Notes under the pieces: generated by a model | The model's input: only the letters and a program-made list of their open reading frames with translations | Database searches by the model: none | Told to the model about the DNA's origin: nothing | Part shown: in pieces, positions 1-64,000 of the stretch | Position numbering within the stretch: the stretch's first letter is position 1 | How the letters are laid out: the number at the start of each line of letters is the position of its first letter | Made by a program: the position numbers and the translations under genes | Origin: Aneurinibacillus aneurinilyticus ATCC 12856 | GTDB lineage: Bacteria > Bacillota > Bacilli > Aneurinibacillales > Aneurinibacillaceae | Length of the DNA: 64,000 nt | Reading direction: 5' to 3' | Assembly: GCF_000466385.1 (NCBI RefSeq) | Contig: NZ_KE952847.1 | Location: forward strand, 1-64,000

Positions 1-373
1 ACCGTTTGTCTGCTCCCCAATATACCATATCAAACCCCATGGAGCAGCGTGGTGTTCCGCTAGAGGAAAACCCTGTCGGTGGCTCTTTTTCATTTCGTAA
101 ATTAAGTGGAATAATGGCTTGTGCGTTCAGTTCATCGGCAGCTTCATAATTCTTTAGCTGGTCATAGCCAGCATCCATCATGATAAATTCGATGTCGATA
201 TCTGAAACTTCAGCCGCTTTATTCATCAATGCGGGTCCCATGTCGCCGTCATTTACATGAGCAGGTGTGACTTCTACAGCAATGGGAAGCTCACTTTCCG
301 TATCCACAGCAAGATGAATTTTGTAGCCAAACCAGGTGATTTTGTTGCCATATGTATCGAACTTGGCACCCCA
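1..373 (-). pseudogene. IS4/IS5-like DDE transposase, fragment
   Basis: The minus strand is open across this whole stretch and reads as the middle of a DDE transposase. A segment HLAVDTESELPIAVEVTP is followed by HVNDGDMGP and then MMDAGYD, matching the spacing of the first two catalytic aspartates in IS4/IS5-type enzymes. The N-terminal part is missing: the frame is cut near position 373, where a different repeated sequence begins. The C-terminal part runs off the left edge. No terminal inverted repeat is visible, so the exact IS family is uncertain. The fragment sits directly against an element end, so the truncation probably came from integration or deletion there. Confidence 0.75.
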
Positions 374-470
374 CGTGGCTCGAGATGACAGAATGAATGT
401 CTTTCAAGCCGTCCGTTCTCGGAAACATATCCACGACATTTTTGGTACTATCGGTAGGCGGGAACATATC
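374..470 (-). repeat. Element left-end repeat, copy 1
   Basis: This segment is closely similar to 10779-10878. Both carry GGCTCGAGA next to the att-like bases, and then two copies of the motif GATATGTTYCC on the minus strand (421-432 and 460-470), spaced about 39 bases. Read on the minus strand it encodes VDMFP twice. VDMFP is also the sequence just before the C-terminus of the RlmCD gene at the right edge. It is probably the end of an integrated element. Its outer neighbour here is the broken transposase rather than the methyltransferase gene. Confidence 0.7.
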
Positions 471-481
471 AACATCATTTA

Positions 482-922
482 CTACTTTCCCGGTGGAAGC
501 CATCCTTTTTCGTAATTTATGGAATTTAGAAAGTTCTTTCCATTTCCTATAACCATATACGGCACACCATCACGGATTACAAAGGCTTGATTTTTCTCTT
601 CATCCGTTAGCTTCATATCAATGGCCTCTTCAATTCGTTTGTCGCAACAATGTAAATTTGCTATAGAGAACTTTCCCGCAGCTTCATATTCCGTAAGAAT
701 AGCTTCTGCATCAAGTACTACCAGCAAATAGTCACAATTGCACAAAATCTTTATTGTATTTATATGGCGCTCTTGCCCAACGCTATCCTTCGCCACAATG
801 TGATCATTACAGCCGATTGTAATCTGATAACACCCAGTGGAGAAATCCTTAAAAAGGCTCACCGCCAGCCTATAACGCATTTGCTTAGCTTCTTTATCCA
901 AATACTGTCCTTTTTGCGACAT
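482..922 (-). CDS. Probable C-terminal half of a split HNH/AP2-type homing endonuclease-like protein
   Basis: This 146-residue frame begins inside the end of the HNH gene at 894-1241 and overlaps it by 29 bases. Its opening residues (SQKGQYLDKEAKQMRYRL) continue naturally from the HNH domain's last conserved stretch. The two frames differ by one base at a run of five A residues near position 917. In related homing-type proteins an HNH domain is followed by a DNA-binding C-terminal part, and this would fill that place. It is either a frameshifted remnant or a separately started downstream gene. I see no motif of its own. Confidence 0.5.
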   Translation of the reverse strand: MSQKGQYLDKEAKQMRYRLAVSLFKDFSTGCYQITIGCNDHIVAKDSVGQERHINTIKILCNCDYLLVVLDAEAILTEYEAAGKFSIANLHCCDKRIEEAIDMKLTDEEKNQAFVIRDGVPYMVIGNGKNFLNSINYEKGWLPPGK

Positions 923-1241
923 TACGGTTATGCTTTAAGAATTCCAAATTAGATATCCTACAATCCATATGGTCATTATTCATATGGTCAACAACATATC
1001 CTTTTTCTGTCAAATCTCTAAGAACATCATCACCATACCACTTAGCCATCATATATCGGTGAAGGCCTCCACCAAGTGTGGCATTAGTTGGATACCCATT
1101 TGATAGTGTCCATGTATGAGTGGATAGCTCCTCATAATAATCCTCACGATACGTTGCGAAAGCCATCTGTTCCCAGCCCTCACGCATTATTGAAATTATG
1201 TCACCATGTATATTAAATTTATTCTTACTTTTTCGTGGCAT
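894..1241 (-). CDS. HNH endonuclease, N-terminal part (possibly frameshifted)
   Basis: The 115-residue product has the HNH_3 pattern of phage and mobile-intron endonucleases: LHRYMMAKWYG near residue 60, then VVDHMNNDHMDCRISNLEFL, which supplies the His-Asn metal and catalytic residues. Such enzymes nick or cleave DNA. The ATG at 1241 follows GGAGGTTGCT, a strong ribosome site. The frame stops soon after the HNH core, and the rest of a normal-length protein appears in the next frame at 482-922. It is the last but one gene of the minus-strand operon that begins at the XRE regulator at 4847. Confidence 0.7.
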   Translation of the reverse strand: MPRKSKNKFNIHGDIISIMREGWEQMAFATYREDYYEELSTHTWTLSNGYPTNATLGGGLHRYMMAKWYGDDVLRDLTEKGYVVDHMNNDHMDCRISNLEFLKHNRNVAKRTVFG

Positions 1242-1252
1242 AGCAACCTCCT

Positions 1253-1462
1253 TTAGTCATTACGTTCAGAGTCTTCGATTTCCAAAGAGTAGAATGCTTG
1301 CCAGTTATCTTTGAAGATCTGATGGAATTCTCTATGTGAAACAGGCTTTTTATTGTTTGGCGTTAATTGCACATAGGCTGCATAAGCTACCGCTTGAATA
1401 CTCACGCGCTGATCATTCAATATGATATCTATTATTTCTTCGTCTCTCGGTGTAAGATACAT
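1253..1462 (-). CDS. Small protein of unknown function
   Basis: A 69-residue acidic protein starting MYLTPRDEEIIDIIL, with a GAGGAAG ribosome site before the ATG. The first 35 residues could form a small helix-turn-helix-like helical bundle, but I do not recognise a family. It lies 11 bases upstream of the HNH gene and 57 bases downstream of the nuclease-like gene, so it is probably part of the same minus-strand transcript. No signal peptide or membrane segment is visible. Confidence 0.55.
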   Translation of the reverse strand: MYLTPRDEEIIDIILNDQRVSIQAVAYAAYVQLTPNNKKPVSHREFHQIFKDNWQAFYSLEIEDSERND

Positions 1463-1518
1463 TTTTCTTCCTCATGTCTCTTTACTTTTAAGTTCCTTAA
1501 GGACATATCAAGGCTTAA

Positions 1519-2526
1519 TTAACCCCATGTCTTAGATTTAAGAAGTTCAGCGATTTCCAGAGTTTCAGGTAGCTGCTCTGTCTCAAGAATTTGTGTCAAA
1601 TCAAATACTCGTGAACCCATAGGAGCTCTTGGTGTTATCTTCTTAAAGTCAGTTTCATAAAATTTTTCTACAAAAAAGTATCTGTTAGCATCTAACACAT
1701 ATCCATACTTCTTTCCGTCTTCCATAGCTCTGGCTATCTGCTGCTTTCTTTCATCGGTCAATTTTCCAAGTTCAGCTTTATACTCAATACCAGCTTCCGT
1801 AGTGACTGCTGTGATGATTGCAATGATTTTTCCTATGGCTCTTACACTTTTTCTTTTGTATAACCCTAGATAATCATGGGCGCTGAAGCCACGATCAATG
1901 TTATCATAGTAGAGGTTTTCATTAACATTAAAATCAAATGTTGTACTAGCAAGTTGAACCCTCATACGCTTCCACGAATCTGAAACAATAATTAACTTGT
2001 CGTTATAGCAGTAATTCAGGTAATCGTCCAGAACCTCTTGCATTTCATAATCTCTGTCATCAATAACATCTCGTATCGCATCAATAATCCCTTCGAAGGT
2101 AGTATTAACGTGCATTACTGGATATGTCTGTGTGGCGTTATATGCCTTCAAATGCTCTTCGAACTCTTTTTTCTTTTCTGATTTCATCAACTCAGGTGCT
2201 AAAGTTATCATAACTTTATATTTTTCATCACTGAAAGACTTCAAATGGCGGAGCAACTGATCTGTATAAAACCAGTCAGACATTTTCGTCTCAACAACAA
2301 TTTTGAAGCTCTCCTGTGTGATAGTAGCATCCGGAATACTTTCGACACTTTTTTCCTGTAAATTAAAAACTATCTCTGGTTCAAAGGAGTCAGAAAAGAA
2401 CTCTGATTTCAAAAAGCGAAAGAACTTATCTGAAGAATATGAATAAAGCCGAGACAATAGCAACATCGTATTTGCTGTAGCAACATTTTCTTTCTCATGG
2501 TATCTCTGGAAATAATGAATCTTCAT
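1519..2526 (-). CDS. PD-(D/E)XK nuclease-like protein
   Basis: The 335-residue product has a candidate nuclease core near its N-terminus: I-P65-D66-A-T, a short turn, then I-V-V-E79-T-K81, and a following helix QLLRHLKSF. That PD...ExK order is the signature of restriction-type nuclease folds. The C-terminal two thirds (EIDD-rich, YEMQEVLDDYLNYC, then a beta-rich tail) are not recognised. I chose the ATG at 2526 because GAGGAGACAAATAGTT precedes it and the upstream gene stops at 2529. The gene is tightly coupled to 2529-3509, and the pair could be a restriction or defence module. Function is inferred from the motif only. Confidence 0.65.
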   Translation of the reverse strand: MKIHYFQRYHEKENVATANTMLLLSRLYSYSSDKFFRFLKSEFFSDSFEPEIVFNLQEKSVESIPDATITQESFKIVVETKMSDWFYTDQLLRHLKSFSDEKYKVMITLAPELMKSEKKKEFEEHLKAYNATQTYPVMHVNTTFEGIIDAIRDVIDDRDYEMQEVLDDYLNYCYNDKLIIVSDSWKRMRVQLASTTFDFNVNENLYYDNIDRGFSAHDYLGLYKRKSVRAIGKIIAIITAVTTEAGIEYKAELGKLTDERKQQIARAMEDGKKYGYVLDANRYFFVEKFYETDFKKITPRAPMGSRVFDLTQILETEQLPETLEIAELLKSKTWG

Positions 2527-2528
2527 AA

Positions 2529-3509
2529 CTATTTGTCTCCTCTGTTTTTCTTTCCGTAGTTCTTCGGGAAGTAATCCTTCCCAAGCTGCCAAACATACTG
2601 GTCGATTTGCTTCAGGTTAAATTTATCCAAGCCATAGAAGGCACGGAAATCAATCAGTATGCCTTTGAAATTAACATAGTCTTTCAAATCTCCATCTTGG
2701 AAATCTGAGAAGCTATCACGATTTCTAAAATAGCGAAGCACCTCATCGACGTAGCTGTCATAAATCGGATAATCGAGTGGATTGTGATGGCTACAATACT
2801 TTGTGGCAAAGGAGTAAAAATTCTTCTCTATATCACCGATAGTTACATACTGGATATCTCCAACAAGGGTAACATCACCGGCCTTAAGCCTCGTATCAAT
2901 ATCCAGAGCGCATATATGCTTAGCCACCGGATAGATTGAGAAAATGTTCGTACTATAAAAATCATTAAGCGTTGATGCCTTCAAAAGAATATCGATAACG
3001 TCTGTATTCTTTGGGCATAGCTCAAAGAACAGTTTATTAAGTGCATCCTCCTGCAGGTGGTAGTTCTCAAGGCCGTCCCACTTTACAAGATAAAACTCAA
3101 CCTGCTCGATTGACGGATAAGGAACATCAACATCCATTTTCTTCTTACGAGTATATGCACGATTAGCAGTTTTTCCCTGATTGAGCACAGATGGCTCGGC
3201 AGTTCCATCAGAAGCTAAGAATAAACGGAACCTTCTAAGATGAGACAAGTAACCATTAACAAGTGAACTAACATTACCGGTCGAGTTCTCAGAAAGAGCC
3301 TTTATTAACGCATTCTTTGCCTCATTCTCAAAATCAGTAGCGGTCACCGCATTCCAGAACAGCTCTTTGCTTCCTTTTCTCCAAAGGTAGAAGGTGTCCA
3401 CATAAGCAGTATTGATTGTTGCTTTTGAAATGTTCTGGCTATGTAGGAAGTTCCTATATAAAGCCCGCAGTTCATCATACGGTAAAGCTTTCATTTTATT
3501 AATATCCAA
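2529..3509 (-). CDS. Unknown protein, coupled to nuclease-like gene
   Basis: A 326-residue protein. The first 110 residues are helical and resemble the SAM-like N-terminal domain of tyrosine recombinases (LYRNFLHSQNISKATINTAY), but no catalytic R-H-R-Y domain follows. The C-terminal half contains FYSFATKYCSHHNPLDYPI and YDSYVDEVLRYF, a pattern I associate loosely with helical nucleic-acid-binding proteins. I cannot assign a function. The start is taken as TTG at 3509 because GGAGGT lies 6 bases upstream; an ATG at 3494 is the alternative. It ends three bases before the nuclease-like gene, so the two are very likely translated together. Confidence 0.6.
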   Translation of the reverse strand: MDINKMKALPYDELRALYRNFLHSQNISKATINTAYVDTFYLWRKGSKELFWNAVTATDFENEAKNALIKALSENSTGNVSSLVNGYLSHLRRFRLFLASDGTAEPSVLNQGKTANRAYTRKKKMDVDVPYPSIEQVEFYLVKWDGLENYHLQEDALNKLFFELCPKNTDVIDILLKASTLNDFYSTNIFSIYPVAKHICALDIDTRLKAGDVTLVGDIQYVTIGDIEKNFYSFATKYCSHHNPLDYPIYDSYVDEVLRYFRNRDSFSDFQDGDLKDYVNFKGILIDFRAFYGLDKFNLKQIDQYVWQLGKDYFPKNYGKKNRGDK

Positions 3510-3526
3510 GGTCAAACCTCCTTTAC

Positions 3527-3934
3527 TTAATACTGTTTTAATCTTTCAAGCCACTTCAATATACAGCCACTCTTAAAGAAATCTAATAATGCACCATCGC
3601 TAAAGCGCTCGGCTCTAACAGCACCCATAATAAGCGCAAGTACACACTGTGCATTCAAATTTGAAACGTCAGCATTCTTCATAGATTCCGCACCCCATTC
3701 AAGGCCGTTAGCTTTGAGAATATCTCCATAACGAGTAAGCTCAATATCTTTATTACTTTCTTCAAAGGTGTAAACATCGTCAATGAAGTTATGTACCATT
3801 TCGGAATAACCCACAAAAGGCTTCTGTATCGGATGCCCTGGTGTTCCATTGTTTTCTTTATCAACAACCCATTCACCAATGCTATCCGCTTGGATCATAG
3901 GTATGTATTTTGTCAAAATATCGAATTTACTCAT
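3527..3934 (-). CDS. DUF6508 family protein
   Basis: The 135-residue product (start MSKFDIL) ends with the hallmark of DUF6508 proteins: VLALIMGAVRAERFSDGALLDFFKSG followed by LKWLERL (positions roughly 95-133). The family is widespread in Bacillota genomes and has no established biochemical role. The ATG at 3934 lies in GAGGGCAAGGATGAG and overlaps the end of the upstream gene by eight bases, so translation is probably coupled. It is the third gene of the XRE-led minus-strand operon. Confidence 0.75.
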   Translation of the reverse strand: MSKFDILTKYIPMIQADSIGEWVVDKENNGTPGHPIQKPFVGYSEMVHNFIDDVYTFEESNKDIELTRYGDILKANGLEWGAESMKNADVSNLNAQCVLALIMGAVRAERFSDGALLDFFKSGCILKWLERLKQY

Positions 3935-4607
3935 CCTTGCCCTCCTCAGTATCGTCAATGCCAAATAACATCTGGAACTTATCGAAGTTATACGGGTATG
4001 AGTTATCGCCATCAAACCTTACCGATTTATGGCCATTGTTATATTCAAATTCCAACTCCCACTGCGTACCATCACACACCATGTACCCAAAGCGCTTAGT
4101 TGAATATCGCCTGCGCCATTCACCGATGTGAAGATCCTTAAGTGCGGCTATGAAAGTATCTTTTGTAAATGGCTTCTTGTTAGCATCATCTAACAAGAAA
4201 AGTGGTTCTTTATCTTCCCATAATTTTGTATAGGCTTTCAATTCATCTGATAGTTCTATAACATAACTACGGTAGCCACCAAAGAAACCGTCAATGCTAA
4301 AGTTAATCTTGCAGATTGCACCCATATTTGCATCAAAGTCAGCGGTCTTTTCTTCTGACTTTGATAAGGTATAAGTTCCTCCAGCTTCAGCATAGGCTTG
4401 CTTGGCTCCTTCCAAGTATTCACGAGTCCAGTGAAGGCGCGTTTCTTTACTCGGATGCACAATAGGTACTATGCCATAGTCCGGGCTTTCCATTGTATTT
4501 TTAAGACGGCCTATTTCTTGCTTAAGCCCACGTATAACGGTCAGAATCTGTTCTTCAGTTTTTCCTTTGAGATACTCTTCATAGTATCCTTCCGGGCTAA
4601 TCATCAT
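3927..4607 (-). CDS. Unknown protein of the XRE/DUF6508 operon
   Basis: A 226-residue acidic protein. The N-terminus (YLKGKTEEQILTVIRGLKQE) looks like a helical pair. The C-terminal half has SIDGFFGGYRSYVIELSDEL and ends with EYNNGHKSVRFDGDNSYPYN, a conserved-looking stretch that I have seen only in unnamed proteins beside DUF6508 genes. The start ATG at 4607 follows AAAGGAGGCGGCC. It comes directly after the small XRE regulator and overlaps the DUF6508 gene, so these three belong together. No catalytic motif is visible. Confidence 0.6.
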   Translation of the reverse strand: MMISPEGYYEEYLKGKTEEQILTVIRGLKQEIGRLKNTMESPDYGIVPIVHPSKETRLHWTREYLEGAKQAYAEAGGTYTLSKSEEKTADFDANMGAICKINFSIDGFFGGYRSYVIELSDELKAYTKLWEDKEPLFLLDDANKKPFTKDTFIAALKDLHIGEWRRRYSTKRFGYMVCDGTQWELEFEYNNGHKSVRFDGDNSYPYNFDKFQMLFGIDDTEEGKDE

Positions 4608-4622
4608 ATTAGGCCGCCTCCT

Positions 4623-4847
4623 TTACTCATTTCCTGTCTTTATTTTATTGCCATTGGGCAGAATGAAAGCCTGCTCAAACTTAACGTCCATCACATCTGC
4701 TATAGCCTTAAGTTCTTCTAATGTAATAGTCTCACGCTTCAGCTTCTTCCCGAAGTTCTGTGGGGACTGGCCTAACCGTCTAGCCAATTCGGAAACGCTG
4801 ATATTCATTTGTTCACATAGCTGTCGTATCATGTCCGAAGTTTTCAT
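4623..4847 (-). CDS. XRE-family HTH regulator
   Basis: The 74-residue product is a single Cro/CI-type helix-turn-helix. MIRQLCEQMNISVSELARRL gives helices 1-2, QSPQNFGKKLKR gives the recognition helix region, and ITLEELKAIADVMDVKFEQAF gives helices 4-5. The ATG at 4847 follows GGAGGAATTATA. As the first gene of the minus-strand operon reaching to 482, it is the likely autoregulator of that operon. A palindromic site lies just upstream at 4881-4894. Confidence 0.85.
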   Translation of the reverse strand: MKTSDMIRQLCEQMNISVSELARRLGQSPQNFGKKLKRETITLEELKAIADVMDVKFEQAFILPNGNKIKTGNE

Positions 4848-4880
4848 TATAATTCCTCCAAACCTCACTAGTAATAACGT

Positions 4881-4932
4881 AAACCATTTGGTTTCAATCT
4901 ACAATATTAACATATAAATGTTTACAAACAAC
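4881..4932 (-). promoter_or_regulatory. Promoter and operator of the XRE-led operon
   Basis: Positions 4881-4894 form the near-palindrome AAACCATTTGGTTT, with six-base arms and a two-base centre, between the promoter and the XRE start. On the minus strand TTGTTT (4927-4932) and TAATAT (4904-4909) are 17 bases apart and could be -35 and -10 boxes. The palindrome would then sit over the start of transcription, a typical place for an XRE autorepressor. Inferred from position and symmetry only. Confidence 0.45.
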
Positions 4933-4945
4933 AAAACCCGCAACT

Positions 4946-5574
4946 AAGACCTTTGTCCGCACTTATAACTTCCTATCCGCTATATTGCCATACGGTTCTG
5001 TGGATTGGGAGAAGCTATCCATATTTTTAAATCTTCTTGTAAACAAGCTACCGAGACCAAATAATGGAGACGATTTGTCAGAAGGCATTTTGGAAAGTGT
5101 CGATCTAGAAGGCTACCGCGTAGTTGCACAGGGAACTATGTCAATTTCTCTTGCGGATGAAAATGCAGAAATTGACCCAATACCAGTAAGCACAGATGTG
5201 GGCATCCCCGTACCGGAACTAGATACATTAACGCATATACTTGAAACTTTCCATGATATATGGGGGGACTGTGATTGGACAGATGAAGATAGAATAAGAC
5301 GTCAAGTTGCCGACCAGACATCGTTAGCCGGGATGAAGCTTATCAAAACGCTATGAAATACTCTGATGCTCAAAATGCACGTGACGAAAGTGATCGTGCT
5401 ACGATTGAAGCTATTATGAACACGATCTCAACCAACATGGAACTGTATGAAGCTTTTGAAAGCGATAAACGCAATAAAAATAATCAGTCCTTCAAAAAGT
5501 GGTTATTAGATATGGTCTTTAATACAACATACAAACCAGAAACACGTGAAAATCCTCCAAAGGTTAATCCATAA
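4946..5574 (+). pseudogene. hsdR: Type I restriction enzyme R subunit, C-terminal remnant with frameshift
   Basis: Without a start, the plus strand reads KTFVRTYNFLSAILPYGSVD, then EKLSIFLNLLVNKLP and DLSEGILESVDLEGYRV. This is the helical region near the C-terminus of HsdR (the ATP-dependent translocase and nuclease subunit). The frame breaks around 5320. The matching frame resumes with RDEAYQNAMKYSDAQNARDE and ends FKKWLLDMVFNTTY, the usual HsdR C-terminus. The N-terminal nuclease and motor domains are absent, and no hsdM or hsdS is present. It is a decayed leftover of a type I restriction system, lying directly upstream of the GIY-YIG gene. Confidence 0.8.
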
Positions 5575-5601
5575 AGGAAAAACCTAGGAGGTGGTGTAAA
5601 C

Positions 5602-6501
5602 GTGGCTACACGAGGAAAAAGTATAAATCTGTTTTTAATGGATGGTACACCAAATGGGAGAATAAAGTGTACCCTTGCTAATTGGACAGGTGTCGCTTAC
5701 AAAATACCGCGCACAGAACTTGATAAATGTAAGGGACGCGACGATCTATCCCAAAGCGGTGTCTACTTCTTATTTGGCACTTCAGATCAAACAGATGACA
5801 ATGTGGTATATGTTAGTCAAACTGGTGTACGGAAAAATGGTGAGGGTCTTCTCTGCCGCTTAATTGAACATAAACGAAACCCGGATAAGGATTATTGGAC
5901 AGAGGCTATTGTATTTACTACATCCAATAATTCATTTGGCCCTACAGAGATAAGTTATCTTGAGAACCGTTTCTGTGGGCTTGCAGTGGATGCCAGTCGG
6001 TATATAGTTAAAAATGGCAATGACCCCACTCCAGGTAACATAACAGAAGAAAAAGAAAGCGAACTAGAAGAGTTCATAGATTACGCAAAAATTATAATGG
6101 GGGCTCTAGGACATAAGTTATTTGAACCATTAACAGATAAGCCTAAAGCAGCTGTTCCCATAGAATCTCCTGAAGATGAGTTACTTCTCTTTCTGAAGCG
6201 AAAAAGTCGCAAAAGCGGACTTGTTATTGAAGCAAGCTGTAAACAAACAAATGAGGGCTTTGTCGTCTTAAAAGGCAGCCATATAGAAACTATAGATTCC
6301 GAAAGTATTCCACCCGGAATTAAAGAACGTAGACAAAAAGCCAAAATAGATGAGAACGGAATACTGCAAGAAGACATCTTAGTTCGTAGCCCATCATATG
6401 CTGCTGCCTTTGTCATTGGAGGTCACGTAAACGGTCTAATAGAATGGAAAACAAAAGATGGAGTATCGTTGAAAGAGATAGAAAATAATGAGGATAATTG
6501 A
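5602..6501 (+). CDS. GIY-YIG nuclease family protein with DUF4357 domain
   Basis: The 299-residue product starts at GTG 5602 behind AGGAGGTGGTG. Residues about 50-150 carry a GIY-YIG-like core: GVYFLFG, VVYVSQTG, LLCRLIEH and TEISYLENRF (catalytic Glu). The second motif is normally YVGQTG; here glycine is replaced by serine. The C-terminal 110 residues match DUF4357 (VLKGSHIE, then ILVRSPSYAAAFVIGG and NGLIEWK). Such proteins usually sit in restriction islands, and this one follows an hsdR remnant by 27 bases. It may be a surviving partner of that system. Nuclease activity is uncertain. Confidence 0.8.
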   Translation: MATRGKSINLFLMDGTPNGRIKCTLANWTGVAYKIPRTELDKCKGRDDLSQSGVYFLFGTSDQTDDNVVYVSQTGVRKNGEGLLCRLIEHKRNPDKDYWTEAIVFTTSNNSFGPTEISYLENRFCGLAVDASRYIVKNGNDPTPGNITEEKESELEEFIDYAKIIMGALGHKLFEPLTDKPKAAVPIESPEDELLLFLKRKSRKSGLVIEASCKQTNEGFVVLKGSHIETIDSESIPPGIKERRQKAKIDENGILQEDILVRSPSYAAAFVIGGHVNGLIEWKTKDGVSLKEIENNEDN

Positions 6502-6509
6502 GCTTAATT

Positions 6510-6627
6510 TTACATCTAATCTGTCAACTCAACCCTGATTAATTTTAGGTTAAAATTTCACCCAAAAATATACCCTCGATATGTTTCCATAGACACACAT
6601 CGAGGGTTAAAGTCGAGTTGATAGATT
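6510..6627. repeat. Element right-end signature, divergent copy with nested inverted repeats
   Basis: TTACATCTAATCTGTCAACT followed by CAACCCT resembles the right-end signatures at 10570-10630 and 62956-63015. Here the outer arms (6518-6530 and 6615-6627) are inverted repeats with one mismatch. An inner hairpin pairs 6573-6585 with 6595-6607, with one mismatch, around the motif GATATGTTTCC. The structure lies about 60 bases before an rlmCD-like 3' end, the same order as at the other two sites. Confidence 0.6.
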
Positions 6628-6682
6628 TACTTTTATTTTTTTAAACCTAGCATTCACAAGACTTTCTAGGCTTTACTTTCTA

Positions 6683-6711
6683 GACATCAAACATACCGTC
6701 TCAACATGGCT
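6683..6711 (-). repeat. Degenerate att-like copy of the rlmCD 3' end
   Basis: Read on the minus strand these bases encode HVETVCLMS, and the frame goes on to R-K and a TAA stop. This is a typical RlmCD C-terminus and matches HVECVVLMS at the other two sites at protein level; at DNA level 18 of the first 26 bases agree. Upstream in frame is LDIKLGGLS. No rlmCD body is attached, so this is an isolated C-terminal coding piece, as expected for an attachment site left by an element that rewrote the gene's end. Confidence 0.65.
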
Positions 6712-6837
6712 TAAACCACCAAGCTTGATGTCTAAGCGTTTTTTATGGAATCTTACATCTACGGGAATATATCAACTTGCTAAGTACCTTATGAATCTAA
6801 AACTACAATCCCATACTGGAATCATTTATAGTCATGC

Positions 6838-9800
6838 CTATTCGTTTTCTTGTTTATTATATTCGTCAATGATTGAAATCGTTGTATTTGCCACTTTACT
6901 ACCAAGTGAAGCATACAACTTCTTATCTCCAATGACATAAAATTCTTCTTTAGCCCTTGTAGAAGCAACATTCATCATATTAGGCTCGGTAACTGCCCAT
7001 TTTGCAGCACCTTTACTATCGGTATCTGCACCGAGTACAAAATAAACAATCTTTGCCTCTTTACCTTGAAAAGTATGAACAGTACCTACATTTGTTGGTT
7101 TTCCTTTTTCTCGTTTTGTAAATCTAATATCGTCCAAAAATTTTGCAAGCTTGAACGCCACATTTCTAAATGGAGATATAACATAAATTTCATCCTTTAG
7201 TTCTGGATTTTCTTGCAAACGCTCATTTATTAAATTTTTAAGTAATTCGGCTTGCTCCTTCACAAATTTATCATTCGCTTTTCCTGTTGAGTCATACCAT
7301 TCCGATTTTCCATATGACTCTTCTTCATTCTTTCCTTGTACCATCAATCCATCATATGATATTTTATTTGAAATTGTAAACATTGGATAGTTCGAACGCC
7401 TATGTACCCAAAGTGGAATGCCTATCCACTCATTCTCATTCTTTCGGAATCCATATTGACTCGTATCATCCACAATTGTTTGAGTTGATGCATTAGCTGA
7501 AACATACTTTTCATTAACATTAAAATTTCTCCCGATTAAATTCAAAATATTTGAATCTAACGTCAATACTGGTTTAATTTGTGAAGGATCTCCAACCACT
7601 GTTACTTTTTTGCTTCTAAAAATTGCACCTACACTTGCCTGTGGTAGCGCTTGACCAGCTTCATCTATGAATAAATGACTAATTGAATTTTCATTAAGAT
7701 TTTTAAACATTCTACCAAAACTAGCAAAAGTTGTACTTACAACAGGGATAGTAAAGTTCAGCCATTGCCAAGATTCTAATATTAATTGATAACCATTATC
7801 TTTTGAATTGTAATCCAACTGTCGACTCCAAATATTTCTAGCGGCTCTTAAATGTTTTTTATTTTCAAATAAAAATTGCTTTCTGACTTTTAGTGCTGAT
7901 ATAAAAAGCTTAGATTGCAAGATACGAAAGTTTTTATTAAACCAAGGATTAGACTTTTGAAGCTCTTCATACGATTGTGAAAAATCTAGTTCTTTAATAT
8001 CACTTTGAGATTTTGTTTTCTCCAATGACACTATATTTCGCTCTATATCTTGTAATACTTTTTGTTGTGCTGACAACCATCTATTAAAGGCATTATTAGC
8101 CTTTTTAATTTGTTCTTTATTAGCATCTATTTTGATAGCATTTCCTTTCATTGCATCATGTAAAGTATCTTTATTATTTAAGCATTCCCTTTTTTGTTCA
8201 GTAATACGATTCAAGGTGTCATTTGCATTGTTTAGCTTGTCGATATATTGATTAACTTTAGACCGATTAAAAATCTTTTGAAGCAATAATAAACCCGGTT
8301 TTTGTTCCTTAATAACATCAAAATTCCTTTCTGCCTGAGCTTGTTCATTATCTAATCTTTCCATTTTAACGGAAACATCCAACAAATCATTTTGTATTCT
8401 ATTATTTTGCTCCTTCAACCTCTCTATTTCATTCGTTATTTCTGTTTCCAATGATAATAATTCTGTTCGTTTCTCACTTTCCTCTTGTTTAAAATCCCAG
8501 CTTTGCTTTTTATATTGATTTTTCAAATCTAAAAGTGGCCTAATTTCTTCACTATATTTTTGGATTCTATCTCTTTCAACTCTTAATTCATTATACAATT
8601 GTATAAATTCTTCATAAATATTTGAATTAGGTTGATAATCATTTTCAAGATATTGTTCAATAAACTCTATTGTTAAAAGTAGTTTGTTAACGTTACTGGA
8701 CGCGCCACCTTCTAACGAAAAAACTCCCCAGTTTCCTTTTTCCATCAATTCACTTTTTAGCTCTCGTTTATTAGAATAATCAACATCTAATTTTGAATTT
8801 GATATATCCCTAAAGTAATCTGCTTCTGCTAATAAATCCTGAAATTCGATACCGATATCTTTTTGTTTTGGCAATTCCATTACAATATTTTGAACTGCTC
8901 CATTATTAGAACTTGCAACAACGATATTCTTGTCTGAAATTAAATGTGGTAAAACTCCTAGTTTGGCATTTTTCCAATAAACTAAACTACCCTGGATACT
9001 TTTATCTGATAGTTGACATATAGCTAATGCTTGTTGAACAACTAAATCAGCAAAAATATCCTTCAACAGAGTCGTCTTTCCTGTTCCAGGTGGACCATTC
9101 ACGCCACAAATGTTGTTATCTTCTTTCAAAGCTAAGTTAACCGCGGTTTGTTGCATAAGCGAAAGTGCATATTCGGGATTACTCGGAAAACGTCCTAACG
9201 GATAATTTTTTGGCTGTAAAATTTCCTTGAAAATGTCCGGGTTAAAATTCGATGAATCTTTTTTACTATCAAAGTTAAATCTTTCACCTGAATAACCATT
9301 AAAATAACGACTCAAATTCTCTGTTTTTATGTTCTTTGCTTTTTGTAAATCATCAATAAAAAATGAATGTAAATTCGCATCATCATACTCTAAGTTTTTA
9401 ACAAATCCATAACGGAAATTTTCGAAAGTAGCGTTATATTTTTGGAAAAGTTCTGAAATTGTTGTATTAAAACCTTCATCATCAAATCTTCTACTCAGGT
9501 CTTCACGAAATTTGTTTTCTATTTCCATAAATTCCTTTGGAAGTTCACCGTTAGCCCGAACATATCCACTCATCGTAAGGAAAAATTTTTCTGCAATAAA
9601 ATTTAATTCTTTATCAAAATACAAACAAAATGTAAATTTATCAGAATTGCTTGTCTCTTCGTCAGTCGCCGGAATATTATATTTTTTCCTTAGAATATCA
9701 ATTATTTCTTGGAAGTTAAAAATGTTAAAATACAACACTATTCCCGATTTCTCAAAATCCTTCTCTGAACTTTTTTGTAGTTGCTCATTTAGAAACTCTA

Positions 9801-9930
9801 AAAAAAAATTAAACCACTCATTTGGCTTTGTAGGCAATGTTTTTAACTTTTTATCCTTTTTATCTATAGAACCTTCGGACAATTGCTCTATCGTGATCCA
9901 AGCATTTAAAATATTTTCTTTTTTATTCAT
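6838..9930 (-). CDS. UPF1-like SF1 helicase with central coiled coil
   Basis: A protein of 1030 residues. The N-terminal 250 residues are unrecognised. Walker A GPPGTGKTT lies near residue 276, followed by a motif VVASSNNGAVQNIV. A long charged coiled coil (about 440-660: repeated EEIRPLLDL, SLETEITNEIERLKEQNN, QEQAERNFDVIKEQK-like stretches) is inserted. Helicase motifs then resume: HLFIDEAGQALPQ, TVVGDPSQIKPV, VISPFRNVA, GTVHTFQGKEA and NVASTRAKEEFYVIGD. It should be an ATP-driven nucleic-acid translocase. ATG 9930 follows GGGGGAAGAG; an in-frame GTG at 9951 is less likely. It is the only gene between two element boundaries, the layout of a single-gene defence cargo. That role is inferred. 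Confidence 0.85.
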   Translation of the reverse strand: MNKKENILNAWITIEQLSEGSIDKKDKKLKTLPTKPNEWFNFFLEFLNEQLQKSSEKDFEKSGIVLYFNIFNFQEIIDILRKKYNIPATDEETSNSDKFTFCLYFDKELNFIAEKFFLTMSGYVRANGELPKEFMEIENKFREDLSRRFDDEGFNTTISELFQKYNATFENFRYGFVKNLEYDDANLHSFFIDDLQKAKNIKTENLSRYFNGYSGERFNFDSKKDSSNFNPDIFKEILQPKNYPLGRFPSNPEYALSLMQQTAVNLALKEDNNICGVNGPPGTGKTTLLKDIFADLVVQQALAICQLSDKSIQGSLVYWKNAKLGVLPHLISDKNIVVASSNNGAVQNIVMELPKQKDIGIEFQDLLAEADYFRDISNSKLDVDYSNKRELKSELMEKGNWGVFSLEGGASSNVNKLLLTIEFIEQYLENDYQPNSNIYEEFIQLYNELRVERDRIQKYSEEIRPLLDLKNQYKKQSWDFKQEESEKRTELLSLETEITNEIERLKEQNNRIQNDLLDVSVKMERLDNEQAQAERNFDVIKEQKPGLLLLQKIFNRSKVNQYIDKLNNANDTLNRITEQKRECLNNKDTLHDAMKGNAIKIDANKEQIKKANNAFNRWLSAQQKVLQDIERNIVSLEKTKSQSDIKELDFSQSYEELQKSNPWFNKNFRILQSKLFISALKVRKQFLFENKKHLRAARNIWSRQLDYNSKDNGYQLILESWQWLNFTIPVVSTTFASFGRMFKNLNENSISHLFIDEAGQALPQASVGAIFRSKKVTVVGDPSQIKPVLTLDSNILNLIGRNFNVNEKYVSANASTQTIVDDTSQYGFRKNENEWIGIPLWVHRRSNYPMFTISNKISYDGLMVQGKNEEESYGKSEWYDSTGKANDKFVKEQAELLKNLINERLQENPELKDEIYVISPFRNVAFKLAKFLDDIRFTKREKGKPTNVGTVHTFQGKEAKIVYFVLGADTDSKGAAKWAVTEPNMMNVASTRAKEEFYVIGDKKLYASLGSKVANTTISIIDEYNKQENE

Positions 9931-10752
9931 GAATTTTTTCTCTTCCCCCACTTACAGCACATTATTTTATATATCAATTGTATTAACTACCTTCTATATG
10001 TCTAGAAATTATCAGTCAATTCAAAGCAAAAGCAACGATAAAAGCTGTAATGTATCCCTTTGTCAAGACACAAAAATCATTTTTTTAAGATAAACCCTCC
10101 TTCCCGGATTAATCTTTTGTTGCCTGTTCAAGTGTGGAAAATCCCCCCGTTCACCACCCTTGACCTTGTTTGTGTCCGTGATAGTGCTTTTATGGCGGAT
10201 GGCGGAAAAACAGCCTTTAGGGCTCCATCCACATCAAAGCGTATCACGGCCAATCACTTCTAATTTCCGCTGGCGGGACCCCGACCCCATAGCCATCAAG
10301 CTAACGAAGCATTGCATCTACTTAGTTAGCGTTTTTTTATTTCTTTGATGATTTACTGATATAATAAAAAGGCCATACATAAATAAGCCTACTAAGGTTA
10401 TGAATTCTTAGAATGTTCGATCCCTTGCTATTATGTAACAGTGGCAACGGTTTGTTCATACGCTATGTCCAAAATGTCAAAAACAGTCTGCCTTTGCTTC
10501 CTGCGACTTTTCCTTCCGTTTGTCCTGATGCATTGAAAGGTTCTTATATTACAACTAATCAGATTGATTATACATCTATCCTATCTCCACAACCCTACTG
10601 ATGTTATCTAATCTATCTACTCAACCCTACATCATTTTTCGGTTCTTTTTCCATCCATGGATATGTTCCCGCAAACACATTTTGGCACTTTAGGTTGAGT
10701 GGACAAGATAGATGCAATCCAACAAACCCAGTAAATTTAAGGATTACACCCT
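9931..10752. other. Long non-coding stretch upstream of the helicase
   Basis: I see no convincing gene. About 9931-10080 is A+T rich and should hold the helicase promoter (weak boxes TAGACA and TACAAT, 16 bases apart, on the minus strand). About 10100-10290 is noticeably more G+C rich and unlike its neighbours; its short open frames lack ribosome sites and recognisable motifs. GCTAAC (10302-10307) pairs with GTTAGC around 10325, followed by a T run, a weak terminator-like hairpin reading plus. The rest, from 10570, is element-end sequence. Confidence 0.5.
10570..10630. repeat. Element right-end signature, copy at the end of the helicase island
   Basis: This block aligns nearly base for base with 62956-63015. 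Both begin ATACATCTAT, have CTCC(A/T)CAACCC next, and end ATCTAATCTATC(A/T)ACTC(A/G)ACCCTA. Each lies roughly 120-210 bases before an exact copy of the 27-base rlmCD 3' sequence. Shortly after it comes the motif GGATATGTTCCC (10659-10670) and an inverted copy of the ATCTATC/ACTCAACC arms (about 10693-10714). Confidence 0.7.
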
Positions 10753-10779
10753 TGACATCAAGACAACACACTCCACATG
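10753..10779 (-). repeat. att-like direct repeat (rlmCD 3' end copy), left boundary of the prophage
   Basis: These 27 bases are identical to 63165-63191 inside the intact methyltransferase gene. On the minus strand they encode HVECVVLMS. The local frame then gives R-V and a TAA stop, while the intact gene continues R-V-E-K. This pair brackets the whole prophage with its recombinases and cargo, so I take it as attL, with 63165-63191 as attR. Confidence 0.8.
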
Positions 10780-10878
10780 GCTCGAGAGGACAGAATGAAT
10801 GTCATTTGAGCGTATCCGTTCTCGGAAACATATCCACTACGTTTTTGGCACTATCGGTAGGCGGGAACATATCCACTA
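10779..10878 (-). repeat. Element left-end repeat, copy 2
   Basis: This closely matches 374-470. It begins with GGCTCGAGAGGACAGAATG directly next to the att-like repeat and contains two minus-strand GATATGTTYCC motifs (10824-10835 and 10863-10874), encoding VDMFP twice. These motifs also occur in the native gene at 63202-63213. The sequence is probably the left end of the prophage and may contain recombinase binding sites. Confidence 0.7.
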
Positions 10879-10978
10879 TAATCTTATAAAAGAAAGATGC
10901 GTCTTAATTTTAAATTAAGATTATGCTAATAATTTCATTAATAAATTGGAATTTAATAACCAAGCATATCTATAATCA

Positions 10979-11722
10979 CTAATAAAGAATATCAATCTCC
11001 GTAATCATCATTGCATGGTCTGGATACGCTGGTTTAATATCCCACACTTCACCAATCCTTATATTACTTTTTTGCGGATACTGCTCGTCATCTTCAATAA
11101 AATCCCACTTATATTCTGATGTTATTTGCAAATCATCACTTCCTAATACATGGTCAACATCCCCAAAGCCATTAATAAGCTTAGTATTCTTTTCTACGTA
11201 TACAATACTTGAATTGTCAATTTCTTGTGTATTATACTTTAATTTTCCTATGTTGCATTTTGGAAACCAGTGACTCATACGATTTTTCTTTATATTAAAG
11301 TCTCCCGTACAAATAAAGGACTCTTTTAATTGCGACAAATATTTATTCAATGGTTTAGTTTGTGAAGATGCATTAATAGGTGATAACATTCTAACTCCAA
11401 TAACAGAAAACTTCTTATTACAACTATTAGTGTAACTAATATGCAAAAAATTATAACATGAAGCCTCTTCGGTAGCTCTTATTAATTCTATTCCATTAGG
11501 TGCTATCTTCTTGCTTATTGCAATAAGTATTTGATTACCGGAGAGAGCAATACTCTCTTTTATCCAATAACCTCCACTTAATGCATTCTTTATTCGAATA
11601 TCATCTATATATTCCACCAAGCAAATTATGTCTGCCTGTTGTTCTAATATTCTATTATATACAAATGGCTTAACGAGAACCTTATTTGTCATCTTATGTA
11701 TATTCCATTCTAATAATTTCAT
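10979..11722 (-). CDS. Endonuclease/exonuclease/phosphatase (EEP) family protein
   Basis: The 247-residue product carries the EEP fold motifs in order. They are LLEWNIHK at the N-terminus (metal-binding Asn), ADIICLVEY (catalytic Glu), ICTGDFNIKKN (Asp and Asn), GFGDVDHVLGSDD, and AYPDHAMMI near the end (Asp-His pair). Family members cleave DNA, RNA or phosphoesters; the substrate here is unknown. ATG 11722 follows AGGAGACAAG. It is the last gene of a minus-strand group with the HEPN/Abi-like gene 25 bases upstream, which suggests a shared accessory or defence role. Confidence 0.8.
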   Translation of the reverse strand: MKLLEWNIHKMTNKVLVKPFVYNRILEQQADIICLVEYIDDIRIKNALSGGYWIKESIALSGNQILIAISKKIAPNGIELIRATEEASCYNFLHISYTNSCNKKFSVIGVRMLSPINASSQTKPLNKYLSQLKESFICTGDFNIKKNRMSHWFPKCNIGKLKYNTQEIDNSSIVYVEKNTKLINGFGDVDHVLGSDDLQITSEYKWDFIEDDEQYPQKSNIRIGEVWDIKPAYPDHAMMITEIDILY

Positions 11723-11747
11723 ATTTGCTTGTCTCCTACACAAATCA

Positions 11748-12662
11748 CTATTTGTTTTTTGAATATACCCAAAATAAAATGCTATCTGTTAGTCTCAAAC
11801 AAAATAGCGCATCTTCAATTGTTGGTGATTCAATAGTATTCTCATTCCTATGGGTCCCGTAATCAGACATCATAGAGTAAATCATATAAATTGCTTTGGT
11901 CTTTGTCAGCTTTCCGTCTTTATTTTCATTGAAAAAATCTGCTAAATCCTCTTTTTTCAGGTCTGACTTAAGAGCCCTATCTAAGTCAGCAACCGTTGCA
12001 GTTGCACTGTCTCCGCTGGTGTTAAAGACACCTCTCATCCACTTTGCGAAATTTTCAGTCCCCTTATATTTTGAAAATATACTTACAATACTTGTCCTAC
12101 ATGATTCAATACAAGCTCCTGAATGCCCCTGTGTATAAGCATCAATAGCAGATTTGTAAGCATCATATACTTCTTTATGGTTATTTTTTATCCATGACTC
12201 AACAGAAAACATCTCACTTACTCTGGAAAAGTCGCTTTCCATACAAGCAGAAACTTTAACTTTATCAAATTCAATGGCTATACTTAACCCTAAAATTTCG
12301 TATAGTTTAGCTAGCTCTTCAAAATCTTCATCGCTATCTTCAGAAATCCATCTTACATTGAAGGATTTAGTTATTTCTTTTAGCAGATTGATAATATCTT
12401 CATGCCTATTTTCCTTATACAAATCCGAGAAAATACTATCTAAACCTAGAAACACATCGTATTCCTCGTTATTATTCTCAAATTTGTGCGCATAGCCTTG
12501 ATTGTAGAAATACGGCACTAGGTAATCCATATATTTTTCATAAAGATCATTAAGTCCAACGCATTTTAATCTAGCCTTAAATTCTGAATTTTTCCTTATA
12601 AAAAAGCCTGGCCTGCTAAGAATTTCCGCAATTTTTGAAAGAATTATTTCCTTATCATTCAT
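11748..12662 (-). CDS. Abortive-infection/HEPN-like protein
   Basis: The 304-residue product is helical. The N-terminal 110 residues include GFFIRKNSEF and YMDYLVPYFYNQGYA. The C-terminal 150 residues have AYTQGHSGACIESCRTSIVS, then YSMMSDYGTHRNENT and DALFCLRLTDSILFWVY. A pattern with an alpha-helical C-terminus and a His-Arg turn is seen in Abi_C and related HEPN proteins, some of which are ribonucleases in phage defence. The assignment is by resemblance only. ATG 12662 follows GGGGTGAAA. It is sandwiched between the EEP gene and an unknown gene. Confidence 0.5.
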   Translation of the reverse strand: MNDKEIILSKIAEILSRPGFFIRKNSEFKARLKCVGLNDLYEKYMDYLVPYFYNQGYAHKFENNNEEYDVFLGLDSIFSDLYKENRHEDIINLLKEITKSFNVRWISEDSDEDFEELAKLYEILGLSIAIEFDKVKVSACMESDFSRVSEMFSVESWIKNNHKEVYDAYKSAIDAYTQGHSGACIESCRTSIVSIFSKYKGTENFAKWMRGVFNTSGDSATATVADLDRALKSDLKKEDLADFFNENKDGKLTKTKAIYMIYSMMSDYGTHRNENTIESPTIEDALFCLRLTDSILFWVYSKNK

Positions 12663-12681
12663 TTTTTCACCCCATTAATGT

Positions 12682-13518
12682 TTAATACTTTTTCAAAGCA
12701 GGTAGCACCATCTCCAAATACTCCTGCCAATAATCATTATCCCCTTCCATGTCATGAAGCCAATAGTACATTAACAGTATTTCAAATTCTTGCTTTCTTC
12801 CTTTTGTGAAGGATTTTTTCGGCATCTTTCTATATAGGGAATCGAGATTAAAAAGATTACTTTTTTGCTTGTAATCATAATCGTACTTTCTCCAAGTATA
12901 TTGACTCTTCTTTCTATGCGTTGATGGCCAAACATCCTCGTTTTCAAAAAAACTATTTACCCAACCATAAGCAAAGGCAAGCAGATTAACCTGATACTTT
13001 GCCCATGTCTTGTCGATCCAATCAGTTATTTCTTCTGATATCGATGGTATTCCGAAATTAAACCTTTGCTCGCTTTCAACTCTATGATAGTCTTTAATAA
13101 AAAGAAAAAGCATCTCTGTTTGGTCTTTAAGAAATGGTAACTTTTTAATGAGCTGGGAATAGCAATCATAGGAAGCATTTCTAAATTCACTATCAGTACT
13201 ATACAGAAAGAAGAACTCATTCTCCTTCATAATGTTTCCGATGTATCTGTGCACTTGCTTCCCGTATTCATTGTAAATACCAACAACCCATTCTCGAACT
13301 TCAGAATCATACTCCCTAAGCTGCTTCCGATACTTCTCTAGCTTTTCATTATGGAGTACTGTTTTTTCTTCAGCTTCCGTAATATTCAGATAGTTGTTAA
13401 AATACTCGAATACATAATCAACACAGATTTTCATATTTTGTGCACGTGCATCAATGTCAAATTCATTGAGTTTATCTTCCTTTTTTCTTCGTGCAATGTA
13501 TTCCTCAATACTTAGCAT
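12682..13518 (-). CDS. Unknown protein in accessory operon
   Basis: A 278-residue, largely helical, aromatic-rich protein (start MLSIEEYIARRKK, behind TTGAGGTGG). It has no motif I recognise. Notable stretches are VHRYIGNIMKENEFFFLYS and WLHDMEGDNDYWQEYLEMV near the C-terminus. It ends 20 bases before the HEPN/Abi-like gene and heads a three-gene group with it and the EEP nuclease, so it may be a structural or sensor partner. No signal peptide or membrane span is visible. Confidence 0.6.
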   Translation of the reverse strand: MLSIEEYIARRKKEDKLNEFDIDARAQNMKICVDYVFEYFNNYLNITEAEEKTVLHNEKLEKYRKQLREYDSEVREWVVGIYNEYGKQVHRYIGNIMKENEFFFLYSTDSEFRNASYDCYSQLIKKLPFLKDQTEMLFLFIKDYHRVESEQRFNFGIPSISEEITDWIDKTWAKYQVNLLAFAYGWVNSFFENEDVWPSTHRKKSQYTWRKYDYDYKQKSNLFNLDSLYRKMPKKSFTKGRKQEFEILLMYYWLHDMEGDNDYWQEYLEMVLPALKKY

Positions 13519-13566
13519 TTAAACCACCTCAAGCTTTTTCGCTCTCATGGAGCAAACATATCACCC

Positions 13567-13686
13567 TCACAACTCACGTATTCTTTCCGTAATCATGGCT
13601 TTTCTTGCTTCATAAAACTTTTCGAAGTCCTCAATTTCAAGTGATGCATTTCCGTTATTTCTACATAACATTAATTTTACCAATAT
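13567..13686 (-). pseudogene. C-terminal remnant of an unknown gene
   Basis: The frame of the HNH gene continues past its TAA without further stops for about 39 codons, reading LCRNNGNASLEIEDFEKFYE, then ARKAMITERIREL and a TGA. There is no start codon with a ribosome site. The regular helical composition suggests a real protein C-terminus, either a readthrough extension of the HNH protein or the remains of a lost neighbour. Confidence 0.35.
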
Positions 13687-14445
13687 TTAATACGCACTTT
13701 GATACAATGTGCTTGTTTTACTACTATCTGATTTTTTTAAATTACAATCTTGACATGATAATTGAATGTTACACACGTCATTTATTCCGCCCTCATTTAA
13801 TGATACAATATGATCAAAATGTTTTTCATTATCTTCTAACAATGAATATAATCCAGTTAAATCCCTTTTACAGAAAACACAACGACCTTTGTCCCTAAAC
13901 AGTGCTGCACGCTTTACCCATTCTGGAATATACACTCTTTTTCTTGGGTTGTCCTCAAATGCAACAGCCTGCTGATTATTAAATCTTAGTAGGAAATCTC
14001 TGTTTTGAAACAAGATATATTCGACTTCAATGGCAATATCATATATGACACCATCAAACATCCCATCTTCATATCTATTAAGGTATTCTATATATTCATT
14101 GTATGTTTCCAGATAATCCTCATGGTCAACTTTAAAATCATTGCTCAAAGAAATGTCTGTCCCTCTATATTTTAGAATAGCTTGATTTATCCAAGAGATA
14201 GGATTAAACTCCACAATTTCTCCTGAATTTGCTATATGATTTGCCTGCTCATAAAAAACCCTTTCAATAAGCCATGAACAATATTCCCTCAATACAGATA
14301 CTTTCGGAAACTCTTCTGGCTCTATTTCAAACTGCCGTTCCGTAAATTCAGCATTAGTGGTAACGTATTCAAACTTCCCCATACTTTCATTAGCAAGATG
14401 ACAAAAATAGTACACATTAAAAAATTTTATATCTATAGTTATCAT
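13687..14445 (-). CDS. HNH endonuclease
   Basis: The 252-residue product ends with a clear zinc-bound HNH domain (about 170-245): ALFRDKGRCVFCKRDLTG, then KHFDHIVSLNEGG (His-Asp-His), then NIQLSCQDCNLKKSD, supplying two CxxC pairs. The N-terminal 160 residues are unrecognised and may select the target. ATG 14445 follows GAGGTGTAGCG, and the upstream gene's stop lies just before it, so the two are coupled. It lies in the accessory block next to the recombinase genes. Confidence 0.85.
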   Translation of the reverse strand: MITIDIKFFNVYYFCHLANESMGKFEYVTTNAEFTERQFEIEPEEFPKVSVLREYCSWLIERVFYEQANHIANSGEIVEFNPISWINQAILKYRGTDISLSNDFKVDHEDYLETYNEYIEYLNRYEDGMFDGVIYDIAIEVEYILFQNRDFLLRFNNQQAVAFEDNPRKRVYIPEWVKRAALFRDKGRCVFCKRDLTGLYSLLEDNEKHFDHIVSLNEGGINDVCNIQLSCQDCNLKKSDSSKTSTLYQSAY

Positions 14446-14447
14446 CG

Positions 14448-14969
14448 CTACACCTCTTCGTTATAAAAACTTGATTTGTATTTCAATAACGTATCTTCAA
14501 CTTCATGCCAGATTGTTACCGTTTCACCGTCATCCTCAAATACTTTACCGTGGCTCTTAGGCCCATCCAACTTCATCTGTGAGTAATTATTCTTAAAAGT
14601 CGGCACGTACAATTCCGGGTTGTTTTCGTCACTGCATAAGCGTTCCATCATGTCTATAGTAGCACGACCTGTGGTAGCCACTGCCTTAAAATAAGCACGG
14701 ATGATTTTATGGTTATATTGATTCGGCTTAACAGCCCATACTGGGATTCGTTGATTTGCTTTTCCGTAAAAATCCTTGTTTGTATCCTCATTCTGTCTTG
14801 CTACTGTCTTTGGGTTATAGACTTGTGATGCTTTTTCAAAAGTTTTTGCAATATACCAACGCATACAACTTTCCACTGCGGTGTCTTGTGTTTCATTAGT
14901 TAAATTCAATGCGATGCGGAACTTCTCATATACATCTGCATCCACTGTAAAGGTAACGCTCTTATTCAC
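14448..14969 (-). CDS. Ribbon-helix-helix-like regulator
   Basis: A 173-residue protein whose first 50 residues (VTFTVDADVYEKFRIALNLT, then ETQDTAVESCMRWYIA) look like a ribbon-helix-helix DNA-binding domain. The rest contains NQRIPVWAVKPNQYNHKI and RATIDMMERLCSDE, without a known family. The start is GTG 14969 after GGAGGTGTAAAC. Repeats of TTACAAAT/ATTTGTAA overlap its promoter, which suggests autoregulation. It is probably translated with the HNH gene that follows it. Confidence 0.6.
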   Translation of the reverse strand: MNKSVTFTVDADVYEKFRIALNLTNETQDTAVESCMRWYIAKTFEKASQVYNPKTVARQNEDTNKDFYGKANQRIPVWAVKPNQYNHKIIRAYFKAVATTGRATIDMMERLCSDENNPELYVPTFKNNYSQMKLDGPKSHGKVFEDDGETVTIWHEVEDTLLKYKSSFYNEEV

Positions 14970-14995
14970 CGTTTACACCTCCGCTAATTACTCTA

Positions 14996-15050
14996 TTACA
15001 AATTATACCACTGATTTGTAATTTGTAAATACTAATCAACTAATTTGTAT
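14996..15050 (-). promoter_or_regulatory. Promoter with TTACAAAT operator repeats
   Basis: Minus-strand TTTACA (15024-15029) and TATAAT (15002-15007) are 16 bases apart. Octamers TTACAAAT or its complement occur at 14996-15003, 15014-15021 and 15021-15028, with a near copy at about 15043-15050. They cover the -10, the spacer and the -35. This is the expected layout for a ribbon-helix-helix repressor acting on its own gene. Confidence 0.55.
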
Positions 15051-15070
15051 TGACTCATCAACAGGAACAC

Positions 15071-15100
15071 GAAAAACACCCTGCATTTCAGCAAGGTGTT
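15071..15100 (-). terminator. Terminator of the recombinase operon
   Basis: AACACCCTGC (15075-15084) and GCAAGGTGTT (15091-15100) pair around a six-base loop with one mismatch. On the minus strand the hairpin is followed by TTTTTC. It lies just downstream of the 523-residue recombinase gene. Confidence 0.8.
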
Positions 15101-15123
15101 AGATTCTAATAACATTTTGCTAT

Positions 15124-16695
15124 TCAATTTTCAATGTCTATACTAATGGCTGACTTAAATTCCACCTCAATCCTGTCATCGTGGACCGTAACTTTTTCAA
15201 TAAGCCGCCTTACTAACTGCTCATCATATTCCTCCAGCTCGCAGGATTGCTCATTCAAGAAATCAGTCATTTCAGCGATTCGTTGCCTTTTTCCTTCACG
15301 CTCTGCATTTTCAACAAGTGCATTTTGCTTCAATTCTCGAAGGCGGTAGATTTCATCAGCCACATCTTCATAGTCATTCTTGGATTTTGCTTGGATAAGA
15401 AGCTGTTGTTGTAATTCTTCCAATTTGCTATCAATATCATTGGTGGCATTATCATTTTCTTCACTAAGTATAGTAGTTATGTTTTTCTGCAACGCCTGGA
15501 TGAAGGGTTCTTTGTTAGCCAAAAGTTCGTTAATAGCCTTAACTACTGCTGTCTGCAATGTTTCCTCGTTTATGGTAGGGGCAGTGCATTCAGAATCCTT
15601 CTCCTCCAGACGGCTGACGCATCTCCAAACAATAGACTTGTAACCTCGGTTATTCCAGTGTACCCGGCGGTAAATATCACCGCACTGTCCACAGTAAACA
15701 ATACTCGATAAAGCATACTTACTACTATAGACCCGCTTTTTACCGTCCTTGCCCCCGCGAAGATTTGCTCTTCGAACCATCTCTTCTTGAACCTGCATAA
15801 AAAGCTCACGTGGAATGATAGGCTCATGGCTGTTTTCTACATAATACTGGGGAACGATGCCGTTATTCTTTACTCGCTTTTTAGAAAGGAAATCAACCGT
15901 ATATGTTTTTTGTAGAAGGGCATCACCGATGTACTTTTCATTCTGCAGTATCTTTTTCAGTGTTTCTGGTCTCCATTTGGCTTTGCCTGCCGCTGTTAGA
16001 ATACCGTCTGCTTCTAGTCCTCTTGCTATCTGTAAAAGGCTGGCTCCCTCTAGGTACTCCCTGTAAATCCGTTTAACAACCTCAGCACCCTCTGGGTCAA
16101 TCACTAATTGCTTGTTTTCATCCTTGGTGTAACCAAGGAAACGCTTGTGATTGACCTGGACTTCGCCTTGCTGATATCGATACTGAATTCCCAGCTTAAC
16201 GTTCTGACTTAAGGATTGACTTTCCTGTTGGGCAAGGGATGCCATGATGGTCAGCAATACTTCACCCTTAGAATCCATGGTGTTGATATTCTCTTTCTCG
16301 AAGAATACCGCTATGTTTTTATCCTTTAACTGACGGATGTATTTAAGGCAATCCAACGTGTTTCTGGCAAATCGGCTGATGGATTTTGTGATAATCATGT
16401 CAATTTTTCCTGCCATACATTCTTCAATCATGCGGTTGAACTCTTCACGCTTCTTGGTATTTGTACCTGTGATGCCGTCATCTGCAAAAATACCTGCCAG
16501 TTCCCATTCCTTGTTCTTCTTAATATATTTTGTATAATGCTCGATCTGAATTTCATAACTTGAAGCCTGCTCTTCACTATCCGTTGAAACACGACAGTAA
16601 GCAGCCACTCGTATTTTGGGTTTGCTTTCACTATTTTTATTATTTCCAACCCGTTTAATTGCCGGAATCACTGTTACATTCCTACTTACCGCCAC
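15124..16695 (-). CDS. Large serine recombinase A
   Basis: The 523-residue enzyme has an N-terminal resolvase domain with [10 protein letters not shown] (catalytic Ser about 37), [16 protein letters not shown] and [11 protein letters not shown]. It continues with a Recombinase domain ([10 protein letters not shown] to [20 protein letters not shown]) and a zinc ribbon with paired Cys ([20 protein letters not shown]), and ends with a coiled coil. Such enzymes integrate and excise phages and conjugative elements without extensive homology. The start is GTG 16695 behind GAGGTG. It follows the short recombinase gene by three bases and is the last gene before a terminator. Confidence 0.93.
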
Positions 16696-16698
16696 TTG

Positions 16699-17112
16699 TT
16701 ACACCTCACTTTCTATCAGACTGTAAGCATATTCCGCCTGCTTGTATGGATCTTCATATTTTTGCACCCGAGGTTTTACTTTGAACTTTACAGGGTAATC
16801 CCTTACCGGTTCATCTTTAGGCTCCCATATCCTTCCGAGCTTTTCTGCTCGTTTTCGTTTTTCTACTCTGGCTTTTTCAAAGGTCTCTTCATCAATAATT
16901 GGGGGGTAGAATTCATCGCCCAAGTAATGCTTGTTCTGCAACATCTTACTTGCTGTGGCATGGTAGCAGTCTATCCCAGCTTTTTTAGTAGCACCCTTCA
17001 AAGAAAGTCCTGCCAAGTATCCTGAAAATAATTCTTTTACTTGTTCTGCTGCTATTTCATCTACAACAGCCTTTCCATCTTCAATTCTATATCCATACGG
17101 TGTGTGACCCAT
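16699..17112 (-). CDS. Short recombinase-domain protein lacking the catalytic domain
   Basis: The 137-residue product contains only the Recombinase (DNA-binding) region: HTPYGYRIEDGKAVVDEIAA, ATASKMLQNKHYLGDEFY and PIIDEETFEKARVEKRKRAE. The resolvase domain with its catalytic serine is absent, as are the zinc ribbon and coiled coil. The ATG at 17112 overlaps the upstream stop (TAGATG), and the gene is intact. It is therefore more likely a deliberate accessory subunit than a fragment. It may help recombinases A and B form the correct synapse or control direction. Confidence 0.8.
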   Translation of the reverse strand: MGHTPYGYRIEDGKAVVDEIAAEQVKELFSGYLAGLSLKGATKKAGIDCYHATASKMLQNKHYLGDEFYPPIIDEETFEKARVEKRKRAEKLGRIWEPKDEPVRDYPVKFKVKPRVQKYEDPYKQAEYAYSLIESEV

Positions 17113-18675
17113 CTAATTCACCAACCTTTCCTTCAATGCGATTCCACATTTTAATTCAAATCCCACTTCCTCTCGTGAAAAGACCATAATCTTTTCTACG
17201 TAATTTTCAAACAGTTCATCCTCATAGGCTGTAAGCATTTGGGACTTAGTTGCAAACTTAAGCAGACGGTCAACCTCTTCAACTTTTGTAAAATTCCCAT
17301 TGACGGAACGAGTAAGTTGATTCTTTTCGACAAGAAGCCTTTCTCTTTCTGCTTCCAGTGAATTCTTTTCTTTATTAAACAGAGCAGGTTCCAGATATCC
17401 TTTGGCCATTAAACCCGTCAGCATCTGACTCTGCTCCATGTTGTTTTCAATCTTAGTTTCCAACTCTTCAATTCTACGAAAACTCGCTACATTATTCTGG
17501 TTACGTAACCCATTCAAAAGTGGTCTTAATATGAACTTCTGACCGTAAATGAGTTTATTCATCATCGTAACAAATGCAGTCTTTATATCGTCATCCCGTA
17601 TGAACTGCATGGAACATTCCGTTATCTGGCTTATATGCTTACTGCAGCACCAAGCGATGTATTTCCTTCCAGATGAATGAATCCTTCTTTTAAAGGTACT
17701 GCCACATTCCGAGCAGATAATTTTGCTAGAGAAAGCATATCGGTTTAGATATTTGCTGTTGCGCTTTTCGATGCTTTTTTCCTTTGCTCTCTGATTGAGA
17801 ACGGCATCTACGGCTTCAAAATCTTCATGGCTGATAATTGCCTCATGATGGTTTTCTACTAGATACATATCTTTCTCACCATAATTGGTGTGCCTATTAA
17901 AATGGCTGTCCGTATAAGTCTTTTGCAAAATAACATCACCAGTATATTTTTCATTAGTCAGAATCCCTCTAATCGTAGTAGCTGTCCAACGACCGCCTCT
18001 TTTTGATGGGATACCCTTTTGATTAAGATCATTTGCAACTTTCTGTGTGCCTTTGCCCGATAATACCTCTGCAAAAATATACTTCACAACTTCAGCCTGC
18101 TTGGGGTTTACTATCATTTGACCGTCATTATTTTGATAACCATATGGCGGGTAGGAAATTTTAAAGGTTCCGTTTTGAAATCGTCTTTGAATGGCCCACT
18201 TCGTATTTTCTGAAATGGAAATTGACTCACTTTCTGCAAGCCCACTTAAAATGGAGAGCATCAATTCACTTTCCATTGAACCCGTATTGATATTTTCCTT
18301 CTCAAAATAGATATGAACCCCAAGGTCTATCAGTTTTCGGACCATCTCCAAGCAGTCTGTAGTATTTCTCGCAAATCGGCTGATGGACTTTGTAATGATT
18401 AAGTCAATTCTCCCAGTTTCACAGTCTGATAACATTCTAAGCAGGTCAGAGCGTTTTTCCTTTTTCGTGCCACTGATTCCCTCGTCATAATATAAGCCTG
18501 CATATTCCCATTCTGGATTCGCCTTTATATAAGTCTCATAATGAGCCTTTTGTGTTTGCAGGCTGACTAGTTGTTCATCACTATCTGTAGAAACTCGACA
18601 GTAGGCAACTACTCGTGTTTTTGGCTTAATAAAAGTATTAGCTGGATTTCCTTCTATTTTCGTTATCTTTTTCAT
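17113..18675 (-). CDS. Large serine recombinase B
   Basis: The 520-residue enzyme is a paralogue of recombinase A with the same layout. It has [10 protein letters not shown] (Ser about 29), GISGTKKEKRSDLLRM, SRFARNTTDCL, a Recombinase domain (YPPYGYQNNDG to WTATTIRGILTNEKYTGD), a zinc ribbon (IICSECGSTFKRR, CCSKH, ECS) and a C-terminal coiled coil (LETKIENNMEQ). ATG 18675 follows GGAGGTGAGAGG; an upstream in-frame start at 18702 is less likely. It is the first recombinase of the cassette, 61 bases after the small SHOCT-like gene. Confidence 0.93.
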   Translation of the reverse strand: MKKITKIEGNPANTFIKPKTRVVAYCRVSTDSDEQLVSLQTQKAHYETYIKANPEWEYAGLYYDEGISGTKKEKRSDLLRMLSDCETGRIDLIITKSISRFARNTTDCLEMVRKLIDLGVHIYFEKENINTGSMESELMLSILSGLAESESISISENTKWAIQRRFQNGTFKISYPPYGYQNNDGQMIVNPKQAEVVKYIFAEVLSGKGTQKVANDLNQKGIPSKRGGRWTATTIRGILTNEKYTGDVILQKTYTDSHFNRHTNYGEKDMYLVENHHEAIISHEDFEAVDAVLNQRAKEKSIEKRNSKYLNRYAFSSKIICSECGSTFKRRIHSSGRKYIAWCCSKHISQITECSMQFIRDDDIKTAFVTMMNKLIYGQKFILRPLLNGLRNQNNVASFRRIEELETKIENNMEQSQMLTGLMAKGYLEPALFNKEKNSLEAERERLLVEKNQLTRSVNGNFTKVEEVDRLLKFATKSQMLTAYEDELFENYVEKIMVFSREEVGFELKCGIALKERLVN

Positions 18676-18736
18676 CCTCTCACCTCCTTCTTGGTAGGTC
18701 ACATATTACCTCTGAAACCCTTATATATCAACGGCT

Positions 18737-18976
18737 TCAGGGCATTATCTCAGCTAAAAAGGGGTAGAATGTTTGGCGGTTTAATGCGTCTATTTTGTTG
18801 AATTCCACTTCAGTTATTAAGCCTTTTTCGAGCATCTTTCTCAGCAATTTTTCTGCTTGGATATAATCAAACTCACGTTGTAACTGTTCCTGTGATACTC
18901 TCTTAAGTACGGTGGTGCTTTTGTCTACAACCTCATCCGAGATCTTCGTAACTTTTTTATCCTCGTGCTGATTCAC
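18737..18976 (-). CDS. SHOCT-like small protein heading the recombinase operon
   Basis: A 79-residue protein whose C-terminal half, YIQAEKLLRKMLEKGLITEV followed by EFNKIDALNRQTFYPFL, resembles the SHOCT or short helical oligomerisation motif (helix, KGLIT turn, helix). Small proteins of this kind commonly precede paired serine recombinases in Bacillota elements, and one may act as a directionality or accessory factor; this is inference. The start is GTG 18976 behind AGGAGGTGATTC. A promoter-like repeat lies immediately upstream. Confidence 0.7.
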   Translation of the reverse strand: MNQHEDKKVTKISDEVVDKSTTVLKRVSQEQLQREFDYIQAEKLLRKMLEKGLITEVEFNKIDALNRQTFYPFLAEIMP

Positions 18977-18993
18977 TAAGAATCACCTCCTAC

Positions 18994-19027
18994 CTAATAG
19001 CCGTGGGAACAGGTCGAAGTTGAGGAT
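18994..19027 (-). promoter_or_regulatory. Prophage promoter-like motif, copy A (recombinase operon)
   Basis: On the minus strand CCTCAACTT ends in CAACTT (19017-19022), followed exactly 17 bases later by TATTAG (18994-18999) within GGCTATTAGGTAG. Copies B (48672-48705) and C (53733-53766) have the same boxes and the same spacing. It stands 18 bases before the GTG of the small SHOCT-like gene, which would make a very short leader. Confidence 0.55.
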
Positions 19028-19055
19028 TTGTAAAATTTAATTTGAATCAGAGCAT

Positions 19056-19093
19056 AAAAAAAAGAGCCTGCAAGGGAAGAACCCCTACAGGCT
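19056..19093 (-). terminator. Strong terminator after the lysis genes
   Basis: AGCCTGCAAGGG (19065-19076) pairs with CCCCTACAGGCT (19082-19093) around a short loop. On the minus strand the stem is followed by eight T residues (19056-19063). It ends the tail, baseplate and lysis transcript before the recombinase operon. Confidence 0.9.
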
Positions 19094-19157
19094 AGATAAT
19101 CTAACAGTTTAATATTTTATTTAGGAATCTCGATGATTTTTAACTCGCTCCATTTGA

Positions 19158-19859
19158 TTAATCATACTTAATAAATGCATCAGTAAAGCCTGCTTTTTTA
19201 GCTTTGGCAAGCTGTGCCTCAGCATTTGTTTTGACAGAGTATGCACCAATTTGTACACGGTAATATTTCTTTTTCACTGATTCTGCTGGTTTATTTTCTT
19301 CACTTAGTAGTCTCTTCACATCTGCTCGGAAGGTACCCATATTCTTTCCATGCTTAGGAAACCAGTGCATCACATCTGCATGGTTACTAGCGATGCCTAG
19401 TTTATAACCTTCACTGTGACAGATAATATCCTTATCGCTAAACCCATAGAGTTTGCAAAGATATACACAAAGCTCCAAGGCTTCCTTGTAAACAGCAGAA
19501 AAATACGAGGCATCGGTCAAACCGTCCTCGCAAATTTCAAATCCAATATGAGAATTGTTTGCAGTTCCTCCAGCATGCCAACCTCGGTGATTCCAAGGCA
19601 ATGTTTGATAGGTTGCAATGGAACCATCTGCTAATTTACCAATAAAGGCATGGACACATACTTGACGGCCTCCAGGTTTGTCTTGATTCCAATGGTTGTT
19701 ATATTGGTTCTTTCCTAGCAAGCCATCGTCAGGGCCAACATATCGTTTGAGCCACGGGTTGTTAGCTCCAGTTGAGTGGACCATGATGCCCTTCGGCAAT
19801 ATTGTTTTTCCTGCTTTGAAACAGGCATTATTTGTAAGTATTAACTTATGCAGATTCAT
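19158..19859 (-). CDS. Phage endolysin, N-acetylmuramoyl-L-alanine amidase with SPOR-type C-terminus
   Basis: The 233-residue product has an Amidase_2 domain: GIMVHSTGANNPWL (zinc His), HAFIGKLADG, WNHRGWHAGGTANNSHIGF, ICHSEGYKLG and HADVMHWFPKHGK (zinc His). The last 40 residues (KKYYRVQIGAYSVKTNAEAQ and following) are a SPOR peptidoglycan-binding repeat. It cuts the bond between muramic acid and the stem peptide to release phage. No signal peptide is seen, so export depends on the holin. ATG 19859 was preferred because the residues before it are untypical. It is the last gene of the late operon. Confidence 0.9.
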   Translation of the reverse strand: MNLHKLILTNNACFKAGKTILPKGIMVHSTGANNPWLKRYVGPDDGLLGKNQYNNHWNQDKPGGRQVCVHAFIGKLADGSIATYQTLPWNHRGWHAGGTANNSHIGFEICEDGLTDASYFSAVYKEALELCVYLCKLYGFSDKDIICHSEGYKLGIASNHADVMHWFPKHGKNMGTFRADVKRLLSEENKPAESVKKKYYRVQIGAYSVKTNAEAQLAKAKKAGFTDAFIKYD

Positions 19860-19876
19860 TACGGTCACCTCACTAA

Positions 19877-21376
19877 TCAAGAATTTGTGTCAGATGCAAG
19901 AGCCACAGGGTATAGATGATAGGTAAACTTCAAATCACAAAAAGCATTCGCCGATGTTCCATCACTTCCCATACTGATATACAATCCATAACCAGAAGGC
20001 ACCCGGCTTTGACGCATTTGAATATGAATATGCAACCCAGCGTTTGAACTATCAGCACCTATAGGTGTGCTACGTGAGATTCTGGTAAAGTTCACTTCAT
20101 CATTTGATATATATAAGTCTAGTTCTTTTTCACTTGTATCCGATTGGCGGCAAAGGGTAACTAAATGACAATCATAAGCTGTTGGATAAAGCAATCCACC
20201 CTGCCCGCCTATAACCACGCTACCAATTGGCAATAATGTGTACAAAGGTCCTCGAACGCTGTTAATACCGCCCCCGCCTGTAGCATTACCGCTCAAAACA
20301 TATCTCAAATAGCTTGCCCTAGTAAATGCGTTGATAGTAGATGTTGCGGTAGAGGTAAGGGGCAATGGTGTCGTAGCATTTTCCGCTCTTTCCAATATGA
20401 ATAGACTCTCACCAGAAGGAATAGTAGCATCACCAATGGAGAAAACTCGACTCGTCCAATAGGCTGTGCTTGCTGGGTTTGGTGATGTTCCTGACCCATA
20501 TGCAATGTTCGCTACATCTTGAATACCCCTTATGGCTTCGGCAAGTTTCTTGACAGTATTGCGGAGAGTGCCTTGGATTAACACCTGCACATTGTTTGTT
20601 GTCGGACTGCCCAAGGATGTAACAAATGTATAGGTTACCGTGCCAAGTACTACGTTATTGCCGCTATTTATGCTCGTAAATGTGATGGATGCTCTCCGGC
20701 TTACCATATCCGGTGCAGTAGCAGTTTCTATCGGATGCAAATGATTAAGGATAATACCAGTCCGAGTGTATAGAGTATCTCTCATATCCTCGATTAGACC
20801 ATGTGTGGTATTTAGCAAATTATAGTTATCATTTAACAGACTGTGTGTTGTATTTAAAATTGCATAGTTATCATTGACTAAACCATAGGTATCATTTAAT
20901 CTGCCATGTGTGGTGTTTAGCAAATCATAGTTATTATTTAAAAGGCTGTAGATAAGGTTTAATAGATTATATGTTTCATTAATATCTAGTTCAGCTAATG
21001 CAGAAAGAACCTGATTAAGCCATTCCTGTGCAGGAGGTTCGGGCGGCTCGGCAATTCCGTCAACAAGAGCATCCTCAACAATGGTTAGTATCTGAATGCT
21101 TTTTCCGACCACCTCTCCATAAGTGACCCTTATTTCTAGACGACCGACACCGACAATAGATGTATCCGTTGCGCTAGGCGACCATGTAAGAACTCCGTCA
21201 GCATAGCTCGTGATCACTGGATAAGCATTACCATCCGGTCTTTTGTAAATTGCATTTAACGAGGCACTGGGGTATTTTTCTTCCAATAAGCTAGATACAT
21301 CAAATTCAATATTTCGATAGTGATGCTCACCTCGACGACCGATGGACACCGTTACTGCTTTCGTTATGTCAATCAT
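19877..21376 (-). CDS. BppU-like baseplate upper protein with heptad-repeat stalk
   Basis: The 499-residue product begins like BppU N-terminal domains (SVSIGRRGEHHYRNIEFDVS-type opening, LNAIYKRPDGNAYPVI, GRLEIRVTYG). Residues about 133-195 hold some nine seven-residue repeats of the form xxYxLLN or TTHGLLN, for example NNYDLLN, TTHGRLN, DTYGLVN, DNYAILN. They should form a trimeric coiled-coil stalk. The C-terminal 290 residues are beta-rich and may bind the receptor. It overlaps the holin gene stop by four bases. Confidence 0.75.
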   Translation of the reverse strand: MIDITKAVTVSIGRRGEHHYRNIEFDVSSLLEEKYPSASLNAIYKRPDGNAYPVITSYADGVLTWSPSATDTSIVGVGRLEIRVTYGEVVGKSIQILTIVEDALVDGIAEPPEPPAQEWLNQVLSALAELDINETYNLLNLIYSLLNNNYDLLNTTHGRLNDTYGLVNDNYAILNTTHSLLNDNYNLLNTTHGLIEDMRDTLYTRTGIILNHLHPIETATAPDMVSRRASITFTSINSGNNVVLGTVTYTFVTSLGSPTTNNVQVLIQGTLRNTVKKLAEAIRGIQDVANIAYGSGTSPNPASTAYWTSRVFSIGDATIPSGESLFILERAENATTPLPLTSTATSTINAFTRASYLRYVLSGNATGGGGINSVRGPLYTLLPIGSVVIGGQGGLLYPTAYDCHLVTLCRQSDTSEKELDLYISNDEVNFTRISRSTPIGADSSNAGLHIHIQMRQSRVPSGYGLYISMGSDGTSANAFCDLKFTYHLYPVALASDTNS

Positions 21377-21813
21377 ACTTCATCACCTGGCTTACGGGGT
21401 TCTTCATCACGTCCATGTAACTGCTGTAGAACTGATTTTAGTTTCTCTGGGATGGGTAGTCCAATATGTCCGGCATTCTCCAAAATGGATACTCCTTCAT
21501 TACTCAGGTAGAAAAAGATTACTGCTGTGCGTAAGGCTCCACTATTGTCTCCAATGCTACCTAAAATTTGTGTATCGATAATATGAGCAATACCTACCAT
21601 TGCAAAGATAAACACCTTTTTGAAAATTCCCTTAGCACCAATGTCACTGCACAGCTTTTTATTCACAATGGCACAAAGCACTCCCGTCACATAATCGATG
21701 ACAACAAAGGCAACCAACGCATAAAGAAATCCATCATAACCTCCGAGAAACCATCCAAGAAATCCACCTACAGCGGCAATAGCCAGCTGTATCCAATTCC
21801 AAATCTCTTTCAT
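21373..21813 (-). CDS. Phage holin, toxin-secretion/phage-lysis family
   Basis: The 146-residue product has three or four membrane spans: WIQLAIAAVGGFLGWFLGG, FLYALVAFVVIDYVTGVLCA and VFIFAMVGIAHIIDTQIL, followed by a hydrophobic segment near TAVIFFYLSNEGVSIL. The DYVTGVL and SNEGVSILEN motifs are characteristic of phage_holin_4 proteins. It opens the membrane so that the amidase can reach the wall. The charged tail (HGRDEEPRKPGDEV) is cytoplasmic in the family. ATG 21813 was chosen for MKEIWNW. Confidence 0.9.
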   Translation of the reverse strand: MKEIWNWIQLAIAAVGGFLGWFLGGYDGFLYALVAFVVIDYVTGVLCAIVNKKLCSDIGAKGIFKKVFIFAMVGIAHIIDTQILGSIGDNSGALRTAVIFFYLSNEGVSILENAGHIGLPIPEKLKSVLQQLHGRDEEPRKPGDEV

Positions 21814-21889
21814 TAATAGACACCTCCATTTCGTGTGTTTCCATATAGAAAAGCGCCCCTGCAAATGACAAGAGCGCTGAATGTTACCT

Positions 21890-24250
21890 TTACATTATTT
21901 GAATTAGATCATGTATTTGTTGCATCACATCCGCTTTTGGTCGTCCTGTACCGATAGGTAGCCATGTGACAGGTGGTATATCGAATGTCTGGGAAGAATC
22001 AAAGCTATTAACCATTAAAATAATCGAATCAATAGCCTTGCGTATTTCAACGATATGAAATGGCCAATTCTTAATAGTGGTCTTTCCTGCAATGATCTCC
22101 TCTTTCCAAGTCATAGGGGATAGATTGTAATAGCTACGCACCCTATTTACAGCAGTTCGAATCGTCTGAATATGTGCTGCCTTTACATGCGTCACATTTG
22201 GAGTAATGATTTCAAAAGGTAATGCCAATATCGTAAAAGTACGAACAACTTCTATACTTGCTGATTCGATATCACTGTCAAGACAACGGAAGGTAACCGT
22301 ATGATTACCTGCAGAAAGCGGTTCAGCTTGGTAAATTGTCTTGACCCCATTACCAAGATAGCCGCTTACAGAAAACCGCTCAGGATTGTCTAAGCTGTTT
22401 TGCCATGAACCAGAGTCAATCCTTACCTCCACTATTTGTGTTTGTCCATCCGGTTCAATTCCTGTTGTGATCATAAAACGTGGTGTAGCATTATAAGTAA
22501 AATTGCCAGACATTGGACAGTCCACTATCGGTGCTACAGGCGGGCTGTTTTTCTTTACCGCGTTACTAACAACATAGGCAGACACTGCATCAAGCGCATC
22601 TGTGACGCTGATTCGATAACGAGTATATCTACCGGCAACCTGTGAGGCATTTACCTGAAGAGTGCCTGAAGTCGCATTGGAAATAACTGTCGTCAGTGCT
22701 TCATAAGCAGACCAATTTAGTCCATCTATCGAAGTGGCCTGTTGAATAACATATTGCTTGATGGAGCTGGTTCCAGGTACCGTTCCACTCCACGAAAGGT
22801 TTATTGTATTTACTTCATAGATAGGAGGATTTGCGGTAAAAGAAGTCGGCGGTATTGGTAGTATGTTTTTACGAACAGTATTACTGGTAATAGTCCAGCC
22901 TGAGTAAAAATCCTCTCCAGCTGTACCACGGGTTCTTATTCGGAACCGACGATAATGACCACGTGTAGCAGGTGGACTGACATTTAAAATACTGCTTGTT
23001 GCAGAAGTATTGACTATCGCCAATGCCAACCAAGCACCCCAATTGCTATTATCTGGCGAATCACTATATTGTATTTCGTAGGAAGTGATGGGATTACCTG
23101 CGCCACCAGCTGCTCCACTCCACGAAAGAGTAACGTTTCCTTCTGATAAAGTTGCACTTACCGTGCAGGCAGTCGGTGCTGAACAGGCAGTGATGTTGCA
23201 ATAAATGCTATTACTGACTTTTTCTATTGAGTAAACATCAAATGTGTCAATTGTCCAAATACCAAATTGTGTATATGTTCCTGGGGTCCTCGATACAATT
23301 GGGTGATAGCTACCACCGCTTGCCGCCAATATCAAAGTGGTCAACACATTCCACGCACTCCATGTGCTGTTATCTGTGGATGTGCGACTGGCAATTTGAT
23401 ACCCCTTAATGGGACTCGTACCGCTTGATGCTCCACTCCAAGTAAGTGTGATAGTCTCATCGCTATATGCTGCCGGGGAGGCAACAGCAGTCGTCGCTGG
23501 CTTTGGCACCGTATTTCTGCGGACAATGTTTGTGGATACTTTCCAGCTAGAGTAATAACTAGCTCCTGCTGTACCACGCGTCCGTACCCGAAACCTTCGA
23601 AAATTACCTCGCGTGGAGGGTGGTGCAACTGATACACTGCTACTTGATGCTGTGGTGGTCACCGTGGTCAGAGCAGTCCATGCTCCCCACGTGACGTTAT
23701 CAGCAGAGTCACTATATTGAATCTCGTAACTGGAAATCGAATTATTGATGCCCCCAGAAGCTCCACTCCATGAAAGAGTCACATTGCCTTCCGCAAGTAC
23801 TGGAGAAACCGTACAAGATGTCGGTGCTCCACAAGCTGTAGTAAGCAATGGAGAACTTAATACCGTATAGCTCGAATTAGTAATTACCCCAGAGGATAAT
23901 GGCAAACGTCCGTCAGATACCACTTTGAATGTGACTGGCTGCGTTGCATTACCTGTAGTAGAAGCACAAGTCACCGAAACATACCTGAGCCTTGGTGTAG
24001 TTCCGTCCCAGTTATCTCCATCCGCCGCTTTAATACGTACTTGTGAAGAAGATCCATTTACAGTCATAGTGCAAAGCAGTGCATAACCACTATGAATGAA
24101 AGAACCTGATGATCCCAACGCAGCGGATATGGTGAAGTTGTATGTCATTTGGCTATTGTTAGGACGGCTTTTAGTATAAGTAATCGTGTAATGAACGGTC
24201 GGACTAGAACCCGCCTGCAGAGTTATGCCGTTAATATCCGCCACTTTCAT
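21890..24250 (-). CDS. Fibronectin type III repeat tail/baseplate protein
   Basis: The 786-residue product has four FN3-like domains (about 140-570) in an alternating ABAB order. A-type modules share EGNVTLSWSGA, SYEIQYSDS, WGAW and RFRVRTRGTAG or its variant. B-type modules share TLTWSG or NLSWSG, SIKQYVIQ or PIKGYQIA, and LTTVI or LTTLI. The last 130 residues (ITPNVTHVKAAHIQTIRTAV and following) form a separate helical domain. Repeats of this kind decorate phage tails and bind cell-surface sugars. ATG 24250 follows AGGAGGTGA. Confidence 0.8.
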   Translation of the reverse strand: MKVADINGITLQAGSSPTVHYTITYTKSRPNNSQMTYNFTISAALGSSGSFIHSGYALLCTMTVNGSSSQVRIKAADGDNWDGTTPRLRYVSVTCASTTGNATQPVTFKVVSDGRLPLSSGVITNSSYTVLSSPLLTTACGAPTSCTVSPVLAEGNVTLSWSGASGGINNSISSYEIQYSDSADNVTWGAWTALTTVTTTASSSSVSVAPPSTRGNFRRFRVRTRGTAGASYYSSWKVSTNIVRRNTVPKPATTAVASPAAYSDETITLTWSGASSGTSPIKGYQIASRTSTDNSTWSAWNVLTTLILAASGGSYHPIVSRTPGTYTQFGIWTIDTFDVYSIEKVSNSIYCNITACSAPTACTVSATLSEGNVTLSWSGAAGGAGNPITSYEIQYSDSPDNSNWGAWLALAIVNTSATSSILNVSPPATRGHYRRFRIRTRGTAGEDFYSGWTITSNTVRKNILPIPPTSFTANPPIYEVNTINLSWSGTVPGTSSIKQYVIQQATSIDGLNWSAYEALTTVISNATSGTLQVNASQVAGRYTRYRISVTDALDAVSAYVVSNAVKKNSPPVAPIVDCPMSGNFTYNATPRFMITTGIEPDGQTQIVEVRIDSGSWQNSLDNPERFSVSGYLGNGVKTIYQAEPLSAGNHTVTFRCLDSDIESASIEVVRTFTILALPFEIITPNVTHVKAAHIQTIRTAVNRVRSYYNLSPMTWKEEIIAGKTTIKNWPFHIVEIRKAIDSIILMVNSFDSSQTFDIPPVTWLPIGTGRPKADVMQQIHDLIQIM

Positions 24251-24257
24251 TCACCTC

Positions 24258-24761
24258 CTATTCATAAACAGCCGAAACTAGCGAGTTTACCAATCCGCAA
24301 AGACTAGTATTCAATCGTGTATCTATAATGTTATTTACTGAAATCGATGTAGCAGCCGAAGGTACTAGAACATCAGCAATACCTAGTTCATAGACATCGC
24401 TTGTTCTTGTCAACTCCGAAGCTATGGGCGATGCCGTTGGAGTACCAGTAACAATGGCGAGCTGAATGCTTCTCGTAATTTGACTTAAACGAACCACAAC
24501 CCTGTCTATGCGAGGATTGCTCCCATCTGCTGTAGCAAGGGGTTTATTTAATACATCCGTATTTTCATATCGATAACCATTAATCCATGCACTGCCCGGT
24601 GCTATGGTTACTGCTAATCCAATCCCAGGAGATACCAGTAAGTTTGTTGGTGTCGCATAAAATACACCATTCGAGACAAGGCTTCCAAAATATGCAGCGA
24701 AATCTGTTGCGTCATAGATTCTATCTCCATCAGATGAGTTGAAAAATCCACTTTTCTCCAT
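24258..24761 (-). CDS. Phage baseplate/tail fibre accessory protein
   Basis: A 167-residue protein with a mostly beta composition: SGFFNSSDGDRIYDATDFAA at the N-terminus, GLAVTIAPGSAWINGYRY in the middle and VLVPSAATSISVNNIIDTR near the end. This pattern is common in small proteins beside Gp37-like baseplate proteins of Bacillota siphoviruses, where it is thought to cap or attach receptor-binding parts. The ATG at 24761 follows AAGGAGGGAATAG. Confidence 0.7.
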   Translation of the reverse strand: MEKSGFFNSSDGDRIYDATDFAAYFGSLVSNGVFYATPTNLLVSPGIGLAVTIAPGSAWINGYRYENTDVLNKPLATADGSNPRIDRVVVRLSQITRSIQLAIVTGTPTASPIASELTRTSDVYELGIADVLVPSAATSISVNNIIDTRLNTSLCGLVNSLVSAVYE

Positions 24762-24778
24762 AAACTATTCCCTCCTTA

Positions 24779-26716
24779 CTAAACGGTTTTTGTGTACTCT
24801 ATAACTACATAGCCTGTATATGCAGTTCTATCATTGCCTGGTTCGACTACAATGTCGGTCATATTCACGAAGAGTCCGATTTGAGATGCAAAGTTGTTGT
24901 AACGAGCAAGGGGCAGTGGCAAGAAAACACTCCCATTCGTGACAAAACCGGTTAAACTGACAACAGTGCTGAGGTTTGCTATACCATGAGGTACATGTTT
25001 TGGTGTTGTATCCGTAAGCGAACCGAGATTTATCTCTTTACGATAAATCGTCTTGCCATCTATCCATAGCCGCCCTGTGTTTTGTTCTGTAGTTGAGTAG
25101 TCGCTAAAGGAAGAAGCCAGTTTAGTGGCTGTAATTGTACGGTCTGCAATTTTCAAGCCAGTGACTGCTCCATTGGCAATCCTTGCAGTAGTTACAGGTT
25201 CGTTATTGATATTAAGCCAGTTTGCTTGACCAGAAGGGTTGTTAAATACGAAAACAGAAATCACATAAAATGTCATGGTATTACGAGAAATAAAGAAACC
25301 CATTGCCCGCTGATAGCCATTCCCCGTGTTATCCCCGTTATGCTTTACCAAAAAGACATGACCGTCATCACTTGGCTGGTCACTAAACTTATTGCCACTC
25401 CATGAGGTGAAATAAAAGGCATCCCCAGAGTTCATATGATACAACGCATATTGTCCAATGGATATAGTACCTCCACCCACATTAATTTCGAGTGCTGGTA
25501 GTTTACCATACAGATTATTGATAGTAGATGCTACGCTGTCTCCTTGAATCTCTGAATCTACCTCAGTCAAGTCACCTAAGGTTTCCTCCACAATTCCCAA
25601 CGTTTCCTCCACGGTCCCTATAGCCTGTGCAATTTCGGATATGCCCATTGGAGCCAATATCGCTGTTTTAACCTCGCTTAAGTCAGAGCGGATTTTTTGT
25701 GCTATCGTTAACTCCGCTTTTCCAAACACTACACTGATGCTCTGACCGTCTGCGTCATAGGTTTCCTCGACTTCGGTGATACGTGTCGTCATGGATACAC
25801 CCCACGCTTTGGAAATAACTTTGACGGTCTGCCCAAGATCGAAGTCTATCTTATATGTTAAATTGCCGTGTGGATTGACTGATGTATCAAATGAATAGCG
25901 TATTGCCTGCTCACTAAGCTTACTTTGACCTCGAAAGATTAGTGTATCAATGTAATCCGAACCAAAGTCTTCCGCCCGCAAATCCTTAGCATCCACAAAA
26001 ATCTCATGTCTTGTCTCACCTGAGCCACTTGTAATGGCAACAAAGGTACGCTCTGTACCTTCTCCTTCGCCAGCAACAAGGGCAGTGTTGGCATAATCTC
26101 CAGCACTTATTGTATAAATCTGTTCCGTGAGGTTCTCATATTCCTTAGAAAATACAGCTTGTGATTCCGTTCCCATATATAACGCTACGGTAAAAACCCC
26201 TGTAGTAGGAGTGAACACAGTCTTAATGCCAACATCCGATGCAACACATAGTTCCGTCACAGCATCCATCAAATTTCGATACGATACCTGTGTGCTGATA
26301 GGAACATTAAAGTTTGGAGCAGAAAAGGATATGTTCGCAATCTTCCTTGCTACATCAGAAGGATTGATAAGATTATTATTTAAAAGTTGCTCAACACAAG
26401 TAGAAATATCACCAGACAATTTCTCCGTTTGCCAAACAATGCGGCGGGAGAGGAAGGAAGTTGCAAACCGACCACTTGCAGTAATAATTTCATGCTCGGT
26501 TTGAAAAAGTTCCAGATGTTCGATGATCCCGACTTCCTCATCATCATTTTTCCAGATGATATTCCCTTCCTTTAATAGTTCTGTATTTTCCAAAGTTGCA
26601 ATCGCTTTTAACTCAAATGAGCCACACTGGGAATAGCGTCTCGTCCAGCGTAAGTACTCGAAGGACTCCACAATGCCCACAAGATCTCGGTTTGAATTGT
26701 AGATATACAGTTCCAT
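24779..26716 (-). CDS. ReqiPepy6 Gp37-like baseplate/tail-associated protein
   Basis: A protein of 645 residues. The N-terminus MELYIYNSNRDLVGIVESFE, then LRWTRRYSQCGSFELKA, is the signature of Gp37-like proteins that form the tail-tip hub. The first 360 residues are the conserved hub. The following coiled-coil stretch (IGTVEETLGIVEETLGDLTE) is followed by a beta-rich tail about 240 residues long that resembles receptor-binding domains. ATG 26716 lies in GGGGTGTGAAAATG and overlaps the Dit-like gene by a few bases. Confidence 0.85.
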   Translation of the reverse strand: MELYIYNSNRDLVGIVESFEYLRWTRRYSQCGSFELKAIATLENTELLKEGNIIWKNDDEEVGIIEHLELFQTEHEIITASGRFATSFLSRRIVWQTEKLSGDISTCVEQLLNNNLINPSDVARKIANISFSAPNFNVPISTQVSYRNLMDAVTELCVASDVGIKTVFTPTTGVFTVALYMGTESQAVFSKEYENLTEQIYTISAGDYANTALVAGEGEGTERTFVAITSGSGETRHEIFVDAKDLRAEDFGSDYIDTLIFRGQSKLSEQAIRYSFDTSVNPHGNLTYKIDFDLGQTVKVISKAWGVSMTTRITEVEETYDADGQSISVVFGKAELTIAQKIRSDLSEVKTAILAPMGISEIAQAIGTVEETLGIVEETLGDLTEVDSEIQGDSVASTINNLYGKLPALEINVGGGTISIGQYALYHMNSGDAFYFTSWSGNKFSDQPSDDGHVFLVKHNGDNTGNGYQRAMGFFISRNTMTFYVISVFVFNNPSGQANWLNINNEPVTTARIANGAVTGLKIADRTITATKLASSFSDYSTTEQNTGRLWIDGKTIYRKEINLGSLTDTTPKHVPHGIANLSTVVSLTGFVTNGSVFLPLPLARYNNFASQIGLFVNMTDIVVEPGNDRTAYTGYVVIEYTKTV

Positions 26717-26718
26717 TT

Positions 26719-27570
26719 TCACACCCCCAGAAACTGCGGACGAAAGTAAATACTAACCTCTAGCAGTTCCATATTGACTGAAGCATCGTATCGTAGTGTA
26801 TTAAGACCTGCCGCGAGTTGAAAGAACACCGAATTGGTATCCAACAGTGAAAAAGCATTTGTAATCGTTGACCCATTAATCTGGACCACACGCTTACCAG
26901 CGAAGTGGGTGTATACGCGAAGTTCATCCCCAGCGCTCATTGTAGTGAGAAGTCGGATATATTCTCCCGTGTCTATGTTTAATAGTTCAGGGTTCGACAC
27001 AGTACCTAAGGCTCGGAATACAATCTCACATCCACAAGATACATCCCCGATATTTTCCACTGTAATGATTTGGCTAGGTTGACGCATTCCGAACTCCATC
27101 CCACTCATAGGAATTTCCAATTCAAACTCAAATAGCGGTATCCATGATGCCAGTTCCTCTCGCACCTCATTTAATGTCTCGAAGAAAGGGGATGGGCAGA
27201 GTAGACTGACAAAGAAGTTTGGTATTCGTTGCCGATTAGAAACACTAAAACCCGCCTCCTCCACCACGCAGGATATCTGTCGGTCACGGTATTGAAGGGT
27301 CCCTAGTAGCTTTGGGCTGAATATTTGAAGGAATCGTTGTCTCCTTTTAAAGGCTTCATCGGGAGTATCAGCAACAACCGTACCTTCAATCGTTATGTTT
27401 CGCATATCTAGTGTGGAGGAAATATAAAAAGCGCCATCCTGATCCGGCGCCTTGAAAGTGTTGACGGTTTGACGAATATTTCCAGTACCGTCTACCTTCG
27501 TAAGAAAGTACGGTCGGCTTTGCTTAAGCGTAATACTCTCTCCATCTCTATTGGTGTATGTTAGCTCCAT
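26719..27570 (-). CDS. Distal tail protein (Dit-like)
   Basis: The 283-residue product shows the phage tail family pattern: MELTYTNRDGESITLKQ, TFKAPDQDGAFYISSTLD, ITIEGTVVADTPDEAFKRR, LLGTLQYRDRQISCVVE and FFVSLLCPSPFFE. Dit proteins form the hexameric ring that joins the tail tube to the baseplate hub. The ATG at 27570 follows AAAGGAGGTACGGAA and is preferred over an upstream in-frame start. It lies between the tape measure and Gp37-like genes, the usual order. Confidence 0.9.
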   Translation of the reverse strand: MELTYTNRDGESITLKQSRPYFLTKVDGTGNIRQTVNTFKAPDQDGAFYISSTLDMRNITIEGTVVADTPDEAFKRRQRFLQIFSPKLLGTLQYRDRQISCVVEEAGFSVSNRQRIPNFFVSLLCPSPFFETLNEVREELASWIPLFEFELEIPMSGMEFGMRQPSQIITVENIGDVSCGCEIVFRALGTVSNPELLNIDTGEYIRLLTTMSAGDELRVYTHFAGKRVVQINGSTITNAFSLLDTNSVFFQLAAGLNTLRYDASVNMELLEVSIYFRPQFLGV

Positions 27571-27583
27571 TTCCGTACCTCCT

Positions 27584-30004
27584 TTACAATTCAAGTGCCA
27601 GTTTACGGGATAGGTTCTTAAACTCCCGTGCTAATTCTTTTTCTGATAGAGCTTTAGGTGTCACAACTGAAATATTTTGAGTGATACTTGAACCCGTGGC
27701 ATTACCTTGTCCAGATACACCTCTGTAATTAAAATCAAAGCTGGTTGGTACTGCATTTTGCATATCCCTTGAAACTGCTGTCATTGCATCCTCAAAACCT
27801 ACACCGATACCTTCACCCATGTTGTGGCCAATTCCAGCAAATAGAGTTGAAGGGGAGCGGATACCGAAAAAGTCTTTTATCCTCGATACAACATTTCCGA
27901 AAAACCCGGATATTTTACCCCATAACCATGCACCTGCGTCTGATATACCCTTCCACAACCCTTTAATCAAATTGCCGCCCACTTGTGCCATTTGACCGAT
28001 ATAGCCAGTAAAGGCCCTAACCAGTCCAGAGATAATCTGCGGTACGGCTTTTACGATCTCCACGATTATCCTTGGCAGATTTGCAATCAGTGCCACAAAC
28101 AGTTGTACACCCGCTAAGATAATCTTATCGATGTTACCAATAATGGCATTGACCAGCGAGCTAACAATCTTGGGAATAGCACCTACAACAGTAGTAATAA
28201 TCTGTGGCAATGCCTGTATGAGTGATATTAGAAGCCGGATACCTGCATCAATAATCAAAGGAATCGACCCAATAACAGCACTGATGATACTATCGATAAT
28301 TTGCGGAATTGCTTCCACAACTGCTGTAATAATGGTAGGCAAAGCTGTGACCAGTGAGGTCAATAATTGAATACCCGCATCAATAATCTGTGGAATAGAT
28401 GCAATGATAAAATCCACTATTGCTTTGATGATGACCGGTAAGGCAGAAGTAAGCTGAGGTATTGCCTCTACCAATCCCTGTGCTAACCCTATAATCAACT
28501 GCAAAGCGGCATCCAAAATGAGTGGTAGGTTATCCATCAATCCTTGGACAATCTGCATAACTGCAGAAACTGCCGCAGGGATGAGTTGTGGTAACGCTAT
28601 GCCGATTCCCTCCACAAGTGCTGTTACTAATTCAATTGCTGCATTTATTAGCAGTGGAAGGTTATCAATTAATGCACCGACAATCGTCATTAGAGCACTT
28701 ACCGTCGCTGGAATAAGTTCGGGTAAAAGGCTCAAAATTGTTTCCAGTACTTGCGCGAATATATTTGTAACCAATTCAAGAAGCATTGGTAGCAAGTCTG
28801 CAACCGCCGCTAATATTGCGCCTGTCGCTGTTGGCAAGGCGGCTACGATATTTTCTAAAACCGGTACAATATTAGTGACAACCGCCTCGAAAGCATCAAC
28901 AAGATTCTCAGTCAGATTCGTCATATCAGCATTGGCATTACCGAGTCCAGCTGTAAATGAACCAAGTGCGGCCTGTAGTAACCCAATAGAACCGGAGATT
29001 GTCTCGGTTGATTCTTTTGCAAAGTTACCTGCATACTGCTCTGTGTTCTCAAAGAACATTTGCATTGCTACTTCGGCTTTTTCCGCTTGTGTTGCAGTAT
29101 TCCAAGTGAAATCCAGACCCTTTGCGAGAGCATAGGCTTCGATGTTTGTAGCGTTCATCGCAACACCTAAGTTATCCATCATATCAAAGTTACCCTTTGC
29201 CGCCCCAGTGACTGCCTCCAATGCCGAGGACATATCAATACCCATAACAGATGCCATGTCTGCCGCACGTTGCATGGCCTTTTCAGTTAGCTCAAGACTT
29301 CTCTGTTGCTGTATACCAGAACCTTGGAATAACGCGCCCATTTTGTTGGCAGTTGCAAGGTACTCACTTTGGGAAACACCAAGATTTTTATAAGCTTCCT
29401 CACCCGTTTTCTGAATCGATGCAGCGTATGCACCAAAAACCGCTTCTGAGCCGCCCAGGTTTTGTTCCAGCTCTCCAAACTGCGTGACTACTTCTTTACC
29501 TAACTTAATAGCAGCGGCTCCGGCTGCAACTGCAACCGCACCCATCGCCACACTAATTCCCTTGAGTACACCGCCAAGCTTTTCAAACCTGCCACCAGCA
29601 TCCTCTGCACTTTTACCTGAATCCTCTAACTCTTCACCGAGATTATCCGCTTCAATTGTAGACTCCTCAAGTTCACGTTCCATAAGGTTCAGTTCTGCCT
29701 GAGCCCTATTTAATTGGATCTGCCAGTTTTGGGTACGACGGTCATTTTCACCGAAAGAGGAGGAGGCATTATCAAGGGCAGCCTTAAGGGTAGAAATCTT
29801 TTCTTTCTGTGCGTCAATTTCTTTATTTAAAACGGCATTTCGAGCCGTGATCGATTGAATGGATTTATCGTTTTTATCAAATTGACTGGTTACAAGGGCC
29901 ATTTCACTACCTAGTACCTTAAATGATTGATTGATTTCGGAGAGTGCCTTCTTAAATTCTCGCTCACCCTCGACACCTATTTTTAATCCAAAATTATCCG
30001 CCAT
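27584..30004 (-). CDS. Tail tape measure protein
   Basis: The 806-residue product starts with a coiled coil (FKKALSEINQSFKVLGSEMA). It carries a TMP-type core (about 190-340: FGAYAASIQKTGEEAYKNLG, ANKMGALFQGSG, AAKGNFDMMDNLGVAMNATN) and then a long hydrophobic stretch (about 370-690) made of roughly 38-residue repeats such as LPLLINAAIELVTALVEG and IPLIIDAGIRLLISLIQALP. The repeats probably form membrane-active helices and set the tail length. GGAGGAGGTGAAGGG precedes the ATG. It directly follows the gpG/gpGT gene, as usual. Confidence 0.93.
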   Translation of the reverse strand: MADNFGLKIGVEGEREFKKALSEINQSFKVLGSEMALVTSQFDKNDKSIQSITARNAVLNKEIDAQKEKISTLKAALDNASSSFGENDRRTQNWQIQLNRAQAELNLMERELEESTIEADNLGEELEDSGKSAEDAGGRFEKLGGVLKGISVAMGAVAVAAGAAAIKLGKEVVTQFGELEQNLGGSEAVFGAYAASIQKTGEEAYKNLGVSQSEYLATANKMGALFQGSGIQQQRSLELTEKAMQRAADMASVMGIDMSSALEAVTGAAKGNFDMMDNLGVAMNATNIEAYALAKGLDFTWNTATQAEKAEVAMQMFFENTEQYAGNFAKESTETISGSIGLLQAALGSFTAGLGNANADMTNLTENLVDAFEAVVTNIVPVLENIVAALPTATGAILAAVADLLPMLLELVTNIFAQVLETILSLLPELIPATVSALMTIVGALIDNLPLLINAAIELVTALVEGIGIALPQLIPAAVSAVMQIVQGLMDNLPLILDAALQLIIGLAQGLVEAIPQLTSALPVIIKAIVDFIIASIPQIIDAGIQLLTSLVTALPTIITAVVEAIPQIIDSIISAVIGSIPLIIDAGIRLLISLIQALPQIITTVVGAIPKIVSSLVNAIIGNIDKIILAGVQLFVALIANLPRIIVEIVKAVPQIISGLVRAFTGYIGQMAQVGGNLIKGLWKGISDAGAWLWGKISGFFGNVVSRIKDFFGIRSPSTLFAGIGHNMGEGIGVGFEDAMTAVSRDMQNAVPTSFDFNYRGVSGQGNATGSSITQNISVVTPKALSEKELAREFKNLSRKLALEL

Positions 30005-30018
30005 CCCTTCACCTCCTC

Positions 30019-30593
30019 CTATATGCCTAGTGGGATAATATCGTCAATGGTCTGAGTTTTCTTTGGCTTTTCAATGCCATGCCACTGCTTATGGCAAGCC
30101 CATAAATCAAAAAACAGTCCAATTGGCAGAAGCCAGAATTCCTCTGCCTCCATGCCCATCTGGACTGTTCCATAATAAAGAAGCCGGGTAAAGACCTCAG
30201 CGTCCGTTACCCGACTTCCACGTTTTTTGGAGTTTCCTCCTCACTTTCCACATTTCTCTTTGTACCTTTGAACATTGCCTCGGTAATTGCAGTTTTATAT
30301 GCCGCTAAGTCAAGCGGTGAAGTAAGAAGCTCCACTTCTTCCTCTGTAAGCAATTCTTCTGGTGCGTTCTTATTCTTAAGATTACGAATCAAAATGGACT
30401 GGTTTGCAAGCAATGTAATTAGCCAAACAATCTCGTCCAGTGCCATCTCGAAGTTTTCTGATTTCATCAGTTTTTCTCCAAGGTTTTCAAGACCACCGTA
30501 ACGACCGGCAATGGCCTTTGTTGCACGTGTAGTTAAAACCAGTTCATACTCTTTGTCACGTATGTTGATTGAGGCACTTCTATCATTATCCAT
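30019..30593 (-). CDS. Tail assembly chaperone gpGT, made by -1 frameshift
   Basis: The gpG frame reads into A AAA AAC at 30228-30222 (minus strand). A -1 slip there continues into a frame that begins RGSRVTDAEVFTRLLYYGTV, then MGMEAEEFWLLPIGLFFDLW, and stops at 30019. This second part is a typical gpT domain, occupies the space between gpG and the tape measure gene, and has no start codon of its own. In lambda-like tails the gpGT fusion binds the tape measure and tail tube proteins during assembly. Confidence 0.85.
30207..30593 (-). CDS. Tail assembly chaperone gpG
   Basis: The 128-residue product (ASINIRDKEYELVLTTRATK, LENLGEKL, LDEIVWLITLLANQS) matches small tail chaperones encoded between the major tail protein and the tape measure gene. 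Without frameshifting, translation stops at 30207. The acidic C-terminus (ESEEETPKNVEVG) contains the slippery site. ATG 30593 follows GGAGGGGAAATC. Confidence 0.85.
   Translation of the reverse strand: MDNDRSASINIRDKEYELVLTTRATKAIAGRYGGLENLGEKLMKSENFEMALDEIVWLITLLANQSILIRNLKNKNAPEELLTEEEVELLTSPLDLAAYKTAITEAMFKGTKRNVESEEETPKNVEVG
30222..30228 (-). promoter_or_regulatory. Programmed -1 ribosomal frameshift site
   Basis: The minus strand reads A AAA AAC in the gpG frame, the canonical X XXY YYZ slippery heptamer. Slipping one base back opens the gpT frame directly after it. Lys-Asn codons in the P and A sites can re-pair as Lys-Lys. Confidence 0.8.
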
Positions 30594-30604
30594 GATTTCC
30601 CCTC

Positions 30605-31195
30605 CTATGGTTCAGGTGTATATACAGGTTCATAGACTTCAGTGAACCAGCCTGTTATGGTGGTCGATGAAACACCAGGATCACCTTCTGTAACTTCCGC
30701 TTTCCATGGGTGCTTGCCCAATCCATCCAGCTTATTCCTACGCATAACGGTTCCTTCGATGGTGGGTGTAGAAAAGGTAATGGAATCAGCCTTTGTCTGT
30801 AAGTTGGTAGCTGGTAGTCCAAACTTAACGCGATACAGCCAAAAATAGCGGTATGTTCCATTAGCCCTTTGTGCACGAAACCCTACTGCAACTGGTGTAC
30901 CCACATTTTCACTGGCTGAGATTAATACTCCGTTGTCATCTGTAGAAGCACCAGTTAAATCCGCTGCAACTGTCGGACCAATGTCGTCAACACCGAGAGT
31001 GAGAGTACCACTGTTAAAGTCTTTCACAACCTCAGCCGCACCATCGTCAGCATACAGAATTGCTTCCACCAGTTCTACCGAAAGTTCAGCAGTGATGGCT
31101 TTTGCCAGCACAGAAGGTTGGGCATAAGTTTCCTCACCGTTAGCGTCCTCGGTTATTTTTGAATAGTACAGTCTATCAAGACCAATCGTTGCCAT
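30605..31195 (-). CDS. Major tail protein (phi13-like family)
   Basis: The 196-residue product opens ATIGLDRLYYSKITED and continues with ELSVELVEAILYADDGAAEV, GVDDIGPTVAADLTGAS, GFRAQRANGTYRYFWLYRVK and SITFSTPTIEGTVMRR, all typical of the phi13 family of tail tube proteins. It polymerises around the tape measure protein to form the long non-contractile tail. ATG 31195 follows AGGATTAACAC. Confidence 0.92.
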   Translation of the reverse strand: MATIGLDRLYYSKITEDANGEETYAQPSVLAKAITAELSVELVEAILYADDGAAEVVKDFNSGTLTLGVDDIGPTVAADLTGASTDDNGVLISASENVGTPVAVGFRAQRANGTYRYFWLYRVKFGLPATNLQTKADSITFSTPTIEGTVMRRNKLDGLGKHPWKAEVTEGDPGVSSTTITGWFTEVYEPVYTPEP

Positions 31196-31198
31196 GTG

Positions 31199-31540
31199 TT
31201 AATCCTCCAATCTATAGTTTTTCGCCACATCGATGGCGTAATGATGATATCCAGTATCATCCTCGTGACCGATATATCTTCGTTCGGTCACAGTAAAATC
31301 TGCATTTATTAAAGCCGTTGTGAGCTGTCTTTTCCGCTCTAGGTAGTTATTTTTTGAGAACAGTGATATCCTCGCTTCCTGCACATCAAAGCCTGGACGG
31401 TTATCCGCATGAACTTCAAAAATATCCGAAAGAGGGAGAATCACGACATACTCATCTGGTGCCAAACCTGAAAAAACCCCGGTTTCCACGGGGAGCGGTA
31501 TAGCGGTCACAAGTGTATTCAATTCCTCTAAGATATTCAT
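31199..31540 (-). CDS. Tail completion/terminator-like protein
   Basis: The 113-residue product (MNILEELNTLVTAIPLPVET, GLAPDEYVVILPLSDIFEVH, ARISLFSKNNYLERKRQ, GYHHYAIDVAKNYRLED) lies where HK97-type phages encode their tail terminator. It has the beta-rich look of that fold, although the family is poorly conserved. ATG 31540 overlaps the end of the gp10-like gene by four bases. Assignment rests mostly on position. Confidence 0.75.
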   Translation of the reverse strand: MNILEELNTLVTAIPLPVETGVFSGLAPDEYVVILPLSDIFEVHADNRPGFDVQEARISLFSKNNYLERKRQLTTALINADFTVTERRYIGHEDDTGYHHYAIDVAKNYRLED

Positions 31541-31968
31541 ATCTTCTCGATTTCCTCCTCCAGCTTGGCGACCATTGCATTGATGCAAGGTTTCCTAGAT
31601 GCATTCCTCGCAGGCTTTAGGAAGGGTTTTGCAGGCTGACCATGTTTGCCATATTCGATAATGCTGGCAAGTTTAGCATTGCTCTCACCATCAGAGCGCG
31701 GCTCAGCAAAGCCGACTTTTACATTGAAGTTTCCGTTTCTATCCTGTTTTGCACCAGAAAGGCCCAGTGAAGATAGCAACTCACCAGTGCTTTTGGATGG
31801 ATATTTCGTGTCCTTGCCAACCACCTTGCTCAAATTTCCCTTAACTTTATCCAGCACCACTTCACCGCCAACTTCCAAAACCTTAGGAAGAATCACATCG
31901 GTCTGGTCAGCTAATCGAGATACCTTTAAAAGGAATTCTTCTGGCATCTTTATATTCGCTTTTGCCAT
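31537..31968 (-). CDS. HK97 gp10-like head-tail joining protein
   Basis: The 143-residue product (KANIKMPEEFLLKVSRLADQ, LPKVLEVGGEVVLDKVKGNL, KYPSKSTGELLSSLGL, IIEYGKHGQPAKPFLKPA) has the HK97-gp10 pattern with its conserved E-Y-G...PF-KPA segment. Family members lie at the head-tail joint. ATG 31968 was chosen because GAGGTG lies six bases upstream; ATG 31974 and GTG 31977 are also in frame. Confidence 0.9.
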   Translation of the reverse strand: MAKANIKMPEEFLLKVSRLADQTDVILPKVLEVGGEVVLDKVKGNLSKVVGKDTKYPSKSTGELLSSLGLSGAKQDRNGNFNVKVGFAEPRSDGESNAKLASIIEYGKHGQPAKPFLKPARNASRKPCINAMVAKLEEEIEKI

Positions 31969-31973
31969 ATCCA

Positions 31974-32294
31974 TCACCTCACAGTTGGTTCTAGCTTTTC
32001 GGCTAAAACCTCGACATACATCCCTCGGTTTCTTACATCTTCAACACTTAAAATTTGATATCTGCCATCATCGCAGACGATAACCATTTCATTGGTCACC
32101 TTAAGTCCGAAGATTTTTCTAAACCTGAATAGGGAAGTTGCAGATGAAAATGATGCCATATTCGTCCATCGCTCACTGCCATGCCGATCTTCCTTGTAAG
32201 CAAGTACACTTGCGAGTATGTTGTCATCTTTTGTGGCGAAGCCTTCCTTATCCTTTGTGGGTATCGTGCAAATGATATCGATGAAGGTGTTCAT
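31974..32294 (-). CDS. Phage head closure protein
   Basis: The product of 106 residues (from MNTFIDIICTIPTKDKEGFA) contains LASVLAYKEDRHGSERWTN, SLFRFRKIFGLKVTNEMV and QILSVEDVRNRGMYVEVLAE, matching SPP1 gp16-like head closure/adaptor proteins. Translation could also begin upstream at 32318 or 32333, which would overlap the connector gene further. It plugs the portal after DNA packaging and presents the site for tail attachment. Confidence 0.8.
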   Translation of the reverse strand: MNTFIDIICTIPTKDKEGFATKDDNILASVLAYKEDRHGSERWTNMASFSSATSLFRFRKIFGLKVTNEMVIVCDDGRYQILSVEDVRNRGMYVEVLAEKLEPTVR

Positions 32295-32310
32295 CTTCCC
32301 AAAGCTCACA

Positions 32311-32631
32311 CTAAACACCCCACTCTCGATCAAGTCGTAAAAGCAAGTTCACTGTATTCCATACTTGTTGTCCCGCCTGTACGCTATCAGCAAAGAAACC
32401 TGCCGTCGAGCCATCTCTACTTTCATAGAAATGACTCGACAACATGATCACTGCTTGTTCTGTTGTTGGAGGCATAGCATGTGTTTCATAATAGTTTTCA
32501 GGAACGTGCTGATAGCTCTGTGCATAGGAGACTGCAGCAGTGATAAATCCAATAAGGAGGGCATCATCCTGATCATGTGCTAAAATTAAGTTCGCTTTAA
32601 CTTTAGGCAAGAGATTATCTGCCACTGCCAT
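32311..32631 (-). CDS. Head-tail connector protein (gp6-like)
   Basis: The 106-residue helical product (LPKVKANLILAHDQDDALLI, GFITAAVSYAQSYQHVPENY, EQAVIMLSSHFYESRDGSTA) has the standard pattern of HK97 gp6/SPP1 gp15 connectors, which form a ring under the portal. AAAGGAGGTTGGTGGT precedes ATG 32631. The order portal-protease-capsid-(fibre)-connector-closure is conserved. Confidence 0.9.
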   Translation of the reverse strand: MAVADNLLPKVKANLILAHDQDDALLIGFITAAVSYAQSYQHVPENYYETHAMPPTTEQAVIMLSSHFYESRDGSTAGFFADSVQAGQQVWNTVNLLLRLDREWGV

Positions 32632-32657
32632 ACCACCAACCTCCTTTACATTCCACC

Positions 32658-32870
32658 TTAGTCAGCCTCCATAAGCCCAGCTGCTTTTAGTTTGGCAAGC
32701 AGGGCATTGAAGTCCGTAACTAGACCAGCAACATCGGTGGCGGTGCTGTCTGCCTGGTTTTCAGCAACAGGAAGCCCCATAACCGAGGCCCCTTCTTTAA
32801 TTTCTAAAACACCTCCGATGACAGTTTTTTCTCCGCCTTGTTCGGTATAATTCTTCGTGTTATAACTCAT
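32658..32870 (-). CDS. Head fibre-like small protein
   Basis: The 70-residue product reads NTKNYTEQGGEKTVIGGVLE, then GLPVAENQADSTATDVAGLV, and ends with NALLAKLKAAGLMEAD. Proteins with this pattern are encoded just after the capsid gene in many Bacillota phages and are named head fibre or gp8.5-like proteins. They are not essential in the phages where they were studied. GGAGGTGCTTT precedes the ATG. Confidence 0.75.
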   Translation of the reverse strand: MSYNTKNYTEQGGEKTVIGGVLEIKEGASVMGLPVAENQADSTATDVAGLVTDFNALLAKLKAAGLMEAD

Positions 32871-32882
32871 AAAGCACCTCCG

Positions 32883-34076
32883 TTAGGCTTTCTGTTGGAG
32901 TACCTTAACGGCCTCCTGTAAGATAAGCTTTCCATCAACTCGCTGAGTCGCAATAAATCCTACTTGACCTGTAACAGCATAGAGTTCATTTAATCGTTTG
33001 AATACGCGTCCTTGACGGTCTGCCACCCAGTAATAACTAAAATCACCGAATACCATAGTCTTTGCACCTGCTTCAATAGTAGGTACATAGGATGAGGTGT
33101 ACAGCGGGCGGTTAAGAATCGTATCAGGTGTCCCCGCTTGGACAGAAGGTTGCCATAAGTACTGTCCGTTTCCGTCCTTTAATTTACGGATAGCTTTTAT
33201 AGTGGCGTCATTCATTACGAATACTGCCTTATTTCGATACGGTGCTTTTAAGCTGTAGAATAAATCTAATACCTCATCCAAAGTGATGGCAGTGGCACTT
33301 GCCGCAGTAACCCCAACTTGACCACCACCAGTAGCATTCAGAATTCCTGTTGGCTTTCCTGTACCGTCACCTATAAAGAAGGCTTCCTCCTCCTTGTTAC
33401 CAATGCGACGGGCGAATTCTCTTGTGATGTAGCTTTCGAGATTAAACACGGAATCATTTAGCAGTTCCTCAGAGACTTTGATCATCGTTGCTAGTTTATA
33501 AGCACCAATCGATACTTGACCGAAGCTGTCATCACTCTCTGGTATAGCTCCCTCTTCATCGATCCAACTTGCAGTGCCTTTGCTTGCAACAACAGGAATC
33601 TTGCGGTCACCAGAAGATGTAGTGATTACATTGGCCAACCTACGGAAGATATTTTCTTCCTCTAGGGCTTCTACAAGCGTACGCTCAAACTCATCTGGCA
33701 CGAGGAATCCGCCTTCGGAATCAGTGCCAATCTTTAAAGCGTTCCTTACTTCATAGCTGACATTATCACGCATCGCATTCCAGAAAGCTTTTTTGTATTC
33801 AGCACTTGCGCGACCAGTCTTTTCCTCTCCAGTTCTAGTAGGTTCGTTCGTAATTGGGTTACTGGTTGCTTTCGACAGTTCCAAGTCGATAGATGCTTGA
33901 CGTTCTAAACGCTCAATTTCCTTACCAAGAGCCACCACATCGGCTTCCATTTTTTCATAGGTTGTCGTGTCCTCAGCGGATAACAGTCCATCACCGCCAC
34001 GTTTTGAATCAAGGAATGCCTTTGCTGCGTCCCATGCTTTAGCGCGTTTCTCGCGCAATTCAAGAATTTTACTCAT
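32883..34076 (-). CDS. HK97-family major capsid protein
   Basis: A protein of 397 residues. The first 100 residues are the charged coiled-coil delta domain removed by the protease (KILELREKRAKAWDAAKAFL, EKMEADVVALGKEIERLE). The capsid core follows: GGFLVPDEFERTLVEALEEE, FRRLANVITTSSGDRKIPVV, LATMIKVSEELLNDSVFNLE, RIGNKEEEAFFIGDGTGKPT, GDFSYYWVADRQGRVFKRLN. ATG 34076 follows GAGGAGGAAATAAC. It builds the icosahedral shell. Confidence 0.96.
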   Translation of the reverse strand: MSKILELREKRAKAWDAAKAFLDSKRGGDGLLSAEDTTTYEKMEADVVALGKEIERLERQASIDLELSKATSNPITNEPTRTGEEKTGRASAEYKKAFWNAMRDNVSYEVRNALKIGTDSEGGFLVPDEFERTLVEALEEENIFRRLANVITTSSGDRKIPVVASKGTASWIDEEGAIPESDDSFGQVSIGAYKLATMIKVSEELLNDSVFNLESYITREFARRIGNKEEEAFFIGDGTGKPTGILNATGGGQVGVTAASATAITLDEVLDLFYSLKAPYRNKAVFVMNDATIKAIRKLKDGNGQYLWQPSVQAGTPDTILNRPLYTSSYVPTIEAGAKTMVFGDFSYYWVADRQGRVFKRLNELYAVTGQVGFIATQRVDGKLILQEAVKVLQQKA

Positions 34077-34095
34077 TGTTATTTCCTCCTCTAAA

Positions 34096-34785
34096 TTAGT
34101 GCGAAATTAAAGAAAGCCGCTTATCTAGCGACTCAATGGGTGTACCTGTTTTCTGTTTTGGTTGTTTTGGCAGTTTGCTGATAAGCGAGTTAGTAACTGC
34201 CATCCTGCTAAAGATAAGACTATCCGTCAAATCCGGTGGTTCACTTTCCATGAACATGATTTTGTCTGCAAAACCAAGTTCAATCGCTTTATTGGAATTC
34301 ATCCATGACTCTGCATCCATTAGATGGGAGAGTTTTGTTCGAGAAAGACCCGTTTTTAACTCATAGGCATTAATAATGCTTTCCTTGACCTCATCCAATA
34401 GAGCCTTTGCCCGCAACATTTCCTCACTGTCACCGATAGCAATCGTTGATGGATTATGAATCATAAGCATGGAAACTGGGGACATATACACATCTCCACC
34501 CGCCATTGCAATAACGGATGCCGCACTTGCCGCAAGCCCATCAATCTTTACAGTGACTTTTCCGGTATACTCCATCAGCATGTTATAAATCTGAGCTGCT
34601 GCAAACACATCACCACCAGGGGAATTAATCCACACCGTAATATCGCCAGTGCCTGCCAGCAGTTCATCCTTAAACATCTTAGGTGTGACCTCATCGCCCC
34701 ACCACGTTTCTTCGGATATCACTCCATTTAAATAGAGGGTACGTACTTCATCTGAATCTCGCACCCAGTTCCAGAACTTCCTCAT
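34096..34785 (-). CDS. Head maturation protease, ClpP-related
   Basis: The 229-residue product has a ClpP fold: TVWINSPGGDVFAAAQIYNM, DGLAASAASVIAMAGG (catalytic Ser in the ASAAS segment) and SMLMIHNPSTIAIG (catalytic His). It cleaves the capsid delta domain and itself during prohead maturation. The ATG overlaps the portal stop codon region (TAAATG) and follows GGAGGTCAGTA, so translation is coupled. Confidence 0.94.
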   Translation of the reverse strand: MRKFWNWVRDSDEVRTLYLNGVISEETWWGDEVTPKMFKDELLAGTGDITVWINSPGGDVFAAAQIYNMLMEYTGKVTVKIDGLAASAASVIAMAGGDVYMSPVSMLMIHNPSTIAIGDSEEMLRAKALLDEVKESIINAYELKTGLSRTKLSHLMDAESWMNSNKAIELGFADKIMFMESEPPDLTDSLIFSRMAVTNSLISKLPKQPKQKTGTPIESLDKRLSLISH

Positions 34786-36030
34786 TTACTGACCTCCTTC
34801 GGTTTTGGCAAACGCACCTGCGTCAGCCAGTTTCGTCATATTTCCGTTAACCAGATATAAATCGCCGCCTTCCTCAGCCGGTATCCGGTTCATATCCTCC
34901 AGTTCACGGATATCGTTGGCTGACATCCAGCCATTTTGTCGACCTGTAGCGTAGCCATTCATACGACTTTGGTAATCACCACGAAGCAGACCGTCCAAAT
35001 TGAACTTGATAAACAGTGAAGTTTTCTCAGAAGGCAAAATAAGTGATTGCTGGAGACTTTGTTCCCATCGCACCACCCACGGATCGAGGGTGTACTTTAC
35101 AAACTCCAACGATTGCTGCTCAATATTGGAAAAACTAGACTTCTCAAGATCACCCACCATATGAGGCGGTACTCGGAAAATCCTCGCTATCTCATTAATT
35201 TGGAATTTCCGTGTTTCAAGAAATTGCGCCTGTTCCGGCGGGATACCAATAGCTTGAAACTTCATGCCTTCTTCCAACACAGCAATTTTGTGAGCATTTC
35301 CTGTGCCTTGGTAAGCGCTATTCCAACTATCCTTGACCCTCTGTATATCTTTGATTACTCCTGGGTGTTCCAGCACACCTCCCGGATTAGCACCATTGGC
35401 AAAGAATGCCGCACCGTATTCTTCAGTAGCAAGTGACATTCCGATTGCATTTTTCGCCATAGCGATTGGGCTATAGCCAATGAGTCCATCAAAACCTAAG
35501 CCAGGTATGTGTAGAACTTCATCTTTACGGAGTGTGACATAGCCACCTTTTGGGTTTAGGCCACTTTCATCAGTATCACGATAGTAGGTATAGACCAGCT
35601 CTCCGTTTGTTACTCGACTAACTTCCATCTTGTTAGGAAGTAGGGGATAAAGTGCAACTGCCTGCCCACGACCGTTTCTGACCACCTGTGCATAGGCATT
35701 TCCCCAAAGTAAAAGATGACTCATCAGTGTTTCTCGAAACACGAATGAAGTCATCTCTGGATTTGGTTCATCATGAAGAAGGTAATACAACGGGTGGAAA
35801 GGAATCCTTTCTTTACCTCCATCAGAACGATATCTATATACATGAAGTGGCAGTCCGGCAATCGCTTCAGCTAATATCCTTACGCAGGCATACACTGCTG
35901 TTGCCTGCATTGCAGTACGTTCATTAACCATTTTGCCAGATGACGTACCGCCAAACAGGAAGGAGAACGCACTACCCACACGATTTTGCGGTTTGTCTCT
36001 TGAACGAAACAGTCCTTTTATTAGATTCAT
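34786..36030 (-). CDS. Phage portal protein
   Basis: The 414-residue product matches HK97-type portals: NERTAMQATAVYACVRILAE, GLPLHVYRYRSDGGKERIPF, WGNAYAQVVRNGRGQAVALY, LHIPGLGFDGLIGYSPI, EEYGAAFFANGANPGGVLEH and RIFRVPPHMVGDLEKSSFSN. It forms the dodecameric DNA gate at one vertex. ATG 36030 follows GGAGGTGATGCC. Confidence 0.95.
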   Translation of the reverse strand: MNLIKGLFRSRDKPQNRVGSAFSFLFGGTSSGKMVNERTAMQATAVYACVRILAEAIAGLPLHVYRYRSDGGKERIPFHPLYYLLHDEPNPEMTSFVFRETLMSHLLLWGNAYAQVVRNGRGQAVALYPLLPNKMEVSRVTNGELVYTYYRDTDESGLNPKGGYVTLRKDEVLHIPGLGFDGLIGYSPIAMAKNAIGMSLATEEYGAAFFANGANPGGVLEHPGVIKDIQRVKDSWNSAYQGTGNAHKIAVLEEGMKFQAIGIPPEQAQFLETRKFQINEIARIFRVPPHMVGDLEKSSFSNIEQQSLEFVKYTLDPWVVRWEQSLQQSLILPSEKTSLFIKFNLDGLLRGDYQSRMNGYATGRQNGWMSANDIRELEDMNRIPAEEGGDLYLVNGNMTKLADAGAFAKTEGGQ

Positions 36031-36073
36031 AGGCATCACCTCCGAATATAAACATTGTGCTAACCATTAAGGT

Positions 36074-37678
36074 TTAAAAGACAATCAAACCTCGCTCGTC
36101 ATACACCGAATCTCCACTATTACCTGAGCCACAACGAATAGCACGATCAAGTGCCATGATAGTTGCCACCGCGCCATCTATTTTTTCTGTACTTTTTTCT
36201 TTATCCGGCTTCACGTTGCCCGCCGGATCAGTTTTTATAAAGATGTTGTCCATCATCCAACGAAGCACTGGATGCCCACCGTGTGCTATTCTTTCTTCTA
36301 ATGTCAATTTCATCAGTTCTTTGGTTGGTGGTGACATATCTTTAAAGCCTTGACCGAAAGGAACGACAGTAAAGCCTAATCCTTCAAGGTTCTGAACCAT
36401 TTGAACAGCTCCCCAACGGTCAAAAGCAATTTCTCGAATGTTATACTTTTCTCCAAGTTCCTCAATAAACCGCTCAATGTAGCCGTAATGTACTACATTG
36501 CCTTCTGTAGTTAGAATATACCCTTGCTTCTCCCAAAGATCGTATTGCACATGGTCTCTTCGGACTCGGAGGTCAATGTTGTCCTCTGGCATCCAAAAAT
36601 ACGGAAGAACAACGTACTTATCTGTTTCATCCTCCGGTGGAAACACCAACACAAAGGCTGTAATGTCTGTTGTAGAAGATAGGTCAAGACCTCCATAACA
36701 TACCCGCCCTTCAAGACTTTCTGGAATAACTGGAAATGCACAGGCATCCCATTTTGCCATTGGCATCCAACGGACAGACTGTTTAACCCATTGATTCAAG
36801 CGCAATTGCCGGAAGCTATTTTCCTCAGCTGGGTTCTGCTTTGCACTTTCACAAGCAGCCCTTACCTTGTCAATCCCCACCGTAATTCCCAAGCTTGGAT
36901 TTGCTTTCTTCCACACTTTTGGATCTGTCCAATCATCCTCTTCTTTGGCACCATAGATTACGGGATAAAAGGTAGGGTCGTATTTTCTGCCCTCAATAAT
37001 ATCAACCGCTTTTTGGTGTGTTTCGTAGCAGATACTCTGAGTATCCGTCCCCGCAGTGGTGATAAGAAAATACAGCGGTTGGGTCCTTGCATCCCCAGAT
37101 CCTTTCGTCATAACATCAAATAGTTTCCGATTTGGCTGAGTATGAAGTTCATCAAAAACAACACCATGTATATTGAAGCCGTGTTTGGAGTAGGCTTCAG
37201 CCGACAATACCTGATAGAAGCTGTTGGTCGGCAGGTACACCAATCGCTTAGTTGAAGCAAGCAACTTTACTCGTTTATTCAGCGCTGGACACATCCGCAC
37301 CATATCGGCTGCTACTTCAAATACAATTGATGCCTGCTGGCGATCTGCGGCACAACCGTATACCTCTGCTCGTTCTTCACCATCTCCACAAGTGAGGAGA
37401 AGTGCGATTGCTGCTGCAAGCTCGCTTTTTCCCATCTTTTTAGGTATTTCTATATAAGCCGTGTTAAACTGCCGGTATCCATTAGGTTTTAAGATACCGA
37501 ATAAATCACGGACAATTTGCTCCTGCCAATCGATAAGTTCAAAAGGCTTACCTGCCCATAAACCTTTCGTATGGGAGAGTGCTTCGATAAAAGCTACAGC
37601 GTAATCAGCAGCATCCTCATCGTAATATGAACCATCAGCTATAAAGGCGGTCGGCTTATATTTCTTCAGTTTCCGCAT
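36074..37678 (-). CDS. Terminase large subunit
   Basis: A protein of 534 residues. The N-terminal ATPase has PKKMGKSELAAAIALLLTCG (Walker A-like) and FNIHGVVFDELHTQPN (Walker B), then TTAGTD (coupling motif). The C-terminal nuclease has CYGGLDLSSTTDITAFVLVF (metal-binding Asp) and EIAFDRWGAV, and ends with KIDGAVATIMALDRAI. It pumps phage DNA into the head and cuts it. ATG 37678 follows GGGGCGGTGTTT. Confidence 0.96.
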   Translation of the reverse strand: MRKLKKYKPTAFIADGSYYDEDAADYAVAFIEALSHTKGLWAGKPFELIDWQEQIVRDLFGILKPNGYRQFNTAYIEIPKKMGKSELAAAIALLLTCGDGEERAEVYGCAADRQQASIVFEVAADMVRMCPALNKRVKLLASTKRLVYLPTNSFYQVLSAEAYSKHGFNIHGVVFDELHTQPNRKLFDVMTKGSGDARTQPLYFLITTAGTDTQSICYETHQKAVDIIEGRKYDPTFYPVIYGAKEEDDWTDPKVWKKANPSLGITVGIDKVRAACESAKQNPAEENSFRQLRLNQWVKQSVRWMPMAKWDACAFPVIPESLEGRVCYGGLDLSSTTDITAFVLVFPPEDETDKYVVLPYFWMPEDNIDLRVRRDHVQYDLWEKQGYILTTEGNVVHYGYIERFIEELGEKYNIREIAFDRWGAVQMVQNLEGLGFTVVPFGQGFKDMSPPTKELMKLTLEERIAHGGHPVLRWMMDNIFIKTDPAGNVKPDKEKSTEKIDGAVATIMALDRAIRCGSGNSGDSVYDERGLIVF

Positions 37679-37766
37679 AAACACCGCCCCTTTATGAAAA
37701 AGGACAAAAGAAAAGAGCCTCAATCCTATAGATGAAGCCCTACTTCTTATCCTAGTTTAATTTTAT

Positions 37767-37955
37767 TTACTTATTTTCATCCACTTCCCCCGTCAGTATG
37801 AAATGAGCATATTCCGTTTTATGGTCTATTAAATAGACTACCAATTCATAAAACCCTCGTTCATTTGCTTCATACTGGACTCGGTTTGCATCAAACATAT
37901 TTGTGACTCCACTTTCTCGGATGGAAAGGATTTGTTCTTTGATTATCTCATTCAT
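37767..37955 (-). CDS. DUF5049 small phage protein
   Basis: The 62-residue product (EIIKEQILSIRESGVTNMFD, ANRVQYEANERGFYELVVYL) matches DUF5049, small proteins found just before the terminase gene in Bacillota phages. No function is established. AGGAGGTAATAA precedes the ATG at 37955. Confidence 0.8.
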   Translation of the reverse strand: MNEIIKEQILSIRESGVTNMFDANRVQYEANERGFYELVVYLIDHKTEYAHFILTGEVDENK

Positions 37956-37978
37956 TTATTACCTCCTCCGATTCATGT

Positions 37979-38206
37979 TTACTCTTCGATTCTCTTGCAT
38001 AAATCCTCACCAAAGGCTACTCCAAGGGAACCACCCGAATCCCAACTGACATGAATCGTTCCTATGTCATCAACACTAGTAACCGTACCTTTAGATCCAG
38101 GCTGAAGTTTAGTATAAGGGTCGTTCATTTTAAGTAGCATCACACGTGTTCCTGGAGTGTAATAGCTTCTAAGTTGCGTTAGCATTTCTGGGTGAATGAT
38201 ATTCAT
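37979..38206 (-). CDS. DUF4314 protein
   Basis: The 75-residue product (LRSYYTPGTRVMLLKMNDPY, GSKGTVTSVDDIGTIHVSWD, GGSLGVAFGEDLCKRIEE) is a small SH3-like beta barrel of the DUF4314 type, common in phages and conjugative elements. A nucleic-acid or protein-binding role is plausible but unproven. GGAGGTGAGTGAAC precedes the ATG, which overlaps the upstream gene stop. Confidence 0.85.
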   Translation of the reverse strand: MNIIHPEMLTQLRSYYTPGTRVMLLKMNDPYTKLQPGSKGTVTSVDDIGTIHVSWDSGGSLGVAFGEDLCKRIEE

Positions 38207-38901
38207 TGTTCACTCACCTCCTGCTTGGCCGTTCCGCTTTTGAAAGCGGAGCTACCTGAAAGCTTGGAAAGGAGAATCTTTCGTTCCATCTTATATTCTG
38301 GTCCGATAAAACCAAGCCTTAGCAGGAAGCAACGGAAAGCATATTTTTCATTCTCTACTGATTTCTCGGTGGAGTTGACACGGGTCTGTTTTTTCGCCAT
38401 TTCGCAAAGTGCCGTGACAAAATGGGTGTATGCCTTAACCTCCTCTGAGGAGCACTCACCTTGAAACCAAGGGAATGCTACAAATTCCTCATATACAATG
38501 ATGGGAATGGAATCCGTATCAATTGCTTTCTTTATTAGAGTTGCTTTGCTCTCTACCAGTCCTTTTAGGTTCTCGAGTGCCGTATCGGTAAAATCCGCCC
38601 GTGGCATTTGAATTATCAGATTGATAGATTCTTCCGCTTTATTGGTTTCTGCCTTAGGAGGTGTTGTGTCAAATTCTTCCGAAATTGCTTTAAAGTCGTG
38701 GAGACCCAATAGATCATCAACCAGTTCCTTATTATCTGGTCCACTTAGAACTCCGTTTTTGTTAACATTGTAGTCTGCCACCTCATATGCAAATGTAGGT
38801 GCACCGAGGTATTTAACAGGAACATTCAGTTCTTGGCTGATCGCGTTAACCAGTGCTTTTCTTTTTGGTCCTGTAACATTATAGTTAATCTTCATTTTCA
38901 T
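38203..38901 (-). CDS. Virulence-related-protein-like phage protein
   Basis: The 232-residue product (INYNVTGPKRKALVNAISQE, VPVKYLGAPTFAYEVADYNV, IVYEEFVAFPWFQGECSSEE, VTALCEMAKKQTRV, FAFRCFLLRLGFIGPEY-like end) matches a family often labelled virulence-related protein in Bacillota prophages, with no demonstrated activity. A second in-frame ATG lies at 38895. It sits between the methyltransferase and DUF4314 genes. Confidence 0.65.
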   Translation of the reverse strand: MKMKINYNVTGPKRKALVNAISQELNVPVKYLGAPTFAYEVADYNVNKNGVLSGPDNKELVDDLLGLHDFKAISEEFDTTPPKAETNKAEESINLIIQMPRADFTDTALENLKGLVESKATLIKKAIDTDSIPIIVYEEFVAFPWFQGECSSEEVKAYTHFVTALCEMAKKQTRVNSTEKSVENEKYAFRCFLLRLGFIGPEYKMERKILLSKLSGSSAFKSGTAKQEVSEQ

Positions 38902-38995
38902 ACCGCCTTTCTATTTTCGGTACGTACATATATCACTCTAAAAGCTGTTATTATCAAGTCATTTAGAGCATCTTTCTGTAGAAAATACTGTTCTA

Positions 38996-40252
38996 TTAAT
39001 CGGCGGTATTTTGTGTAGATAAATCAACATTTGGCAGGTCACCATATCTAAATTTCGAACCATCTCTTAAAAGAAACACACCATCCGAGTTTCCGACTTG
39101 CTCAATATACCTTTCCACAATGACATCACAGTACTTTTCATCCAGTTCAATGGTGTAGCAAATTCTATCGGTCTGCTCACAAGCAATCAGTGTACTTCCT
39201 GAACCACCAAAGGGATCAAGCACGATGCAGTTACTAAGGCTTGAGTTCATAATGGGGTATGCCACAAGTGCCACTGGTTTCATGGTTGGATGGTCGCCAT
39301 TTTTCTTTGGTTTCTCAAACTCCCAGATGGTGGTCTGCTTGCGGTCTGAATACCAGAGATGCTTGCCTTTCTTTTTCCATCCAAAGAGTACTGGTTCATG
39401 CTGCCACTGATATGGGGAGCGACCGAGAACAAGGGACTGCTTTTTCCATATACAAGTACCGGAAAGATAAAATCCTGCATCGGAGAATGCTCTTCTAAAA
39501 TTGAGTCCTTCCGTATCAGCATGAAATACATAAATAGATGCGTCCTTTGCCATCGCTGCTTCGGTGTTTTGAAATGCCGCAAGCAGAAAATCATAGAACG
39601 CTTCATTAGCCATATTGTCATTTTTGATTTTTCCAGCAGTGCCTTCATAGTTGACGTTATATGGAGGGTCCGTAACTACCAGATTGGCAGCTTTCCCATC
39701 CATCAAGACATCAAAGGTGTCTTTCTTTGTACTGTCTCCACAGACTAATCGATGCTGTCCAAGTAGCCAAACATCCCCTAAATGCGAAACAGCGGGCTTT
39801 TTCAGCTCGCTGTCTACATCAAAATCATCTTCTTTTATATTATCCTTAAGGGAATCCTTGAAAAGATCGTCCAACTCTCCCGGGTCAAAACCTGTCAAAG
39901 ACACATCAAAGTCTGAAGCATTTAGGTCCGTGATGAGAAGTGCTAATTTGTCTTTATCCCAATCACCACTAATTTTATTTAGTGCAATGTTCAGCGCCTT
40001 CTCCTTTTGCTCATCCATTTCAACTACTACGCATTCTATCTCATCTATACCCATACTAAGCAGGACTTTTAAACGCTGATGACCTCCGATAACTCTGCCT
40101 GTAGTCTTATTCCATATAACGGGTTCTACATAACCAAACTCCTCAAGGGAGCGTTTAAGTTTCTCATATTCCGAATCACTCGGTTTTAAATCTTTCCTTG
40201 GGTTATATTCAGCGGGGATGAGTTGTTTAGTTTTAATCTTCTCTATCAACAT
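38996..40252 (-). CDS. DNA methyltransferase with ParB-like N-terminal domain
   Basis: A protein of 418 residues. Residues about 1-105 are a ParB-like domain (LIPAEYNPRKDLKPSDSEY, RVIGGHQRLKVLLSMGIDEI). The rest is an N4/N6 amino-methyltransferase: DPPYNVNYEG (catalytic motif IV) comes first, and VLDPFGGSGSTLIACEQTDR (SAM-binding motif I) near the end, the beta-class order. It probably methylates phage DNA against host restriction. ATG 40252 overlaps the end of the SAM synthetase gene by 20 bases, so enzyme and cofactor supply are coupled. Confidence 0.92.
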   Translation of the reverse strand: MLIEKIKTKQLIPAEYNPRKDLKPSDSEYEKLKRSLEEFGYVEPVIWNKTTGRVIGGHQRLKVLLSMGIDEIECVVVEMDEQKEKALNIALNKISGDWDKDKLALLITDLNASDFDVSLTGFDPGELDDLFKDSLKDNIKEDDFDVDSELKKPAVSHLGDVWLLGQHRLVCGDSTKKDTFDVLMDGKAANLVVTDPPYNVNYEGTAGKIKNDNMANEAFYDFLLAAFQNTEAAMAKDASIYVFHADTEGLNFRRAFSDAGFYLSGTCIWKKQSLVLGRSPYQWQHEPVLFGWKKKGKHLWYSDRKQTTIWEFEKPKKNGDHPTMKPVALVAYPIMNSSLSNCIVLDPFGGSGSTLIACEQTDRICYTIELDEKYCDVIVERYIEQVGNSDGVFLLRDGSKFRYGDLPNVDLSTQNTAD

Positions 40253-41408
40253 ACTTTTCCACCGCCTTTCTAAATTCACTGTATTTATTTACATCCTCCC
40301 ACGGGAACAGACAACTGTTAAAGTGACCATAAGCCGCGGTGTCAGAGTAAATCACATTTCTAAGACGCAGTTTTTCAATGATGGCCGCAGGTCTTAAGTT
40401 GAAAGTTTCCTGGGCAGCAAGAGTTAATATTTCATCAGAAATAGTGCCAGTACCAAGGGTATTTACAGTAAAGGCTACTGGGTTTGCCTTACCAATGGCA
40501 TAGGAAATACTCACTTCACATTTCTTGGCATAGCCACACCAAACGATATGCTTGGCAATATACCGAGCCATGTAAGCACCGCTTCGGTCAACTTTTGTTG
40601 GGTCTTTACCACAAAGAGCACCACCTCCATGAGATGCAAGCCCTCCATAGGTATCGACCATGATTTTTCTTCCAGTCAAACCCGTATCGGCAGCGGGTCC
40701 ACCAAGTACGAACTGACCTGATGGATTGATGAGAATTTCTGTTTCATCATCAAAAGGGAAGTCTTCAAAGCACTGCCATAAGACATTGTTAAGGATATCT
40801 GCCTTAAGTTCTTCCTGTGTTTTATTCTTATCGTGCTGTACCGATATCACAATCGTCTTTATTCTTACTGGAGTGTCAGCTTCATATTCTACCGTTACTT
40901 GTGCTTTACCATCGGGAAGAATCCCTTTTATCAGCTTTCCTTTGCGACAATCATCCAGTCTTTTTACTATTCTGTGGGATAGTACAAGAGGGAGGGGGAG
41001 CATTTCCCTTGTTTCCTTTGTAGCATAGCCATACATAGTCCCCTGGTCTCCAGCACCTATGGAACCGTACTGTTCGTTTATTCCATTTCGTACTTCCAGT
41101 GCGGTATTCACACCAGCCGCAATATCTACACTTTGACTATGTATATATACATAAATCAAAAATTTTAGAGGGTTGTATCCAATCTCTTTTAGGACATTTC
41201 TAACAATGTATCGGATGTCGATTTTCCCGCTGCAGGAGATCTCGCCCGCCACGATAATTTTTCCTTTAGTCGCTATAATCTCGCAAGCCACCCTTGATGC
41301 CCTATCTTTACGTAGGCAAGCTTCCAAAATGCTATCTGCTATGATGTCGCATAGTTTATCAGGATGTCCAGCACATACACTTTCTGCTGTTAAATATCTC
41401 TTACTCAT
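40233..41408 (-). CDS. metK: Phage-encoded S-adenosylmethionine synthetase
   Basis: The 391-residue product has the MetK landmarks: ESVCAGHPDKLCDIIADSIL (ATP-binding His), GAGDQGTMYGYATKETREML (signature hexapeptide), GGLASHGGGALCGKDPTKVD (P-loop-like) and RSGAYMARYIAKHIVWCGYA. It makes SAM from methionine and ATP. It sits between the small terminase gene and the methyltransferase gene, a metabolic addition rather than a structural gene. Two Cys-rich segments and a shorter C-terminus than host MetK suggest a phage-type lineage. ATG 41408 was chosen for MSKRYLTAES. Confidence 0.95.
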   Translation of the reverse strand: MSKRYLTAESVCAGHPDKLCDIIADSILEACLRKDRASRVACEIIATKGKIIVAGEISCSGKIDIRYIVRNVLKEIGYNPLKFLIYVYIHSQSVDIAAGVNTALEVRNGINEQYGSIGAGDQGTMYGYATKETREMLPLPLVLSHRIVKRLDDCRKGKLIKGILPDGKAQVTVEYEADTPVRIKTIVISVQHDKNKTQEELKADILNNVLWQCFEDFPFDDETEILINPSGQFVLGGPAADTGLTGRKIMVDTYGGLASHGGGALCGKDPTKVDRSGAYMARYIAKHIVWCGYAKKCEVSISYAIGKANPVAFTVNTLGTGTISDEILTLAAQETFNLRPAAIIEKLRLRNVIYSDTAAYGHFNSCLFPWEDVNKYSEFRKAVEKYVDRED

Positions 41409-41428
41409 TACACCGTATCTCCTCATCT

Positions 41429-41980
41429 TTATTTTCCTCTGCGGGCAGATAGCAATCGCTCCATCACATCGTCCTGTGGGTTTAAACCAGAGTACTCTGT
41501 AGCACAGTTCTCCCTAACGATTTGATATATCTCCATCCATAGCCTGTTTGTCTGACTCATAAAGCTCTGGCTCATCGCTACATAAGGACTTTGAATTGCA
41601 TTGCCGGTAGTTGGATGCTTTGCTAGAAAACCAAACTCGGTTACCGCTTCCTCACACTGTATCCATCTGGCCGCACTCATGGCATACCGTTCTAGAAGCT
41701 GTGGAAGTACCAAATGGGCACATTCTCGCTCCTCAAGCCATTTCCATGTAATTTCATAGATTTCACTCGCTTCTAAGGTTTTCCCATCCTTTTGCACTGC
41801 GGAGAGCATGGCCCTTGGCTTTGGCATTTCCTGCCCCTTCAGGTCAGCAGTATTCTTGAACTCGACGACCTCAAGCTTTCTTTTACCGGGATTTCCCTCT
41901 GCAATTTTGTCAGCAAGTGGTTTTTTCTTTTGACCGGAGCCTATACGGGCGCCGCCTCGGTTTGTTCCGTCTTTGGCCAT
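41429..41980 (-). CDS. Terminase small subunit, P27 family
   Basis: The 183-residue product (GGARIGSGQKKKPLADKIAE, GNPGKRKLEVVEF, WKWLEERECAHLVLPQLLER, YAMSAARWIQCEEAVTEFG) is a P27-type small terminase, with an N-terminal basic G-R-P-like segment and helical core. It recognises the packaging site on phage DNA. Its distance from the large subunit gene is unusual: about 3.5 kb with the SAM synthetase, methyltransferase and three small genes between. Confidence 0.92.
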   Translation of the reverse strand: MAKDGTNRGGARIGSGQKKKPLADKIAEGNPGKRKLEVVEFKNTADLKGQEMPKPRAMLSAVQKDGKTLEASEIYEITWKWLEERECAHLVLPQLLERYAMSAARWIQCEEAVTEFGFLAKHPTTGNAIQSPYVAMSQSFMSQTNRLWMEIYQIVRENCATEYSGLNPQDDVMERLLSARRGK

Positions 41981-42091
41981 TCACTCACCTCTTTTCATCG
42001 ATGGACCTATTACCCCGTTTGAAACCGCGAATTTTCACGCGTTACCCCACGCCCGTTACACAAAGAAAAAGCTGTAGAGATTTGACTCCCC

Positions 42092-42451
42092 CTACCGGAT
42101 TCCCCAACGGTCTCCATCTCTTGCTGTGATTGCAGAGTGGCAAGGAGTACAAAGAGCCATCAGATTACTTCTATCGTGTGTCCCACCTCTTGCAAGTGGA
42201 AGAATGTGATGCACTTCAGTTGCCGGGGTCAGCTTTCCTTGTCTTTTGCATTCCTCGCAAAGAGGATGAGCTGCAATGTAACGGTCACGTATTCTTTTCC
42301 AAGCACGACCATAACGCTTACGGGTTGCTGGATCGCGGTCATACTTTTCATACCGTGTAGCTTCCTTCTTGCTATGTTCTTCACAAAAGCGACTGTCAGT
42401 CAGCTCTGGGCAACCAGGGTAAGAGCATGGTCGCTTAGGTTTCTTTGGCAT
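42092..42451 (-). CDS. HNH endonuclease next to terminase genes
   Basis: The 119-residue product has CSYPGCPELTDSRFCEEHSK (zinc Cys), YGRAWKRIRDRYIAAHPLCE, then EVHHILPLARGGTHDRSNLM (HNH His-His and Asn) and ALCTPCHSAITARDG. HNH proteins adjacent to the small terminase are needed for DNA packaging cuts in HK97-like phages such as phi-type cos phages. ATG 42451 follows GGAGGTGCAGT. It is the first gene of the late operon. Confidence 0.93.
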   Translation of the reverse strand: MPKKPKRPCSYPGCPELTDSRFCEEHSKKEATRYEKYDRDPATRKRYGRAWKRIRDRYIAAHPLCEECKRQGKLTPATEVHHILPLARGGTHDRSNLMALCTPCHSAITARDGDRWGIR

Positions 42452-42474
42452 ACTGCACCTCCTTTTGCCCATAG

Positions 42475-42512
42475 AAAAAGCCCTCGCAGGAGAAATGCTC
42501 CCGTGAAGGCTT
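42475..42512 (-). terminator. Terminator hairpin inside the late leader
   Basis: AAGCCCTCGCAGGAG (42478-42492) pairs with CTCCCGTGAAGGCTT (42498-42512) with a few mismatches around a short loop. On the minus strand the stem is followed by TTTTTC. It lies between the -10 box at 42538-42543 and the first late gene at 42451, so it would stop or attenuate transcripts entering the late operon. Confidence 0.65.
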
Positions 42513-42537
42513 CTGTTTATTAATATTCCATACTACT

Positions 42538-42602
42538 ATTATATAACTTTCACTACGGACAAACAGTGTCAACCTGTGCCAATGTGTGCCAAAGTATGCC
42601 AA
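42538..42602 (-). promoter_or_regulatory. Late promoter with four 10-base activator repeats
   Basis: Plus-strand units ACAGTGTCAA, CCTGTGCCAA, TGTGTGCCAA and AGTATGCCAA lie back to back at 42563-42602 with an exact 10-base period, one DNA turn. Downstream on the minus strand TATAAT lies at 42538-42543 with no good -35 at the right distance; TTGACA at 42567-42572 is 23 bases away. An activator bound to one face of the DNA would explain this. The DUF1492 protein, encoded directly upstream, is the likely candidate. Confidence 0.65.
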
Positions 42603-42606
42603 CTTT

Positions 42607-43020
42607 TTATTTTGGAACCTTTAAATGTTGCAAAGCGGATGAATGGAGTCTATGCACAGTTCTCATAGAAACATTAAGGTTGACACAGATTTCTTCCCAG
42701 TTAAGAAAGTTAATGTATCGGTAGCGAAGAATCAGCTTCTCATCCACGTTTTCCATCTGGTTAATTGCTTCACGAATATCCGATTTCAGCTTTACTAATT
42801 GTTCAACCTCTTGTTGTATCTGTTGCTCCAAATCTACTATTCTAATCACATATTTTTCAAAGGGCGGGTCAGTACTCTTGGTTCGACTAACTTTTTCCTC
42901 AAGCACAGGAGATGAAACACTTCTTGATAGATCTCTTAAGTTTTGTAGCTCTTCAAGGTCGGAATTAATCAATTCATTCAGACGATAAGCCTGTTTTAAG
43001 AATTCCTTAGCTGTCATCAT
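42607..43020 (-). CDS. DUF1492/sigma-like late transcription regulator
   Basis: The 137-residue product has a helical N-terminus (AKEFLKQAYRLNELINSDLE). Its C-terminal helix-turn-helix (LILRYRYINFLNWEEICVNL, VSMRTVHRLHSSALQHL) resembles sigma region 4. DUF1492 proteins belong with the ArpU/RinA group that switches on late phage genes. It ends four bases before a set of phased repeats in the late promoter region. GAGGTGGTGCG precedes the ATG at 43020. Confidence 0.85.
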   Translation of the reverse strand: MMTAKEFLKQAYRLNELINSDLEELQNLRDLSRSVSSPVLEEKVSRTKSTDPPFEKYVIRIVDLEQQIQQEVEQLVKLKSDIREAINQMENVDEKLILRYRYINFLNWEEICVNLNVSMRTVHRLHSSALQHLKVPK

Positions 43021-43238
43021 CGCACCACCTCCTCTTGTAACTGTTGAATTAACATGTCAGGGTTTAGAGAGGTGAGGATATTGAACAATCCAGAATGAAA
43101 GAAGCACTCAACCTCACGTTTCGTATATAAAGCAGAATCATTGCGAGGGTGTTTTGCTAATCTTTTCAGTGCAAAACGATAATCCTTGACCGCCTGTAGA
43201 ATAATGGCATTCGCCAGCTTTTCAAAAGCGTCCATCAT
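43017..43238 (-). CDS. Small phage protein of unknown function
   Basis: The 73-residue helical product (FEKLANAIILQAVKDYRFAL, RNDSALYTKREVECFFHSGL) is of a type often encoded between the SNF2 helicase and the late regulator in Bacillota phages. Overlaps of four bases at both ends show tight translational coupling. No function is known to me. Confidence 0.7.
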   Translation of the reverse strand: MMDAFEKLANAIILQAVKDYRFALKRLAKHPRNDSALYTKREVECFFHSGLFNILTSLNPDMLIQQLQEEVVR

Positions 43239-44596
43239 ACAACTTCCCTCGCTTTCCCAAGATTTGCTTTGACTGCATTGATAAGATCGGATTGTGTCTT
43301 TTCCTTTCGTTTCAAAGCCCTCATCACATCTTCATCAATCGTACCTTTAGTAATAATGTGATGAATAACCACTGTCTCATTTTGACCTTGTCTCCAAAGT
43401 CTCGCATTTGTTTGCTGATAGAGTTCCAGACTCCAAGTAAGTCCAAACCAGATAAGCGTTGAACCACCACTTTGTAAGTTAAGGCCGTGTCCCGCAGATG
43501 CAGGATGGATAACCGCTACAGAAATATCGCCGTTGTTCCAATCCTTGATATCCTTGGAAGTCTTAATTTCTCTGACATTGAATTTTGCCTTAATACGCTC
43601 TAAATCGTGATTATACCAATAGGCAATAAGCACAGGTTTTCCGTTAGCACCTTCAATTAAATCCTCAAGAGCATCTAGCTTGCGGTCGTGGATAATATGG
43701 GGGTTTTTATCATCATCATAGATAGCACCGTTTGCCATTTGCAGGAGTTTCCCTGAAAGGACGGCTGCATTCATGGCATCTATTTCTTCATCAGCAAATT
43801 CAAGAACCATCTCTTCACGAAAGTGATCATATACGGATTGTTCTTTTTCATTTAGATACACAGGCACTTCATTGATCATGCATTTTGGCATCTTCAGAAA
43901 ATCGACTGATTTCATGGAAATGGTGATATCCGAAATGAGCCGATAGATGGCATCTTCAGCACCTGGCAACGGTTTATATGAAAATACGATTTGCTGATTA
44001 CGTTTATCCGGTGTAAAAAAGGAATTGCGGTAGTGAGTTATGTACCTGCCGAGTCTTTTACCCATGTCGAGAATACGAAACTCTGCCCACAAATCCATTA
44101 ACCCATTACTGGAAGGTGTACCCGTAAGACCCACAATCCGTTTTGCCCTTGGTCTGACTTTTAGTAAACTTTTAAATCTTTTTGCACCATAGGATTTAAA
44201 GGATGATAGCTCATCGATTACCACCATGTCATAGTCAAAAGGGATGCCACTTTTGTTTACCAACCAGTCCACATTTTCTCTATTTATAAGATAGACACTT
44301 GCAGGTTTTCTAAGAGCCGCCAATCGCTCCTGTTCTGTGCCGATGGCTACCGAAAACTCCAGTCCTTTTAAATGCTCCCACTTATTTATCTCAGCTGGCC
44401 AAGTATCCCTTGCTACTCGAAGTGGGGCAATGACCAGAACCTTTCCAACTTCAAAACGATCAAGACATAAATCAAATATAGCCGTTAGAGTAATGACGCT
44501 TTTGCCAAGACCCATTTCTAAAAACACCGCAGCAATGGGATGCTCTAAAATGAAATTGGTTGCATAGGTCTGATATTTATGAGGATTGTATTTCAC
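43235..44596 (-). CDS. SNF2-family DNA helicase
   Basis: The 453-residue protein has the SF2 motifs: MGLGKSVITLTAIF (Walker A), VIDELSSFKSYGAKRF (motif II), VGLTGTPSSNGLMDLWAEFR (motif III), QSGGSTLIWFGLTWSLELYQ (V) and QTNARLWRQGQNETV (VI). It probably helps replication or recombination by remodelling DNA-protein complexes. The start is GTG 44596, seven bases after GGAGGG, giving KYNPHKYQ. It overlaps the VRR-NUC gene by 20 bases. Confidence 0.92.
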   Translation of the reverse strand: MKYNPHKYQTYATNFILEHPIAAVFLEMGLGKSVITLTAIFDLCLDRFEVGKVLVIAPLRVARDTWPAEINKWEHLKGLEFSVAIGTEQERLAALRKPASVYLINRENVDWLVNKSGIPFDYDMVVIDELSSFKSYGAKRFKSLLKVRPRAKRIVGLTGTPSSNGLMDLWAEFRILDMGKRLGRYITHYRNSFFTPDKRNQQIVFSYKPLPGAEDAIYRLISDITISMKSVDFLKMPKCMINEVPVYLNEKEQSVYDHFREEMVLEFADEEIDAMNAAVLSGKLLQMANGAIYDDDKNPHIIHDRKLDALEDLIEGANGKPVLIAYWYNHDLERIKAKFNVREIKTSKDIKDWNNGDISVAVIHPASAGHGLNLQSGGSTLIWFGLTWSLELYQQTNARLWRQGQNETVVIHHIITKGTIDEDVMRALKRKEKTQSDLINAVKANLGKAREVV

Positions 44597-44858
44597 CCAG
44601 TATCCCTCCAATCTGCTTAACATCATCAATTACATAGCAAGTAAAGCCTAACTTCTGTAATTGCTTTATTCTTCTAATCTGTAACAGGCGAGGTTTCTTT
44701 CCGGGAGCCTTTAATTCCACAAATGCCATCTTCCCATATGGTAAAAGCAATAGGCGGTCTGGCATCCCATCTAAACCTGGGCTAACAAACTTCGCCGCAA
44801 TGCCCCCCATCTTTTTTACCTCAGCCACCAGTTTCTTTTCTATATATTTTTCAAGCAT
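44577..44858 (-). CDS. VRR-NUC domain nuclease
   Basis: The 93-residue product is a complete stand-alone VRR-NUC domain: EKYIEKKLVAEVKKMGGIAA, KFVSPGLDGMPDRLLLL (PD motif) and KMAFVELKAPGKKP (E-x-K). It should cut branched or single-stranded DNA. ATG 44858 follows GGGAGGTATTT. It is paired with the SNF2 helicase, with overlapping genes, as in many phage replication modules. Confidence 0.93.
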   Translation of the reverse strand: MLEKYIEKKLVAEVKKMGGIAAKFVSPGLDGMPDRLLLLPYGKMAFVELKAPGKKPRLLQIRRIKQLQKLGFTCYVIDDVKQIGGILGEIQSS

Positions 44859-44989
44859 AAATACCTCCCATATAAAAAGGCTCAGAACAAGAAAACAACT
44901 TTGACCCAATTTTCCTATACGCGCGTGTATACGTGTATGCACAGGCTACTATTACTTCTTTTTACTATTTATAAATAAATAGGATACTT

Positions 44990-45169
44990 CTTGTTCCACT
45001 TGTTCCGAACCGTTGATTTTCCTTATCATTACTAACTTTAGGGAAAGAACCAGTATGGGAACAAGGTAAGGTACAACTTAGCGTTGTTCCTCGACTCGGG
45101 AATAAGCTCGTTGCTTTCCGTAGACAGGAAACGTTACAACACCATTCTTGTTCCCAGTGTACTTGTTCC
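44990..45169. repeat. Cluster of CTTGTTCC repeats (possible origin)
   Basis: CTTGTTCC occurs at 44990-44997, 44999-45006, 45147-45154 and 45162-45169. A variant GTTGTTCC lies at 45083-45090 and an inverted copy at 45058-45065. The cluster covers the 3' end of the primase-helicase gene and the non-coding gap behind it. Short repeats beside a replication gene are typical of phage origins. The two copies at 45147 and 45162 also encode W-N-K and G-N-K, so part of the clustering could be chance. Confidence 0.4.
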
Positions 45170-47444
45170 ACTCACTGATCTTTCTCATAATGGCACCGAT
45201 AGCATAGGAATCTGAAGGCTTTAGCATTGATGCCTCTTTACCAAAACACTCACACCAAATCTCCATATTGCAGACAAGGGTTCTTTTTACTGTTCCAACA
45301 CGGGTGCCGCCGCCAAATTCGCTACCGCCGAGGAAATTTCTACGCTCGTACAAAGACATAGCGTCCCAATCATCCGGTAAAAGTGTATCTAGGTAGGTAC
45401 GAACCAGTCCTTCTCGTTCATCTGTTTCCATGGCATCTGCCTGCTCACTGGTTGCCATGGATACATCATCACCTTCAAGGTAGAGTTTTTCGCCCTTCTC
45501 ATAAAGCATCAATGCCTCTGCCCAAATCTGCTGTACTTCCTCTTTGGTCATCTGCCAAGCTTTCTTTTTGCTGTTACCGCTAATGCGGACTGGCCAGAAT
45601 CTACGGTTACCCGTAATATCACGAAGAAATCCACTTTCTGCATTGGTAGAACCTACAATTACACACTGACGGGGATGACTTTCCACGTTGACACCATAAC
45701 TGGCACGGTACTTATCATCAGACCTTGATATAAAAGACTTCACAACCTCCACATCGGTCTTACGCATCCCTGCAAGCTCACCCAGTTCCAGCATCCAATA
45801 TCCCTGCAATTTTTCAGGACCGACTTTGTCCTTCATATCTGTAATGGTCAAACTGTCTGAAAACCAATCTCCAGCAAGTTTCGCAAAGAAGGTTGACTTA
45901 CCGATGCCTTGGGGACCGTTTAGGATAAGGACGCTGTCAAACTTTGTACCCGGTCTATAAATACGGGCTACCGCCGCAACCATGGTTTTGCGAATGACTG
46001 CTTTTGTATAGGAATTATCCGTTGCACCGAAATAATCAATAAGCAGGTTTTCAACACGCCTAATGCCATCCCATTTTGGTAGTGAATCCAGATACTCCTT
46101 AACAGGGTGGTAGGCTCGTTCAGCCGCTACCGCTAACACAGCATCCTTGGTCTTGGTAGGAGAATAGACTCCGTATTTGCTGCTTAAGTACACCTTAAGA
46201 AGGGCATTGTCCGAATCATTCCAACCAGCCTTAATCTGTTCCCAAGGCAGACCACCTTTAGCATCGATACCATCACGGTGGCAGTTGAAAGCGATATGCT
46301 GTAAATCCTCATCATGCCTAATAACCAGGACGATGTTGTCTAAAGTGTCTTTTATCCGGCCTTGCTTATCTAGTTCCAAACCTGTCTGCCAATCCTCTTC
46401 ACTAAACTCCTCTTCAGCCTGAGCCTGTCTTTCCTTAGCAAATTCAGCTTTTACCGCTTCATCTTTTATGGCAAACTCGCACATTGCCACAAAAGACGGC
46501 ATCCTGCCAGGAGCCGTAGTAGTGGAAGCTCTATCATCTAAAGAGCCGAATTTATGAATACGAACAAGGTCAAAAGCATTGAGGAGCAGGCCGCTTGCTG
46601 GGTCGGTGGCATGGTGGCTGTATGCGAATTTATCATCATAGATAATTACACCCGCACTACTGTCAGCTGGAATATAGTCATAGCGCCCTCCCATAGCAGA
46701 TGGTTCATAAACTGCACCTAAAAATTTATCAATTGCTTCACGAACAGAGTAGGCACGACAGAATGTTCCTACCACACCTTCCTTTAAAAACGGATCGGCT
46801 TGTTCTTTAAGACTGCGATTAATAACTTCAGACTGCCTGCTTGATATTGGCCAAGTTGATGTATCTCGCCAGTTTTCATATTTTGCAAGATAAATATCCG
46901 GGTCAAGTAATGCTCCATCCTGCTCTTCGTAGACAAATTGACCATTAGAGGAAGTGGATGGCCAATACATAAGGCGATGGGCTTCATATGTCGTATCATC
47001 GAAAAGATCAATACCAATTTCTTTTGCCACCATACGTCCAACAGCTGCATATTCTTCTTCGCTGATCTCACGAGCAAGGGGAACGATAAGTCTGAGTCTA
47101 GGATTTTCTGGTGTGTGCTTATGAGTGGAGTAAACGCAACATTTGAAATCGAAAAGCATGCTAATTTGCTCCCAAATATCCGGCCTACCATAATCCATAT
47201 CGAGGGTAAGCAAAGAACGGCACAAAACATTGCCCTTCTTTCGCCTTCCTTCTTTTAAGTGCCCTCCAACAAAGCCGCCCACATCCTTGATATCATCTTG
47301 CTGCCCTTTTTTAAGTTTCCGATATTCTTGTACTGTTTCTGTGGTCCGTTGCGTCGTCTTTACACGGGAGCAAAAATCCTCCCATGAAATATCTTTGTTT
47401 TTCCATTTCCTATCCATCCGGCTATTACCCACTGCAATTTTCAT
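45078..47444 (-). CDS. VapE-family primase-helicase
   Basis: A protein of 788 residues. The N-terminal half has primase-like features (LLTLDMDYGRPDIWEQISML, KHTPENPRLRLIVPLAREIS, TYEAHRLMYWPSTSSNGQ). The C-terminal half is a VapE helicase with LILNGPQGIGKSTFFAKLAG (Walker A), WMLELGELAGMRKTDVEVV (Walker B) and CVIVGSTNAESGFLRDITGN (sensor). It probably starts phage DNA replication. The gene overlaps the DUF4406-like gene by four bases. Confidence 0.93.
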   Translation of the reverse strand: MKIAVGNSRMDRKWKNKDISWEDFCSRVKTTQRTTETVQEYRKLKKGQQDDIKDVGGFVGGHLKEGRRKKGNVLCRSLLTLDMDYGRPDIWEQISMLFDFKCCVYSTHKHTPENPRLRLIVPLAREISEEEYAAVGRMVAKEIGIDLFDDTTYEAHRLMYWPSTSSNGQFVYEEQDGALLDPDIYLAKYENWRDTSTWPISSRQSEVINRSLKEQADPFLKEGVVGTFCRAYSVREAIDKFLGAVYEPSAMGGRYDYIPADSSAGVIIYDDKFAYSHHATDPASGLLLNAFDLVRIHKFGSLDDRASTTTAPGRMPSFVAMCEFAIKDEAVKAEFAKERQAQAEEEFSEEDWQTGLELDKQGRIKDTLDNIVLVIRHDEDLQHIAFNCHRDGIDAKGGLPWEQIKAGWNDSDNALLKVYLSSKYGVYSPTKTKDAVLAVAAERAYHPVKEYLDSLPKWDGIRRVENLLIDYFGATDNSYTKAVIRKTMVAAVARIYRPGTKFDSVLILNGPQGIGKSTFFAKLAGDWFSDSLTITDMKDKVGPEKLQGYWMLELGELAGMRKTDVEVVKSFISRSDDKYRASYGVNVESHPRQCVIVGSTNAESGFLRDITGNRRFWPVRISGNSKKKAWQMTKEEVQQIWAEALMLYEKGEKLYLEGDDVSMATSEQADAMETDEREGLVRTYLDTLLPDDWDAMSLYERRNFLGGSEFGGGTRVGTVKRTLVCNMEIWCECFGKEASMLKPSDSYAIGAIMRKISEWNKYTGNKNGVVTFPVYGKQRAYSRVEEQR

Positions 47445-47875
47445 AAGCTTTCAACCTCCTCATGCTCCGGACTAAAATATCTGACCGTTTGTCTGCGTTT
47501 CTTGGCTACTTCAATCTCCCTTGCCATACCGCTTGAGATGGTATTGCCCAGCACCCACACCTCGGAGCATTTGCCCATAAGCACGATGTCCATAAATATG
47601 GCAAGCTCACGTTCCTCTGGGTTTTCATCATCCATAAACTGCGGAAACATAAGATGGGGAGCAATTGGGATACAATTACTTTCCAAGGCAAATCTACAAA
47701 AGTTACGAGCCTTTTTAATGTTTCCTTCTACATCACCGGAATAGGGAGAACAGATATATACAAGTGGCTTAAAGGCAGATTTTTTCTCTGCCTTTTCCTT
47801 TCTCATTATGTTGGTCAGTGCTTCATGGGGAGTTGGGTCATGGTATCCTTCATGGTTAAATTTGTTGATCCCCAT
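47441..47875 (-). CDS. DUF4406/nucleoside-deoxyribosyltransferase-like protein
   Basis: The 144-residue product contains LVYICSPYSGDVEGNIKKAR, FALESNCIPIAPHLMFPQFM, ELAIFMDIVLMGKCSEVWVL and ISSGMAREIEVAKKR. This is the fold of nucleoside 2-deoxyribosyltransferase-like (DUF4406, DUF7768) proteins, with a conserved Y-x-SPY and a serine-rich loop. It may act on nucleotides or on NAD-like molecules; no substrate is known. The ATG at 47875 shares an A with the antirepressor stop (TAATG). Confidence 0.85.
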   Translation of the reverse strand: MGINKFNHEGYHDPTPHEALTNIMRKEKAEKKSAFKPLVYICSPYSGDVEGNIKKARNFCRFALESNCIPIAPHLMFPQFMDDENPEERELAIFMDIVLMGKCSEVWVLGNTISSGMAREIEVAKKRRQTVRYFSPEHEEVESL

Positions 47876-48627
47876 TACACACCCTCCATTTCTATCTGAG
47901 GCAAAATACCGTCCGCCTTCATGAGTTCGTAAATGAAGAGTCTGCCTTTTTGAGTCCAATATGTATGGACCTTTGTATGCTGTTCACCGTTACTGCCAAG
48001 GTAGCTATGTGTCTTAGTACTGGTGTAGCCTTTTTCCGCATACTTCTGATATAAAAGCCAGATACCACCTTGTTTAAACTGGATGCCCTTTTTATTAAGA
48101 TAGCGGTTCATCCAAATAGCTGACTTGCCGTAATCTTTGGCAATTGCTGATGTGGAAATGAGGTCTTTGCAATTTAAAACCACATCGTAATAAGAGACTT
48201 TCGGTTTCATTTCTGTAATTTGCTGATTCTGAACAGCAACCGTACCTTCAAGCACTTTATTTTGTTTCCTTACTTGAGTTAGCTGTTGATTGGCAATCTG
48301 AAGTGCCCTTGCCATGATTGCCTCTGGAGAGTTCCATCTTCTTTCTATTTCAAGAAAGTATTGACGACACTCTTTCCCTTTTGGAGTACGTTGTATCATG
48401 CATAGTTCTTTTGCCATGTCAATTGTTAACTGATGGTCTATGCTTGGTCTGCCTCCAGTACTTTCGCTCAAAAATGAGCTAAAGTCTGACCCTTCCTCAA
48501 ATCCGTACTCACACATTCTTGGAAACCAATCTTTATAAGCGGTTTTTACTTCCAAGGCTTCGTGTAAATCACGACCGAGTACGGTTGCTCGTTGATTTTC
48601 ATAGTTGATTTTTACTAATTCGTCCAT
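47875..48627 (-). CDS. Phage antirepressor with AntA and KilAC domains
   Basis: A protein of 250 residues. The N-terminal AntA domain (VKINYENQRATVLGRDLHEA, YKDWFPRMCEYGFEEGSDFS, DHQLTIDMAKELCMIQRT) is followed by a coiled-coil linker and a C-terminal KilAC domain (YYDVVLNCKDLISTSAIAKD, WMNRYLNKKGIQFKQGGIWL, HTYWTQKGRLFIYELMKADG). Antirepressors bind or titrate the lysogeny repressor to start lytic growth. A promoter-like motif (copy B) lies 45 bases upstream of the ATG at 48627. Confidence 0.92.
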   Translation of the reverse strand: MDELVKINYENQRATVLGRDLHEALEVKTAYKDWFPRMCEYGFEEGSDFSSFLSESTGGRPSIDHQLTIDMAKELCMIQRTPKGKECRQYFLEIERRWNSPEAIMARALQIANQQLTQVRKQNKVLEGTVAVQNQQITEMKPKVSYYDVVLNCKDLISTSAIAKDYGKSAIWMNRYLNKKGIQFKQGGIWLLYQKYAEKGYTSTKTHSYLGSNGEQHTKVHTYWTQKGRLFIYELMKADGILPQIEMEGV

Positions 48628-48671
48628 ACGAATTACCTCCTGCAATATAGTCAGAGAGGAAACCCCTCTAC

Positions 48672-48705
48672 CTAATAGCCACAGGAGGTAATGAAAGTTG
48701 AGGAT
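48672..48705 (-). promoter_or_regulatory. Prophage promoter-like motif, copy B (antirepressor operon)
   Basis: Minus-strand CAACTT (48695-48700) and TATTAG (48672-48677) are exactly 17 bases apart, within CCTCAACTTT and GGCTATTAGGTAGAGG. The motif is 45 bases before the antirepressor start and matches copies A and C. Confidence 0.6.
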
Positions 48706-48834
48706 TTTGAAAAATTAATTTTGCATTCGGATTATCGTGCGGAATTTGTGTATGTTAAAATGGATTTAAAGATTGATTTAGCAGTTTTTTACTTCAACAA
48801 ATGGGTCATATTGTAGAGAGGTAGGAGTGAAGAA

Positions 48835-49344
48835 ATGAATAATTTTTTTACCGCATTAGCTTATGTAAATAAAATGATTTATGAGTCGAATCACTTAACT
48901 GTAAAGTCGGTTCAAGAAGAAAAGCAAAATTCTAAGTATGGTGCTGGTACATTTCAATTATCTTCTAAAACAGTTCGATTCAGAGTTGCGAAGATAACTC
49001 CTACCAAAGTAGGGCAGTTTGTTGCATTATGGGAAAAAGACGAAAATAATAAAAATCAACCTTACTCATATGAGGAAGCCCCAGATTTATTAGTTATAAC
49101 TACCTTTAAAAATGAAAATGAGTTTGGGCAATTTATTTTTCCAAAAGAAATTCTTTTAAAACAGAACATTCTTAGGTCTACTTCAACAAAGGGGAGAATG
49201 GCAATAAGAGTTTACCCTAGCTGGGATAGTCCGAGTAGTAAACAAGCGATGAAAACTCAGAAATGGCAGTTTCCATATTTTGTTGATATGTGTAATCCGA
49301 ATAAATTACCCTTAGAAAAAATAATGGAACTGTATTCTCTTTAA
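48835..49344 (+). CDS. mepB: MepB family protein (moron gene)
   Basis: The 169-residue product (NFFTALAYVNKMIYESNHLT, KYGAGTFQLSSKTVRFRVAK, ITPTKVGQFVALWEKDENNK, FGQFIFPKEILLKQNILRST, GRMAIRVYPSWDSPSSKQA) is a MepB family protein. The family is named for the gene in the staphylococcal mepRAB operon, and its function is unknown. It is the only plus-strand gene in the middle of the prophage, has its own AGGAGTG ribosome site, and is flanked by a terminator. It is probably a lysogeny-expressed cargo gene. Confidence 0.88.
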   Translation: MNNFFTALAYVNKMIYESNHLTVKSVQEEKQNSKYGAGTFQLSSKTVRFRVAKITPTKVGQFVALWEKDENNKNQPYSYEEAPDLLVITTFKNENEFGQFIFPKEILLKQNILRSTSTKGRMAIRVYPSWDSPSSKQAMKTQKWQFPYFVDMCNPNKLPLEKIMELYSL

Positions 49345-49374
49345 ACCTCTGCAGTCGGGCTCATTTATGTAACA

Positions 49375-49422
49375 AACAAGACAGCACATACTAATCATAA
49401 AATAAGTGCTATCCTGTTTTTA
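49375..49422. terminator. Terminator between MepB and DNA polymerase genes
   Basis: AACAAGACAGCAC (49375-49387) pairs imperfectly with GTGCTATCCTGTT (49406-49418). A T run follows on the plus strand (TTTTTATTATTT). It should end the MepB transcript, and by symmetry may also stop the convergent polymerase transcript. Confidence 0.7.
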
Positions 49423-49483
49423 TTATTTAAAAGTTGAAAATCTTTTAACCTTTTTCCACACGATAATCCGAATACCAATTAAT

Positions 49484-51418
49484 TTAGTCTTTTTGATAAA
49501 ACTGACACTCATAGCCATCAGCACTAAGTAACAGGCCATTTGCCCATGTTGGTGTCCTGGCCATCTGCTCACAGATAGCGGAAAGTGGCATCCCCATATC
49601 TGCCTCGATGATAATTTCATCGTGTACATGAGCCACAATGGAACAATTCTTTAATGTCTGCATGGCATGACACAAAATGTCACGACTAATTGCCTGAACG
49701 ATATTCTCTACAAATTTGGGACCGTAGCTTTCGATTCTTTCCCATTTTTTCGTCCCACCGACACCTTCATAATTAACCGACTCACCGCCGAACATATTCT
49801 CTCCCATACGAGGTTTCACATAGGCAAGCCGTCTGCCAGAAGGGAGGACAATAAAGAGCATTCCACTTTGATAGATAAATTTAATGCCGTGTGTCTCTGT
49901 AGGAGTTTTTTGTTTAACACAAGTTTTTACTGCTCGGTCAACATCCCACCACAGTTTTGTAATATTGGGATTGGACTGCCTCCAAGCCGTTACAAGAGGC
50001 TGAAGCTCCTCTTCTTCAATTCCCATCTCCAAAGCACCCATTGATTTTAATGCTCCAATAGATCCACCGTAACCGAGGGCAAGTTCAGCAATTTTTCCTT
50101 TCTGACGAAGATGACCATTCACACCATGCTTTTCAACAGGTACATTAAACATCTGAGAAGCACTGGCACAGTAGATGTCACCACCCTTTTGGAATACCTC
50201 TGTTCTCCATTTTTCGCCTGCAAGCCAGGCAATGACGCGAGCCTCAATCGCTGAAAAATCTGCCACAATGAACTTCATACCATCACGGGGTATAAAAGCA
50301 GTACGGATAAGTTCCGACAGTACTTCTGGGATTGAATCATAAAGTAAAGTAAGAGCGTCAAAATTTCCGCTTCGAACTAAAGCACGGGCCTGTTCTAAAT
50401 CGAGCATATGGTTTTGGGGGAGATTTTGCAGTTGAATCAGCCTGCCAGAGAATCTGCCGGTTCTGTTGGCTCCGTAAAACTGAAACATTCCTCTTGCACG
50501 ACCGTCACTACATACCGCATTCTCCATTGCTGTGTATTTTTTCACCGATGATTTCGCAAGTTGCTGACGGAGTTCCAAAACAGTGCCTAGTGGTTCAGGT
50601 GCTGTCTTTAGCATCTCAGCAACAGCTTTTTTACCAAGGGACTCTGTTTCTAACCCATTATCGGTAAGCCAGTCTTTCATTTGTTGTACAGAGTTTGGAT
50701 TCTCTAAATTGGTTATATCCTGCATTGTAGCCATTAGTTTTTCACGGGAATGTTCATCCATTTCGACAGCCTGTTTTACGAAAGTCATGTCAATGGCAAT
50801 GCCACGATCATTGATTTCTTGGTCGTGATGATATTCTTCCCAGATCTCCTCAGGCATCGGAAACTTAGATAATCTCTGCTGTATTGACATCTCGGCTTCC
50901 ACATCACGTAGATTATAGGCTTTAAATCGCTCCCATTTATCCGCATCATGTTCTGGCAGATTGCGAACTCGACCGCCATTTGATTTAGTAGGGGAGCAAG
51001 GTGTACAGAAATATTTAATAAGGTCTTTGCCCTCTGTTAGCTTTTGTTTCTCCAAACCTAGAACTGAACCGACTCCCTCCAAAGAAAGAGGTAATCCCAT
51101 ATATGCCGACCATATCATGGAACATTTCCAGGACGAGGGGCCAAGATATTCAGTAAGGTTAAGCCATTTTGATAGACACACACGCTCAAACATTGCATTG
51201 AAAGCCCACTTGGTAACGGAATCATCCATAAGTGCGTTTATAATTTCACCTGGGATTTCCTCCCCACTGGCAAGGTCAACAACTTGTACTTTGCCACCGT
51301 CCACCGAATAGCCAAATAGTAGAATTTCAAAATCATCGCTCTCGGCATAACGGTAAACTCCAGACTTTTGAAGATTGGCACTACTAAATGTTTCAATATC
51401 AATAGAAATAGAATTCAT
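49484..51418 (-). CDS. Phage DNA polymerase, family A with 3'-5' exonuclease
   Basis: A protein of 644 residues. The exonuclease domain opens with ISIDIETFSSANLQ (Exo I). The polymerase has KFIVADFSAIEARVIAWLAG (motif A, Asp), GKIAELALGYGGSIGALKSM (motif B) and NCSIVAHVHDEIIIEADMG (motif C). The enzyme replicates phage DNA. The size is typical for phage-type PolA enzymes. ATG 51418 follows GGAAAGGGCGG. It lies 73 bases from the DUF2815 gene in the replication operon. Confidence 0.95.
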   Translation of the reverse strand: MNSISIDIETFSSANLQKSGVYRYAESDDFEILLFGYSVDGGKVQVVDLASGEEIPGEIINALMDDSVTKWAFNAMFERVCLSKWLNLTEYLGPSSWKCSMIWSAYMGLPLSLEGVGSVLGLEKQKLTEGKDLIKYFCTPCSPTKSNGGRVRNLPEHDADKWERFKAYNLRDVEAEMSIQQRLSKFPMPEEIWEEYHHDQEINDRGIAIDMTFVKQAVEMDEHSREKLMATMQDITNLENPNSVQQMKDWLTDNGLETESLGKKAVAEMLKTAPEPLGTVLELRQQLAKSSVKKYTAMENAVCSDGRARGMFQFYGANRTGRFSGRLIQLQNLPQNHMLDLEQARALVRSGNFDALTLLYDSIPEVLSELIRTAFIPRDGMKFIVADFSAIEARVIAWLAGEKWRTEVFQKGGDIYCASASQMFNVPVEKHGVNGHLRQKGKIAELALGYGGSIGALKSMGALEMGIEEEELQPLVTAWRQSNPNITKLWWDVDRAVKTCVKQKTPTETHGIKFIYQSGMLFIVLPSGRRLAYVKPRMGENMFGGESVNYEGVGGTKKWERIESYGPKFVENIVQAISRDILCHAMQTLKNCSIVAHVHDEIIIEADMGMPLSAICEQMARTPTWANGLLLSADGYECQFYQKD

Positions 51419-51490
51419 GTATTACCGCCCTTTCCAATGCAAACGAGGTGGCAGAAGAACAACCTCCACCACCTCGTCTGTATTTATTCT

Positions 51491-52039
51491 TTATGCTAGA
51501 AAATCATCATCTTCAATAGTTGTGAAGTCATCAGCTGCATTGGTTCTTCCGCCTAAAGGCTCTCCATCTCTAATCTTCTGAATGTTGCCAAGACCACATG
51601 CAACACCCTTATTGCCATTAGAGTTAAAAGCATAGAAATTCAGGGATACTCTTGCATAACAACCACTGTAAACCTCGTTGCGATCCAAGATAGGTCTGAC
51701 TGCTTTATCTACTATTTGAGGTGGAGTCTTGCTGTTGGCATTTACAAAGTAATGTCCTTTGTAAGCCTCGTCATCACGTTCTACGTCACCGTCTCGAAGT
51801 GGCAGTTTGATAGCAGCCTTATTCGGCTTTTTACCACCAAACTTTGCAAGGCCCTCTTCAATGGCTGCATCTACTGCTGCATTGATAGCATTGATGGTTT
51901 CCTTATCTGTTTTGGGAATCAATACGGATACGCTGTACTTTTCCGCTCCGCCATTGATGGATACGGGCTCCCAGCCGTGAAAGTAGCTAAGACGTGTGTT
52001 GACGCTTGTAACAACCTTAGTTCTGTTTTGATTATTCAT
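51491..52039 (-). CDS. DUF2815 protein, single-stranded-DNA-binding type
   Basis: The 182-residue product (KVVTSVNTRLSYFHGWEPVS, YSVSVLIPKTDKETINAINA, AAIKLPLRDGDVERDDEAYK, SGCYARVSLNFYAFNSNGNK) matches DUF2815, considered an OB-fold single-strand-DNA-binding protein in phage replication modules. Its acidic tail (TTIEDDDFLA) is like the C-terminal tip of SSB proteins. GGAGGAATTGGAAT precedes the ATG. It overlaps the DUF2800 gene by eight bases. Confidence 0.88.
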   Translation of the reverse strand: MNNQNRTKVVTSVNTRLSYFHGWEPVSINGGAEKYSVSVLIPKTDKETINAINAAVDAAIEEGLAKFGGKKPNKAAIKLPLRDGDVERDDEAYKGHYFVNANSKTPPQIVDKAVRPILDRNEVYSGCYARVSLNFYAFNSNGNKGVACGLGNIQKIRDGEPLGGRTNAADDFTTIEDDDFLA

Positions 52040-53180
52040 ATTCCAATTCCTCCGTTATTTCGTTAAATTCGTTTTTTACGTTTGATATATTCATAGCTGG
52101 CCGCTTATCCGAATTTGGAACCAGCGTTGGCTTGCCCGGTGGTTTATGTATGAGACCACCGAGAATTTGCTCAAATTTCTTTTTGCCCATCAGCTTCTGC
52201 ATTTCCGTAAGGGTAATAAGGCTATGGCGGTAAATATCCTTATAGCCGTTTGCCTTGGCTGCTTCAGCCACAGCCTCTTCGTCCTTATATTTACGGATAG
52301 ACCTACCCTCGACTACCTTAAAACCGTGCCACTCTTTCCCGTGATTAACGGCAGCATCCGTAGCATAAGCAATGATTTCATTTGCCCACTTTGAAAGGTC
52401 GGACAATTTAGAGAGAACTTCCTCAATTTCAGAGTCCGTAAGTAGGGGTGGCAGTCTAAACTCCATCTGTGCTAATTTCAGCTTTTCTTCAGCCCTTGCA
52501 CGGCATTTAACAGCCGCACGACAGAATGTACACCATTCACCTGGAAGGTAGTCACCTTCGCCTTCATATGCCTTCTTCGCCTTTGGTTTCAGTTCATTTT
52601 CTGCCCAGTCTTTTAATTCCTTTACCGGGATTGTCCATGTGCTGACATTTTCCCTGCGGGGTTGGAAGATGGTCATAGAAACCTCCTCAATGTCATACAG
52701 GCTATCGTAGATTTCCAAAGCTCCAAGGGCATACAATTTCATCTGCGGATTATCCACCGCATCTACCAACACACCCATGCCGTACTTAAAATCAATTATG
52801 TGAAGATTTTTGTCACCAATGATGATGCAGTCACCAGTTCCGAACCCCTGTGGTACATAGCAGGAAAAATCAAGACGTTGTTCAATAAGTATTAACGGGT
52901 CCGTACAGCTTTGTTTCGCCAGTTCAAGCTGCTCCATTACAAATTCCACATAGGCATCGCTGTGTTCTTCCATCTCATCGGTGTTATAAGCCGAGACAGG
53001 ACGCTTACTCCTCATGTGAAGTGCTTTTTTAAGTTTATGTTCACAGAGAGCATGGGCGGCGGTACCTTCAGCGGCTGCATTGGATTCGCTATTTTCAAAT
53101 TCTAGTTCCAATCTTGCAGATGGTAGGCAATTCAACCACCTATGGGACCCTGATGCGGAAAGTACTGCGTGATCACTCAT
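52032..53180 (-). CDS. DUF2800 Cas4/RecB-like nuclease
   Basis: The 382-residue product begins AVLSASGSHRWLNCLPSARL and has GTGDCIIIGDKNLHIIDFKY (PD-(D/E)XK-type Asp and Lys), LYALGALEIYDSLYDIEE, and a cysteine pattern LPGEWCTFCRAAVKCRARAE that could bind an iron-sulphur cluster. DUF2800 proteins act as recombination exonucleases beside DUF2815 proteins. Overlaps at both ends show an operon. Confidence 0.9.
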   Translation of the reverse strand: MSDHAVLSASGSHRWLNCLPSARLELEFENSESNAAAEGTAAHALCEHKLKKALHMRSKRPVSAYNTDEMEEHSDAYVEFVMEQLELAKQSCTDPLILIEQRLDFSCYVPQGFGTGDCIIIGDKNLHIIDFKYGMGVLVDAVDNPQMKLYALGALEIYDSLYDIEEVSMTIFQPRRENVSTWTIPVKELKDWAENELKPKAKKAYEGEGDYLPGEWCTFCRAAVKCRARAEEKLKLAQMEFRLPPLLTDSEIEEVLSKLSDLSKWANEIIAYATDAAVNHGKEWHGFKVVEGRSIRKYKDEEAVAEAAKANGYKDIYRHSLITLTEMQKLMGKKKFEQILGGLIHKPPGKPTLVPNSDKRPAMNISNVKNEFNEITEELEYE

Positions 53181-53496
53181 TCCCTAGTACCTCCGCATCT
53201 TTCAACATATCTGCATAATGTTTTGGGTCAACTTCGCTTAATTTAGAGCCACCGTATTTTTTGATGATTTCTCTCACTTGAGAAGTAAGACCGGCTTGAC
53301 TCTTTTCAGCGAGTTTTGCTCTTACTTCCTCCAGAGTGATCTCCTTTTTCTTTGGCGCAGGTTCTTTTACAGGTGTAGTCGGTTCTTTTGCTTCGACAGG
53401 TTCATTGCCCGCCATTACATCGGCAACCGCTTGTATGCTGTCTGCCAAAGAGCGCATATCAGAAACCACATCAAGAAGTAGTTTGATTTTGCTCAT
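53173..53496 (-). CDS. Small phage protein upstream of DUF2800
   Basis: The 107-residue product has a helical N-terminus (KIKLLLDVVSDMRSLADSIQ), a proline-rich linker with EPTTPVKEPAPKKKEITLEE, and a C-terminal helical domain (VRAKLAEKSQAGLTSQVREI, KKYGGSKLSEVDPKHYADML). The family is common here in Bacillota phages and is sometimes named rRNA-biogenesis-like without evidence. It probably acts with the recombination proteins. AGGGAGGATTAAACC precedes the ATG. Confidence 0.7.
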   Translation of the reverse strand: MSKIKLLLDVVSDMRSLADSIQAVADVMAGNEPVEAKEPTTPVKEPAPKKKEITLEEVRAKLAEKSQAGLTSQVREIIKKYGGSKLSEVDPKHYADMLKDAEVLGNE

Positions 53497-53689
53497 GGTT
53501 TAATCCTCCCTCCTTAATCTCACTGATGGCGAGTTCCTGTACGGTGTCACCCGGAACAAGAATAGTCAGTTTCTGTTTATCACCAAGTAAGAAACGAAGG
53601 AAACGCTCCCTTATAGTGACATTACGACAGGAAACAATCCCGCCAGACTGTGGAGTTTTTGAAACACTGATTTTCAAGTTGTGTTTCAT
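53471..53689 (-). CDS. Small protein heading the recombination operon
   Basis: The 72-residue product reads HNLKISVSKTPQSGGIVSCR, then NVTIRERFLRFLLGDKQKLT and ILVPGDTVQELAISEIKEGG. It is basic at the N-terminus and beta-rich. It has no known function but often precedes this replication/recombination operon. GAGGTGAAGAAC precedes ATG 53689. It is the first gene behind promoter-like motif copy C. Confidence 0.65.
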   Translation of the reverse strand: MKHNLKISVSKTPQSGGIVSCRNVTIRERFLRFLLGDKQKLTILVPGDTVQELAISEIKEGGLNHEQNQTTS

Positions 53690-53732
53690 GTTCTTCACCT
53701 CTTTCCGAGAGCGTTTATGTGCTGCCCTCTAC

Positions 53733-53766
53733 CTATTAGCCGTGGCAAGAGGGGAAAGTTGAGGAA
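53733..53766 (-). promoter_or_regulatory. Prophage promoter-like motif, copy C (recombination operon)
   Basis: Minus-strand CAACTT (53756-53761) and TAATAG (53733-53738) are exactly 17 bases apart, within TCCTCAACTTTC and GGCTAATAGGTAGAGG. The motif overlaps the last codons of the sigma-like gene (SSTFPSCHG, stop) and stands 44 bases before ATG 53689. Confidence 0.6.
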
Positions 53767-54305
53767 TCTGGAAAAACTTTTTTGAAATTCTTCTTGGCTA
53801 TATCTAAACGGTGTGAAATTGCACTTTTACTAACACCCTCCCGCTCTGCATACTCTGTTACAGAAACGCCATCCAGGAATATAGCAATCAGTAACTCTGC
53901 TTGTTTTTCCTTGAGGGTCTTGCGGATAATTTCACAGAGATATTCATACTCCTCTTGTTTCTCCCGAGTCACTTCATCTGAATTGTCAGGATATAACTCA
54001 ATCGTATTTTCCTTTATGTTTTTACCCTCATTATCGTCATTGGCTTTTGTGTAGCCTTTTTTTCCATTAAGTTTCTTAGGAGGGGTAGTAGTAGCTGAAT
54101 GACGATCCAGTTTACGCCAGTTATTGTACTCGGGCCTGTTAAAACGCTCGTCCATAATCTCCTGTGGTGAACGACGAGTCACGGTTTCCGTATCTTCGGC
54201 ACAAGATAGCCTCTCCTCATAATCTGCATCAATCATTAAGGTAAAGTCCTCGTCCGGTACCTCCAAATAGGTAGGTTTGTTGTCGTACATAATTCTAATT
54301 TTCAT
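53736..54305 (-). CDS. Sigma-70-region-4-like regulator
   Basis: The 189-residue product has an acidic N-terminus (KIRIMYDNKPTYLEVPDEDF, TLMIDADYEERLSC). Its C-terminal sigma region 4-like helix-turn-helix (KEKQAELLIAIFLDGVSVTE, YAEREGVSKSAISHRLDIAK) is followed by a short Ser/Thr-rich tail. It lacks region 2, so it may work as an anti- or accessory sigma rather than a full factor. ATG 54305 follows AAAGGATGC. It begins the minus-strand early operon and could be the protein that reads the three promoter-like copies. Confidence 0.8.
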   Translation of the reverse strand: MKIRIMYDNKPTYLEVPDEDFTLMIDADYEERLSCAEDTETVTRRSPQEIMDERFNRPEYNNWRKLDRHSATTTPPKKLNGKKGYTKANDDNEGKNIKENTIELYPDNSDEVTREKQEEYEYLCEIIRKTLKEKQAELLIAIFLDGVSVTEYAEREGVSKSAISHRLDIAKKNFKKVFPDSSTFPSCHG

Positions 54306-54335
54306 TTTGCATCCTTTCCGCCGGACTGCATTGGC

Positions 54336-54477
54336 GGCAAAGGATACAAAAATAGGTCTGTGCCTCGAAGTACACAGACCCTTTGTCCTGAAAATGAGCG
54401 CAACAAGGTAAGGTACTTCTATTGCAACGCATAACAATCCTTAACGGACTGAAACGTAACAATATGTATCCTTTGCC
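54336..54477 (-). promoter_or_regulatory. Leader with inverted repeats and terminator-like hairpin
   Basis: GGCAAAGGATAC (54336-54347) and GTATCCTTTGCC (54466-54477) are perfect inverted repeats. Inside, GGTCTGTG (54355-54362) pairs with CACAGACC (54373-54380), and on the minus strand this stem is followed by TATTTTTG. Depending on which pairing forms, the leader could end transcription before the sigma-like gene at 54305 or let it pass. The 15-mer AACAAGGTAAGGTAC lies within at 54402-54416. Confidence 0.5.
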
Positions 54478-54603
54478 CTTATTGCAAATCAGGCATTTGA
54501 TATTTTTATAGCTGGTAAGCGAACGAGTTTTTCTTTTTTGCTAAAAGTAAGCTTGTCTTACCATCTATTTAAATTTTATTAATTTGGGCATCTGAAATCC
54601 TCA

Positions 54604-54636
54604 GCTGACACTCTGCTGATACTCCGCTGATACTCC
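54604..54636. repeat. Three 11-base tandem repeats
   Basis: GCTGACACTCT, GCTGATACTCC and GCTGATACTCC follow one another without gaps. They lie between the leader of the sigma-like gene and the promoter of the cargo operon. Function unknown. Confidence 0.7.
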
Positions 54637-54712
54637 GCAAATCTTTTTCATTTTCACCACGACAAAAAACTAAGCATTCGTAAAGAAATACTTAGTATTT
54701 TTAGATTATTGA

Positions 54713-54741
54713 TTGAAACACGCTTAGTAAATTGCTATAAT
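54713..54741 (+). promoter_or_regulatory. Promoter of the ABC-3C/type III operon with CTTAGT sites
   Basis: TTGAAA (54713-54718) and TATAAT (54736-54741) are 17 bases apart, a good sigma-A promoter. Copies of CTTAGTA or its complement lie just upstream (about 54669-54674 and 54691-54697) and in the spacer (54723-54729). They are likely operators for the XRE protein encoded 53 bases downstream. Confidence 0.75.
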
Positions 54742-54793
54742 AGTAAATACGCATTAATAAAAACCATCCAATAGTGCTTGGAGGGCGTTAAAA

Positions 54794-55012
54794 ATGGCAT
54801 TTAGTTATAATAAACTATGGAAACTTTTAATTGATAAAAAGATGTTGAAAAAGGATTTAATGGAAAGAACAAATTTAACTTCAACAACGTTAGCAAAAAT
54901 GGGGAAAGATTTACCGGTAAGCATGGATGTGTTAGGAAGAATATGTAAAGCTCTTGAAGTTAACATAGGCGATATCGTTGACTACATCGATGATGATACT
55001 CCGAAGAAATAA
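54794..55012 (+). CDS. XRE-family regulator of the cargo operon
   Basis: The 72-residue product (YNKLWKLLIDKKMLKKDLME, RTNLTSTTLAKMGKDLPVSM, VLGRICKALEVNIGDIVDY) is a compact YozG/Cro-type helix-turn-helix. Short XRE proteins like this often head restriction or defence operons, keeping them quiet until the self-protecting methyltransferase has been made. GGAGGGCGTT precedes the ATG. It is 23 bases before the first ABC-3C gene. Confidence 0.9.
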   Translation: MAFSYNKLWKLLIDKKMLKKDLMERTNLTSTTLAKMGKDLPVSMDVLGRICKALEVNIGDIVDYIDDDTPKK

Positions 55013-55035
55013 AACTATTGAAGGAGGCGCAATGT

Positions 55036-56274
55036 ATGAAAAAGTTATGCTTTGGTACTTTTGCAACAATTTTAAAGAGATGCAAGGCTAAAAGAATTTC
55101 ACAAAAACGATTGTGTGGTACCATGCTGCTTTCTATTGCGCCTACCTATGATATTAGTGGAGAAGATGGTACCGTTTCAGATTTAATACTAGGTAAAAAG
55201 AATTTATCCCCTATAGTAACCGATACCGCTCCTGGTGCAGACCCTCATGCTATCTCAGATTACTTTAAGCAAAACATTCTCCAGATGTTGGATAGTAATA
55301 AGAGAAATCTAATCGTTTTAGCCTTGAAGGACATTATTGCATCTGATGACTCTATCAAGCCTGATACAGTTGTTGAATTAGTAAACAGCATGACAAAGGA
55401 AGATATCATAAAGCGTAATGCCTTTGTATTAGAGGACTTTCTTGCAGGCATCCTACTTTATACAGTGCTTAACGTCGAAAATCGAAATTGTGAAAGTAGT
55501 GTTCGCGAGATAACAAATGAATACATACAGTCCTTTGAAGATAAAAGATTAGACATAAGCCTTATTAATACATATAGTAATTTGACTCCAAAGACTGCTT
55601 ACGAAATTGCGATTGATGCCCACTCCCTCGTATTGCTTGCAGAAACAGGGGGCAAATGCCAAAAGTGCGGAAGAGTTTTAGGTATAAAAAAAGAAGGCAA
55701 CGACATTAACTACGCTAAGGTCGTTCGCCTTTCAGAAACTGATGAAGTGGTTCTATGTGTTGATTGTGAACGTGAAATGCAAAGTGCCTCCGAAGAAGAG
55801 AAATTGGCTTTACTCTCGGACAAGCGTGACTTGGAAAATCTTATGATGGCAAGAGATGCTACTTCACGATATGTAATAGAGAAGCAAATTGAACAAGTAC
55901 TTCGGGAAGTCGATTTAATGGATGTAACCGATGATACACAGTTAAAAATCGAACCTGTTAAGGTAGAAAATAAAATTACCGAAAAACGGTTGAAAGACCG
56001 GGTGCTCGGAGATGTTCGGCAGTTATATGAAGGGGTCAACGATTCATTATATAGGCTTGCAGGAGAAAACAGTTTAAACGTTGATAAATTTGCTAGAAAT
56101 GTTAGGCGGATGTATGAAGATGCAAGTGAATCACATATATCGCAAAGCGAAATTTACTATCTGCTTGTTGAAACATTGTTTGAAAAGACAGGCCGCAAAT
56201 ATAGAGGTGCGTGTGAGATTATAATCTCCTACTTCGTACAAAGGTGTGAGGTGTTCGATGAGATTACCAAATAA
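55036..56274 (+). CDS. ABC-three-component system protein with zinc-binding motif
   Basis: The 412-residue product starts at ATG 55036 (AAGGAGGCGCAATGT upstream). The middle carries GGKCQKCGRVLGIKK and VVLCVDCEREMQSASEEE, two CxxC pairs of a zinc ribbon. The N-terminal helical part resembles the ABC-3C effector module (NSMTKEDIIKRNAFVLEDFL), and the C-terminus (NVRRMYEDASESHISQSEIY) is helical. ABC-3C systems pair such a variable component with a middle component and an ABC ATPase, and are viewed as conflict systems. This gene is in the effector/adaptor slot. Confidence 0.75.
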   Translation: MKKLCFGTFATILKRCKAKRISQKRLCGTMLLSIAPTYDISGEDGTVSDLILGKKNLSPIVTDTAPGADPHAISDYFKQNILQMLDSNKRNLIVLALKDIIASDDSIKPDTVVELVNSMTKEDIIKRNAFVLEDFLAGILLYTVLNVENRNCESSVREITNEYIQSFEDKRLDISLINTYSNLTPKTAYEIAIDAHSLVLLAETGGKCQKCGRVLGIKKEGNDINYAKVVRLSETDEVVLCVDCEREMQSASEEEKLALLSDKRDLENLMMARDATSRYVIEKQIEQVLREVDLMDVTDDTQLKIEPVKVENKITEKRLKDRVLGDVRQLYEGVNDSLYRLAGENSLNVDKFARNVRRMYEDASESHISQSEIYYLLVETLFEKTGRKYRGACEIIISYFVQRCEVFDEITK

Positions 56275-56497
56275 AGTAATTCCCTATACTAATAGCGTTA
56301 TTGCTCTGTTCCCAGATATCTTAGAGGCATTGGCACAACAGGACATGTCCCCTAAAGAATTGTTTGAAATAACAACTTTTCGTAAAAAGGACATGGCTGA
56401 TTTCCTGAGTGCTTTAAATTGCTTGTTTGCATTAGGTAAAATTGAATTAATTGAGGAAGGGAGGGTGCTTCGCTATGTTAAAGGAAATTCAGTGTGA
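56258..56497 (+). CDS. ABC-three-component system middle component
   Basis: The 79-residue product (RLPNKVIPYTNSVIALFPDI, EALAQQDMSPKELFEITTFR, LSALNCLFALGKIELIEEG) has the winged-helix pattern of the small middle component of ABC-3C systems. The start at 56258 overlaps the preceding gene by 17 bases and the end overlaps the ATPase gene by 23. The three proteins are therefore made together. Small winged-helix proteins of this type probably bridge ATPase and effector. Confidence 0.75.
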   Translation: MRLPNKVIPYTNSVIALFPDILEALAQQDMSPKELFEITTFRKKDMADFLSALNCLFALGKIELIEEGRVLRYVKGNSV

Positions 56498-58115
56498 TAA
56501 ATTTGCACCGGATCATCGAGTTATCCGGTTTAATTCAGGCCTAAATACAGTTTTAGGTAGCGCAGGCGGTAGCAACGCAATCGGAAAATCAACATTTCTA
56601 TGGATTATAGATTATGTATTCGGCGGTGAAAGCTATTACTCCCTAACTGATGATATAAAAAAGGAAATGGGTTCGCATATCATCTATTTCACTTTCGAGT
56701 TTGATGAACAGCCATACTATTTCTATAGAAGTACGGATGATCCTAAAAACGTATATCGAAGCGATGAAGAGGGCCGATTCATTACAAAATTATCGCTAGA
56801 AGATTTTCGGAAATTTCTGTTTCAGGAATATAAAATTGAGCTTCCTGCCCTTACATTTTCAGAAATAACCGAGCGTTTTTTCCGTATCTATGGTCGTGAA
56901 AATACACTTGAAAAGTATCCGTTGCTGGTAAAACCACGTGAGCAGGATGAAAAAGCTGTAGATTTTCTATTAAAGCTATTTGGGCATTACAGAATTCTTG
57001 CTTCTATAAAAAGTATGGAGGAAGAACTCGGAATTAAATCATCACAACTTAAGTCACGTCAGCGCCAGAAAGTGGATATAGAGAAAATTGAAAGTAACCA
57101 AAAAACAATAGAGTCGTTGAGGAATAGACTTCAAAAGCTAATGAAAAATAGTGAAGAAGCTCAATTAGCATTGTTCGGATTTGACACTCAAACGTTTGAA
57201 CGAATTTCAGCAATCCAAAAAGAGTTGAATATCTTTGTTCGCAAGCGTAATCGCCTCCAATCACAGCTAAATGCTATAAAGAACAATATTGCTGAAAACA
57301 AAGTCGACACCGCAAGTGAATTTGATTCCTTGGTACATTTTTTCCCAAACACTAATTTAAAGGCTTTTGAAGAGATTGAATATTTTCATAAAAAAATCAG
57401 AGAAATTCTAAGTGAAGAAATGGATGAGGAAATCGAGCGATTACAACCACTAATCGGTGAATATGACAAAGAGATTACGCGCCTTAATCGAAAAATCGAA
57501 GAATCTGGTCTTGCAAAAGAGATGTCTGAGAGGGTACTATCCCAGTGTGTTAATGTGTCTAAAAGCATCGATAAACTTGAAGAAGAAACAGCTGAGTTAA
57601 TTCATCAAAAGGAACTTCAAGAAACACGAGCTGAATCGGAACAAATACTTGAACAACTGTTGTTGCAACAAACAGAAAAGTTGGAGGAAATACAAGATGA
57701 CATAAATCTGCGCATGGAAATAATAAATGGCGTAGTAACTGAGAGACAGGAGACCGCTCCTCTTTTGTATATTACTCCCCAAAAGGGAATCATCTTTGAA
57801 ACACCTAGCAATACAAGTGAGGGAACAGCATACAAAAGCCTTGTTGTGTACGATTTAAGCATACTTGAATTACGGCCTATCCCTGCACTTATCCATGATT
57901 CAAATATTTTAAAGCGTATCGAGGATGTTCATCTGGAACGCATATTGGAGCGTTATCAGGCTAGTAGACGTCAGGTTTTTATTGCATTTGATAAAGCTGA
58001 CTCTACAACTACAAAGGCTCATAAAATTTTAGAATCGACAGCAATCTTACGCTTATCGGACGGAAATGAATTATTTGGTCGTTCGTGGAGTAAATACGAA
58101 TCGAATGATTATTAA
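56475..58115 (+). CDS. DUF2326 ABC-3C ATPase
   Basis: The 546-residue protein has an N-terminal ABC half (GGSNAIGKSTFLWIIDYVFG, Walker A around residue 35), a long coiled-coil middle (about 160-460: QRQKVDIEKIESNQKTIESL, ELNIFVRKRNRLQSQLNAIK, EEMDEEIERLQPLIGEYDKE) and a C-terminal half with ILELRPIPALIHDSNILKRI and RRQVFIAFDKADSTT (Walker B region). This SMC/Rad50-like build is DUF2326. It probably senses DNA or replication structures. GGGAGGGTGCTTCGCT precedes ATG 56475. Confidence 0.85.
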   Translation: MLKEIQCDKFAPDHRVIRFNSGLNTVLGSAGGSNAIGKSTFLWIIDYVFGGESYYSLTDDIKKEMGSHIIYFTFEFDEQPYYFYRSTDDPKNVYRSDEEGRFITKLSLEDFRKFLFQEYKIELPALTFSEITERFFRIYGRENTLEKYPLLVKPREQDEKAVDFLLKLFGHYRILASIKSMEEELGIKSSQLKSRQRQKVDIEKIESNQKTIESLRNRLQKLMKNSEEAQLALFGFDTQTFERISAIQKELNIFVRKRNRLQSQLNAIKNNIAENKVDTASEFDSLVHFFPNTNLKAFEEIEYFHKKIREILSEEMDEEIERLQPLIGEYDKEITRLNRKIEESGLAKEMSERVLSQCVNVSKSIDKLEEETAELIHQKELQETRAESEQILEQLLLQQTEKLEEIQDDINLRMEIINGVVTERQETAPLLYITPQKGIIFETPSNTSEGTAYKSLVVYDLSILELRPIPALIHDSNILKRIEDVHLERILERYQASRRQVFIAFDKADSTTTKAHKILESTAILRLSDGNELFGRSWSKYESNDY

Positions 58116-58134
58116 CATAGGAGGATCAAAAGAA

Positions 58135-60444
58135 ATGGCTGCAATTGATGATTTATTGCGCCAAATTCCGGACACTTCCTTGCGTAGCCGCTTGGAAGAG
58201 GAATTTGCCCGCATTTCAAAAAATAAAAAATTTGGACTTGTATTTGAGGAACATATCCCTGAATGCACTCCACTTTATGAGGTTTCTATCAAACGTGGCT
58301 CTACTGTTGCACAAAAAACAGGCCATATTAATAATGTATATACGGTGCTGAAATTAGATGGAGATACTGCCCTTTGTCGTAACAAAGCAACTGGTAATAC
58401 TGAGAACATACCAATCACGGAGCTAGTTTCAGTTGCTCAATTTGGCGAGCCAATTTTCCCCACCCTCCAGCCTATTGATTCAGTTAAAAATGCACCTGAT
58501 AGTAACTTATGGCATACAATCATTGAAGCAGACAATTATCATGCCCTTCAGTTACTGGAATATCTCTACCCTAAGAAGGTTGATTGTATTTATATTGACC
58601 CCCCATACAACACCGGTGCGCGGGATTGGAAATACAATAATAACTATGTTGATTCTAGTGACAACTGGCGACACAGTAAGTGGCTCTCAATGATGCAAAA
58701 GCGATTAAAGATTGCAAAAAGAATACTTGCTGATGATGGTGTTTTGATTACTACAATAGATGATAATGAATATGCGCATCTATGGGTTCTTCTTCATGAG
58801 ATTTTTCCAAACCTAACTCATACTTGCGTAACCATTCAGCATAATCCCGGTGGAACTCAGGGTAAAAAATTCTCTGTAACTCACGAATATGCAATATTTT
58901 CATATTCAGCTGATAGTATTATTTACCGTAAACAGCATACTGGTGGCGATGTCTATAATCTAAGACGTTGGGGAAGTACCTCAGGTCGTTATGAAGGCGC
59001 AACATGTTTCTATCCCGTAATTTTAGACTCGAATTATAACATTATCGGTTTCGGTGATTTACTTGATAAGGAATTACATCCATCAGCACAAGTAGAACAC
59101 AATGACGATGGTACCATTTATGTCTGGCCTATTGATAAAAATGGCATAGAAAAGAAATGGAGATATGGACGAGATACTGTAGAAACTGTTAGGGATCGAA
59201 TGTATGTTGAAAGGCGAGGAGACCGAATAGAAGTAATTCTTCGTAGGGAAAGTGAACCACCTAAAACTGTCTGGACAGATCCGTTATGTAATGCAGAAGC
59301 CCACGGTACTGATATGATCAAGGCCATACTTGGTGGTGGCTTCTCATATCCCAAATCACTTTATGCAGTCCGCGAAGCGCTAACATTCGCAGTTTCGGGT
59401 AAGAAAGACGCATTGATTGTTGACTTCTTTGCAGGAAGTGGTACCACATTACACGCAGTAAATTTACTTAATGCTGAGGACAACGGAAACCGCCGCTGCA
59501 TTTTAGTAACTAATAACGAAGTCTCAGATGATGAATCAAAAACCTTGAAAAAAAATGGCTATAAGCCCGGTGATATTGAATGGGAAAAACATGGAATATG
59601 TCGTGCTATAACTTGGCCTAGAACAAAGTATAGTATCCTTGGAAGACGTGATGATAGCTCTGTCTTAACGGGTGAGTACTTTACTACTCAGACTGTATCT
59701 GATGAAGTAGACCGTTCATTCTATCAGTTAAGTTTTGTCGATAACCCTACAGAATTAACAGCAGCTGCAAAAAAGCAAATTGTTTCTTTACTTCGAAATA
59801 AGGAAGGAAAGTCACAATTGCCGCAATCATTAGTAACCAAAGACTGTAAATTCATTGTTTCAAATAAACATACAGCATCAATTCTTTTTGATGTAAATGC
59901 AGTTGATGAGTGGTTATCTGCCATTGAAGAACAGGATCAAATATCAGACTTTTATATAGCCTCAAAATCGACTGCCATATTCAAGTCAATTAAGACACGT
60001 GTTTCAGAATTGCTAGGCCCCATTATTGTAACATCACAAGTTAAACGTCCAATGAGCGATGGTTTTCCTGCAAATGCTGAATACTTCAAGCTAGAATTCT
60101 TGGATAAAAATCTTGTTTCATTGGGCCAACAGTTCCACGAAATACTACCATTACTTTGGCTCAAATCTGGAGCTATTGGAAAGCGACCAGAAGTAAATTA
60201 CAATGAAGAACCAGAGATGTTAATTCTTCCGCAAAATGGCTTTGCTATTTTAGTCGATGAAACACGGTTCGCAGAATTTGCCGAAAAGCTTTCTGAAGAG
60301 AACGGTATCCAAATGGTCTATTTTGTAACTAACTCCGAGGAAGCATTCCGTGAAATGGCTGCCGGAGTAAAAGTAAATAACACATATCAATTATATCGAG
60401 ATTATATCGATAACTTTGTGTTAGGAAGCAGGAGGGATTCATAA
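58135..60444 (+). CDS. mod: Type III-like modification methyltransferase (Mod)
   Basis: A protein of 769 residues starting at ATG 58135 behind AGGAGGATCAAAAG. The methyltransferase core has KKVDCIYIDPPYNTGARDWK (motif IV, near residue 156) before DALIVDFFAGSGTTLHAVN (motif I, near 432), the beta-class order. About 300 residues between and around them form the target recognition domain. Such enzymes methylate adenine N6. It sits between the ABC-3C ATPase and Res genes, is 20 bases from the former and adjacent to the latter, and would protect the prophage host DNA. Confidence 0.9.
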   Translation: MAAIDDLLRQIPDTSLRSRLEEEFARISKNKKFGLVFEEHIPECTPLYEVSIKRGSTVAQKTGHINNVYTVLKLDGDTALCRNKATGNTENIPITELVSVAQFGEPIFPTLQPIDSVKNAPDSNLWHTIIEADNYHALQLLEYLYPKKVDCIYIDPPYNTGARDWKYNNNYVDSSDNWRHSKWLSMMQKRLKIAKRILADDGVLITTIDDNEYAHLWVLLHEIFPNLTHTCVTIQHNPGGTQGKKFSVTHEYAIFSYSADSIIYRKQHTGGDVYNLRRWGSTSGRYEGATCFYPVILDSNYNIIGFGDLLDKELHPSAQVEHNDDGTIYVWPIDKNGIEKKWRYGRDTVETVRDRMYVERRGDRIEVILRRESEPPKTVWTDPLCNAEAHGTDMIKAILGGGFSYPKSLYAVREALTFAVSGKKDALIVDFFAGSGTTLHAVNLLNAEDNGNRRCILVTNNEVSDDESKTLKKNGYKPGDIEWEKHGICRAITWPRTKYSILGRRDDSSVLTGEYFTTQTVSDEVDRSFYQLSFVDNPTELTAAAKKQIVSLLRNKEGKSQLPQSLVTKDCKFIVSNKHTASILFDVNAVDEWLSAIEEQDQISDFYIASKSTAIFKSIKTRVSELLGPIIVTSQVKRPMSDGFPANAEYFKLEFLDKNLVSLGQQFHEILPLLWLKSGAIGKRPEVNYNEEPEMLILPQNGFAILVDETRFAEFAEKLSEENGIQMVYFVTNSEEAFREMAAGVKVNNTYQLYRDYIDNFVLGSRRDS

Positions 60445-62952
60445 ATGAGAGATATATTATTTCCTTTTCAGGAAACAGCCCTTGGTGAACTGCATTCTGC
60501 AATTAAGGATGCTCATGCAGTATGGCGTGAAAATAAGCCTCAGATAATCTCGTTTTCCGCACCAACTGGTTCGGGAAAAACTATTATTATGACGACTCTT
60601 TTTGAAGAAATACTCTATGGTAATGAGGACAACATTGGAGATCCAGATTCAGTATTTGTTTGGCTTTCCGATTCACCAGAACTTAACGAGCAAACACGCT
60701 TAAAAATTGAAAGCAAATCAGATAAAATCCCTGTTAGGGACTTGGTAACTATTGATTCAAACTTTAGTGCCGAGTATTTCGAAGGTGGTCACGTTTATTT
60801 TCTAAATACACAAAAACTCGGTTCTGATAAGCTACTGACTTCATCATCTGATAAGCGGCAGTATTCCATATGGGAAACCCTTACTAATACTGCTAAACGG
60901 ATTCCTAAAAAGTTTTATGTGGTGATAGATGAAGCACATAGGGGAACTTATACATCTGTGCAAGCAGAAAATAAGGCGCAATCTATCATGCAAAAATTCA
61001 TTAAGGGTAGTGAAGATGACGGTCTTTGCGTCATGCCTTTAATTATAGGTGTGACTGCAACTCCTCAGAGATTTGATAACTTAATTGCCGGAACGACTTC
61101 AACGGTTCAAAAAGTCATCGTCCCTCCTGAGCAGGTTCGTGAGTCAGGTCTTTTGAAAGATAGAATTATTATTCACTATCCAGATATTCAATTTAATGCT
61201 GATATGACCATGTTTAAAGGGGCAATTGATAATTGGCGCAAAAAATGCACTCATTGGAAGACTTACTGTGAGCGCGAAGATGAAAAAATGATAAACCCTA
61301 TTCTTGTTATTCAAGTTGATGATGGGAATGATCGTATAGCAACCCAAACCGATTTGGGGGCTTGCATCGATTTACTAGAAGAATCGCTGGGACGCAAATT
61401 ACAGCCTGGAGAAGCAGTACATACTTTTAATGACCATGGCACACTTAAAGTACGTGATGTTGAAATTCAGCAAATTGAAGCATCCCGAATTCAAGAAGAA
61501 GAAAATGTGCTGATTGTGTTTTTCAAAATGAATCTTTCCACAGGTTGGGACTGCCCGCGAGCTGAAACGATGATGTCATTCCGCAGTGCCCAAGACTATA
61601 CTTATATTGCTCAGTTGCTAGGACGTATGATACGTACACCTTTGGCAAGACGGATTTCTTCTGATGCTGAGCTTAATAGTGTCAGCCTATTTCTTCCATA
61701 CTTTGATGAAGAAACAGTGAAGAATGTAGTTAATGCCCTGCGTGACAGTGAGGCTGCTATGCCTACCGAAACAGGCACTAGTAAAGAGCTTGTTACACTT
61801 GGACGAAACCTTGCCTATTCCGATGTATTTGAGGCAATGGATAACCTCATAACTTATCGGATAGATTCATCTCGAAAGCAGGCACCACTTAAATTATTAA
61901 TACAGCTTTCACGTGCACTGACGATGGATGGTATTGACTTAGGGGCGCAGAAAGCTGTTAAAAATGCTGTTTTATCAAAAATGGATGGTGAGATTTCACG
62001 GATAAAAGAAAGTGGAGACTTTGACACTCGAGGGGCTTCAATTACTGGTTTTGCTCTCGGTACACTGATATTTGAATACGGAGACAATGCCTACTCCTTT
62101 GATGAAGAAACACAGACAATGACCATGTCCGATTTTGATATTTCCCGACATTTTGAGCAAGCTGGAAAGTTGTTGGGAGAGGGTTTACACAAGGAATATT
62201 GGATTCGTCATAGTACCCGAGACCATATTGATGTAAAAAAAGAAATCATCATTCTTACACATGATACTGATGCAATGGAAAGGATTAATGACTATGCTGA
62301 AGAAGAATTCATAACACTGTACGAAAACAACAAGCGATCCATTGCTAGACTTAGCGAGGCACGAAAGAATGTCTATGAAAGATTAACTAATGCTTCTGTA
62401 CAACCGATATCTGTACCATGGATGTTACCAGATTCTATTGATTTTTCTAAACCAGATAATAGCAGTAAATTTGAGCAGCATCTTTATTGTTTAGAGGACG
62501 GCACATTTGAAACATCACTGAATCCATGGGAAAGCGGAGTTGTTACAGAAGAGCTTAACAATGGTGCTGTATGCTGGTTACGTAATCTTGACCGCAAAAA
62601 GTGGTCACTAGAAATCCCTTACGAAGTCAGCGGTGTCACCACTCCTATGTTCCCGGATTTAGTTATTGTTAGATCTGATGCACAAGGTTATGTTTTTGAT
62701 ATTTTAGAACCACACGATCCTAGCCGAAAAGACAATTATCCTAAGGCAGTGGGTTTAGCAAAATTCGCAGAGAAGCATTGGGATATATTTGGCAGGATTC
62801 AGCTCATTCGACTTAAAAAAGGTGTAGATGGTCGTGAACATTTCTATCGACTAGATATGGGAAAAACAACGATTAGGAATAAAGTTCGTGGCATAACATC
62901 AAACGAGGAACTGGATAGAATTTTCGATACAGATGCTGTACGAGAAGATTAA
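60445..62952 (+). CDS. res: Type III-like restriction helicase (Res)
   Basis: The 835-residue protein has SF2 helicase motifs: SAPTGSGKTIIMTTLFEE (Walker A, near residue 40), VVIDEAHRGTYT (DEAH, near 163), GVTATPQRFDN, FFKMNLSTGWDCPRAETMMS (V) and QLLGRMIRTPLARR (VI). The C-terminal region has P737-D738 and D752-I-L-E755-P-H757, where a nuclease would show E-x-K. Res subunits translocate on DNA and cut when two complexes meet. AGCAGGAGGGATTC precedes the ATG, which follows the mod stop. Confidence 0.9.
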   Translation: MRDILFPFQETALGELHSAIKDAHAVWRENKPQIISFSAPTGSGKTIIMTTLFEEILYGNEDNIGDPDSVFVWLSDSPELNEQTRLKIESKSDKIPVRDLVTIDSNFSAEYFEGGHVYFLNTQKLGSDKLLTSSSDKRQYSIWETLTNTAKRIPKKFYVVIDEAHRGTYTSVQAENKAQSIMQKFIKGSEDDGLCVMPLIIGVTATPQRFDNLIAGTTSTVQKVIVPPEQVRESGLLKDRIIIHYPDIQFNADMTMFKGAIDNWRKKCTHWKTYCEREDEKMINPILVIQVDDGNDRIATQTDLGACIDLLEESLGRKLQPGEAVHTFNDHGTLKVRDVEIQQIEASRIQEEENVLIVFFKMNLSTGWDCPRAETMMSFRSAQDYTYIAQLLGRMIRTPLARRISSDAELNSVSLFLPYFDEETVKNVVNALRDSEAAMPTETGTSKELVTLGRNLAYSDVFEAMDNLITYRIDSSRKQAPLKLLIQLSRALTMDGIDLGAQKAVKNAVLSKMDGEISRIKESGDFDTRGASITGFALGTLIFEYGDNAYSFDEETQTMTMSDFDISRHFEQAGKLLGEGLHKEYWIRHSTRDHIDVKKEIIILTHDTDAMERINDYAEEEFITLYENNKRSIARLSEARKNVYERLTNASVQPISVPWMLPDSIDFSKPDNSSKFEQHLYCLEDGTFETSLNPWESGVVTEELNNGAVCWLRNLDRKKWSLEIPYEVSGVTTPMFPDLVIVRSDAQGYVFDILEPHDPSRKDNYPKAVGLAKFAEKHWDIFGRIQLIRLKKGVDGREHFYRLDMGKTTIRNKVRGITSNEELDRIFDTDAVRED

Positions 62953-62955
62953 ATA

Positions 62956-63035
62956 ATACATCTATACTGTCTCCTCAACCCCAATAAAAAATCTAATCTA
63001 TCAACTCGACCCTATCGTTTTCAGGGTAGTTGATA
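62956..63035. repeat. Right-end signature and hairpin at the prophage right end
   Basis: 62956-63015 repeats 10570-10630. Overlapping its end, TATCAACT (62999-63006) pairs with AGTTGATA (63028-63035), and ACCCT (63009-63013) pairs with AGGGT (63023-63027). The hairpin is immediately followed by the motif GATATGTTTCC. Beyond it GGTTTCC (around 63060) and GGAAACC (around 63117) form another inverted pair, which could serve as a terminator for the methyltransferase gene on the minus strand. Confidence 0.65.
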
Positions 63036-63149
63036 TGTTTCCTCAAAGAATAAAAATGAGGGTTTCCCGACTTTAACATCCTCGGCAAAGTAGCCGTGAG
63101 CAAAGTTCAATGTCAGGAAACCCTTTATTTATCAGTGCTTTGAATAGCC

Positions 63150-64000
63150 TTATTTCTCCACCCGTGACATCAAGACAACACACTCCACATGTGACGTATG
63201 CGGGAACATATCCACCGGCTGCATCCACTCCAGCCGGTACTCCTTCAGCAAATACGCCACATCACGGGCCAGAGTAGAAGGATTACACGACACATACACG
63301 AACCGCTGTGGCTTCGCCTTCAGAACCGTATCCAGCAGCGCCTTATCACACCCGACACGCGGCGGGTCTACCACGATCACGTCTGGTCGATCGCCCTGCT
63401 TCACCCATTTTGGCAATAGCTCCTCCGCCTTGCCGACATAAAATTCCGCGTTCGCAATCCCGCTTTTCTCCGCATTTCGCCTAGCATCTTCAATCGCTTC
63501 CGGTATCACTTCAATCCCCCGCACCCGCTTCGCGTCCGGGGCAAGCCAAAGCGAGATCGTGCCTACGCCGCAGTACGCATCCACAACGAGTTCCTTCCCG
63601 GTCAAACCGGCCGCTTCTCTCGCTGAATTGTATAGCTTAAGCGTCTGGGCCGGGTTCAACTGAAAGAATGCGCGCGGCGACAGCGAGAATTTCACATCAC
63701 CCAGCGATTCGTCAATTGTCTCCTTGCCCCATAAAGTCTCCGTTTTATCGCCAAAAATAAGCGACGTTTTTTGCTTATTAATGTTCTGATTGATGCTGGT
63801 CAGCTTCGGCAGACGCATACGCAGCTCAGTAATTATTTCTTTTTTACGCGGTAGCTTCTCTTCTGCTGTTACGAGAATAAGCTGCTGCTCGCCGGTTTCA
63901 AAGCCAACACGCGCAATAATCGTCCGGATAACTCCGGTTCGCTTGCGCTCGTTATATACTGGAATCGACAGCATCTCCAGCACTTCCCGTGCCGCCGCGA
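63150..64000 (-). CDS. rlmCD: 23S rRNA (uracil-C5)-methyltransferase RlmCD/RumA family, C-terminal part
   Basis: The gene is cut by the window edge; the last 283 codons are present. It shows [40 protein letters not shown] (SAM-binding), [20 protein letters not shown] (DPPR), and [20 protein letters not shown] with the catalytic Cys in SCNPSTL. The end is [21 protein letters not shown]. The enzyme methylates uracils in 23S rRNA using SAM. It is richer in G+C than the phage DNA. The gene end contains the att core (63165-63191), so its final codons come from the element. Confidence 0.93.
63165..63191 (-). repeat. att-like direct repeat within rlmCD, right boundary of the prophage
   Basis: Identical over 27 bases to 10753-10779. 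It encodes HVECVVLMS of the methyltransferase. The gene runs through it intact to a stop at 63150. The native motif GGATATGTTCCC lies just upstream in the gene (63202-63213), matching motifs in the element's left end. Confidence 0.8.

Follow-up and report, generated by a model that had tools for sequence, protein, structure and literature searches.

Late regulators of the Ltr, RinA and Alt types, with about four direct repeats, are already known, according to the account in PMC13123087 and the work cited there. RinA of the staphylococcal phages phi11 and 80alpha activates the terS late operon, and the Ltr late transcriptional regulators are attributed to Quiles-Puchalt et al. 2013, as cited in PMC13123087. 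In the case of phi13 Ltr, four imperfect direct repeats are needed for activity and the promoter has a TATA box (PMC13123087), and for Alt of lactococcal phage TP901-1 the same paper gives as binding site four imperfect direct repeats that extend from -76 to -32. A leader terminator is not discussed there for phi13 Ltr, the terms "leader" and "antiterminat" having 0 uses in PMC13123087. Outside this group, the site that Q21 binds is a direct repeat within the late promoter (PMC6606751), and the Pseudomonas regulator AlpA was reclassified from activator to antiterminator after terminators had been noticed just before its target genes (PMC7969949).

The control region analysed here lies in a window of 64,000 nucleotides (the whole stretch of DNA examined) and belongs to a prophage whose host genome measures 5.3 Mb, with early and late genes both on the minus strand. 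As in the window, rinA of phi11 is located directly upstream of the late promoter, followed by TGGCA units at a spacing of 10 bp and, before terS, a terminator-like leader hairpin; however, only two units are clear in phi11 and HNH is absent as the first late gene. Phage phi13 shares the four repeats and the TATA-box promoter with the window, but its repeats are 18 bp instead of 10 and its Ltr belongs to another subfamily. TP901-1 likewise combines an activator, direct repeats and a terminator-like hairpin, which stays beside terS whatever the leader length, while its Alt is a DUF722 family member and its long leader carries tRNA-like inserts. With Q (lambda, 21) and AlpA the window has in common a regulator site in the late promoter and then an intrinsic terminator before the first gene. 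Unlike the window, which has an upstream array in place of the -35, these systems have their site between -35 and -10, and no sequence relation was detected between the window regulator and Q or AlpA. Phage phi12 differs from the window in its regulator and its 11-bp repeats and resembles it in the leader hairpin; its region (L485:2960-3180) holds a different late regulator with TTGTGCAAAGA/TTGTGCAAAAG units spaced by 11 bp, and HNH is preceded there by a leader terminator.

Organization of the late control region

Along the minus strand, the order is helicase, a small ORF, the DUF1492 gene, the control region, HNH, terS, SAM synthetase, methyltransferase and terL, and the succession of activator, HNH, terS and terL is common to the window and the related loci L155-L162. 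The minus strand reads TTGGCATACT TTGGCACACA TTGGCACAGG TTGACACTGT TTGTCCGTAG ... TATAAT ... AGAAGCCTTCACGGGAGCATTTCTCCTGCGAGGGCTTTTTCT ... AAGGAGGT ... ATG, with the following features.

43235-44629, minus strand: helicase gene
42607-43020, minus strand: gene for the putative DUF1492 / RinA-Ltr-type late activator, 137 aa (Pfam, PHROG, AlphaFold2, Foldseek)
42593-42602, minus strand: predicted activator site 1, TTGGCATACT (sequence, repeat search, shuffles)
42583-42592, minus strand: predicted activator site 2, TTGGCACACA (sequence, repeat search, shuffles)
42573-42582, minus strand: predicted activator site 3, TTGGCACAGG (sequence, repeat search, shuffles)
42563-42572, minus strand: predicted activator site 4, TTGACACTGT (sequence, repeat search)
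42553-42562, minus strand: weak fifth unit in the same phase, TTGTCCGTAG (TTTGTCC kept in close relatives)
42543-42538, minus strand: -10 element TATAAT (same place in close and distant relatives)
42476-42514, minus strand: predicted leader terminator hairpin, 15 pairs in the MFE fold (fold, match to model R1 of 37.6 bits)
42473-42480, minus strand: U-tract TTTTTCT after the stem (sequence)
about 42458-42466, minus strand: Shine-Dalgarno of HNH, AAGGAGGT
42092-42451, minus strand: HNH endonuclease, first late gene (Pfam HNH E=2.6e-15; PHROG 144)
41429-41980, minus strand: terminase small subunit (terS), second late gene (Pfam Terminase_4; PHROG 83)
36074-37723, minus strand: terminase large subunit, late operon (Pfam TerL)

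The best explanation overall is that this module controls the late operon of a Firmicute prophage by means of an activator, its phased repeats and a leader terminator that has to be passed, to which as a whole we assign a probability of roughly 0.6.

The DUF1492 regulator

The window protein matches Pfam DUF1492 (E=1.8e-9) and Sigma70_r4 (E=2.3e-6), the latter above the Pfam cut-off, whereas phi11 RinA has no such sigma-region-4 match; both proteins fall into PHROG 36 (E=8.3e-31 for the window protein and E=1.9e-38 for RinA). A profile built from ten family members retrieved sigma factors from the PDB, chiefly region 4, with FliA as the best match (E=1.6e-4). The AlphaFold2 model (mean pLDDT 87.7, with 96-98 in the HTH blocks) consists of long N-terminal helices and a C-terminal three-helix HTH resembling sigma region 4 (helices 92-103, 108-115 and 119-132), on which sigma-region-4 structures, the part that binds -35, superpose at 1.6-2.3 A over about 55 residues in Foldseek, whose whole-chain E-values were not significant. 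Only region 4 was matched in the Pfam and PDB searches, and regions 2 and 4 were not found together. The C-terminal HTH is comparable to sigma-70 region 4, and the TTGACA/TTGGCA of the repeats resembles a -35 element, but regions 2/3 are absent from the window protein and its sites are several and in tandem.

Phased repeats and the late promoter

BLASTn of the promoter and leader against phage records gave no DNA-level match, and the comparison was therefore run through the protein. Relatives were drawn from viral contigs, genomes and phage records and reduced by protein similarity to 56 main loci, which come from phages and prophages of Bacilli, Clostridia, Erysipelothrix, Streptococcus and Gardnerella.

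Four exact 10-bp units occupy 42602-42563 of the minus strand, beginning 4 nt past the DUF1492 stop codon. The repeat search returned three 17-nt copies at spacings of 10 and 10. The three-unit score was reached by 0 of 5000 shuffles of the same region, and the triple pattern is absent elsewhere in the 5.3-Mb genome. Across the 56 non-redundant regions, autocorrelation peaks only at lags of 10 bp (0.370) and 20 bp (0.373), against a repeat-lag background of about 0.25 in shuffles, and no other lag exceeds 0.29; the phasing of 54 regions surpasses 95% of their own shuffles (p<=0.05). Exactly one 10-bp unit is missing in L028-L030. The helical phasing claimed in the original prediction is thereby upheld, in the window by the exact 10-bp spacing and in the 56 relatives by the two lags. 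The four 10-base units adjoining the DUF1492 gene are also as described, but the CAA ends assigned to them belong to the complement, and the sense strand reads TTGRCA.

The -10 box without a matching -35, which had been proposed as well, was found again: TATAAT is present, no -35 hexamer lies 16-18 bp upstream of it, and the nearest TTGACA is that of unit 4, 23 bp off. The array ends 13-23 bp upstream of the -10, so that the predicted regulator site abuts the promoter. A candidate for the -10-like pause element that Q requires early in the transcript (4/6 match including A2 and T6) was seen in 88% of leaders vs 40% of shuffles, but at variable positions and among related sequences, which makes the enrichment less than decisive.

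A recognition code linking helix and repeat

The repeat cores vary among phages, including TGGCA, TGTCC, TRAGC, TGCAAC and TACCC. The distance between repeat cores correlates with the distance computed from residues 119, 120 and 123 of the protein (r=0.58), whereas the N-terminal domain shows no such relation (r=-0.03). With that domain controlled, the partial Mantel correlation is r=0.59 (p=0.0005, the permutation limit). When all protein columns were scanned without bias, the top ranks went to columns 123, 120, 118 and 119, in this order, all of which are in the recognition helix of the sigma-region-4-like domain. We take residues 119, 120 and 123, from a by-eye alignment, to correspond to R584, E585 and R588 of sigma-70, the positions that read the -35.

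The correspondence can be written as a simple code, in which R120/H123 goes with TGGCA, R/R with TGTCC, S/R mostly with TRAGC and T/Y with TGCAAC. The contingency comprises 18 RH proteins with TGGCA, 14 RR with TGTCC, 8 TY/TF with GCAAC, and 7 SR with RAGC plus 1 with TACCC. The exceptions in the 53 scored loci are one S120/R123 protein (E119) with TACCC and one S120/H123 protein with TGACA, both of which are grouped by neighbours. Independent switches of helix and repeat on well-supported branches number 2-3 per class and are all concordant, too few for a sign test. Moreover, phi11 RinA, which stood outside the derivation of the rule, carries RTAHR and has TTGGCAGTAA and AGTGGCAGTT 10 bp apart, as the code predicts.

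The pairing of the DUF1492 activator with the repeats may thus be regarded as close to settled by comparison. Because its recognition helix tracks the repeats and RinA of phi11, a proven activator, fits, the DUF1492 protein is very probably a late activator of the RinA/Ltr superfamily, as judged from sequence. Activator-dependent initiation with DUF1492 as the binder, suggested beforehand, gains strong support from the PHROG 36 membership shared with phi11 RinA and from the covariation of helix and repeat.

A terminator-like hairpin in the leader

In the window, the hairpin at 42514-42476 folds with -25.5 kcal/mol (z = -3.0; 0 of 200 shuffles equally stable) and ends about 10 nt ahead of the HNH Shine-Dalgarno. 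With its U-tract and its conservation as a terminator-like element, it agrees with the terminator hairpin that had been noted before the first late gene. A search of Rfam over 41900-42700 gave no match above the gathering score, on which ground a known structured leader RNA family was rejected. An alternative GGGC/GCCC pairing downstream of the U-tract was dropped, being not kept in the clade of the window, and a link to cabRNA, the phage RNA sensed by CBASS, was rejected because cabRNA arises inside terS/terL and not in the leader (PMC10686824).

A terminator-like hairpin (score >=30) is present in 54/56 leaders vs 0.36% of dinucleotide shuffles, and on the sense strand in 54/56 vs 10/56 on the antisense strand, counts that are not fully independent, as some leaders share sequence ancestry. 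The early genes upstream (85 kb) held no such hairpin, and the coding sequence downstream (78 kb) held 12. In the aligned hairpins, 95.5% of pair cells are standard and 12/13 pairs have two-sided changes, a result equalled by 0/500 shuffles, and sliding the partner by one column destroyed the pairing. Four-base loops are GNRA in 27/34 cases, and the U-tract starts with TTT in 52/52, with a mean of 6 T in the first 8 nt. The median distances are 23 nt from the -10 to the hairpin start and 15 nt from the U-tract to the Shine-Dalgarno, which leave no room for a second promoter between the hairpin and the first late gene. Every late transcript from the repeat promoter must cross the hairpin.

The hairpin model also matches ordinary terminators, since 28/30 retrieved matches in related genomes are not beside an Ltr gene; nothing in the hairpin itself therefore marks regulation, and the model was rejected as a finder of late leaders. 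Terminator-like hairpins before the first late gene were also seen in phi11, phi12, phiRM10, TP901-1 and most of the 18 TP901-1 relatives checked; all of these were read individually and weigh less than the 56-locus set.

Proposed mechanism and alternative explanations

According to the covariation, the sigma-region-4-like HTH would read the TTGRCA-like core of each 10-bp unit, and the units, lying on one helix face, would seat several activator copies side by side. The bound activators may replace the missing -35 and recruit RNA polymerase to TATAAT. RNA would start about 7 nt after the -10 and the polymerase would meet the intrinsic terminator within about 60 nt, just before the first late gene. 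The same terminator would, as its simplest task, end transcripts from the co-directional early operon, of which the last gene is the activator itself. To pass it, the late polymerase might acquire termination resistance upon loading at the activator array, as with lambda Q and AlpA; alternatively, promoter output may simply outrun a leaky terminator. Antitermination past the leader hairpin, suggested in the original prediction as perhaps a second check on late expression, would be of the lambda Q/AlpA kind and is plausible but tentative on the present analysis. Equally tentative is the wider proposal that RinA, Ltr and Alt are promoter-loaded antiterminators as well as activators, in which a sigma-region-4 mimic on phased sites, standing in for a -35, would engage RNA polymerase and allow it past the intrinsic terminator of nearly every late leader.

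In the main alternative, which accounts for much of the same data, the hairpin acts purely as an insulator, blocking early read-through, with the activator working solely at initiation and a strong promoter prevailing over a leaky terminator. We rate this slightly above antitermination, as not far short of an even chance. The activator gene closes the co-directional early operon only 4 nt before the repeats begin, leaving no other site for an early terminator; moreover, the hairpin has the shape of an ordinary terminator. In phi13, 50 bp of leader suffice for a reporter to be dependent on the phage factor (PMC13123087), so that Ltr can act on initiation alone, although phi13 Ltr is of a different subfamily. 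However, in relatives whose activator gene and repeats are separated by cargo, which gives room for a separate terminator, the repeats, -10 and hairpin stay together with the same spacing. The hairpin is unchanged even where the cargo already contains a strong sense terminator (L175, score 42.5; also L015), which weakly favours a role beyond insulation, as these insertions may be young. Among the relatives of TP901-1, leaders differ in length by hundreds of bases and yet the terminator stays beside terS, and a strong terminator in nearly all late leaders would be costly to the phage unless bypassed.

Roles other than transcription termination appear less probable. A function as 5' stem-loop, in late mRNA stability or in the control of HNH translation, would suit the closeness of the hairpin to the 5' end and the Shine-Dalgarno, with which CUCC in the 3' arm could pair, but the kept U-tract and the sense bias are signs of a terminator, and in TP901-1 hundreds of bases separate the hairpin from the 5' end, making this reading improbable. 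The neighbourhood of HNH and terS, which the repeats and hairpin adjoin, is the usual place of cos sites, and both elements might thus form a packaging signal for an HNH-terminase complex. This is the least credible of the readings, given that the repeat sequence tracks the activator helix and not HNH, that this arrangement is also found in phi11 and TP901-1, which are described as headful packagers and so have no need of cos, and that the separate 111-bp gap between HNH and terS (41981-42091) is a better candidate cos site. Hardly more credible is that another phage or host protein binds the repeats and DUF1492 regulates elsewhere; no footprint of a DUF1492 protein was found in the literature searched, but the unbiased column scan places specificity in the DUF1492 recognition helix, and phi11 RinA obeys the same rule.

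Implications for late regulation in Firmicute prophages

The repeat code and the near-universal leader terminator appear to be new; the literature searched contained no account of a recognition code, of DUF1492 as the binder or of a general leader terminator, though other papers could. With the code, the domain of unknown function DUF1492 gains a probable function and a readable DNA recognition, and sequence alone would allow late promoters to be found in many Firmicute prophages and paired with the regulators that act on them. The terminator ahead of late genes raises a neglected but testable question, namely whether RinA/Ltr regulators are antiterminators, as a terminator just before the first gene is the same hint that led to the reclassification of AlpA. 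If true, they would be a Gram-positive counterpart of lambda Q of independent origin.

Additional features of the locus and its relatives

An in-frame ATG upstream of the HNH start is located at 42472, at the end of the terminator U-tract; if used, the Shine-Dalgarno would be read as codons. Between terS and terL, 38996-41426 encodes a full S-adenosylmethionine synthetase and a ParB-N/N4-N6 DNA methyltransferase, a pair that also follows terS in several related phages. Two more terminator-like hairpins are present on the minus strand within the late operon (30179-30219 and 32399-32446), one of which precedes the long ORF 27584-30004.

The interval between the ltr stop and the repeats is a hot spot for cargo, which measures about 1087 bp in L009, L012, L168, L172 and L176, and cargo at this activator-repeat junction was also found in L175, L016, L015, L008, L171 and L174. 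It includes an antisense peptide deformylase gene (PF01327), a YcdB/YcdC-repeat protein, a lipoprotein, a 216-aa protein and insertion sequences. Near-identical activators (95-98%; L163-L191) are also shared by prophages of Ureibacillus, Robertmurraya, Lysinibacillus and many Clostridium species, which points to recent spread between bacterial classes.
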